A stretch of 33,800 nucleotides of DNA, taken from positions 1 through 33,800 of the IMG/VR virus record IMGVR_UViG_3300037674_000276; one strand, written 5' to 3'. Below the pieces are notes generated by a model. It made no database searches. It saw only the letters and a program-made list of their open reading frames with translations, and had not been told where the DNA came from. How positions within the stretch are numbered: the stretch's first letter is position 1; the number at the start of each line of letters is the position of its first letter. Below are positions 1 to 33,800 of this stretch, piece after piece. Both the position numbers and the translations under genes were made by a program. The stretch is from a virus.

Positions 1-10
1 AGGATAAACA

Positions 11-943
11 ATGGCCACAAACAGCCAAGTAGCCCACGCTTGGGCAAACAAGACAGGGAAACATTGTAGAGGAAGCAACTTCTACTACGATGGTGACACA
101 ATATACTCGTACGGGGGACACTTCCCCATTGCGAGGCACGTTGACGGAGTAGTGTTATTCACTACTGAGGGTTACAGCAACTCCACAGCCAAGCACAGAA
201 GCCACGCAAGCCGCGCTTGTAGCCACTTGACTAGGTTCACTGTAGTTGATGTGACAGCGGCAAGAACCTCAAGCTCCAAGCTTGGCAGGTTTACGGGCCA
301 CAAATGGAATGTGCAGGACTACCTCAGGCGCATAGATGAGCAGTATGCCAGTGCCTCAAGGGCTATTAAGTACGGGCCGTCAACGTACAACTACGCTGAT
401 GACCTTGTGCGGGAACTAAAGGCATACGCCAAGCACTTCAAGCTCGGCAGAACGTACGTGGAAAACCACATACCTAGCCCAGAGATACGAGAGAAAGTTA
501 TGGCTCGTTGCAATGCTTATAATGCACGGGAGGATGAGCGTAACCGTGAGCAGATGGAGAGAGCTAAGGCTGAACGGGCTGTGCGTGATGAGGCCAACCG
601 TGAGCAGATGGAGAGGTGGACTAGGTGGGAGAGTGGAGTCAGAAGGGTTCACACTACCAAGGTCTACCTACGGGCAACAGAGGAGAAGCTAGACGGCAAG
701 CGTATAGTGGAAACCTCTCACGGTGCTGATGTACCCTACGACTCAGCAAAGATGCTGTATCAGTTCGCCTCCATTAGAAGGAAGAGCGGCGATGATTGGC
801 AAGGGGGAGGACTTCAAGCACGAAGGGTCGGAGACTTCTCGCTAAACGAAATCAACGGTGATGGCATCAGAGTTGGCTGTCACAAGATAGGCTGGGAGGA
901 GATTGACCGGCTGGCTGAAGTGGAAGGATGGGTGAAAGGATAA
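11..943 (+). CDS. Conserved phage hypothetical protein, 310 aa
   Basis: Function unknown. The N-terminal 80 residues (VAHAWAN, GSNFYYDGDTIYSYG, HFPIARHV, VLFTTEGYS, TAKH) look like a family I have seen in many tailed-phage genomes with no assigned role. Residues about 175-210 are strongly charged and contain a short duplicated segment (NREQMERAK / NREQMERWT), probably helical. The C-terminus is a compact region rich in Trp and Gly. AGGA lies six bases before the ATG at the very edge of the window, so the promoter and any upstream partner are not visible. The next small gene starts four bases after its stop, which suggests one transcript. The reading frame is long and uninterrupted, so that it is a gene is nearly certain; its job is not. 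Confidence 0.85.
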   Translation: MATNSQVAHAWANKTGKHCRGSNFYYDGDTIYSYGGHFPIARHVDGVVLFTTEGYSNSTAKHRSHASRACSHLTRFTVVDVTAARTSSSKLGRFTGHKWNVQDYLRRIDEQYASASRAIKYGPSTYNYADDLVRELKAYAKHFKLGRTYVENHIPSPEIREKVMARCNAYNAREDERNREQMERAKAERAVRDEANREQMERWTRWESGVRRVHTTKVYLRATEEKLDGKRIVETSHGADVPYDSAKMLYQFASIRRKSGDDWQGGGLQARRVGDFSLNEINGDGIRVGCHKIGWEEIDRLAEVEGWVKG

Positions 944-946
944 ATT

Positions 947-1096
947 ATGGGAAGAATGAAAGACCTACACATAGATTTCCTGAATGCACAGGAATACTCA
1001 CAAGACTCACCTCTTACTCGTGAAGAGTGGGAACAAGAAAAGAACCGGCGCGAAGAGTGCCACAAACCAAAGAAAGAAGAAGATAATGGAAACTAA
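947..1096 (+). CDS. Small charged hypothetical protein, 49 aa
   Basis: A short frame beginning MGRMKDLHIDFLNAQEY and ending in a Lys/Glu-rich tail (KPKKEEDNGN). It starts four bases after the stop of the preceding 310-aa gene, is preceded by GAAAGGA, and its last codons overlap the ATG of the DUF932-like gene at 1086. This is the translational coupling typical of phage operons. It fills what would otherwise be a 140-base gap. No domain or membrane segment is visible. It could be only a leader for the next gene, but the clean spacing on both sides favours a real small protein. Confidence 0.55.
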   Translation: MGRMKDLHIDFLNAQEYSQDSPLTREEWEQEKNRREECHKPKKEEDNGN

Positions 1097-1949
1097 AATG
1101 TGCCTCCACGCAGGGGCAAAACTGGTCGGAGAGGATGAGATATATGACCTCCCACCAAGTGAGAATGAAACACACACACACATTCCAATAGAGCATTCGT
1201 GGCTGTTGGATAGGGTGAAAAGCTCGCTGTCTAGGCGAGGGACTCCGTTCGGGGAAGGCCAGTTTGCGCTGACTCCAGACAACGAATGCATGTTCGGGCT
1301 TATACCCCTGCCAGACGTTCGTGTGCCATCCATAGACGCAAGGTGTCAACTGTTCAAGGACTCTGACTTAGACGCACAGCAGCGTCATCACCTCCTTGTG
1401 CGTATGCTTCAGGCTGGGTCAGGTAATGCCGGTGCGTCACTCAAGCCCACTGAACTCCTTGACGTCGAAAGGGAATACCTGCGCTCAGATGAGAGCGTGC
1501 TGAGGGATGAACACTCACGCACCCACAACGCTTGGAGATTGCTGCAAGCGTACACCCACACGCTGCAACGTGGAGGCAGGTACGGGAATGACAACAACAG
1601 ACTCCAAGCTATTGCCGACAAGACTCAAGCGGCTAACAGTTTGATACAGAGATTCGTTGACCCTGACGGCAGCAGAGTGGAGCTATACAAGTCACAGCCA
1701 CACCTGTTTGAAGACCCGTACAGTGTGTGTCAATCCTACCAGTATGTGCTTGGTTTGCGTAACAGCAACAACAAGCGGTTTGCTGCTGGGATGGTGATAG
1801 GGATTGCGCCGTTCGTGTGCGATAACCTAGCGTTCAGCGGTGAGGTTAGGCTTGCCAGAAAGCATACCGTATACATCAAGCGCGACTTGCCCATGATGAT
1901 TGACGAAAAGCTAGACCGACTTCTGCTTGAAGGAGTGGTGTCAGGTTAA
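1086..1949 (+). CDS. DUF932-like phage protein with unusual domain order, 287 aa
   Basis: Residues about 195-287 carry the hallmark of the DUF932 (phage/plasmid-like) family: LGLRNSNNKRFAAGM, then FVCDNLAFSGEV, then RKHT and a DLP segment. Residues 1-80 (THIPIEHSWLLDRV, then ALTPDNECMFGLIPL) match the usual start of the family. Between them sits about 115 residues (LLVRMLQAG; RTHNAWRLLQAYTHTL; NRLQAI) that resemble the helical tail normally found after the core, so the order appears to be A-C-B rather than A-B-C. The molecular role of DUF932 proteins is not established; they are common next to phage and plasmid recombination genes, as here. I chose ATG 1086, which overlaps the previous gene and has a purine-rich AAGAAGAAG upstream. 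ATG 1098 is an alternative start. Longer upstream extension in this frame is non-coding by context. Confidence 0.75.
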   Translation: METKMCLHAGAKLVGEDEIYDLPPSENETHTHIPIEHSWLLDRVKSSLSRRGTPFGEGQFALTPDNECMFGLIPLPDVRVPSIDARCQLFKDSDLDAQQRHHLLVRMLQAGSGNAGASLKPTELLDVEREYLRSDESVLRDEHSRTHNAWRLLQAYTHTLQRGGRYGNDNNRLQAIADKTQAANSLIQRFVDPDGSRVELYKSQPHLFEDPYSVCQSYQYVLGLRNSNNKRFAAGMVIGIAPFVCDNLAFSGEVRLARKHTVYIKRDLPMMIDEKLDRLLLEGVVSG

Positions 1950-1965
1950 AGCTCACCTTGACTAA

Positions 1966-2005
1966 CCAACACGCTGGTGGTACAACACTGCCGCCAGTGT
2001 GTTGG
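1966..2005 (+). promoter_or_regulatory. 12-bp stem hairpin between genes
   Basis: CCAACACGCTGG (1966-1977) pairs with CCAGTGTGTTGG (1994-2005), with one G-U wobble and a 16-base loop. It lies after the stop at 1949 and seven bases before the GGAGG that serves the gene at 2022. No T-run follows, so a simple intrinsic terminator is unlikely. An RNA structure affecting translation of the 93-aa gene, or a processing site, fits better. Confidence 0.5.
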
Positions 2006-2021
2006 GTTGATGGAGGATAGT

Positions 2022-2303
2022 ATGCCATTCAAACGAAAAGATGTTGTCACAGTAGGCTCCCGATTATGGGAGGTGCGAGTGCCTAACCCGCCAAGACGGG
2101 CAACACACGCAAGGCTGGTGTGCGGTGATGAGCTAAACATCAACGGCAAACCCAAGGTAGCAGTCGTCCCCATACAGGACTTCAAGTGTTTCAGTGGAGT
2201 TTGTGGAAAGTTTCAATACATAAGAATGAATGCCCAGAAGAAGGTGACTGAGGAGTATGCGGACATCTGGTTCTGGGATGGAGAGCAAGTGGAAGGAATT
2301 TAA
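2022..2303 (+). CDS. Hypothetical protein, 93 aa
   Basis: Not recognised. The protein (MPFKRKDVVTVGSRLWEV... to DGEQVEGI) is mixed-charge with several short beta-like stretches and three Cys. It has no obvious zinc pair and no membrane segment. ATG 2022 is chosen because GGAGG sits five bases upstream. A GTG at 1977 in the same frame would add 15 residues, but those bases form half of a stable hairpin and lack a ribosome site. The next gene starts two bases after its stop, so the two are probably co-translated. Confidence 0.65.
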   Translation: MPFKRKDVVTVGSRLWEVRVPNPPRRATHARLVCGDELNINGKPKVAVVPIQDFKCFSGVCGKFQYIRMNAQKKVTEEYADIWFWDGEQVEGI

Positions 2304-2304
2304 T

Positions 2305-2529
2305 ATGGAGATAAGAACGTCTTTGGATGAGGAGGATTGCGCTAAGGACTTCTGCGAAGAACTCAGGGGCTTGATGGAAATCCACGAGACTCGCGGGCTT
2401 GTCAGGAAAAGGATGGGGCAAGCTATGGTCGGGTTTGGCGCGGCCACACTCAGGGCTGAGTGCGATAAGAAAATTGATGCAGCTAGGATTTGCGAGAAGA
2501 CCATACACATCTGGTTAGAAAACGATTAA
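2305..2529 (+). CDS. Hypothetical helical protein, 74 aa
   Basis: Not recognised. The sequence is almost entirely predicted helix with alternating charges (EEDCAKDFCEELRGLMEIHE; LRAECDKKIDAARI). It starts at ATG 2305, with GGAAGG seven bases upstream inside the end of the preceding gene. A longer frame from 2257 exists but lies wholly within the previous gene. A GC-rich hairpin follows its stop, so it is likely the last gene of the first + strand transcript. Confidence 0.65.
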   Translation: MEIRTSLDEEDCAKDFCEELRGLMEIHETRGLVRKRMGQAMVGFGAATLRAECDKKIDAARICEKTIHIWLEND

Positions 2530-2530
2530 G

Positions 2531-2558
2531 CAGTCGCCGTTCCTTTCTTCGGCGGCTG
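2531..2558 (+). terminator. Terminator-like hairpin without U-tract
   Basis: CAGTCGCCG (2531-2539) pairs with CGGCGGCTG (2550-2558), with one U-G wobble and a pyrimidine-rich 10-base loop. It starts two bases after a stop codon and precedes a recognisable promoter at 2614. No run of T follows, so termination may be weak or factor-assisted. Confidence 0.4.
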
Positions 2559-2613
2559 TCGGGGCGGTTCAAGGTTTGTCATTCTTCCTTGGGCCGTCCC
2601 ACTTTCTTACCCA

Positions 2614-2642
2614 TTGACAGATACCTCAATATGGTACATACT
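2614..2642 (+). promoter_or_regulatory. Sigma70-like promoter, possibly leaderless
   Basis: A perfect -35 TTGACA (2614-2619) is followed after 17 bases by CATACT (2637-2642), which matches four of six -10 positions. Transcription would be expected to begin about 2649-2650. The ATG of the ribbon-helix-helix gene is at 2650 and no Shine-Dalgarno sequence precedes it, so the mRNA may be leaderless. The site lies in the first real intergenic gap of the + block, just after a hairpin. Confidence 0.55.
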
Positions 2643-2649
2643 ACTGCTT

Positions 2650-2841
2650 ATGGATAGTGAGACTAGCGCAGACATACCGAAGTTCCAGCCAGAGATAGTG
2701 CCCCGTGCGGGGCTTCATGTGAGGATTACCAAGGCACACCACACCAAGCTTGCAATGCTTGTGAGGGAGACTGGAAGGTCAAGGAGGGACATCATTGAGA
2801 TGTTGATAGACAAATCCAAGGTAGCCGCATACACAGAATAA
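2650..2841 (+). CDS. Ribbon-helix-helix (CopG/Arc-like) regulator, 63 aa
   Basis: A probable small dimeric DNA-binding protein. After a 25-residue tail, the segment LHVRITKAHHTKLAMLV reads as the beta strand plus first helix of a ribbon-helix-helix fold. RETGRSRRDIIEMLIDKSK supplies the turn and second helix. Such proteins bind short inverted or direct repeats and often repress their own promoter. Here a promoter sits directly upstream, and a palindrome lies 82 bases after the stop, before the nuclease/ERF genes. I infer, without proof, that this protein could act there. The start at ATG 2650 lacks a ribosome site. TTG 2614 is an in-frame alternative but would place the -35 box inside the gene. 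Confidence 0.65.
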   Translation: MDSETSADIPKFQPEIVPRAGLHVRITKAHHTKLAMLVRETGRSRRDIIEMLIDKSKVAAYTE

Positions 2842-2923
2842 CGGGAGGGGTTACGTCACGTTCTTCAGCGGGGTTCTCCAACCCCCACCTCCTTTACGGG
2901 CGTGACTCCTTCCACCATTTAAT
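2842..2923 (+). promoter_or_regulatory. Structured intergenic stretch with nested inverted repeats and a possible -10
   Basis: The gap after the regulator gene holds GGGGTT/AACCCC (2870-2875 with 2880-2885, loop CTCC), nested inside GTCACG (2855-2860) and CGTGAC (2901-2906). TTTAAT at 2918-2923 matches five of six -10 positions and abuts the palindrome at 2924. A poorer -35 (TTTACG, 2893-2898) has a 19-base spacer. The region may end the regulator transcript and start the nuclease/ERF transcript. No SD precedes the ATG at 2949. Confidence 0.35.
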
Positions 2924-2941
2924 AGGTTGATGCGTCAACCT
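2924..2941. promoter_or_regulatory. Palindrome copy 1 (operator or RNA hairpin)
   Basis: AGGTTGATGCGTCAACCT is an inverted repeat with arms of seven bases around TGCG. It is the first of three copies of the same element (others at 7437 and 29366), and its centre differs by one base. It directly follows a -10-like TTTAAT and ends seven bases before the ATG of the Holliday-junction-resolvase-like gene. A bound dimer here would cover the likely transcription start. Confidence 0.6.
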
Positions 2942-2948
2942 TTACACT

Positions 2949-3269
2949 ATGAACAGTAGAAACAAAGGAAAGCGTGGCGAGTTGGAGTGGCGGGATGTCA
3001 TCCGCTCACACGGTTACGAAGCAAGGAGGGGTCAGCAATTCTCCGGCAATCCAGATAGCCCTGATGTCGTGACAAACCTGCCCTACCACTTTGAGGTGAA
3101 GCGGGTGGAGAGACTTCAGATAGATAGTGCAATGAAACAAGCGGAAGGTGAGTGCGGGGAGAAGCCGCCAGTGGTTGCCCATCGTAAGAACGGTGGCCCT
3201 TGGATGGTGACGATGCTCGCGCCAACCTTCTTTGAACTGATAAAAGAAAGAAAGAACAATGCCAAATAA
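2949..3269 (+). CDS. Holliday-junction-resolvase-like PD-(D/E)XK nuclease, 106 aa
   Basis: A small nuclease expected to cleave branched DNA intermediates made in recombination or packaging. The PD-(D/E)XK elements are visible: Glu11 in GKRGELEW, Asp39 in DSPDVV, and Glu49-x-Lys51 in HFEVKRVE, followed by Gln64 in AMKQAEGE. Length and order fit the short archaeal/phage resolvase-like family. The ERF annealing protein gene overlaps its last 11 bases, so the two form a recombination pair, which supports the call. There is no ribosome site before ATG 2949; the palindrome at 2924-2941 takes that place, so expression may be leaderless or controlled by that element. Cleavage specificity cannot be read from the sequence. 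Confidence 0.75.
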   Translation: MNSRNKGKRGELEWRDVIRSHGYEARRGQQFSGNPDSPDVVTNLPYHFEVKRVERLQIDSAMKQAEGECGEKPPVVAHRKNGGPWMVTMLAPTFFELIKERKNNAK

Positions 3270-3825
3270 ACAGAACAGTGAGAATGATAAGCTACCAGCC
3301 GTGCTTGCAAAGGCGCAGATGGAGCTAAAGAAAGCGGTCAAATCCGCTGACAACCCCTACTTCAAGTCGAAATATGCGGGGCTAGATGAGGTGATTGAAG
3401 CCTGTCGTAACGTACTCAACAAGCACGGCATCGCCGTGACACAAACCGTGGAGTACACACCGGAATGCACCAAGCACCCCACGGACAGAGACCCCGTCAC
3501 CATCCCCCAGCAGACAGTCCTCGTGACTACCTTGCTCTACGGTGAGCAGTCCATCAGGAGTGTTATCCCCTTGGACTACAAGCGTGGCGATATGCAAGCT
3601 TTCGGGTCGGCACTTACTTATGGGAAAAGGTACGGGTTGGCCAGTATTTGTTGCTGCTCAACTGAGGATTCCCTCGACGATGACGGCAACAAGGCTGTCG
3701 GTGAAAAGAACGTAGCAGCTAAGGTCAACAAGCGCACCAACTACAAGCCCAAAGCTGGCGTTGCATCGACTGAAGAACTGAAGGAACTGGCAGCACAAGA
3801 CGCTGCTGATGACTTCCTTAAATAA
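3259..3825 (+). CDS. erf: ERF-family single-strand DNA annealing protein, 188 aa
   Basis: A phage recombinase of the ERF superfamily (P22 Erf type) that anneals complementary single strands during recombination and genome circularisation. Residues about 10-55 carry the family pattern: LPAVLAKAQMELKKAVK, NPYFKSKYAGLDEV, and NVLNKHGIAVTQ. Residues 100-140 hold the conserved core QAFGSALTYGKRYGLASICC. The C-terminal 50 residues are low-complexity and lysine-rich with an acidic end (DAADDFLK), as is usual for interaction tails. It overlaps the resolvase-like gene upstream and is followed 17 bases later by the RAMP-like gene. The ribosome site AGAAAGAAAGAA lies within the upstream gene. Confidence 0.88.
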   Translation: MPNKQNSENDKLPAVLAKAQMELKKAVKSADNPYFKSKYAGLDEVIEACRNVLNKHGIAVTQTVEYTPECTKHPTDRDPVTIPQQTVLVTTLLYGEQSIRSVIPLDYKRGDMQAFGSALTYGKRYGLASICCCSTEDSLDDDGNKAVGEKNVAAKVNKRTNYKPKAGVASTEELKELAAQDAADDFLK

Positions 3826-3842
3826 GGAAAGGAAACAATGCC

Positions 3843-4430
3843 ATGAAACTAAAAGTAATTGATATAAGTATCAAAGGAATAACCCCCTTGCTACAACACA
3901 GGTTCAGCGAAGCTGCTGAAGTGTCCGGCGGGAAGGCAACCAGAACAGTTGTCAGGACTGACGAAACCCCACGGGAATCTGCCGACAAGGTGTGCTACCG
4001 GAACAAGGAAGGTGAGTTCTATATGCCATCAACCTGCATCCACCGTATGCTCATTGAGGCTGGCAGCAACCACAAGCTCAAAGGCTCGCGCAAGTCAGCC
4101 AAGTATGTGGTGAGTGGCGCAGTCCAAATGACATCCGACTCAATCATCATCGGGAACGGTGACGGCAAGACACCCGCCAAGGACTTCGAGGTGGACAGTC
4201 GCCCCGTTGTAATCCCCGCAACCAAGGGACGCATCATGCGACACCGCCCAAGGTTCGATGACTGGTCAAGCAACTTCTCGTTGAGAATAAATGAAGACCT
4301 GTTACCGGAGGATTTCGTCCACCAGTTGCTCGATGAGGGCGGCTTGCAGGGTGGCATCGGAGACTTCCGCCCACAGAAGTTTGGCCCGTTCGGCACGTTC
4401 CTTGTGACTGGATGGAAACCCCAAGCCTAA
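3843..4430 (+). CDS. Phage protein next to ERF, RAMP-like glycine-rich loop, 195 aa
   Basis: Function unknown. The N-terminus (VIDISIKGITPLLQHRF) and the C-terminal glycine-rich stretch (EGGLQGGIGDF, then FGPFGTFLVTGW, about residues 166-191) resemble the first strand and G-rich loop of ferredoxin-like RAMP proteins such as Cas6/Cas7. That is a pattern resemblance only, and no CRISPR array or other cas gene is present. A central segment, MPSTCIHRMLIEAG, is helical, and RHRPRFDDW precedes the final region. AGGAAAGG lies upstream of ATG 3843, and the gene closes the ERF transcript before a terminator. Its position suggests a part in recombination, perhaps nucleic-acid binding, but that is inference from neighbours. 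Confidence 0.7.
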   Translation: MKLKVIDISIKGITPLLQHRFSEAAEVSGGKATRTVVRTDETPRESADKVCYRNKEGEFYMPSTCIHRMLIEAGSNHKLKGSRKSAKYVVSGAVQMTSDSIIIGNGDGKTPAKDFEVDSRPVVIPATKGRIMRHRPRFDDWSSNFSLRINEDLLPEDFVHQLLDEGGLQGGIGDFRPQKFGPFGTFLVTGWKPQA

Positions 4431-4435
4431 ATCAT

Positions 4436-4463
4436 CTGCGCCTCCGCTGGGGGCGCAGTCTTT
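4436..4463 (+). terminator. Rho-independent terminator
   Basis: CTGCGCCTCC (4436-4445) pairs with GGGGGCGCAG (4449-4458), a 10-bp GC-rich stem with one U-G pair and a three-base loop. TCTTT follows. It lies five bases after the stop of the 195-aa gene and directly before the pentamer array. Of the hairpins noted here it best fits an intrinsic terminator, though the T-run is short. Confidence 0.65.
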
Positions 4464-4464
4464 A

Positions 4465-4717
4465 GGTATGGTGCGGTATGGTAAGGTGCGGTGAGGTCAG
4501 GTAAGGCTCGGTAAGGTTAGGTATGGCAGGGTGGGATTAGGCGTGGTGGGGTAAGGCTGGGCAAGGTAAGGAATGGTTTATGAATTTAGTTCGGCATGGT
4601 GAGGCGTGGTGAGGTACGGTCAGGAGATGTCTGGTGTGGTAGGGTACGGTACGGCAACGTCTGGTGTGGTAGGGTACGGTACGGTCGGGTTAGGTAGGGT
4701 AAGGAATGGAATGGTTA
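4465..4717 (+). repeat. GGTNN pentamer array, 48 units in two blocks
   Basis: On the + strand the sequence runs with a strict five-base period. Block 1 is 4465-4579 (23 units) and block 2 is 4593-4717 (25 units), separated by 13 bases of unrelated AT-rich sequence (4580-4592). By my count, 45 of 48 units begin GG and 33 begin GGT; bases 4 and 5 vary (GGTAA, GGTAC, GGTGA, GGTAT, GGCAA and others). The period is not a multiple of three and no coding frame fits. The array lies between a terminator and the split nuclease gene. A protein-binding array, a recombination hot spot, or a G-rich RNA/DNA structure are the options I can offer; none is shown by the sequence. Confidence 0.9.
4629..4684 (+). 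repeat. 26-bp direct duplication within the pentamer array
   Basis: Positions 4629-4654 and 4659-4684 are identical over 26 bases, offset by 30 bases (six pentamers). This suggests the array has grown recently by duplication of a six-unit block, through slippage or unequal exchange. Elsewhere the units have diverged from one another. Confidence 0.85.
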
Positions 4718-4737
4718 CAATTAAAGGAAGTAAATAA

Positions 4738-4944
4738 ATGACAGAGATAAATCATAACGATAGGGCGCATCACCCTGACTTCCCCCCGTCATCGCTGCCA
4801 GCACTGGCAAAGTGTCCGTGCTATAAGTCATCGGATACGGTAGGGGAAGCGGCAAAGCGCGGAACAAGACTTCACGAAAAACTGGAGTCACTACTCAAGA
4901 GCGATGAACTTCGCAAGATAACCAAGAAAGACACAAGCAAATGA
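4738..4944 (+). CDS. N-terminal part of a Cas4/RecB-like PD-(D/E)XK nuclease, 68 aa
   Basis: The protein holds PPSSLPALAKCPCYKSS followed by GEAAKRGTRLHEKLESLL. This is the typical opening of Cas4/RecB-like nucleases: a Ser-Ser-Leu start, a Cys-Pro that can ligate an iron-sulphur cluster, and the GTxxHExLE motif I helix. The frame stops 20 residues later, before the catalytic Asp and the D/E-x-K motif. Those motifs appear about 1.1 kb downstream in the gene at 6047-6637. Together the two would give 264 aa, a normal length for the family. AAAGGAAG upstream of ATG 4738 is a good ribosome site, so this half is likely translated. It could be one subunit of a split enzyme or the remnant of a broken gene. 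Confidence 0.65.
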   Translation: MTEINHNDRAHHPDFPPSSLPALAKCPCYKSSDTVGEAAKRGTRLHEKLESLLKSDELRKITKKDTSK

Positions 4945-5204
4945 GAACACCTAACGAAATACGCGACAGCGCGGTGCGTTGCTTCAACCAGCTTGCGCCG
5001 GAAAAGTACGATGTCGGTCAAGCCAATAGTGAAGTCACCACCAACCTAGACCAACACCCCGACCTAGTTGGCGCACTCCGAGAAGAACTCATCGACGGCT
5101 GGTTCTACTTGGGTTCGCTGGCCGCTCAACTCGACGAGAAGGACGAGCGCATCACCAAACTTGAGGCAGAGGTTGAGCGGTGGAAGGAAAGGGCTAAGAG
5201 ATAA
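4941..5204 (+). CDS. Hypothetical phage protein with C-terminal coiled coil, 87 aa
   Basis: The N-terminal half (TPNEIRDSAVRCFNQLAPEKYDVGQ, then REELIDGWFYLGSL) resembles a small conserved phage family of unknown function. The last 30 residues (QLDEKDERITKLEAEVERWK) form a clear coiled coil, so it probably self-associates or binds a partner. Its ATG overlaps the stop of the nuclease N-terminal gene (ATGA) and its own stop overlaps the next start (TAATG). It is therefore part of a tightly coupled set of genes lying between the two nuclease halves. No catalytic motif is seen. Confidence 0.7.
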   Translation: MRTPNEIRDSAVRCFNQLAPEKYDVGQANSEVTTNLDQHPDLVGALREELIDGWFYLGSLAAQLDEKDERITKLEAEVERWKERAKR

Positions 5205-5581
5205 TGCCATACAATCCCGACTTTGATGTAGACCTGAAATTCGGAGAGAAGTTTGAAGGCTGCTTGGCTGACATACTTAACCGAGGGAAGGTCGAGGTAA
5301 AAACAGAGAGGGATTTATGGGCAGACACCGGCAACATAGCCGTAGAGATAAGATGCAACTCAAAGCCCAGCGGGCTGTCCGTTACCAAGGCAGACTACTG
5401 GGCGCACATAATGACAAAGGACGGTGACATTAAGTTCATCGTCATACTTCCAGTTATCACACTTAAAAGGAGGGTGAAACACCTATTAAACGCGAAGCAA
5501 GCAAACATAATACGAGGGGGCGAGAACGATGCCTCAGAGCTAATCCTGATTCCATTAAGCAAAGTCATAGGAAATAAATAA
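5204..5581 (+). CDS. Phage PD-(D/E)XK-like endonuclease, 125 aa
   Basis: Residues about 28-70 carry KVEVKTERD, a D/E-x-K catalytic element, followed by TGNIAVEIRCNSKPSGLSVTKADYWAH. This matches a compact phage nuclease-like family with a Lys/Thr-rich substrate loop. An upstream acidic residue in KFGEKFEGCLADIL could be motif I. The substrate is unknown; branched or foreign DNA are reasonable options. It overlaps by one base at each end with its neighbours (TAATG), showing translational coupling. It sits between the two halves of the Cas4-like nuclease and is itself a nuclease-like protein, so it could be related to how the insertion arose, as with homing endonucleases, though no homing family is recognised. 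Confidence 0.7.
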   Translation: MPYNPDFDVDLKFGEKFEGCLADILNRGKVEVKTERDLWADTGNIAVEIRCNSKPSGLSVTKADYWAHIMTKDGDIKFIVILPVITLKRRVKHLLNAKQANIIRGGENDASELILIPLSKVIGNK

Positions 5582-5787
5582 TGATACACAAAACAAAGTG
5601 CGTGGACTGCAATGACCCAATCGAAATAACCTTAAGCGACAGTGAACTCTCAGACGCAAAGGAGGTGGGCCTAAACCCTATGGTGTGGCTTGATAGGGTT
5701 ATCTGTCAGCGGTGTGAATACAAACGTGAACACGGAGGGAAGGCTCCGCCCTACAAACCCAAGGCAAGCGACTGGCTAATAGGATAA
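5581..5787 (+). CDS. Small zinc-ribbon-like protein, 68 aa
   Basis: Two CxxC pairs, CVDC at residues 8-11 and CQRC at about 42-45, are separated by an acidic helical segment (SDSELSDAKEVG). This pattern commonly binds one zinc ion. The C-terminus is basic and proline-rich (GGKAPPYKPKASDW). Such small phage proteins often contact nucleic acid or a protein partner, but the role here is unknown. The start overlaps the preceding stop (TAATG). The next small gene begins five bases after its stop. Confidence 0.65.
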   Translation: MIHKTKCVDCNDPIEITLSDSELSDAKEVGLNPMVWLDRVICQRCEYKREHGGKAPPYKPKASDWLIG

Positions 5788-5791
5788 CGCA

Positions 5792-5881
5792 ATGAGACTC
5801 CGAGACATTGAACTGTTGGCAGAGATACTAATAGCCCTGTCCTTCTTTGGCCTCGTAATCAAACTGGCATTATATATATGA
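5792..5881 (+). CDS. Very small membrane protein, 29 aa
   Basis: A 29-residue frame: a charged start (MRLRDIELLAE) followed by one hydrophobic helix (ILIALSFFGLVIKLALYI), long enough to span a membrane. It starts five bases after the zinc-ribbon gene and its stop overlaps the next ATG (ATGA at 5878-5881). This neat spacing in an otherwise empty 90-base gap supports translation. The role is unknown; early phage membrane peptides often act on the host envelope, but nothing here shows that. Confidence 0.5.
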   Translation: MRLRDIELLAEILIALSFFGLVIKLALYI

Positions 5882-6063
5882 AAGAAACTAAATTGGAGCA
5901 ATGGGAGAAGATTGCCTACACAATACTGGCTGACCCCAAGGCCAGTAGGAGTGAGGTCGACTGCGCCCTTACTGGAATTACTCAGAGCAAGAACACTTGG
6001 CTCAGGGAACAACTGCAACTCAAACGAACGAAAGCTTGGACTGCTAATGTCAAACAAATCTAA
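5878..6063 (+). CDS. Hypothetical protein, 61 aa
   Basis: Not recognised. The sequence (MKETKLEQWEKIAYTILADPKA, then ALTGITQSKNTWLREQL) is mostly predicted helix and basic at the end. Its ATG overlaps the stop of the 29-aa gene. Its last 17 bases overlap the start of the nuclease C-terminal gene at 6047. In the overlapping frame a longer form of the nuclease from 5912 is possible, but that extension is rich in Arg, Pro and Ser and unlike the family, so this 61-aa frame is the better reading. Confidence 0.55.
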   Translation: MKETKLEQWEKIAYTILADPKASRSEVDCALTGITQSKNTWLREQLQLKRTKAWTANVKQI

Positions 6064-6637
6064 ATACCCCAAGGAAGTAATCTGGGCAGCGCAATACATA
6101 CTGTCGGTGTGCGGCAGGAAGAAGCTGGTAACCGAGCAGAGGGTGGAGATAATGCGGGACGGGGTTCCCGTTTCATTCGGCAGCATGGACGCCTACTGCA
6201 AGGGCCACCTGTTCGACCTGAAGACAGGGCAGGTACGTGATTACAAGCAGCAAATGGCTGCATACGCATTGGGGGTTATGCAGAAGTTTGGTGACAAGAA
6301 GCTGACCTGCCACTTGGTTTACTCAAGATTCAAGAGAGCAGACACCTTTGACCTGACAATGACCGAGGCACAGGATATTGTTTACGGCATCATGGATTCA
6401 GTAAACGACCCAACAAGGTCGCCTTGGCCCTGTAGCTATTGCGCTTGGTGCGCTAGAAAAGAAAGCTGCACCGCCTTAAATCAATTCGCTTACACCGTCA
6501 CGGGCCAACTGGAAGCGATGAGGAAGATAAATCTCAATGGCCCGATTACCCCCGCCGTCCGTGAACGGCTTCTCTCCATAGTGAGTGCTTTGGAGGGGTG
6601 GGCGTGTCGAATCAGAGAGAAGGTAAACAAGGAATAG
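6047..6637 (+). CDS. C-terminal catalytic part of a Cas4/RecB-like PD-(D/E)XK nuclease, 196 aa
   Basis: This part carries the catalytic core of the family. FGSMDAYCKGHLFDLKTGQ supplies the motif II Asp and motif III D-x-K-T-G, and RDYKQQMAAYALGVM supplies the conserved Gln helix. The C-terminal cluster CSYCAWCARKESC has four Cys that could hold an iron-sulphur cluster. The opening MSNKSKYPKEVIWAAQYIL is where an intact homologue would continue from its motif I helix; that helix and the first Cys are encoded at 4738-4944. I choose ATG 6047 because upstream residues in this frame do not look like the family. In Cas4/AddB-like enzymes such proteins resect or trim DNA ends; near ERF, end processing for annealing is a natural role, by inference. 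Confidence 0.75.
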   Translation: MSNKSKYPKEVIWAAQYILSVCGRKKLVTEQRVEIMRDGVPVSFGSMDAYCKGHLFDLKTGQVRDYKQQMAAYALGVMQKFGDKKLTCHLVYSRFKRADTFDLTMTEAQDIVYGIMDSVNDPTRSPWPCSYCAWCARKESCTALNQFAYTVTGQLEAMRKINLNGPITPAVRERLLSIVSALEGWACRIREKVNKE

Positions 6638-6641
6638 TATT

Positions 6642-6935
6642 ATGCCTGAAGAAAACAAACGAAGCTACGTTAAGGTAGCAAAGAAAGCCTACCTGTATAA
6701 GAACGAAAAGAAACAGGAGGGAAGCAAGCAGCCGGATTACACTGGTAAGGTGGTTGAGCTTGACCTGAACGAACTCGGCGAGGTCGCCGATGAAGCGAAC
6801 AAAGTTACTCTGTCCCTTTCGGGATGGATTGAGGAAGACCAAGAAGGAACGAAGAGAGTTGGCATTCAAGTCCAGAAAGTTATTGGCGAAGCCCCCAAGG
6901 CTGTCGCAGCTGGAGCGGAAGCAGCACCCTTTTAA
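6642..6935 (+). CDS. Hypothetical protein, possible ssDNA-binding protein, 97 aa
   Basis: The protein has a basic N-terminus (KRSYVKVAKKAYLYKNEKK), a central beta-rich segment (YTGKVVELDLNELG; KVTLSLSGWIEED; RVGIQVQKVIG) and a flexible Ala-rich end closing in PF. A short beta barrel with a flexible tail ending in Pro-Phe recalls single-strand binding proteins, but the acidic residues usual in the last ten positions are nearly absent. I therefore give this only as a possibility. It starts four bases after the nuclease and is co-transcribed with it. The 84-base gap that follows holds only weak inverted C/G runs. Confidence 0.6.
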   Translation: MPEENKRSYVKVAKKAYLYKNEKKQEGSKQPDYTGKVVELDLNELGEVADEANKVTLSLSGWIEEDQEGTKRVGIQVQKVIGEAPKAVAAGAEAAPF

Positions 6936-7019
6936 TAAACACTAGGTCAACCAACCTCCCCTCTCCTTGGACGCGAACGCAGGTTCAGGGAGGGGGGAAT
7001 TTATGTAGAAAGAGAAACT

Positions 7020-7475
7020 ATGGAAAAGAAAACAAATAAAAAGGACAAGGAGCAATACGTTCCAAGCGAAGCGGAACTTACAGTAACACGAATGGCTGTC
7101 GTCGCATCGGCGATGGCCTTCGGTGTTGAGGCTGAAGACATACTCGGAAGGAGAAGAGGTAACGAGAAGATTACGATGGCAAGGATGACTTGCTACTGGC
7201 TGCTCCGCAAGATGGAGATGATGTCTTACGTTAGAATTGGAGCCGCCATTGGCGGCAAGCACCACGGTTCCGCGATGAACGGGTTCCGCAGAATCGAGTC
7301 AGAGATAGAGCTTAACCTCAGGGGTGGCTACATCACTTGCATAAGTGATGCCATTGATTACTACACGGACTTCCGCAAGGAACTCAAAAGGAAAGAGCTT
7401 GCCCGCAAGCGCAGGGAGTTTAGCAGTAACTCCGAAAAGGTTGATGCATCAACCTTGGAAGGAGCAACGCGATGA
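7020..7475 (+). CDS. Stand-alone DnaA domain IV-like DNA-binding protein, 151 aa
   Basis: Residues about 21-98 match the C-terminal DNA-binding domain of DnaA: RMAVVASAMAFGVEAEDILGRRR, then ARMTCYWLLRKM, then IGAAIGGKHHGSAMNGFRRI. The last corresponds to the DnaA signature GGRDHxTVxHAxxKI. There is no AAA+ ATPase domain. In bacteria this domain recognises DnaA boxes at the origin. A phage protein with it alone could mark a phage origin, compete at host boxes or act as a regulator. The last 40 residues are basic. The upstream ribosome site is weak (AGAAAGAG). Palindrome copy 2 lies within its last codons, just before the next gene, which looks like a replication protein. Confidence 0.75.
   Translation: MEKKTNKKDKEQYVPSEAELTVTRMAVVASAMAFGVEAEDILGRRRGNEKITMARMTCYWLLRKMEMMSYVRIGAAIGGKHHGSAMNGFRRIESEIELNLRGGYITCISDAIDYYTDFRKELKRKELARKRREFSSNSEKVDASTLEGATR
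7437..7456. promoter_or_regulatory. Palindrome copy 2 (operator or RNA hairpin)
   Basis: AAGGTTGATGCATCAACCTT is a perfect 20-base palindrome inside the 3' end of the DnaA-like gene, encoding KVDAST. It ends 15 bases before the ATG at 7472, with the GGAAGGAG ribosome site in between. The same core occurs at 2924 and 29366. Folded as RNA it would make an eight-pair stem with a TGCA loop near the ribosome site. Confidence 0.65.
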
Positions 7476-7981
7476 GTACGGAGTGGTATAAGAACAGCAG
7501 CACCCAGATGCATGACCCTGACATGGAGTACATTCAGTCCAATGACTCTGCCTCGTGTGCGGTCTGGGAGTGGGTTAAGGGTGAGTGCAGAAGAAACAAC
7601 TCTGACAAGCTTGACTTCCTCTCTGAAGACGAGGTTACAGTCGCGTCTAGGAGGCTGGGGATTGAGCCTGACAGGATGAAGAACATACTGAACCTGATTG
7701 TGTCTGTCGGATGGATAACACCTGACAAGCGTGTCCGGTCATGGGGCAAGTGGCAGACCAGCAGCCCAAGAAAGGGAAGCCCGCCAAGGAGTCGATGGGA
7801 ACGCAAGCAAGACTTGGAAGCCATTGATGAGCGAATGAAGGAACTGGGCTGGCACAGGAGCGAGGTAGCTGGAGGCGAGTATCGCTGGAGCAGCGAGAAG
7901 GCCAGAGCGGAATACTTTGAGCTAAAGAAACAGCGCAAGGCCATACAGGCCATGATGGTCGAGGAGGCTAAATGCTCCTAA
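7472..7981 (+). CDS. Winged-helix-like putative replication protein, 169 aa
   Basis: Residues about 25-95 (CAVWEWVKGECRRN, LSEDEVTVASRRLGIEPDRMKNILNLIVSVGWITPD, RSWGKWQ) resemble the N-terminal winged-helix region of phage replication-initiation or DnaD-like proteins. The aligned features are a Trp-rich first helix, a helix-turn-helix ending at GWI and a final wing. The C-terminal third is highly charged and helical. The family is not identified with certainty. It overlaps the end of the DnaA-like gene by four bases and has a strong GGAAGGAG site. It is the last + strand gene, and its final 14 bases overlap the end of the convergent - strand gene. Confidence 0.65.
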   Translation: MSTEWYKNSSTQMHDPDMEYIQSNDSASCAVWEWVKGECRRNNSDKLDFLSEDEVTVASRRLGIEPDRMKNILNLIVSVGWITPDKRVRSWGKWQTSSPRKGSPPRSRWERKQDLEAIDERMKELGWHRSEVAGGEYRWSSEKARAEYFELKKQRKAIQAMMVEEAKCS

Positions 7982-8234
7982 TCCCAGTGACACACCCCTT
8001 GGTGATTGCGGTTGCATCCACAGTAGGGTCTGCCTCCTTCTCGGAGTACAGGCTGGACGCTATCACCACAAACTCAGGGTAAACCTTGAGCAAGATTCCG
8101 CTGGTTACACACGGGCAGGGCTTCACCTTTGAAAGCTCACTCTGAACGTAGCCAGCGGGGTCTAACCATTCAACCTCAACCTGCTTACCTACCCAACTCT
8201 TTGGGAACTTGCTTCTAAATATTCTTCCACCCAT
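7968..8234 (-). CDS. Hypothetical protein, 88 aa, end of the late block
   Basis: Not recognised by function. The sequence (FPKSWVGKQVEVEWLDPAGYVQ; CPCVTSGILLKVYPEFVVIASSLYSE; ITKGCVTGIRSI) reads as a small beta-rich domain, as in small phage accessory proteins. I choose ATG 8234, with GGGAG before it. The longer frame up to 8354 runs through the coding part of the nuclease in another frame and is not plausible. The first 20 bases overlap the end of the nuclease gene. The last 14 overlap the convergent + strand gene, so the two transcripts would be complementary there. Confidence 0.65.
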   Translation of the reverse strand: MGGRIFRSKFPKSWVGKQVEVEWLDPAGYVQSELSKVKPCPCVTSGILLKVYPEFVVIASSLYSEKEADPTVDATAITKGCVTGIRSI

Positions 8235-8652
8235 CTTTATATTTCTCCCATTTGCATACCATAATGTTTCCCTTGCCCTTCCCTGCCGGAAAAAGAACAG
8301 CGGCGGAGAGGCTGCTGTTTCCGGCAGCCGATACTGGTATAATGTAGTACCCATCCGCTGAGATGTCAGGGTAATCCCTTGAGTAAGGCAGGAACAGAAT
8401 CAGGAAGTCACAGTCCTTTTTCTCGTATGCCCTTCTCTTTTTCCCTGCGCCATGAGACAGGCTGCACCGATAACTCCGATGCCTTGACATATTAGCCGTC
8501 TTAACTTGGATGCGTTTAATCGAGCCATCCTTCTCGGCTATTAGGTCGTAGGTGTCTGTATTCAAAGGCCAACTTACCGTGAACCCAAGCTCAACCAATT
8601 TCGACGCAACTGCAAGTTCTGCAACGCTCCCTGTTCTTGATGTATCTGCGAT
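8215..8652 (-). CDS. PD-(D/E)XK endonuclease (group I intron-associated type), 145 aa, apparent AUC start
   Basis: The protein matches the small endonuclease family linked to group I introns. It has GSVAELAVASKLVELGFTV (motif I Glu), YDLIAEKDG (catalytic Asp) and IQVKTA (D/E/Q-x-K), then CDFLILFLP and YYIIPV. The first usual start, TTG 8598, would remove the motif I helix. The frame is open back to a stop ten codons or so further upstream of motif I with no ATG, GTG or TTG. ATC at 8652, followed by GCA GAT ACA, has GGAGG eight bases upstream, exactly where an ATG would be expected. Either AUC is used, or a base has changed or been misread. It follows the 1881-aa gene closely. No intron is recognised nearby. 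Confidence 0.7.
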   Translation of the reverse strand: MADTSRTGSVAELAVASKLVELGFTVSWPLNTDTYDLIAEKDGSIKRIQVKTANMSRHRSYRCSLSHGAGKKRRAYEKKDCDFLILFLPYSRDYPDISADGYYIIPVSAAGNSSLSAAVLFPAGKGKGNIMVCKWEKYKDGWKNI

Positions 8653-8668
8653 GTTTCAATCCTCCACC

Positions 8669-11600
8669 CTATTTCTTGAGCCTACCAGATGGTTTCTCTG
8701 TGACCTCAAGCTTATCTAAATTATCTAAATTGATTGAGAAACTCTTGATGACTGCCCGCGCTTCCTTCTCGGTAGCATCCTCACCTAACCCAGCTAGGGC
8801 GATTAAGTCCTCCTTTGTCGGGCCACCCTTCTTGAGCATAAAGTTGTCAACCAAGTAATCACCTGCACTCCTTCTTGCCCCGCTATACATCTTCAAAACT
8901 TGCCTCACCTGCTCGTCTTGCTTCATATCCACCCACGCAGTATCCCCCCCTTCGTAACTGTTGCCTTCTTTTAGGAGAGCAGTCATACCTGCCCACTTGG
9001 GACTCTTGAAATGCTCAAGTTTGCCGGACAACTGCCACCTGCCCTCCTGTGGTGGCCCCTTAATACGGCGTAACCCAATCAACCTTTGGTAGACAGCGTA
9101 CTGGTCACGGTTAAGCTCGTAGTCCTCCTCGTCACGACTTATCTTCCGCCTTGGGATGGAGGGAGCAATGTCAGAGTTCCTTGTGTCCCGCCAGAGCCGC
9201 CAAATCTCTGAGGACTCGGCAGTAGGGATAATCTGACCCGTCTCAAAGACCCCAAAGGAACTGTGCAGGTAACGCTCAAAAGAGCTATCAGGGTTAACCT
9301 TCTTAATCCCCAGCAGCATCCCGCCTCTGCGAATCCTCTCAACAGGTTCCCCCCATAAATTAAATATAACCGGATTCTGTTCCCCAGCCTTCTCGCTCCA
9401 CTCGCCCTTGTTGTTAATCCAGTCCCACGCTATCATCTTCTTCTTCCAACTCAGCTTTAACTCGTCAGTAAACGTGTCGCTCCTGTAATTCCTGCGCCAA
9501 GGGTTATCCTTTGAGTTGTTGTAGAACCAGTCAAGGGTGTTGGGGATAGCAACCGCTGCCGCTCCCCTGGCCCACGGCTTAAAGAGTTCGCTGGGGGACT
9601 TTGTGCGAATCAACCCCTGAACAAAGTCTCTGGCGTTCTGGGCAAAGCTCTGGTTGAGGGCAAACCTAAACTTCTGCTCGCCAACGCCTAACATCAGGTT
9701 GCCAATGTTTTCACTAAAGGCCTCCCTCTCGCTTGCGGGCATCTTCTCCAGCATATCTTGGAATGATGACACCGCCAGCATTATATCACCAAGCGGCCCA
9801 GCCTTCTGGAGATTCGTAACCCTGTCGCCCTTCTGGTAAGCGGTGCTTTCTCCTTCCAGAAACCTCCCCAAAGCATTCCAGTTGATTGTTCCGTGCGGGA
9901 CAACCTCCGGAGACAGGTAAGCTACCGAACGCTTTTCATCCTCCATCCCCATCGAGTAATCAACAGAAATAATGTCAGTGCCAGTCATCTTCCTGATAGC
10001 GTTAACGCCAAAGTACGCGCCCAGTCCAGTTAAGACCCTAGCAGTTGCCATCTTCTTTTGAACAGTCCAGCCTTTTCCGTATGTTGGGTTCAGGGCAACG
10101 TCAACCACACCAAGCGGGGTGTAAGACAGATATTCCCCGACTATGTTTACCAATGTTTTCTGGTATGGAACAGTAGACCTGTACCCAGCGTAAAGCGTTC
10201 TCTTAACGCCCCCTTCCAGCCCACCCGTCTTCGGGGCGCGTAAGTAGTTATTAAGCTTCGCCAGATATTTTGTCGCCAAGTTCTCGTTCTGGAAGGTAGC
10301 CCTGTTGGCTTCGTTCCTGAGTTCAAGAAGCATCTTCTCACTGAACACTATCTCCGGAGCTTTTGTGGCTCTCTCAATCCAAGTGTCAGTCTTATCTCGC
10401 CCCCACCCCTTTGACCTGCCAAGCCTTGTTCCGTAGTTCTCCACCAATCGGGCAAACTCAGCGTGGCGGAACGGTAAGTCACCAGCCGCCAGTGCGCGGA
10501 ACATCAGGTTGGGGGCCACCCCTAGAGTTCCCTCCGCTAAATCCTTCAAGGTCTTCTCCGCCCCTTGCTTGCCTTCCTTGCTGCTGATTTGACGACCAAT
10601 TCTCTTCCACGCTCTCCAAGGGCTTAACGGACTCATCACAGTCTCCACTCCAGCCTCATACATATTTGCGCGTTGCCCGAACAGCAGGGAGCTTATCGCG
10701 TCATCATACCTGCGATGCTTAAAGGCTTGCCACTTCTCTCCCTTGGGGGCTTTTAGTGCCTCCCTGATTCTTTCCAAGCCCATCCCTTTGGTAAGCCCCT
10801 TAACCTTGGCTAACGTGCCTCTCGCGGGTTGGATTATTGTGTCGCTTATGATTTCTTTCTCGCGCCTAGCAATCTCTGCCGCTATGTCAGCGTATTCCGG
10901 AGACTCCTTATCCGCCATTGCCTCAAACTCCTCACGCAGCTTCTTCAACTCAGCCCTTCTTGCTGGCTTCCCAGTATAAAACTCGTGCATCAGGTCTAAC
11001 GCCCTAGTAGTCGCACGGCTTGGCGCACGGAGGAGCAAGGGAACAATGTTGCCGCCCACGTTCAGTACCAGCGTGGCTGGGGTCAGCAGGTTGCCTTGGA
11101 GTGCTGAAACATACAGGTCAGCCCATAGCTTCGGGCTGTGATTGGTCATAAACTCCCACTGGTCTCTTGACGCAGCCTCAGACTTCTGCAATTTCTCAAA
11201 CGCATCGTTAAAGTTTTCCTCTGTCGGTTCCCTTCTGTGCTTATCCTGTGCCTCCTTAAACTCCTTGATAGCGTCCATTGACTTCTCAACAAGACCTTCA
11301 AGCTCTGTCCTTTCCTTACCCTCAATCTCCTTGCCGCCAACGCTGTCCTTTAGGGTTTGGTTTATCTTATCTACGAGTATCTCCGGAGTGATGTGAGGGT
11401 TGTGCTTGAGGCTCTCAATCCTCTGCCCTAACTCAGTCGCATCACTTGCCCACTCCTGAAGAGATTTGGTGTATTCTTCCTTGAGTGCTGGCGCGTCAGG
11501 GTTGCCGCTCTTCTCAGCCGCCTTGTAAGCCTCATAGTTTAACTGAACCTTACGGCCATCGGTCATACTCTTCACGTTGGAGGGGATGCCTTCAGTCGCT

Positions 11601-14314
11601 TCCATAGCCTCCACCTCGGCCTTGCTTAATCTGGAAATCATATCCGCCCAACGACTGCTGGGGAGGATGTCATAGAAGGATGTGGGGTCTAATTCTAGCT
11701 CACGAGCAATGGCTATGTCTTCCGCTGTTGCCCCTTCTCGACGCAGGAAGGCAATCTCCTTCTTGACCAGCTCCTTCATTCTCCGCTTAACCTCGACAGT
11801 CTCCGCTCCAACCGCAACCGCTTCAGCCAGCTTTGCCTCTGCATCGACAACCTTCTCGGCAGCTCCCTCCACCTTGGCATCCTCCACCACCACCTTTTCG
11901 GCAGCTTTGGCTGCGGGTTTGGCTGGTTCTTTTGGAATCCATTCCATCGGTGTCACAGGCTCATTGCCCTCGGCCCTCTTGTCTGGCATCAGTTTCCCAG
12001 ACTTCATCTCTGGCGTGAGGTCGCCTCGCCTAAGTCCACCCCCAAGAAGCAAGTCCACCGTCATAGGCTCGTCGCCCACGAGTTCCTTGTAAGCTTTTGT
12101 TCGGCTCCTGCCCTCGTGACCCGTAACCTGCCACGCTCCCCTTTTGGCGTTCCATTCAACTTCCACAAACGGCGGAGCTATGTCTGCCCCCTTTTCAGCC
12201 AAGGACTTTATGTACTCAACTGTTTCCGGTTTCCCGCCACGAGGATTTAGGCTTTCAAATTGACTCGGAGTTAGCTTAACAGTCCAGTAGTACGGCTTTG
12301 ACCTCTTCCCCTGATTGGGCACAAGCCCTACGGCTTCTGGCTCTATTTCTACGGATTCCTTTACTAATTTTTTACCCTCCCATACGGCGGGTTCGTAGAT
12401 AGCATCCTTTCTCGACCCCCAGTTCAGCCCCTCTGCGGCTGCGGGTTCTTCCTTCAAGGCTGCATCCATTTTAGCGTCACGCGCTGCAGCCTCAAGAAGA
12501 GCTGCCTCTGGGTCAGGGCGCACTTGCAAGGTGGGTTTCTCCTTGCCATAGTAAGCATCCAAGCTTCCGGCTTCGGGGATAGGCTCTGGCGGTATGACAA
12601 TAGCCGGAGCTTCTTCCACCGGAACCTCTGGCCTGACCGGACGTTCGCCCAGTATCGGCTCCACAATGGTTGTCTCTTCCACTGGGATTCCTTCCCTAAC
12701 CTCTTTCCCTGTCTCCTTGTCTATCCTTGGCTCATCAAGCCGCATCCGCTCAAGGGCTTGCAGTTCTCCCACAATCCGGTTAAACGTCTTCTGCTTCTCG
12801 CCCTTCAGCTTGGGTAGAATTTTACCCTCCACAACCTTGACTTTTTCCGCCGCAACTCTGGTTGCGTACTCCATCAGGGTTTCACCCTCCTTCGGGGTAA
12901 TCGGCTCTCTTCCCTCCGCTTTGGCAGCTTTATTCTCCCTCACCCTAACCATCCGCACCCCAGCATTATTAAGCTCGGCTCTTGTTGCGGTTTGCAGGTT
13001 AATATCAATCCCATACTGGGACTTCAAGGCTCCCTCAAGGTTCTTGGCTGAACCGTGTCCAAGCTTGACGGCAAAATAGGCAGCGAGGGCTGCTCCGGAA
13101 ACTGCCTCCGCCTTCTCCTTGGTGGAGGCGTTCGGGTCATACCAAGTATCCAAAACTTGAGGTAGGCTTTGGTGTATCCCGTCTAGGATGTGGGTTGCAA
13201 AAGCTGCTTCCGTTGCTGCTGTTGTGGTTGAGGCAGCAGTTCCGACAGCAGTCCCCTTGGCTGTCTGCGCCACCTTGCCCAACACCGACCCAGCACCGAG
13301 AGTTCCCAGCCCTCCGGTATTGCCAACCATAATGTCAGCGAAGTCCACGATTGTCGTTGTGACCCCAGCGTAAGCTCCCCACGACTTCGCTTGCCAAGAG
13401 TCCTTTCCGTACGCTTTATCAACCTCAACTACTGACTTATCAATTTGCTTCTTGGCTGCTTGGAGCGGTTTGTGGAATGGGGTCTTTGGGGTTCCCTCGA
13501 AAACAGCCCCCATCACACCACTTAAAAGCTTTAACCCTCTGTTCCTGTCCTTCGGCCCAGAGTCGTAAGCCTCCCAGAACGCCTCATCCAGACCCTTCTT
13601 CCACGGGAAAACTCCCTCTTTAGCATAAGACCCTTCCCTAGCTAATGGGTGCCAGTCTCCCTCTGTTCTTTTAGATGGGCCAAAGATTAGGCTGGCTGTG
13701 TCCGTGTCTCTTATTTTTTCAAACAGGTTTGGCTCTGGAACTGGCCCAGTCGTTCCTGCGTCCATTCGGGCCTTAAGTGCAGCAGCCTCCCTGTCAACCT
13801 TTCCCAGCCGGAGCAGGAAAACCTCCCGCTCGGAGCGACCATACTCGTCAGGAGTAAATCCCGTCTTCTCCTTAAAAGCCAGCCTTCTGGCCTGAAGCTC
13901 GGCCTTCTTCTTATTCCATTCCTTGAGCTTCTCTGCGCGGGCTTTCCGTATCTTCTCTGTCGGAAGCTGCATAGCCTCTGCCTCCACCTGCTCGGCTTGG
14001 AGAGCTTGAAACTGATTTGAAACCTCATCCGTCTCGTCCCGAAGCTTAAAGATATTGCCCTGCTCCACCTCTGTCTCTACCTCTGCAATCTCAGGGGAAG
14101 TGGCAAGCTCTGGTTCGGGGAGAGTGACAGGCTCTTCCGGCAGCACCTCCTCAATCGGCGTTAGCCCCAAGCTTCGCCCGAAGGATGTGGACGTAGGGAC
14201 ACTCAATGAGGGCATTAACTCAAATGGGAATGGCTTCTCCTCCTCCTCTTCCTTCTCCTTGAGAGATGGCATCAACTCAAAGGGGAACGGTGGTTGTTTT
14301 AGTTCATCAGCCAT
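8669..14314 (-). CDS. Giant polyvalent-type internal virion protein, 1881 aa
   Basis: Probably packaged in the capsid and delivered into the cell, by analogy with large internal proteins of short-tailed phages. The N-terminus carries PFPFELMPSL twice (residues about 9-18 and 28-37) split by an acidic run. Residues about 665-760 resemble a ParB-like domain: KLTPSQFESLN, PPFVEVEW, and TGHEGRSRTKAYKEL at 731-745. Residues about 1070-1105 (LQGNLLTPATLVLNVGGNIVPLLLRAPSR) match a segment common in large polyvalent phage proteins. Long Ala/Glu/Lys-rich linkers lie between. The C-terminal 500 residues are mixed helical with no recognised enzyme. It follows the 771-aa gene after 12 bases. Polyvalent proteins are thought to protect incoming phage DNA; that role here is inferred. 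Confidence 0.75.
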   Translation of the reverse strand: MADELKQPPFPFELMPSLKEKEEEEEKPFPFELMPSLSVPTSTSFGRSLGLTPIEEVLPEEPVTLPEPELATSPEIAEVETEVEQGNIFKLRDETDEVSNQFQALQAEQVEAEAMQLPTEKIRKARAEKLKEWNKKKAELQARRLAFKEKTGFTPDEYGRSEREVFLLRLGKVDREAAALKARMDAGTTGPVPEPNLFEKIRDTDTASLIFGPSKRTEGDWHPLAREGSYAKEGVFPWKKGLDEAFWEAYDSGPKDRNRGLKLLSGVMGAVFEGTPKTPFHKPLQAAKKQIDKSVVEVDKAYGKDSWQAKSWGAYAGVTTTIVDFADIMVGNTGGLGTLGAGSVLGKVAQTAKGTAVGTAASTTTAATEAAFATHILDGIHQSLPQVLDTWYDPNASTKEKAEAVSGAALAAYFAVKLGHGSAKNLEGALKSQYGIDINLQTATRAELNNAGVRMVRVRENKAAKAEGREPITPKEGETLMEYATRVAAEKVKVVEGKILPKLKGEKQKTFNRIVGELQALERMRLDEPRIDKETGKEVREGIPVEETTIVEPILGERPVRPEVPVEEAPAIVIPPEPIPEAGSLDAYYGKEKPTLQVRPDPEAALLEAAARDAKMDAALKEEPAAAEGLNWGSRKDAIYEPAVWEGKKLVKESVEIEPEAVGLVPNQGKRSKPYYWTVKLTPSQFESLNPRGGKPETVEYIKSLAEKGADIAPPFVEVEWNAKRGAWQVTGHEGRSRTKAYKELVGDEPMTVDLLLGGGLRRGDLTPEMKSGKLMPDKRAEGNEPVTPMEWIPKEPAKPAAKAAEKVVVEDAKVEGAAEKVVDAEAKLAEAVAVGAETVEVKRRMKELVKKEIAFLRREGATAEDIAIARELELDPTSFYDILPSSRWADMISRLSKAEVEAMEATEGIPSNVKSMTDGRKVQLNYEAYKAAEKSGNPDAPALKEEYTKSLQEWASDATELGQRIESLKHNPHITPEILVDKINQTLKDSVGGKEIEGKERTELEGLVEKSMDAIKEFKEAQDKHRREPTEENFNDAFEKLQKSEAASRDQWEFMTNHSPKLWADLYVSALQGNLLTPATLVLNVGGNIVPLLLRAPSRATTRALDLMHEFYTGKPARRAELKKLREEFEAMADKESPEYADIAAEIARREKEIISDTIIQPARGTLAKVKGLTKGMGLERIREALKAPKGEKWQAFKHRRYDDAISSLLFGQRANMYEAGVETVMSPLSPWRAWKRIGRQISSKEGKQGAEKTLKDLAEGTLGVAPNLMFRALAAGDLPFRHAEFARLVENYGTRLGRSKGWGRDKTDTWIERATKAPEIVFSEKMLLELRNEANRATFQNENLATKYLAKLNNYLRAPKTGGLEGGVKRTLYAGYRSTVPYQKTLVNIVGEYLSYTPLGVVDVALNPTYGKGWTVQKKMATARVLTGLGAYFGVNAIRKMTGTDIISVDYSMGMEDEKRSVAYLSPEVVPHGTINWNALGRFLEGESTAYQKGDRVTNLQKAGPLGDIMLAVSSFQDMLEKMPASEREAFSENIGNLMLGVGEQKFRFALNQSFAQNARDFVQGLIRTKSPSELFKPWARGAAAVAIPNTLDWFYNNSKDNPWRRNYRSDTFTDELKLSWKKKMIAWDWINNKGEWSEKAGEQNPVIFNLWGEPVERIRRGGMLLGIKKVNPDSSFERYLHSSFGVFETGQIIPTAESSEIWRLWRDTRNSDIAPSIPRRKISRDEEDYELNRDQYAVYQRLIGLRRIKGPPQEGRWQLSGKLEHFKSPKWAGMTALLKEGNSYEGGDTAWVDMKQDEQVRQVLKMYSGARRSAGDYLVDNFMLKKGGPTKEDLIALAGLGEDATEKEARAVIKSFSINLDNLDKLEVTEKPSGRLKK

Positions 14315-14326
14315 TGCTGTTTCGTT

Positions 14327-16642
14327 CTATCTCTCTTGCCACTCAACGCCATCGAAGAAGTAAAGCCTACCGTCGATTGGGTTTTTGAACACGGCGTTTT
14401 TTGCCCACGGCTCATTTGTCCTTGGGTCTTTTGTGAATGCAGACATCGTTTTCCTCATGACGGCCAAGTTTGGTGATATAGGCACTGTTACTGGCTGTGC
14501 AGGTGCAATAACTTCCGGAGGTTGCTCCATCCCCGCTTCGCCTGTCATTCCTTCACCCAATCCCCCCACTTCCGGTTCCTGCTTTTCAAGCACCAACCCG
14601 CCGTATTTATCCTGCCATTGGTCTACTGAGCCAGTGTAAGCTATTTGCTGCGCTTTGGTGAGGACTCTTACAAACGTCCCTGTTTCTACGTCAGGGCCAT
14701 CAGGCTTAAATACATAGGCATTTGACTTCTTCGTTAAGTCGTCAGGGAGAAATCCCCCCAAAACTGGGACTCCACCCTTGCTTACCAAAGTGTGGGTGTC
14801 TAGCCAAGGTCTGAACACATCCTTAACGTCCGAGTACCCTCCTTTTCCGTCTGGCTTAAAGAACGCAAACTCGAAAAATCCTCCGCCAGCACCAATCCCC
14901 TCCGTCTGGTGTCCCGCTGCCTTTGCTTCAAGCTCGTCTACGTTAACAAGTCTCCTGAAGTCGTCCATACGTTTCTGGCCCAGCCTTGCATCCTCTAGCT
15001 GCCTAGCTTTCTGGAGCTCCTCCTCAGTTTTCTCCCCCTCGGTAATTCTCCTCGTTGCAGAAGCCATTCCCGCAAACGCAGTGTTGATTTCACCATCTGC
15101 TTCAAATATCCCTCTGTTAATGCGGCCTAACGCGAACCCCAAATCACGCCCACGCTCAGAAAACCTGTCTACACCCTCAAGCTCTTTCTGAACGTCAGTT
15201 CTCTGCTTTAGGAGGGAGTTCCTGAAGTTGATGCTATTCTTGATTGACTCCGGCGGCTCCCCTTGCATCGCAGCCTTGTATTCCCTAGTGGTTTCGAGCC
15301 TCTTCATCCTATCATCTAGGTTCTTCCTATTCGTCAGTGAAATCTTTTGGTCGAGTGGACGGCTATCGAAAGGGACAATGGTCGAACCCAGCAAACTAGC
15401 TTCCTGATATGCGATGCTTTCTGATTCCGACCTATTCCCCCGAATCTGCGTTCGGATAGCTTTGTTATCCTCATTTATTAACGCCTTTCCGCCAGCCCTA
15501 ACGTGATATCCAAACAAGTTGAGCTTCCCATTCTCGTCCAGCATCGACTCCCTAACGTGCGGGGGTAAACGGCTTTCTTGGTAGATTCCATTTTCATCAA
15601 CAGCCCCCTCTCCCAAATTCGTAGCGTACAACTGCTGTGCTGCTTTGGCGTCAGACCACAACGCATCACTTCGCTTCTGTGCTGCTGCACGCTCACTTGC
15701 AACCGTAAGTTTCCGAGCGGCTGCGAATGAATTATACTGTGAGGCAAGTGCTTGAACCTGAAGCTTTGCAGTTTCGTTGCCTTGTCTGGCAAGCCGAATG
15801 ACTCTCTCTTGAGCAGCCCTCTCCTTTGCTGGAGTTGCATTCGGCCCAACATTGAGAAAGTTCTTGAAAAACGAACCGCCCTTGGCCCTGACTTCATTGA
15901 GATACTTTAAGTTAGCATTGTCGTTCATCCCCGTCATCACATCGACTATGGCCTTAGTCTCCTCCGCGCCAAGCGCAGCACCAATCCTAGCAGACTTAGC
16001 ACTCGACGTAGCCTTGTCCACCTTCATTCTGGCATCAAAATCATCCATTGCTGCTCCAACGGCTCTGGCTGATTCGACATTTGCTTTCGTCGCTGGTTGG
16101 GTTAAATTGAGTGTTAGAACCTCCTGAATCCTTTGCTTGAAGGTTGCAGTGGGGTACTTCTCAAGCTTATCCTTCCTATACCGCTCTCGTTGTTCAAACG
16201 CTTCGTCCGCAGACTTGGCGGTGACTTTGCTGAGGGCTTTTTGGAGTTTGGCCTCCTCCGAAGCCTTATGCAGAGCCAGTTCCTTCTTGGTAAACAGAAG
16301 CTCCATCGGCGTTTCCTTGTCTGGCAAGCCCGCAGGTTCAAGCTCCTTGACAGCCTCGGAAACATCTCTTTCCAGTTCCTTGCCCAGCCCAGCCCTCTCA
16401 TCCTCTATGACTTGCTTTGTTGCCTTCGGCAATACTGTCTTTGATTTTATGCGGGGAACCAACGGGGTCTCCGTTTCCTCCTCTTCCTGAATCGCATACT
16501 CCGCATCTCTCGCCACCCTTTTGCGCTCCTCGGCAAGCTCCACCTCAGCTATCATCTTCTCAATCTCATCACCCTCACGGGCAATGCGCTCAAGCTCCGC
16601 AATCCGGCTCTCTTCTTCTTCTATTTCTAATGTTTTAGCCAT
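14327..16642 (-). CDS. Putative internal virion protein, coiled-coil rich, 771 aa
   Basis: The first 150 residues are almost all Glu, Lys and Arg in heptad-like order (EEEESRIAELERIAREGDEIEKMIAEVEL), a long coiled coil. The middle (residues 160-460) is helical and Ala-rich (AVGAAMDDFDARM; RVIRLARQGNETAKLQVQALA). The region around 590-690 looks globular (GGGFFEFAFFKPDGKGGYSD), and the end, NPIDGRLYFFDGVEWQER, is a small Trp-containing fold. No enzyme motif is visible. Position between the 375-aa and 1881-aa proteins, after the nozzle, is the place of ejected internal proteins in podoviruses, so I infer that role. The start ATG 16642 is preceded by GGGAT. Confidence 0.65.
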   Translation of the reverse strand: MAKTLEIEEEESRIAELERIAREGDEIEKMIAEVELAEERKRVARDAEYAIQEEEETETPLVPRIKSKTVLPKATKQVIEDERAGLGKELERDVSEAVKELEPAGLPDKETPMELLFTKKELALHKASEEAKLQKALSKVTAKSADEAFEQRERYRKDKLEKYPTATFKQRIQEVLTLNLTQPATKANVESARAVGAAMDDFDARMKVDKATSSAKSARIGAALGAEETKAIVDVMTGMNDNANLKYLNEVRAKGGSFFKNFLNVGPNATPAKERAAQERVIRLARQGNETAKLQVQALASQYNSFAAARKLTVASERAAAQKRSDALWSDAKAAQQLYATNLGEGAVDENGIYQESRLPPHVRESMLDENGKLNLFGYHVRAGGKALINEDNKAIRTQIRGNRSESESIAYQEASLLGSTIVPFDSRPLDQKISLTNRKNLDDRMKRLETTREYKAAMQGEPPESIKNSINFRNSLLKQRTDVQKELEGVDRFSERGRDLGFALGRINRGIFEADGEINTAFAGMASATRRITEGEKTEEELQKARQLEDARLGQKRMDDFRRLVNVDELEAKAAGHQTEGIGAGGGFFEFAFFKPDGKGGYSDVKDVFRPWLDTHTLVSKGGVPVLGGFLPDDLTKKSNAYVFKPDGPDVETGTFVRVLTKAQQIAYTGSVDQWQDKYGGLVLEKQEPEVGGLGEGMTGEAGMEQPPEVIAPAQPVTVPISPNLAVMRKTMSAFTKDPRTNEPWAKNAVFKNPIDGRLYFFDGVEWQER

Positions 16643-16673
16643 AATTTATCCCAAGTAGCGGGTGCTGGTGCGC

Positions 16674-17801
16674 CTACTTAAATGCTGAAGCAAATTTACC
16701 AAGATTGCCAACGCCCGTAGTAAATTTCGTCCAATCCGAAGTCGGGTCATACATACTTGCTTGGCTTCCAAACACGTTACCAGCGAACTGTGAGCCAAGT
16801 GCAGCAGCGTTCGGGTCTAAACCTATGCCACGCTGCATCTGTGGTGCAGCAAACGGTGCTGCGCCCTGCTGTAATCCGGCCATTGCACCGCCTTGAGCGG
16901 CAACTGTTTGCAGTCCAAGCAACGACTGGATGTTACTAATATCCTGTTGTCGTGCGCCAATCTGTGTCCCGATGTTCTGTTGCTGTCCGGCAAAGGTAGC
17001 TCCACGGGCCTGATTGATTTGCTGTACCCTGCCCATCGCATTAGCAAAGCTCTGCTGGGCTAATCTGTTCTGAGTGTCAGCCGTTCCCTGCCCACTGGCA
17101 AGCCAGCCACCAGCTTCGGCTCTACGCTGTCTTCCAAGCTCCTCACCAGCCCTAAATTTCCCAAGAATCTCCCGTAAGGCAGTTCCGCCTCCCAACGCCT
17201 GACCGCGCTTCGCTGCCTGACCCAAGATGTCCTGCTCTATTGCCCTAATCTGCTCACCCGAAAGACCTTCGCCAAGCGCGAGCCTATCGGCAATCGCCCC
17301 TTCCACGTCAGCCCGCATAGATGCCTGAATCCCCGTGTCACCCAAGGTCGGCGCATCCGCCGCCTCTTCGTAATCAGGAACCGATGGCATACCGGAAGCC
17401 AACTCCTCGGCAGTTCTTTCTCCACCACGCAAGCGAGTCGCAAATTCCTCCCGCAAATCAAACTCTTCGGGAGCCATTTGCCGCAACTGGTCTCTCTGCT
17501 GCTGAACAAATTGTGGGCCAAACTCTGTAAGATTATCCAACTGCGCTTGTGACATGGTTGGAATCAGATTAAGAGCAGCGTCCATCTCCTGCTGGGTAAG
17601 CTCTAAATCACCAAATCCAGTAAAGTCTGCAACCTTAGTCTCCCCCGTATCCGGGTCTTTGTACTCCACCCGCTCACCAAGCCTAGCCGCTGACTCCAGC
17701 TTACGGCGCGTTGGTAGCGTCTCTATGTCTGCGTAAATTGCTTCCCGATTTGCTTCAGCGTAGTCCGGTGCTTTTGGTTGTGGTGGTGTGCTTTTTCCCA
17801 T
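16674..17801 (-). CDS. Putative internal/ejection virion protein, 375 aa
   Basis: A helical, Gln- and Ala-rich protein with no transmembrane segment. Residues 60-130 contain FGDLELTQQEMDAALNLIPTMSQAQL. Residues 190-270 have AAKRGQALGGGTALREIL and RRAEAGGWLASGQG. The last third is Gln/Gly-rich with RGIGLDPNAAALGSQFAGNVFGSQASMYDP. Proteins of this composition and position, after the nozzle gene and before the largest virion proteins, are common in environmental podovirus genomes and are thought to be ejected with DNA. That role is inferred from composition and order. It starts four bases after the GNAT-like gene. Confidence 0.65.
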   Translation of the reverse strand: MGKSTPPQPKAPDYAEANREAIYADIETLPTRRKLESAARLGERVEYKDPDTGETKVADFTGFGDLELTQQEMDAALNLIPTMSQAQLDNLTEFGPQFVQQQRDQLRQMAPEEFDLREEFATRLRGGERTAEELASGMPSVPDYEEAADAPTLGDTGIQASMRADVEGAIADRLALGEGLSGEQIRAIEQDILGQAAKRGQALGGGTALREILGKFRAGEELGRQRRAEAGGWLASGQGTADTQNRLAQQSFANAMGRVQQINQARGATFAGQQQNIGTQIGARQQDISNIQSLLGLQTVAAQGGAMAGLQQGAAPFAAPQMQRGIGLDPNAAALGSQFAGNVFGSQASMYDPTSDWTKFTTGVGNLGKFASAFK

Positions 17802-17805
17802 AGCT

Positions 17806-18228
17806 TTAGTTCCTCATAAAACGGCGTTTTGCCCTGCTCATGTCAATCTTTGTCACCCTGTCATTGTATTTGTGGCGCACCCACGCCATCCATTTGGACG
17901 TATGCCCTAAATCATCCCACATCATACAGTACATTGCATTCAGGGACTTCGGATACCGACTAACAGAGGCTTCTATGTAGCAAATCGGGCCACCCGTGTC
18001 CGTGTAATGCTCGTAACACTGTTCTTCTGTATCAACATACCGTACAAGAGACAATCCTACCAGCTTTCCGTCCTTGGAAACCGCATAGTATCGCCCATTA
18101 TTAACAAACCACTGTAACCATCCCAGAACCTTCTCGTCACCCCACTCCTTGAGGTAATCAAGGTTGCCAGAGAGGAACTCTGCCATCTCTCTGGTGCTAT
18201 CTGGGTATTGTACGGTACTATCGCTCAT
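17806..18228 (-). CDS. GNAT-acetyltransferase-like protein, 140 aa
   Basis: The pattern GRYYAVSKDGKLVGLSLVRYV, then CYIEASVSRYPKSLNAMYCMMWDDL, then MAWVRHKYNDRVTKI follows the strand-helix order of a GNAT fold in phage structural operons. The classic acetyl-CoA loop (Q/RxxGxG/A) is not visible, so it may be a fold used structurally or for assembly rather than an active transferase. Its ATG overlaps the nozzle stop (ATGA), which ties its expression to tail assembly. A modifying role on host or virion proteins cannot be excluded. Confidence 0.5.
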   Translation of the reverse strand: MSDSTVQYPDSTREMAEFLSGNLDYLKEWGDEKVLGWLQWFVNNGRYYAVSKDGKLVGLSLVRYVDTEEQCYEHYTDTGGPICYIEASVSRYPKSLNAMYCMMWDDLGHTSKWMAWVRHKYNDRVTKIDMSRAKRRFMRN

Positions 18229-20051
18229 CGTTCCGGTTTAATCGGTTGTCCAAATGCTGATGTCTCTATCGAGTGTAATGAAATCCGACCAGACTCAGCC
18301 TGTGCCTTAAACTGAATCTGATTAAACCTGCCTTTCGATAGCAGGTTATACCCTTTCCGAATCAAGTTAGCATCTGCCGCCAATGTAACACTGCTCGCCA
18401 GTGTTTGCCCCGTGCCACTCAAGTCTATGTAGTAGTCTAAGTTAGACGTAACTGTGGTGGAATGTATGTTCTCAAGATTGAACTGAACCGAGTACCCAAT
18501 CTTATCTCCCCAAGTCTCACCATAACGGTATGCTCTGGACTTGATATAGCTTTCATAGACAATCGTTCCGTCCCGATAATTGGCTTCGGTTGTGTCATCG
18601 TCAGCAGTGTAATCGTTCCAAGTATAAAATGTTCCCCTTTCGTCGCCAAAATTAAGCCGCAGCTTACCGCCGAATGCAGTAATCATCCAATCCCTCGGCT
18701 CCCATCCCGTCCAAAATCCAGTCCAAGATGATGCAAGGAGGTGATAACATAAAACCCTGTCAGGGCTTGTGGATGAATCCAGTGGAACAGAAAGCAGATA
18801 ACGGTTGCGCCAGTAGACCGCGCAACACTTGCTAATTTGAGCCTGATTGATTCGGCCAATTAGGTCGTTGATGGGGGTGCTGACGGGTAGAGAAACATCG
18901 GTCTGCGCTCCCGCCTCAATCGTCTTAATCGAACGCACTCCGTCTCTGGAGAGGAACAGTACATCCGAGCCGACCTGTTGAACGGTTCGCTCCGCAACAC
19001 AGCCCGTCCGATTGTTGATTAGCTTGATTGTCCAGTCGGCAACCGCCAATGCTGGGTCAGCTTCCACCACCCAGATTGAGAGTTCCTTAAACACAAGCAT
19101 ATTATAGCCATACCAAGGCGTGAGAGCGACAATCGGGTCGCCATCACCACCGCCGACTCGGATACTGTTACCAACCAAATCCCAAGACTCGCCATCCAGA
19201 ATATCGCTTACAAAAATCGTGTCATTGGGAACCGAAGTATCCGCGCTGGTAGCAAAGAGCCTGTTATTTGCAGAGACAAGCAGCTTCGGCTTGAGTGGGG
19301 TCTGGGAAAGGTGGACAACACCTTCAGCAGTAGTCCCGCCCGATGGGGCAGCAGCAAATGCTATAGTTGGGGGAATATCTGGGTCATAGCCTGAACCAGC
19401 CGTGTCTATTGTCGCGCTGACTACCTTACCGCCATAACCAAGAACTGCCGTAGCCGCTGCAAGGGAACCGGAAGTGGACGTAAAGGTAATGGTTGGGACG
19501 CTGGTATATCCCAGCCCCCTCTCAGTCACCTCGATAGACGTAACCTTGTTAGCGGTAATGGTCTGGTTGGCCGCAGATGTGTCTATATAGCGCAAAGCTC
19601 CGTCACCGTCTGCATAGAAAAGCCTGTCTACTAACTGAGCAAACTGAACAGTCGCGCCAACAGCTATTGAGCTTCCGACTATTTCGGTAAACAACCCAGC
19701 CTCGGTTGAGCTTTTCAAGGTAGTCCCACCATCCGACAAGACAACCCGCTCAGTGGCTCCAGTATCAAAGTAAGCACAACCCCTGATAGGAGCAGTCAAG
19801 CCATTCCAGAACTGGCCTTCGCTTTCCCAGTTAGTTGCAGTCGTTTCCCACACAAGATAGCCCACGGACAGGTCTGCACCCCGCCGTGTAACCGCATTGC
19901 CGAACGGGTCGAGGTCAATGTTTTTACCCTCAGAATAAGCGTTATCAGGGATAAGGTTGGCCCGTGTCGAACTAACCTGCCCACCCAAAAAGCTATCATT
20001 ACCATCCAATAGGATAGGGTCATCAAGCACGTTGTTTGATTGAACTGGCAT
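18225..20051 (-). CDS. Tail nozzle / stabilisation protein, P22 gp10-like, 608 aa
   Basis: Expected to form the hexameric tail tube tip below the adaptor. The N-terminus (SSTRANLIPDNAYSEGKNIDLDPFGNAVTRRGAD) is typical of phage stabilisation proteins that begin with a gene-variable arm. Repeated beta-propeller blades are seen (FAQLVDRLFYADGDGALRYID; LLVSANNRLFATSAD; VALTPWYGYNMLVFKELSIWVVE; DVLFLSRDGVRSI). An insertion at about residues 165-245 has two GxGY repeats (RGLGYTSVPTITF; AGSGYDPDIPPTIAF), a small beta domain often found in phage tails. Its start shares a base with the adaptor stop (TAATG), as expected of a tail module. Confidence 0.78.
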   Translation of the reverse strand: MPVQSNNVLDDPILLDGNDSFLGGQVSSTRANLIPDNAYSEGKNIDLDPFGNAVTRRGADLSVGYLVWETTATNWESEGQFWNGLTAPIRGCAYFDTGATERVVLSDGGTTLKSSTEAGLFTEIVGSSIAVGATVQFAQLVDRLFYADGDGALRYIDTSAANQTITANKVTSIEVTERGLGYTSVPTITFTSTSGSLAAATAVLGYGGKVVSATIDTAGSGYDPDIPPTIAFAAAPSGGTTAEGVVHLSQTPLKPKLLVSANNRLFATSADTSVPNDTIFVSDILDGESWDLVGNSIRVGGGDGDPIVALTPWYGYNMLVFKELSIWVVEADPALAVADWTIKLINNRTGCVAERTVQQVGSDVLFLSRDGVRSIKTIEAGAQTDVSLPVSTPINDLIGRINQAQISKCCAVYWRNRYLLSVPLDSSTSPDRVLCYHLLASSWTGFWTGWEPRDWMITAFGGKLRLNFGDERGTFYTWNDYTADDDTTEANYRDGTIVYESYIKSRAYRYGETWGDKIGYSVQFNLENIHSTTVTSNLDYYIDLSGTGQTLASSVTLAADANLIRKGYNLLSKGRFNQIQFKAQAESGRISLHSIETSAFGQPIKPER

Positions 20052-20782
20052 TACACTAAATCAGTCCTCTGCCAATAGTCAGCAATCATTGGCACTATTG
20101 AGTTCATCTTGTCAGGCTGCACATTGTCCAAGTCACGGCAGATTTGCAGCATATTCCCCGCCTCACCAAATTTAATCTGAGCCTTCTGGTACTGCATTGC
20201 CCGCTCAAGCATATCCGCCTCCGCATAAGACAACAAAGAGTTCTCCGCACCCAGAATCACAGGCGAATCACTGTCACCCATCTCCACAAACTTGAGCTTG
20301 CCAAGGGCAAAGAGGGTTCCAGCTGCTTTCGGGGTTGGGATGGGCTTAATCCGGCAGTTACCACTTGCATCTGGAGGCAACGGAACAAAGTTGGAAGGAT
20401 TAGCCCTGCGCTGCGAAGTGTTGTTCCATTGATTCGGGTCTAACTGGAAGAATTGCATCCAGCTTGCACCCACAATCTCAGCACCATCCTCTTTCCCAGT
20501 CTCAGTGAACCTCATGGCAGCAACGAAGTCCAGCTTGGGAGCCGTTGCGGCAACTGTTGTCGAGGTTGGATAGTAGAAGACAGTGGGGTCATCGGAAAGA
20601 GTAACGACTTCATCCTCAGCAGCCACAGCTGTCGAAACTGTTCCCATTGAGTTAGTCCAGAGGGCCGATTCAAAGAGCATACGGTAACGGTTGTTGAGGA
20701 ACTTCTTACAGGTCGTGACTGACTCTGCATCAGTGTCGCTCAACTTCGTCGTAATCTGGTCTGCTAATTCGCTTAATGTCAT
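20051..20782 (-). CDS. Head-tail adaptor / tail tubular A-like protein, 243 aa
   Basis: Expected to form the ring joining portal and nozzle. The opening MTLSELADQITTKLSD, followed by VTTCKKFLNNRYRMLFESALWTN, is the helical start common to short-tailed-phage adaptors (P22 gp4 / T7 gp11 type). A beta-rich middle (DEVVTLSDDPTVFYYP; LDFVAAMRF) and a helical end (SLLSYAEADMLERAMQYQKAQIKFGEA, then DYWQRTDLV) follow the same plan. It lies directly before the nozzle gene. Its ATG overlaps the stop of the lipoprotein gene, so lysis and tail genes are coupled. Confidence 0.75.
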   Translation of the reverse strand: MTLSELADQITTKLSDTDAESVTTCKKFLNNRYRMLFESALWTNSMGTVSTAVAAEDEVVTLSDDPTVFYYPTSTTVAATAPKLDFVAAMRFTETGKEDGAEIVGASWMQFFQLDPNQWNNTSQRRANPSNFVPLPPDASGNCRIKPIPTPKAAGTLFALGKLKFVEMGDSDSPVILGAENSLLSYAEADMLERAMQYQKAQIKFGEAGNMLQICRDLDNVQPDKMNSIVPMIADYWQRTDLV

Positions 20783-20997
20783 TGTCCGGACTCCAATCGT
20801 CGTTCAAGTTCGTTTATGTATCTTCCCAAATCCCTAATTAACGCAGCCCCATCATCCGTCGAGGTCGCCGTTTCCATTCCAGCCGGATGACTTCCCGCTA
20901 TCTCGGAGAAGCCGTTCAGCTTCGTCGTCAAGCAACCGCTGCTTGCGACGAACGCGAGCAGCATCAATAAGGTCGTCCACTTTCTTGTCTTTGTCAT
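20779..20997 (-). CDS. Probable outer-membrane spanin lipoprotein, 72 aa
   Basis: A basic start (MTKTRK), a hydrophobic helix (TTLLMLLAFVASS) and Cys22 after SSG form a lipoprotein signal, though the residue at -3 is Ser rather than the usual Leu. The mature part is short and ends in an amphipathic helix (ALIRDLGRYINELERRL). This is the plan of a small o-spanin that fuses membranes at lysis. The gene begins inside the 83-aa coiled-coil gene in another frame and overlaps it by 146 bases, as in Rz/Rz1 pairs. ATG 20997 is chosen; a longer upstream frame has no signal peptide. Confidence 0.6.
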   Translation of the reverse strand: MTKTRKWTTLLMLLAFVASSGCLTTKLNGFSEIAGSHPAGMETATSTDDGAALIRDLGRYINELERRLESGQ

Positions 20998-21103
20998 CTT
21001 TTCTCTTCTGCGCCATCTGCGCTGTCGCGATGTCCCCAAGAGACTCGACTGCATCTACCAATCTTGGCAATGCAGCCAAGCCCTTGAGTGCCGCTAATAT
21101 CAT
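20852..21103 (-). CDS. Coiled-coil protein overlapping the lipoprotein gene, possible inner spanin partner, 83 aa
   Basis: After a mildly hydrophobic start (MILAALKGLAALPRLVDAVESLGDI), residues 30-72 are a charged helix (AQKRKDDKDKKVDDLIDAARVRRKQRLLDDEAERLL). The lipoprotein gene starts within it, suggesting an Rz-like partner. However, the N-terminal stretch is only about 12 residues and contains Lys and Arg, so a convincing membrane anchor is missing. It could be a different small structural or lysis-control protein. ATG 21103 overlaps the holin-like stop (ATGA) and AAGAAG precedes it. Confidence 0.5.
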   Translation of the reverse strand: MILAALKGLAALPRLVDAVESLGDIATAQMAQKRKDDKDKKVDDLIDAARVRRKQRLLDDEAERLLRDSGKSSGWNGNGDLDG

Positions 21104-21297
21104 TTCTTCTTGGCGGAGTACTCTTTGAGAGCGTCCACAATGGACTGACCGCCAATGTATGCTGGTACGATAATGATGACCGCACCAATCACATTTTCTG
21201 CCACTATCGGTGACAGGCTCAACCACTCGGTAGCCAGCACAGTCAAAAGACCGCCAATAGCCATCCAGAGCTTTCTTGATTTCAATTTATCCTTCAT
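21100..21297 (-). CDS. Holin-like small membrane protein, 65 aa
   Basis: Two hydrophobic helices (LWMAIGGLLTVLATEWLSL and VIGAVIIIVPAYIGGQSIV) are flanked by a basic start (MKDKLKSRK) and a basic tail (KEYSAKKK). The helices and charged ends fit a class II-like holin that opens the inner membrane at lysis. It lies between another tiny membrane protein and the coiled-coil/lipoprotein pair, forming a lysis-like group. No endolysin gene was recognised in the window, which lowers certainty. The start overlaps the preceding stop by 11 bases. Confidence 0.65.
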   Translation of the reverse strand: MKDKLKSRKLWMAIGGLLTVLATEWLSLSPIVAENVIGAVIIIVPAYIGGQSIVDALKEYSAKKK

Positions 21298-21460
21298 TTT
21301 TATTATTTTTTATTAGTTGTCTTATCTTTAGAACGATATAAACGAGTGAAGCAACCGAGATGAGAATATGGAGAGCAGTATCAATCTCCAACATCCAGTT
21401 ACCTAAACCGCTCGCGGAGGCAAACCCCACTTTTATATCGTTTAAGTCAATCATTTTCAT
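21287..21460 (-). CDS. Small membrane protein in the lysis group, 57 aa
   Basis: A short frame with MKMIDLNDIKVGFASASGLGNWM, then EIDTALHILISVASLVYIVLKIRQLIKNN. It holds one transmembrane helix at about residues 29-46 and a basic, Asn-rich tail. Its end overlaps the holin-like gene by 11 bases, and it fills a 190-base stretch that would otherwise be empty. The arrangement suggests a holin/antiholin pair, but which of the two makes the lesion cannot be told. GGAGTAA lies before ATG 21460. Confidence 0.6.
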   Translation of the reverse strand: MKMIDLNDIKVGFASASGLGNWMLEIDTALHILISVASLVYIVLKIRQLIKNNKNEG

Positions 21461-21491
21461 TTACTCCACCCGAATACCTTGGCTAAAATTA

Positions 21492-22400
21492 TTATTGATA
21501 CTGATACCTAACTATAACTATCCCATTTGAGCCATCACCGCCCGCTACCGTGCCGGTAGAGTAACCGCTTCCTCCACCACCGCTTCCCGCCGTGGTCGCG
21601 TCACCGCCCTCGTTATTCCCACTGCCTGAACCGCCAGCACCTCCTGCACCGCTACTGCCACCAGCACCCCCGCTGCCGCCTTGGAAGGTTCCTCCACCTC
21701 CGCCAGCAGCATACGTTACGGACGAGCCTGAAATGCTTGAGGCAACTCCCGGCCCACCATCGCCTCCGGTCATCCCAAAGTCATCACCATCGCCTCCCAA
21801 ATCACCCGCACCACCGCCACCGCCACCACCGTACGCAGGTGACATCGCCGCCATACCTCCATCATAGCCTTGTTGTGGAGGCCCAGCCGTTCCCGAACCA
21901 CCCATGCCGCCAGACATGCTGGAATAGATACCGCCACCACCGGAGCCGCCATCATTGCCAGACCCGTCGATTGGCAAGTAACCAGCACCACCGCCGCCGC
22001 CGACAGCCGTGAACGAACCGAAAACACTGTCATCACCATCAGTTCCGTGGTTAGATGTGCTTACCGCTGGCGCACCCGCTCCACCGTCTCCAACCGTAAC
22101 AGAGTATGTAGTAGCGGTAACGGTGTAGGAAGCATCGGAGAGGAGTCCTCCTGCACCACCACCGCCGCCATAAGCCGCACCACCACCTGCACCGCCAGCA
22201 ACAATTAGATACTGAACAGTATCGTCAACGGAACCCACAGAAGTCACTTCAAACGTGCCATCAACAGTAAAAGTGTGAACCTTGTAGTCACCATCAGTGG
22301 TGACGGTTCCGCCAGTAGCGACATTATACTCCCCACCGGGATGCGGAGTTCCACCCGCAGCTTTCTTTAGCATGAATGGATGTACGCCGCCGAATGCCAT
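21492..22400 (-). CDS. Glycine-rich fibre-tip / adhesin-like protein, 302 aa
   Basis: Residues about 40-75 (DYKVHTFTVDGTFEVTSVGSVDDTVQYLIVAGG) match the opening of the glycine-rich domain found in phage receptor-binding and adhesin proteins. The rest is runs of Gly with scattered Ser, Asp and Tyr (AYGGGGGAGG, FTAVGGGGGAGYL, YGGGGGGGAGD), which in T-even gp38-type adhesins build a polyglycine lattice that exposes variable recognition loops. The end (GIVIVRYQYQ) is the usual closing strand. It follows the 238-aa fibre protein by one base. Receptor recognition is likely; the receptor is unknown. Confidence 0.72.
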   Translation of the reverse strand: MAFGGVHPFMLKKAAGGTPHPGGEYNVATGGTVTTDGDYKVHTFTVDGTFEVTSVGSVDDTVQYLIVAGGAGGGAAYGGGGGAGGLLSDASYTVTATTYSVTVGDGGAGAPAVSTSNHGTDGDDSVFGSFTAVGGGGGAGYLPIDGSGNDGGSGGGGIYSSMSGGMGGSGTAGPPQQGYDGGMAAMSPAYGGGGGGGAGDLGGDGDDFGMTGGDGGPGVASSISGSSVTYAAGGGGGTFQGGSGGAGGSSGAGGAGGSGSGNNEGGDATTAGSGGGGSGYSTGTVAGGDGSNGIVIVRYQYQ

Positions 22401-22401
22401 A

Positions 22402-23118
22402 TTACTTCAGGTCTTTTAGTAGAACGGCTTGGATACTGGTTGCGCTGGCGACATAGTAAACAAGTGTGTCAACTGCCCCACCTGCACCAGTGGTTAATGT
22501 TGGTTCAGTGCCGCCCTCGAAATGCCAGTAGCTTGCCGAAAAATCCAAGGTACGACTTCCTGTTCCGTCTTGAGTAATAACAATCACACCAGACTGTCCC
22601 GCCACCAAGTTGCTCGGATTGTCCAAGACACGGTTGCCAGCCAACGTAACTTTGAAGTTGTTTGAAAGCGCAAGGTCAGTGGCAATGTTTGCTCCATCAC
22701 TGAGTGTAGTTACCTCTCCGCGCTGCCCCGCTGTGAACGTCTGGGCAACATCCAGCTTCGCAGTGTCAGCATCATAAGCCTGAACATCTGAACCTATCAC
22801 CAAGCTCAATGAAGTCGGCGTGACGTTGGAGTTGAGCAGGGTTGAGGTACTCGTAAGTCCCGTGCCGCCTTGGGCTGCGGCGACTGTTGTGCCTTCCCAA
22901 GTGCCAGTAGTGACAGTGCCTAAAGTCGTAATCGCAGTAGAACTGCCAACATCAAGCGCAACTGGGTCAGTCGTACCGTCTCCCACAAGAACCTCACCAT
23001 CAGCCAGCACCGCAGTTGCAGTGACCGCACCCACCCCGCTGCCTAGAAGGACTCCGCCATCGGTAAGTGTCTCCGCTCCCGTGCCGCCCTGATAAACTTT
23101 TACAATCGTTTTAGCCAT
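22402..23118 (-). CDS. Tail-fibre-like protein, 238 aa
   Basis: The start (VKVYQGGTGAETLTDGGVLLGSGVGAVTATAVLADGEVLVGDG) is the repeated beta motif seen in phage fibre shafts, and AAQGGTGLTSTS repeats part of it. The middle contains LDVAQTFTAGQRGEV, and the end (TLDFSASYWHFEGG, then VDTLVYYVASATSIQAVLL) is a compact domain common at the end of such fibres. No enzyme motif is seen. It lies between the tailspike and the glycine-rich tip protein, so it may join them or form a second fibre. Confidence 0.65.
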   Translation of the reverse strand: MAKTIVKVYQGGTGAETLTDGGVLLGSGVGAVTATAVLADGEVLVGDGTTDPVALDVGSSTAITTLGTVTTGTWEGTTVAAAQGGTGLTSTSTLLNSNVTPTSLSLVIGSDVQAYDADTAKLDVAQTFTAGQRGEVTTLSDGANIATDLALSNNFKVTLAGNRVLDNPSNLVAGQSGVIVITQDGTGSRTLDFSASYWHFEGGTEPTLTTGAGGAVDTLVYYVASATSIQAVLLKDLK

Positions 23119-23146
23119 TTTGTTTTATTCCTTACTCAGATTCATG

Positions 23147-26100
23147 TTACGCAGTCACTACCGTGTATTTGATATTAGCAATCCAGTTGATTGTTTGTGC
23201 CGCAACCCCCGTCACTTGAACCTCAATGTCATTGCTGTTAATGGCGATGGTTGCGTCCAAAGCACCCGAATCATTATCCTCATCAAAAACCGATGCCACT
23301 GACCCGCGTATGGCGGGGCCACTTCCTCGCCGGTAAACTAATGCTATTTTACGGAACCCCCCTTCGTAGGAGTTATTCCTGCACACCACATCGACTTCCA
23401 CCAGATAGGCTTCATACGTCGATGTCGTAAGTGACCAGATTGCCGTCTGGGTATCATCCGTGGTTACTGCTTGCTGCGTTTCCAACACATAATCCCTGCC
23501 GGAAGTCATCGCAGTAATTGTATTCGAGTATGCTGACGGTCTGCTAACTGCCCCGTTGGCGTGGCCGATGCTCGTATTGTTTTGAAAGACAACATCCGAA
23601 CTCGTGGTTTCAAATCGGTAGCCGTAGGAGAACGTACCGTCATTGACCGTATTGCCAGTGATTATTGTCTCATCACAATCATCAAACTTAACGCCATAGG
23701 TCGCTGACAACTGTTTTGTGACTATATTGTTGGAGACGATTGACTTCGATAATTCCGTGAAGAGCATACTGATATTATTCACGGAGCGAACAACATTATT
23801 GCTCACCACCGAATTAGCAGCATCGTATGTAGCCGCAACGCCACCAGACCCAGAGGTTATATTGCTTTCGTACTCCACACTAATGCCTGACCCAGCCCCA
23901 GTAACGCCGTCAACGAGATTTCCGGTAACGGAATTAGTGCTGCCCGAAACAGAAATAGCTGACCCCGTGTCTGTACCGTATGCGCCCGTATCCTTTATTA
24001 CGTTATCAGCGATGACACAATCAACAACCTGTGAACACACTATGCCGTAGGAAGCGTTCTTAACTATATTGCCAGTAATAGTTGCCCGCTGACATACAAG
24101 TTCGTCAGCACCAGTCGATGGGCCGTTTCTTGTCAGAATGATGCCGTATCCCTTTGCAGTTGACGAATCAGCTTGCTCAACTCGGTTGCCTATAATTACA
24201 ATATCAGTTCCCTGCTTTACTTCCAATCCGTACTGAAAGTCTTCTATGTAATTATCAATGTAAAATATAGAATCAACTGCCCCTTCGACGTCATCGCCTT
24301 CGGCATAAATTCCAATAATTCCGGGGTTCTTGATAAAGTTACCTAAAGCGGTCGCCACAGAGGTAGCCGAATCAAACTTTATTGCTGCCCCTGCAAAATC
24401 CTCAATCCGGCACCCCTGAATCAAAATGTTCCGCGCGTATCGGGAGAAGAAGAAATGCTGACTACCTGTTCCTATCGAGGTAGCCGTGGCCTTAAAGTTC
24501 CTTATCGTGATGTTTTCCAGCCGAGTAGATGCGTCTGTCCCAATAGCGTCGAACAAGTGGTCGTTAAGTGCAGTATTAAGTTGTGCGCCGCCGCCGCCGT
24601 CCAGTGTGATATTACTTTTAAGGTCAAGCGTAGCAGAAATAATGTAAGTTCCAGCCGGAAAGACTAATACTCCCCCTGCTGGTATCGCATCAATCGCTGC
24701 CTGTATCTCAGTAGTGTCATCCGTGACACCATCACCTGTTGCCCCAAAATCTTTTACACTAATCACATCCCGCAACTTCGCTTGGGTGGTACGGTCAACG
24801 GCTCCGGTTCCTGTCGGACTAAACGTAACCAAATCGGAAGTAGTCGAACCAATCGCAGAGGTTGACGCGGTGACAACTTCAATGTTGCCCGTGCCTGTCG
24901 CGGGTGCTGACGAAAAGGTAAGCGTGGTTCCTGATACGGCATAGGTATCTTTCTGCTGGTAGACACCTGAAATATAAACCTGCGTGTTATTCTCTGAAAC
25001 AGGAGTCTGTGAAAGCGTAAACGCCACGGTAGCCGTATCACCATTAAACCTCTGAACGTAAAAAGTTGAAGTGCCAGATGCCTCTTTCCATGCAACCCCA
25101 GATGCGGCAGACGCATCCGCAGTCAACACATAATCATCATCCCCGACTCCGAGCCTAGTCTGCGAAGTGGTGTAAACTTCTAGGTCGCCCTTTGTGGTTA
25201 GATTCCCACCGGACTCTTCTACCCATGTAAGCCCGCCAGTGTCACCTGACTGCGCCGAAAGAACATATCCGTTTGTGGGAGCATTGCTTACTTTAAGGTT
25301 GGCTTCATCAACAACATCATCCGCGATGGTGGCAGCGTTACCTACGCTGGTTACTTCTCCCGTCAGGTTTGCATTGGTGGTAACGGTATCGGCATTGCCA
25401 GTCAGGTCACCAGTTACATCACCAGTTACATCACCGGTTACGTCACCAGTTACATCTCCAGTCAGGTCACCAGTTACGTTTCCGGTAACATTCCCAGTTA
25501 CATTACCAGTGACTGCACCTGTATGCGTACCTGCACTATCTCCCGTTAAGTCCCCAGTAACATCTCCCGTTACATTACCTGTTACGTTACCTGTTACGTT
25601 ACCTGTTACATTCCCAGTTACATTACCTGTCAGCGCACCCGTGAAGGTTGTCGCCGTAACGGTGTTGTCCTTCACCAGAACGCTGTCAATGGTTACACCC
25701 GCAGCACTGGTTGTTTCTGAAACTGTGTCGGTTGTTATGGATTGGCTCGCAGAGACAATGATATTGGTTGAGCCTGTCGTGTTGCCGAGTGCCAGCACTT
25801 CAGCCAACGTATCAGAGGTCGCAACTTCTGCATCCACATAAGCTGTGGTCGCAACCTTCGTTGAGTTGTCGCCGGAACTCTGTGTGGTTCCCACAACTCC
25901 GTCTGCCAGAACGCTTGTTGCCGTGACGTTGCCGGTCAAGTCGCCCGTCACATCTCCGGTCAAGTCTCCAACCACACCGCCCGTTGCGGTAGTTATGCCT
26001 GTAACCTCGGCAGTTCCAGTGGACTTGATTCCTGCTGTGCTTACCTCAAGAGCAAAGGTGTTGGCCGCATTGCCATCAGTCAACGCAACCAAGTTCGCGC

Positions 26101-26176
26101 CATCGCCGCCACCCGCTGGCATCGCCAGCAGTTGGTCATAAGAATCCGCAATCGTACTTCCTGTTAATGTAGCCAT
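23147..26176 (-). CDS. Tailspike / tail fibre with pectate-lyase-type beta-helix, 1009 aa
   Basis: Residues about 179-262 are a tandem tetrapeptide shaft (GNVT, GDVT, GDLT). Residues about 465-530 hold VISVKDFGATGDGVTDDTTEIQAAIDAI, VLVFPAGTYIISATLDL and SNITLDGGGG, the signature start of the pectate-lyase superfamily beta-helix. Rungs rich in Asn, Val and Ile (ITIRNFKAT, GNFIKNPGIIGIYAEG, NSVVSNNVV, KSIVSNNIVTK) follow to about 900. The C-terminal 110 residues form a separate domain. Such proteins bind and often degrade host surface polysaccharide. The catalytic residues cannot be picked from the sequence. It starts directly after the stop of the 89-aa gene. Confidence 0.82.
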   Translation of the reverse strand: MATLTGSTIADSYDQLLAMPAGGGDGANLVALTDGNAANTFALEVSTAGIKSTGTAEVTGITTATGGVVGDLTGDVTGDLTGNVTATSVLADGVVGTTQSSGDNSTKVATTAYVDAEVATSDTLAEVLALGNTTGSTNIIVSASQSITTDTVSETTSAAGVTIDSVLVKDNTVTATTFTGALTGNVTGNVTGNVTGNVTGNVTGDVTGDLTGDSAGTHTGAVTGNVTGNVTGNVTGDLTGDVTGDVTGDVTGDVTGDLTGNADTVTTNANLTGEVTSVGNAATIADDVVDEANLKVSNAPTNGYVLSAQSGDTGGLTWVEESGGNLTTKGDLEVYTTSQTRLGVGDDDYVLTADASAASGVAWKEASGTSTFYVQRFNGDTATVAFTLSQTPVSENNTQVYISGVYQQKDTYAVSGTTLTFSSAPATGTGNIEVVTASTSAIGSTTSDLVTFSPTGTGAVDRTTQAKLRDVISVKDFGATGDGVTDDTTEIQAAIDAIPAGGVLVFPAGTYIISATLDLKSNITLDGGGGAQLNTALNDHLFDAIGTDASTRLENITIRNFKATATSIGTGSQHFFFSRYARNILIQGCRIEDFAGAAIKFDSATSVATALGNFIKNPGIIGIYAEGDDVEGAVDSIFYIDNYIEDFQYGLEVKQGTDIVIIGNRVEQADSSTAKGYGIILTRNGPSTGADELVCQRATITGNIVKNASYGIVCSQVVDCVIADNVIKDTGAYGTDTGSAISVSGSTNSVTGNLVDGVTGAGSGISVEYESNITSGSGGVAATYDAANSVVSNNVVRSVNNISMLFTELSKSIVSNNIVTKQLSATYGVKFDDCDETIITGNTVNDGTFSYGYRFETTSSDVVFQNNTSIGHANGAVSRPSAYSNTITAMTSGRDYVLETQQAVTTDDTQTAIWSLTTSTYEAYLVEVDVVCRNNSYEGGFRKIALVYRRGSGPAIRGSVASVFDEDNDSGALDATIAINSNDIEVQVTGVAAQTINWIANIKYTVVTA
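25392..25640. repeat. 12-bp coding repeat for G[N/D][V/L]T tetrapeptides
   Basis: About 19 consecutive 12-base units inside the tailspike gene encode GNVT, GDVT, GDLT or close variants, broken once by DSAGTHT. The codons differ between units (Gly, Val, Thr and Asn all use several codons), so the peptide is much better conserved than the DNA. This points to selection for a regular protein shaft. It also reads as PVTSPVTS in an antisense frame, which is a shadow. Confidence 0.8.
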
Positions 26177-26446
26177 CTAAAACCCCCACGCTTTCTTAAT
26201 TTGTTTTGTTGTAAATTGCGACTTCTTCAAGAATCTGGAGCCTTCCGTTTGCTCCAGCTTATAGTAGCCATCCTTAACCTGCTCGGCTTGGGAGGGAATT
26301 TTACCCGCCGCACCTACCAAGGTGAATCCTTCTGGGACTGCTTGGCGGGTGTACTCGGCCCCGTCAATGTCGATACACTCAGTCCCTATAGGAACCAACT
26401 GCTCAACAACATCCCCTCTCTCCGATTCAAAGGAGTAAAGAGGCAT
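26177..26446 (-). CDS. Small conserved phage protein, FmdB-like start without zinc Cys, 89 aa
   Basis: The opening MPLYSFESERGDVVEQLVPIGTECIDIDG has the spacing of FmdB-type zinc-ribbon proteins (MPLYEFxCxxCG), but the Cys pairs are replaced. The rest (YTRQAVPEGFTLVG; KDGYYKLEQTEGSRFLKKSQFTTKQIKKAWGF) ends in a basic helix. Similar short proteins are found beside capsid genes in phages. The role is unknown. Its stop is followed directly by the tailspike start, and its start overlaps the previous stop (TAATG). Confidence 0.6.
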   Translation of the reverse strand: MPLYSFESERGDVVEQLVPIGTECIDIDGAEYTRQAVPEGFTLVGAAGKIPSQAEQVKDGYYKLEQTEGSRFLKKSQFTTKQIKKAWGF

Positions 26447-26751
26447 TAGTACAGTGCCTCTTCGTCTACCGCTTCCGCAGCAGCCAAAAGTTCATCACCC
26501 TCCAAGTCAAGAGCAGCTTCCTCCGCATCAAGTGCCTCCGCATCAACCGGAATCTCCTCAACTACGTCTTCAATATACTCAACCGGAACACCTCCAGCAG
26601 TTTTGATTTGAACATGGGCAGTGCCATCTTCGTTCACGGCAACAACCTCACCCTCGACAGAATCAAGAACAACGGCATCACCAATAGCAGGAGAAAGAGC
26701 TTCCCCTCCCTCAGTTTCGGAAACCAACGCTTCCATAGGAACTTTAATCAT
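26446..26751 (-). CDS. Acidic hypothetical protein after capsid gene, 101 aa
   Basis: The first half is a small beta-rich unit (AIGDAVVLDSVEGEVVAVNEDGTAHVQI) and the second is a long acidic, Ala/Glu-rich tail (VDAEALDAEEAALDLEGDELLAAAEAVDEEALY). I choose ATG 26751 with GAAGG seven bases upstream. The longer frame to 26850 would cross a GC-rich hairpin and lacks a ribosome site. Its place just after the major capsid gene could suit a decoration or assembly factor, but nothing else supports this. Confidence 0.6.
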   Translation of the reverse strand: MIKVPMEALVSETEGGEALSPAIGDAVVLDSVEGEVVAVNEDGTAHVQIKTAGGVPVEYIEDVVEEIPVDAEALDAEEAALDLEGDELLAAAEAVDEEALY

Positions 26752-26790
26752 TTCATTACCTTCTTTTTTAGAATCAACAGAACTACTGCA

Positions 26791-26811
26791 GGAGGGGGAA
26801 TGTCCCCCTCC
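26791..26811 (-). terminator. GC-rich hairpin after the major capsid gene
   Basis: GGAGGGGGA (26791-26799) and TCCCCCTCC (26803-26811) form a perfect nine-pair stem with a three-base loop in the 113-base gap between the capsid gene and the 101-aa gene. On the transcribed strand no T-run follows it directly. It may act as a partial terminator or as a 3' stabiliser giving more capsid mRNA than downstream mRNA. Confidence 0.5.
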
Positions 26812-26864
26812 CACAGTAATAATAAGAGTTACGCCACCTTTGGGCTGCATAACGTGTTTAACCT

Positions 26865-27983
26865 TTACGCAGTGGAAGCAGTCTTGCTTCGCATGATAAC
26901 GTAGTAACCAGTGTTCTGCCGCAGGGTAGTCCAGAAGACCTTGAAACCAGCGGTAATCAGCATATTGAGCGGGTCGCTCTTATCTGCTGAATCCGTGATA
27001 ATCATCTTCGGACTGAACGGAGACTGACTAGCCAGTTCCGGCACACCGTACGCTCCTTCTCCCAAGAACAGGGAGGCGTGAACGTCTTTCGTGTTTCCGG
27101 TTCCGCCACCAGCCGCAGCATCATAGATGAAGCGGTCAGCGTCAGTTCCAAGTGCGTCAGCAGTAATGAACGGATTCGTTGTCATAACGAACTTGGCACC
27201 GAATAAACGGCCAACCTCGCCCTTATACAACTCTTCCACATTACTATACTGCGATGCGTTCAACCAAGTGTTGTCCTGCATGATGTCGCTCAATACTTGA
27301 GGACTACACACAGCAGCATACATCCCACCGCTGGCGGGTTGCGCTCGGTTAACCTTTAACTGAGTCACAGCATTCAGAACAGCCGCACCATCCAGCGTAT
27401 TGCCAGTGGTCGTTGATTCAAACGCCGAGTATTCAGTTGAGCCAGTCGTCTGCCTTGTGCCATCCGCATAGATTTCAGTGAGTGAATCACCGTTATCAAG
27501 GTTCACAGATGGGTCAGCGTTATAGCCGCCTTCCATAGCAGTCGCGCCTGAGTTCACGTTATCGCCCACATTGGAACCAACCAATATGTTGCGCGTGATG
27601 TTGTCCATATCGATGGCAGCATCTTGTCCGTTAATCTTGACACTCTGTTGCAAGGAATTAAATAAATCCGTTGCATTTAGAACGTCAGACAGTTTGACAA
27701 TCTGACCACGTTGGATGAGCGTCTTGCTGATTTTCGTCAGCGCAATCGCCCGTTCTCCCACAGTTGAGGCATCGCCTTCAGTTAGGGTGTTGATATCAGT
27801 TGCTTTCGGTGTATCCCACCTAAACATTGATATTGCTTTATGACCCGACTTCGCAGGAAGCGGGGCTTTGGAGCCGAACTGGTCGAGTACCAGAGCTTGA
27901 ACAGCATAGGTCAGCAATTTCTTGCTGAAATAATTTTGGTACTGGTTCGCCAGTGCAGCATCAGTAGTGACATTAGTAGCCAT
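26865..27983 (-). CDS. Major capsid protein, N4-gp56 family, 372 aa
   Basis: The main shell subunit. The N-terminus (ANQYQNYFSKKLLTYAVQALVLDQFGSKAPLPAKSGHKAISMFRWD) and the segment LTEGDASTVGERAIALTKISKTLIQRGQIVKLSDVL are typical of the N4-gp56-type HK97-fold capsid family. Further features are NGQDAAIDMDNITRNILVG, LNAVTQLKVNRAQPASGGMYAAVCSPQVLSDI and KMIITDSADKSDPLNMLITAGFKVFW. Length fits the family. It follows the scaffold gene and precedes small capsid-linked genes. There is no sign of a protease domain or prohead peptide. Confidence 0.9.
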   Translation of the reverse strand: MATNVTTDAALANQYQNYFSKKLLTYAVQALVLDQFGSKAPLPAKSGHKAISMFRWDTPKATDINTLTEGDASTVGERAIALTKISKTLIQRGQIVKLSDVLNATDLFNSLQQSVKINGQDAAIDMDNITRNILVGSNVGDNVNSGATAMEGGYNADPSVNLDNGDSLTEIYADGTRQTTGSTEYSAFESTTTGNTLDGAAVLNAVTQLKVNRAQPASGGMYAAVCSPQVLSDIMQDNTWLNASQYSNVEELYKGEVGRLFGAKFVMTTNPFITADALGTDADRFIYDAAAGGGTGNTKDVHASLFLGEGAYGVPELASQSPFSPKMIITDSADKSDPLNMLITAGFKVFWTTLRQNTGYYVIMRSKTASTA

Positions 27984-28003
27984 TATTAATACCTTCCTGT
28001 CTG

Positions 28004-33800: not shown

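What the first reader, a model, noticed from the sequence alone, without database searches (positions are those of the whole stretch)
4465..4717. Long GGTNN pentamer array beside the recombination genes
A strict five-base period runs for 48 units in two phase-shifted blocks: by my count 45 of 48 begin GG and 33 begin GGT, while positions 4-5 are free. It is strand-biased, non-coding, and follows a terminator next to ERF, a resolvase-like nuclease and a Cas4-like nuclease. Variable bases with a fixed GG beat suggest selection for spacing of GG rather than one motif. One protomer of a filament or multimer per five bases, a Chi-like recombination array, or stacked G-rich structures would fit. I do not recognise it as a described element.
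Basis: partly seen in the sequence, partly recalled or inferred. Interest (0 to 1): 0.8.

Follow-up and report, generated by a model that had tools for sequence, protein, structure and literature searches.

The report
Phage VIPR guide-RNA repeat array
The five-base repeat is the guide-RNA array of a recently described phage-encoded, CRISPR-related system called VIPR, whose Cas7-like protein is encoded by the gene just upstream; this is a new example in an uncultivated phage, not a recombination site.

Summary
The array is real: 48 pentamers in two blocks, 45 start GG, 33 GGT, 41 GGY; the best 20-unit stretch has 19/20 GG, shuffles reach at most 13. It is non-coding. The recombination-site reading is not supported. 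The constant partner of such arrays is the gene just upstream, 3843-4430 (phrog_4652), predicted with high confidence to have a Cas7/Csm3-like RAMP fold and matching the solved 'SUSP1 Vipr protein' (PDB 36pp). Of 25 viral contigs fetched only by degenerate GGYNN DNA, 22 encode this family, against 0 of 40 controls. All distant homolog loci examined (Felix O1-like, LESphi2, Gordonia, Mycobacterium phages) have GGYNN arrays beside the gene, same strand. A 2026 preprint (PMC13142463) describes this: VIPR systems, in which a Vipr protein uses vrRNAs of GGY/NN repeats plus a 3' tail to bind DNA, NN pairs matching the target with one base skipped. The window is a new member, with unusually long guide blocks (20-21 units) and no identified accessory gene. 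Close relatives carry about 4 and 14 blocks at the same place, so it is not an assembly artefact. Targets remain unknown; expression and binding are untested here.

The parts
3843..4430 (+). vipr gene: 195-aa RAMP (Cas7/Csm3-like) protein, phrog_4652
   Evidence: PHROG 7.5e-23; PDB 36pp 'SUSP1 Vipr protein' E 2.2e-7 single sequence, 2.4e-41 by 49-sequence profile; AlphaFold2 pLDDT 91.1; Foldseek 4.8e-8 and VIA-align Z 13.1 to Csm3
4436..4458 (+). Strong hairpin between the vipr stop codon and the array
   Evidence: -18.9 kcal/mol, z -4.0; hairpins of different sequence at the same place in L002 (-27.1) and L003 (-25.3)
4465..4564 (+). vrRNA guide block 1: 20 pentamer units, GGY-NN
4565..4588 (+). 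Tail/separator 1: GGTAAGGAATGGTTTATGAATTTA
   Evidence: Same element ends nearly every block in L002 and L003
4593..4697 (+). vrRNA guide block 2: 21 pentamer units, containing a 30-bp tandem duplication at 4630-4689
4698..4722 (+). Terminal tail variant: GGTAAGGAATGGAATGGTTACAATT
   Evidence: Resembles the last tails of L002 and L003 (GGTAAGGAAAGG...GGTTACAA), just before the next gene

Best explanation
The array encodes guide RNAs (vrRNAs) of a phage VIPR system and the gene at 3843-4430 encodes its Vipr protein. Proposed working, inferred from the published SUSP1 and P. fulva systems: the array is transcribed on its G-rich strand into RNAs each holding one block of GGY/NN repeats and a 3' tail. 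Vipr subunits assemble along the RNA as a Cas7-like filament, probably one per pentamer; the GGY bases are not paired to the target, while the free NN pairs base-pair with double-stranded DNA, skipping one target base between pairs. Bound DNA is silenced, mainly genes of competing phages or satellites. Shown here: the array, its register, the predicted RAMP fold, homology to Vipr, the tight gene-array linkage, and different guides in close relatives. Not shown here: transcription, RNA binding, and targets.
For: Array statistics. Profile match to PDB 36pp 'SUSP1 Vipr protein'. Confident model with Csm3/Cas7 fold. Linkage: 22/25 array-selected contigs encode the family against 0/40 controls, Fisher p 2e-14; all homolog loci examined in named phages have same-strand GGYNN arrays; across about 60 loci the array is usually within 50 bp of the gene. 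3489 units: position 3 is 79% T and 18% C, positions 4-5 free. Blocks mostly 10-14 units, matching the 9-16 repeats published. Relatives keep tails but carry different guides: only one guide block is shared between L002 and L003, none with the window. Preprint PMC13142463 defines this architecture and shows the mechanism in SUSP1.
Against: The window's blocks have 20-21 units, longer than the 9-16 published for two clades. The tail shows no stable fold, whereas SUSP1's is reported as a pseudoknot. No accessory (vap) gene was identified (for two candidate families). No convincing target was found under the skip rule. The mechanism rests on one preprint and on other phages.
Confidence: 0.93

Rival explanations
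1. A Chi-like or annealing array used by the neighbouring recombination genes (ERF, RusA-like, exonuclease).
For: Next to ERF (PF04404 4.7e-22), a RusA-like resolvase and an exonuclease; G-rich and strand-biased.
Against: ERF was found beside Vipr in only 1 of 43 sampled loci, this clade's own relative; the array accompanies the RAMP gene in phages whose annotated neighbours are quite different.
Confidence: 0.03
2. An RNA site for autoregulation: the protein binds GGYNN repeats in its own transcript, as TRAP binds GAG/UAG repeats.
For: Period-5 triplet repeat on the same strand as the gene, often in its immediate flanks.
Against: Arrays of up to about 200 units in many blocks, some well away from the gene (L246); free bases differ between relatives; the published homolog uses the RNA as a guide (PMC13142463).
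Confidence: 0.03
3. Two-tier RNA or DNA G-quadruplexes with 3-nt loops.
For: GGN3 repeats satisfy the sequence motif.
Against: Loop length would not need to be exactly three over 20 units, nor a pyrimidine at position 3 in 97% of units; does not explain the constant RAMP partner.
Confidence: 0.01

Closest known systems
VIPR (Viral Interference Programmable Repeat), Escherichia phage SUSP1 type (PMC13142463)
   Same: RAMP protein homologous to SUSP1 Vipr; same-strand GGY/NN arrays beside the gene; constant 3' tail after the blocks; phage-encoded
   Different: Vipr only about 23-27% identical to Felix O1-like homologs; 20-21 units per block instead of 9-16; tail without a stable predicted fold; no recognised vap gene
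Class 1 CRISPR-Cas (type III Csm3/Cas7 effectors)
   Same: Same RAMP fold; variable RNA segments separated by constant ones
   Different: No CRISPR repeats and no cas genes recognised near the array; pentamer register with a GGY code inside the guide
TRAP-binding RNA leaders (from general knowledge)
   Same: Three fixed and two free bases, period about five
   Different: Different fixed bases, unrelated protein fold, many blocks

Membership tests
VIPR | Vipr protein: small RAMP homolog | tested here: met
   36pp match; Csm3/Cas7 fold, Z 13.1 over 161 residues, rmsd 3.7
VIPR | Array of GGY alternating with free NN next to the vipr gene | tested here: met
   41/48 GGY in register, array starts about 35 bp after the vipr stop codon
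VIPR | 9-16 repeats per vrRNA (published for the SUSP1 and P. fulva clades) | tested here: inconclusive
   Window blocks hold 20 and 21 units before the tail; most blocks in L003 and in other loci are within or near the range
VIPR | Constant 3' tail after the repeats | tested here: met
   GGTAAGGAATGGTTTA(A)TGAATTTA ends blocks in the window, L002 and L003; a stable secondary structure was not found
VIPR | Accessory vap gene | tested here: inconclusive
   phrog_5926 and phrog_15946, recurrent neighbours of other Viprs, were not found in the window; the published vap families were not available for search
VIPR | vrRNA transcribed and bound by Vipr | not testable with these tools
   Needs RNA sequencing and pull-down
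VIPR | NN bases match DNA targets with a one-base skip | tested here: inconclusive
   Five scans of viral contigs with 8-unit patterns gave 2-53 hits each, none extending convincingly
VIPR | Encoded mainly by viruses | tested here: met
   IMG/VR record with terminase and portal genes
CRISPR array | Near-identical repeats separating unrelated spacers | tested here: not met
   Blocks are GGY-constrained throughout; tandem-repeat search and block dissection show no CRISPR-type repeat

The most novel reading that the evidence does not exclude
This clade is a distinct VIPR variant: no accessory gene, guides of about 20 units (roughly 60 bp of target) or overlapping guides within one block, a short unstructured tail, and a hairpin separating vipr from its array.
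Probability: 0.25. Interest if true: 0.5.

Novelty: new member of a known kind. Interest (0 to 1): 0.45.

Why it matters
VIPR is a newly reported RNA-guided system proposed as an ancestor of CRISPR. This work recovers its defining gene-array link independently, starting from a DNA pattern alone, adds dozens of uncultivated viral examples, and gives a clade in which guide number (about 2, 4 and 14 blocks) and content differ between relatives, so guide turnover can be studied.

Tried and rejected
Chi-like or ERF-linked array: rejected by the neighbour survey. Plasmids: no real array found by blastn, with low-complexity filtering as a caveat. Rfam found nothing in the arrays of 12 sources. Natural targets: an all-against-all test in sequences held showed no clear preference for any skip length, and viral scans gave no convincing match. 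The best, in a gp7-like baseplate gene of a marine T4-like contig (L318), matches 23 of 26 NN bases over units 8-20, with shuffle p 0.024 for the 12 upstream units before correction for 19 hits, so it is a lead only. Peptides read from the guides matched no phage record.

Full report
Observation. The best 20-unit stretch has 19 GG in register; 2000 dinucleotide shuffles of the array never exceed 13, and the rest of the window never exceeds 9 on either strand. No listed ORF covers it. The change of phase is a separator, GGTAAGGAATGGTTTATGAATTTA.

Relatives. The protein encoded just upstream (3843-4430) found two viral contigs with 85% identical homologs. Both have the array at the same place. 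L003 holds about 14 blocks over 1.2 kb and L002 about 4, nearly all ending in the same tail, with different free bases; only one guide block is shared between L002 and L003, and none with the window. Independent assemblies therefore support the element.

The partner gene. A viral-wide scan for GGTNN repeats returned many contigs with long degenerate GGYNN arrays. Of 25 such contigs, 22 encode phrog_4652, the family of the window's 3843-4430 protein; of 40 control contigs, none does, Fisher p 2e-14. Within the loci of the first scan the table is 31/13 with degenerate arrays against 4/72 without; several of the 13 are short loci whose contig does encode it (for example L011 and L025). In the other direction, homologs only 23-27% identical, found by protein search in Felix O1-like, LESphi2, Gordonia and Mycobacterium phages, all have 10/10 GGYNN arrays beside the gene on the same strand in the loci examined. 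In about 60 loci the array usually lies within 50 bp of the gene and on its strand; L083 is the one exception in strand. Many of those loci were fetched by the array itself, so they do not count as independent evidence for array presence. Over 3489 units position 3 is 79% T and 18% C and positions 4-5 are free; the T share is inflated because the scan asked for GGT. Most unbroken blocks have 10-14 units.

The protein. The 49-sequence profile matches one solved chain strongly, PDB 36pp 'SUSP1 Vipr protein', E 2.4e-41, and next, weakly, Csm5; the window protein alone gives 2.2e-7. The AlphaFold2 model (pLDDT 91.1, pTM 0.84) has Csm3/Cas7 proteins as its top structural matches (Foldseek 4.8e-8; VIA-align Z 13.1, 161 residues, rmsd 3.7).

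What it is. The preprint PMC13142463 (bioRxiv, April 2026) describes VIPR: a phage-encoded RAMP protein, Vipr, with vrRNAs of 9-16 GGY/NN repeats and an invariant 3' tail; NN pairs recognise double-stranded DNA with one skipped base, usually the codon wobble base, and the complex silences competing phages. Fold, homology, array grammar, tail and adjacency all agree, so I file the window as a VIPR system. Transcription, RNA binding and targeting are inferred from that work, not shown here.

Particular features. The window's two blocks have 20 and 21 units before the tail, longer than published for two clades; they may be long guides or overlapping ones. The second contains a 30-bp tandem duplication (4630-4689). 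The tail shows no stable fold. A strong hairpin separates vipr from the array, with hairpins of different sequence at the same place in L002 and L003. No accessory gene was recognised. ERF, RusA-like and exonuclease genes are neighbours in this clade, but ERF did not recur beside Vipr elsewhere.

Targets. Five viral-contig scans with 8-unit gapped patterns gave 6, 19, 53, 19 and 2 hits; extension beyond the searched core was near chance. One marine T4-like baseplate gene (L318) is a weak lead. Targets are therefore unknown.

Conclusion. A real and functional-looking element, of a kind first described months before this scan; a new member with some unusual features.

Noticed in passing
window 4738-4944 and 6047-6637: A PD-(D/E)XK nuclease of the DUF2800 family appears split into two ORFs with four small ORFs between; joining them raises the Pfam score from 33.5 to 42.2 bits and moves the start of the profile match from position 82 to 23. 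The small N-terminal ORF is also separate in L002 and L003.
   Followed up: partly
window 7020-7475: ORF with a DnaA C-terminal DNA-binding domain (PF08299, 1.4e-10) in the phage's early-type region.
   Followed up: no
L102:1047-1627 (-): In this 50%-identity relative several guide blocks are separated by TTTCTCTGGCGAGAAATTTTT, a terminator-like hairpin apparently used as a tail.
   Followed up: no
L265, L266 (Felix O1-like phages): Segments between arrays could form H-type pseudoknots, with compensatory changes between copies (for example GTAGTTAGTCTCAACTACATTAAAATGAGAC); read by eye; the preprint reports a pseudoknot tail for SUSP1.
   Followed up: partly
43 Vipr loci: Two families of unknown function, phrog_5926 (8 proteins) and phrog_15946 (7 proteins), recur beside Vipr genes and are accessory-gene candidates.
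   Followed up: partly
L083:6592-7380 (-): Only locus in which the GGYNN array lies on the strand opposite to the Vipr gene.
   Followed up: no
L246: Contig with 14 or more long blocks, up to 79 units without a break, spread over about 10 kb around Vipr, plus a second weaker Vipr-like ORF.
   Followed up: no

Follow-up and report, generated by a model that had tools for sequence, protein, structure and literature searches.

A probable two-chain Cas4/RecB-like exonuclease encoded by separated genes of a phage recombination module

Introduction

Can a small nuclease domain with a single active site be supplied by two genes that do not touch each other? The question is raised by a 33,800-nt stretch of viral DNA (IMG/VR record IMGVR_UViG_3300037674_000276, positions 1 to 33,800; hereafter, the window), in which two open reading frames (ORFs), genes A and B, each with its own ATG start, carry different parts of what appears to be one Cas4/RecB-like nuclease. 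A gap of 1,102 nt separates the stop of A from the start of B. The original prediction, made from the letters of the window, offered three explanations: the halves assemble in trans, a splicing event joins them at the RNA or protein level, or the enzyme has been broken recently. Phage enzymes in pieces are known, among them Aeh1 NrdA, the T4 topoisomerase, and the 43A/43B DNA polymerase (PMC2988022), and other split phage RNR cases have been described (PMC3653736). We compared the locus with its relatives and conclude that A and B very probably encode two subunits, translated separately, of a single phage recombination exonuclease of Cas4/RecB-like type that assembles in trans.

Results

Nuclease motifs are divided between genes A and B

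Gene A contains the segment PSSLPALAKCPCY, which includes C26 and C28, and the motif I helix RGTRLHE, in which H46 lies. Gene B contains GSMD (D48), FDLKTG (D57 and K59), QQMAAY (Q69 and Y73), and a cysteine cluster (C129/C132/C135/C141). All motifs of the RecB/Cas4 type, that is, I (His), II (Asp), III (D/E-x-K), and QhxxY, are found, distributed over the two genes. In alignments of the split clade, H46 of A and D48, D57-x-K59, Q69, and Y73 of B are invariant, as are C26 of A and C132, C135, and C141 of B. The iron-staple cysteine pattern, with one N-terminal and three C-terminal residues (C-x2-C-x5-C), is present across A and B. The placement of motif I and the first cysteine in the 68-aa gene, and of the catalytic residues and the cysteine cluster in the 196-aa gene, is therefore confirmed at the coordinates given in Table 1.

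Table 1 Genes of the recombination module in the window and the observations on which each assignment rests
Feature	Position	Strand	Basis or remark
RusA-like Holliday junction resolvase, module start	2949..3269	+	PHROG_244, E 2.4e-19; synteny in relatives
ERF-type ssDNA annealing protein	3259..3825	+	Pfam ERF, E 4.7e-22; PHROG_2324, E 1.8e-29; synteny in relatives
Gene A, 68 aa, N-terminal piece of nuclease	4738..4944	+	Homologue 5′ of B in 27/27 contigs covering both
C1, 87 aa, coiled-coil end	4941..5204	+	Start overlaps A stop (ATGA); in A-B gap in 22/24 split loci
C2, 125 aa, PD-(D/E)XK-like	5204..5581	+	PHROG_13596, E 4.8e-27
C3, 68 aa, Cys-rich, probably zinc-binding	5581..5787	+	Weak match to Pfam Phage_zn_bind, E 0.019
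C35, 29 aa, hydrophobic, probably membrane peptide	5793..5882	+	Family in 11/24 split loci
C4, 61 aa	5878..6063	+	3′ end overlaps B start by 17 nt
Gene B, 196 aa, catalytic core and C-x2-C-x5-C	6047..6637	+	Pfam DUF2800, PHROG_69, alignment to intact homologues
Probable ssDNA-binding protein, directly 3′ of B	6642..6935	+	PHROG_18154, E 0.001; synteny in relatives

Gene B matches the Pfam family DUF2800 (PF10926) over profile positions 82-281 of 368 (E 3.5e-8, above the cutoff) and the PHROG_69 exonuclease family from profile position 187 (E 3.4e-13). Because these matches begin at positions 82 and 187, the N-terminal part of the family is absent from B. Gene A matched no Pfam family. The Cas_Cas4 model was matched by the B gene of one related contig alone (L031, E 0.012, below its cutoff), and the B gene of the window was unmatched.

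Intact homologues identify the missing part. The search of annotated phages for homologues returned two Akkermansia phages only, Chambord and Chantilly, whose intact 387-aa exonuclease (WAK78991 and WAK79052) is ~30% identical to B. Concatenated A and B align through this exonuclease with no residues lost at the junction, in the order PSSLPALAKCPCY...AAKRGTRLHE from A, then IWAAQYI...FDLKTG...QQMAAYA...C-x2-C-x5-C from B, so that the halves abut without loss. Fused homologues from viral contigs (L072, L073, L032, L034, L061, and others) align to A and B likewise, and they identify the part missing from the B chain as the one encoded by A, which retains PSSxP, C, and GTxxH at the same place as the intact homologues. 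The N-terminal cysteine is absent from some fused relatives (L032 and L078), and, therefore, the predicted Fe-S cluster is not universal. In addition, B lacks the C-terminal ~85-110 aa that fused and overlapping relatives have, and tblastn of the window and 10 relatives found no third piece. A scan of genome contigs with the B alignment returned no relative, and hence no host or prophage was identified.

The split is conserved in related viral contigs

Scans of viral contigs yielded 27 related contigs that cover both pieces (from many metagenomes; some are near-identical), and in all of them (27/27) A is an ORF of its own upstream of B. Another four contigs break off before reaching one piece: the upstream side is missing from L017 and L060, and L042 and L053 end before B. 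Where both ends could be delimited, the gap between A and B ranges from 492 to 1,877 nt. Identity to the window is ~55-95% for B and ~62-93% for A. The recurrence of A and B as separate ORFs in 27 other contigs is far beyond chance. In the group in which the pieces are far apart, the median omega (Nei-Gojobori) is 0.21 for A (70 pairs) and 0.08 for B (44 pairs); both genes are under purifying selection in this group, and A is less constrained than B. Among relatives with overlapping A and B, the omega of A is 0.52, from few pairs (n = 5).

These data bear on whether the window holds a recently broken enzyme or a chimeric contig. The window is a metagenomic contig, and its B gene is without the C-terminal part of full-length relatives, both of which would fit such an explanation. 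However, the same arrangement recurs in contigs from many metagenomes, with B identity as low as ~55%; both pieces are under purifying selection; and adjacent or inserted states exist in other lineages. We consider decay or an assembly artifact extremely unlikely. The conserved split and the purifying selection exclude the recent breakage listed in the original prediction and bear out its remark that decay is not obvious.

The part encoded by A belongs to the Cas4/RecB fold

The fold was examined on the fused homologue L072 alone. The AF2 model of L072 (43 aligned rows) has a pLDDT of 88.4. The break corresponds to the loop at residues 70-81 of this model, between the helix at 50-69, which carries GTxxH, and the helix at 82-95. 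The model matches the AdnA nuclease (Z 12.9, rmsd 3.1, 185 aligned, model residues 26-220), Cas4 SSO0001 (4ic1; Z 11.1, rmsd 3.0, 160 aligned, model residues 21-222), and the Cas4-Cas1-Cas2 complex (Z 11.4), and also MGME1, RecE, and lambda exonuclease. All of these matches come from structure comparison; searches of PDB sequences with profiles yielded no useful hit. Because the aligned ranges start at residues 18-29 of the model, the part encoded by A belongs to the common Cas4/RecB fold.

In Cas4 SSO0001, the [4Fe-4S] ligands are Cys32, Cys188, Cys191, and Cys197 (PMC4176176), and the spacing of the last three is that of the B cluster. By analogy, we infer that A would give C26 and H46, and that B would give C132, C135, and C141 together with the DxK, Q, and Y residues. 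H46 would be the counterpart of the Cas4 histidine, as judged from the motif and the fold match.

Could B be sufficient, working or folding without A, with A kept for another job, such as that of a regulator or a DNA-binding peptide? Such a division of labor would agree with the separate translation of A and B, with their lack of adjacency in this clade, and with the weaker constraint on A. Yet A holds the motif residues of the intact homologues (PSSxP, C, and GTxxH), its part lies inside the common fold, and mutation of the conserved histidine (H80A) inactivates the Cas4 protein SSO1391 (PMC4176176). Moreover, a separate A never occurs without B where the contig continues. A lone A was found only with B downstream or at contig ends, which argues against the 68-aa protein being a separate family, and the lack of the N-terminal part of the family fold in B argues against the 196-aa protein being complete. 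B acting alone appears less likely because A keeps the motifs of the catalytic family and accompanies B everywhere, and we regard this alternative as quite improbable. The claim that one Cas4/RecB-like nuclease with its motifs kept is distributed over two genes is thus backed by both the intact homologues and the conservation of the split.

Small genes of varying content lie between A and B

Five small genes, C1 to C4, separate A from B in the window (Table 1). Across split loci, C1 and C4 flank a variable slot, and the gap often also contains C3 and a tiny hydrophobic ORF. C4 is directly 5′ of B in 24/24 split loci and overlaps the start of B in most of them; the 17-nt overlap in the window is likely to reflect translational coupling. 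The occupants of the slot between C1 and C4 are unrelated: the C2 family is found in 3 loci, a PHROG_18407/DUF5843-like family in 11 loci, a third family in 8 loci, and others elsewhere. C2 lies between A and B only in the window, L001, and L002; in L030 it precedes A, in L072 it precedes the RusA gene, and C1 likewise precedes the RusA gene in L031. Their presence at these other places indicates that C1 and C2 are independent genes that moved.

A D...(D/E)xK-like pattern can be discerned by eye in each slot protein, of which C2 alone was modeled. The AF2 model of C2 has a pLDDT of 66, and its best structural match, PvuII, is weak (Z 5.4). The five small genes of the original prediction are present, and its description of one of them (5204-5581) as another PD-(D/E)XK-like protein is hinted at by this weak match. 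The slot (5204-5581 in the window; same place in L003, L009, L018, and L021) may be a hotspot of nuclease exchange or a site of mobile endonucleases.

A related possibility is that the split in the clade of the window was caused by the insertion of a homing endonuclease, as in Aeh1, with C2 or its replacements as the invader; such an origin would be compatible with assembly in trans. The best-known phage precedents do involve homing endonucleases (PMC2988022), the slot holds several unrelated small proteins with PD-(D/E)XK-like signatures recognized by eye, and the C2 model is weakly PvuII-like. However, none of the scanned intervening proteins was recognized as a member of an HNH, GIY-YIG, or other homing family, overlapping forms of the pair carry no insert, C2 is found outside the slot in L030 and L072, and the insert in L071 is a 33-aa hydrophobic ORF rather than a nuclease. 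On balance, we consider a homing origin rather unlikely.

Intact, adjacent, and interrupted forms coexist

In seven more distant relatives (L031, L058, L064, L065, L066, L067, and L069), A and B are adjacent and share 8, 11, or 17 nt, with B starting in a different frame before A has ended; the C-terminal part of B is retained there. In L071, a 33-aa hydrophobic ORF (4900-5001) lies between the halves and overlaps both. The exonuclease gene is fused, with the RusA-ERF-exonuclease order unchanged, in L073, a near relative of L071, and in the related L072. Every break falls at one place, the loop that connects the motif I helix to the helix after it. As a separate observation, tiny hydrophobic, probably membrane, ORFs are found at the break in two lineages (L071, 4900-5001, 33 aa; window, 5793-5882, 29 aa).

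The far-apart form groups as one clade (support 100/99) in a tree of 51 rows. A larger clade of 34 rows (99/97) comprises the far-apart and overlapping forms together with L071-L073, and all rows outside it are fused. The constraint that all split forms make up a single clade was rejected (AU test, P = 0.0076); a clade of the far-apart and the seven overlapping rows was not rejected (AU test, P = 0.377). Because a single split clade is rejected, either two or more breaks occurred in the loop or one break was followed by re-fusion; under the first history, L071 may represent a separate break. Judging from these sequences, the gene was originally a single ORF, both pieces are retained under constraint throughout a large clade of phages, and intact, cut-adjacent, and cut-interrupted versions all survive.

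The overlapping and far-apart forms also bear on the idea that the halves end up in one continuous protein, whether by splicing of the RNA, through a split intein, or by a programmed frameshift or bypass during translation. There are precedents for phage genes broken up in association with inteins, introns, and homing endonucleases (PMC3653736, PMC2988022), and in L031 and L058 the two frames would become one if a +1 shift took place within the short overlap. Nevertheless, the overlaps of the adjacent forms have no common slippery site, and the window and 11 relatives gave no Rfam match. A ends ~5-35 aa past its last conserved motif in variable, non-homologous tails, and the first conserved helix of B follows its start by only a few residues, which leaves no room for intein halves. 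The gap of 0.5-1.9 kb encodes conserved genes, and its content varies. Joining of the halves is therefore very unlikely, and the splicing option of the original prediction is not supported, given the absence of an Rfam intron, the lack of room for an intein, the variable A tails, and the several coding genes in between.

The pair lies in a recombination module

The module has the order RusA-like resolvase, ERF annealing protein, A, the five small genes, B, and the probable SSB. Promoter and terminator scans of positions 2500-8700 gave results at chance level.

Several further features were observed in this part of the window. A gene at 3843-4430 encodes a 195-aa protein (PHROG_4652), and between it and A lies a degenerate pentamer array (GGNNN, mostly GGTNN; 4465-4717). 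Such arrays also occur in L022 (3406-4565, much longer at ~1.1 kb) and L053 (3630-3993). Long pentamer arrays were found only in loci that also carry the 3843-4430 gene, and shuffled sequence contains no such runs. The 195-aa protein is ~85% identical in L022 and L053, versus ~40-50% for neighbor genes. The gene and the array look like a mobile cassette and have probably moved horizontally as a unit. Downstream of the SSB gene, a 151-aa ORF (7020-7475), conserved in order among relatives, resembles by eye the C-terminal DNA-binding domain of DnaA. An ORF on the opposite strand (8215-8598, -), adjoining the recombination module, matches Pfam PDDEXK_5 (PF11645, E 2.5e-10).

Discussion

We propose an obligate two-chain nuclease in which A binds B in trans and thereby completes the PD-(D/E)XK fold. 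H46 of A would join the metal site, and C26 of A would ligate an Fe-S cluster together with C132, C135, and C141 of B; this cluster, with ligands on both chains, would staple A to B. The complex would then resect DNA ends for the neighboring ERF annealing protein and SSB. The most likely first step in its history would be a frameshift or small insertion in a permissive loop, which would leave two cistrons that overlap and are coupled in translation; the entry of small genes between them and the loss of the C-terminal part of B would have come later. A stronger version, which we put forward tentatively and regard as possible but doubtful, is that the split has been selected for and the loop broken repeatedly, with an obligate two-chain enzyme bridged by an Fe-S cluster of 1 + 3 ligands and with A setting when, or how much, activity forms in the course of infection.

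It is rare for a single nuclease active site to be split in nature, and in most cases the end state alone is seen. The coexistence of intact, just-cut, and cut-and-interrupted versions makes the path of a phage gene fission reconstructable and testable. If the Fe-S cluster is shared between the chains, the pair would be a natural two-part iron-staple nuclease and a model for cross-subunit Fe-S assembly, and possibly a natural split-nuclease tool. More generally, short phage genes without an assigned function may be missing pieces of enzymes, which profile searches miss, as they did with A.

A close parallel in gene arrangement is the NrdA of Aeromonas phage Aeh1, a DNA-metabolism enzyme whose two coding pieces flank another gene: nrdA-a and nrdA-b are split by mobE (Friedrich et al. 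2007, reviewed in PMC2988022). The two NrdA polypeptides form an active enzyme without splicing, as A and B would do here. Unlike in Aeh1, where the intervening gene encodes an HNH homing endonuclease, the locus described here involves a different enzyme and several small genes, none recognized as a homing endonuclease, and insert-free overlapping intermediates survive among its relatives. The topoisomerase gp39/gp60 of T4 (mobA) and the DNA polymerase 43A/43B of phages 25 and 44RR (PMC2988022) are likewise conserved splits of a single-chain ancestor with separately translated chains, and the 44RR 43A/43B split has no endonuclease inside (PMC2988022). The chains of both enzymes co-assemble (PMC2988022), and A and B may be expected to do the same. 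In contrast to the T4 and 44RR cases, the break between A and B divides a small nuclease domain, and with it a single active site and a single predicted Fe-S site (3 + 1 ligands).

With respect to the enzyme itself, the pair shares its family, its motifs, and its probable role beside an ssDNA-annealing protein with the exonuclease of Chambord and Chantilly and with other fused DUF2800/PHROG_69 exonucleases. In the Akkermansia phages, however, the gene is uninterrupted and the C-terminal part is present, whereas B of the window is without that part. Cas4 (SSO0001 and Pcal_0546) and the AddB and AdnA iron-staple nucleases have the fold of the fused homologue (Z 11-13), the catalytic motifs, and one N-terminal and three C-terminal cysteines. 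Unlike these single-chain proteins, the enzyme described here has two chains and no sign of CRISPR association. We found no report of a split phage exonuclease of Cas4/RecB type in the open-access literature. Relative to the known systems, what is new is the enzyme, a small nuclease domain cut between its Fe-S and catalytic residues, and the fact that a series of states survives.
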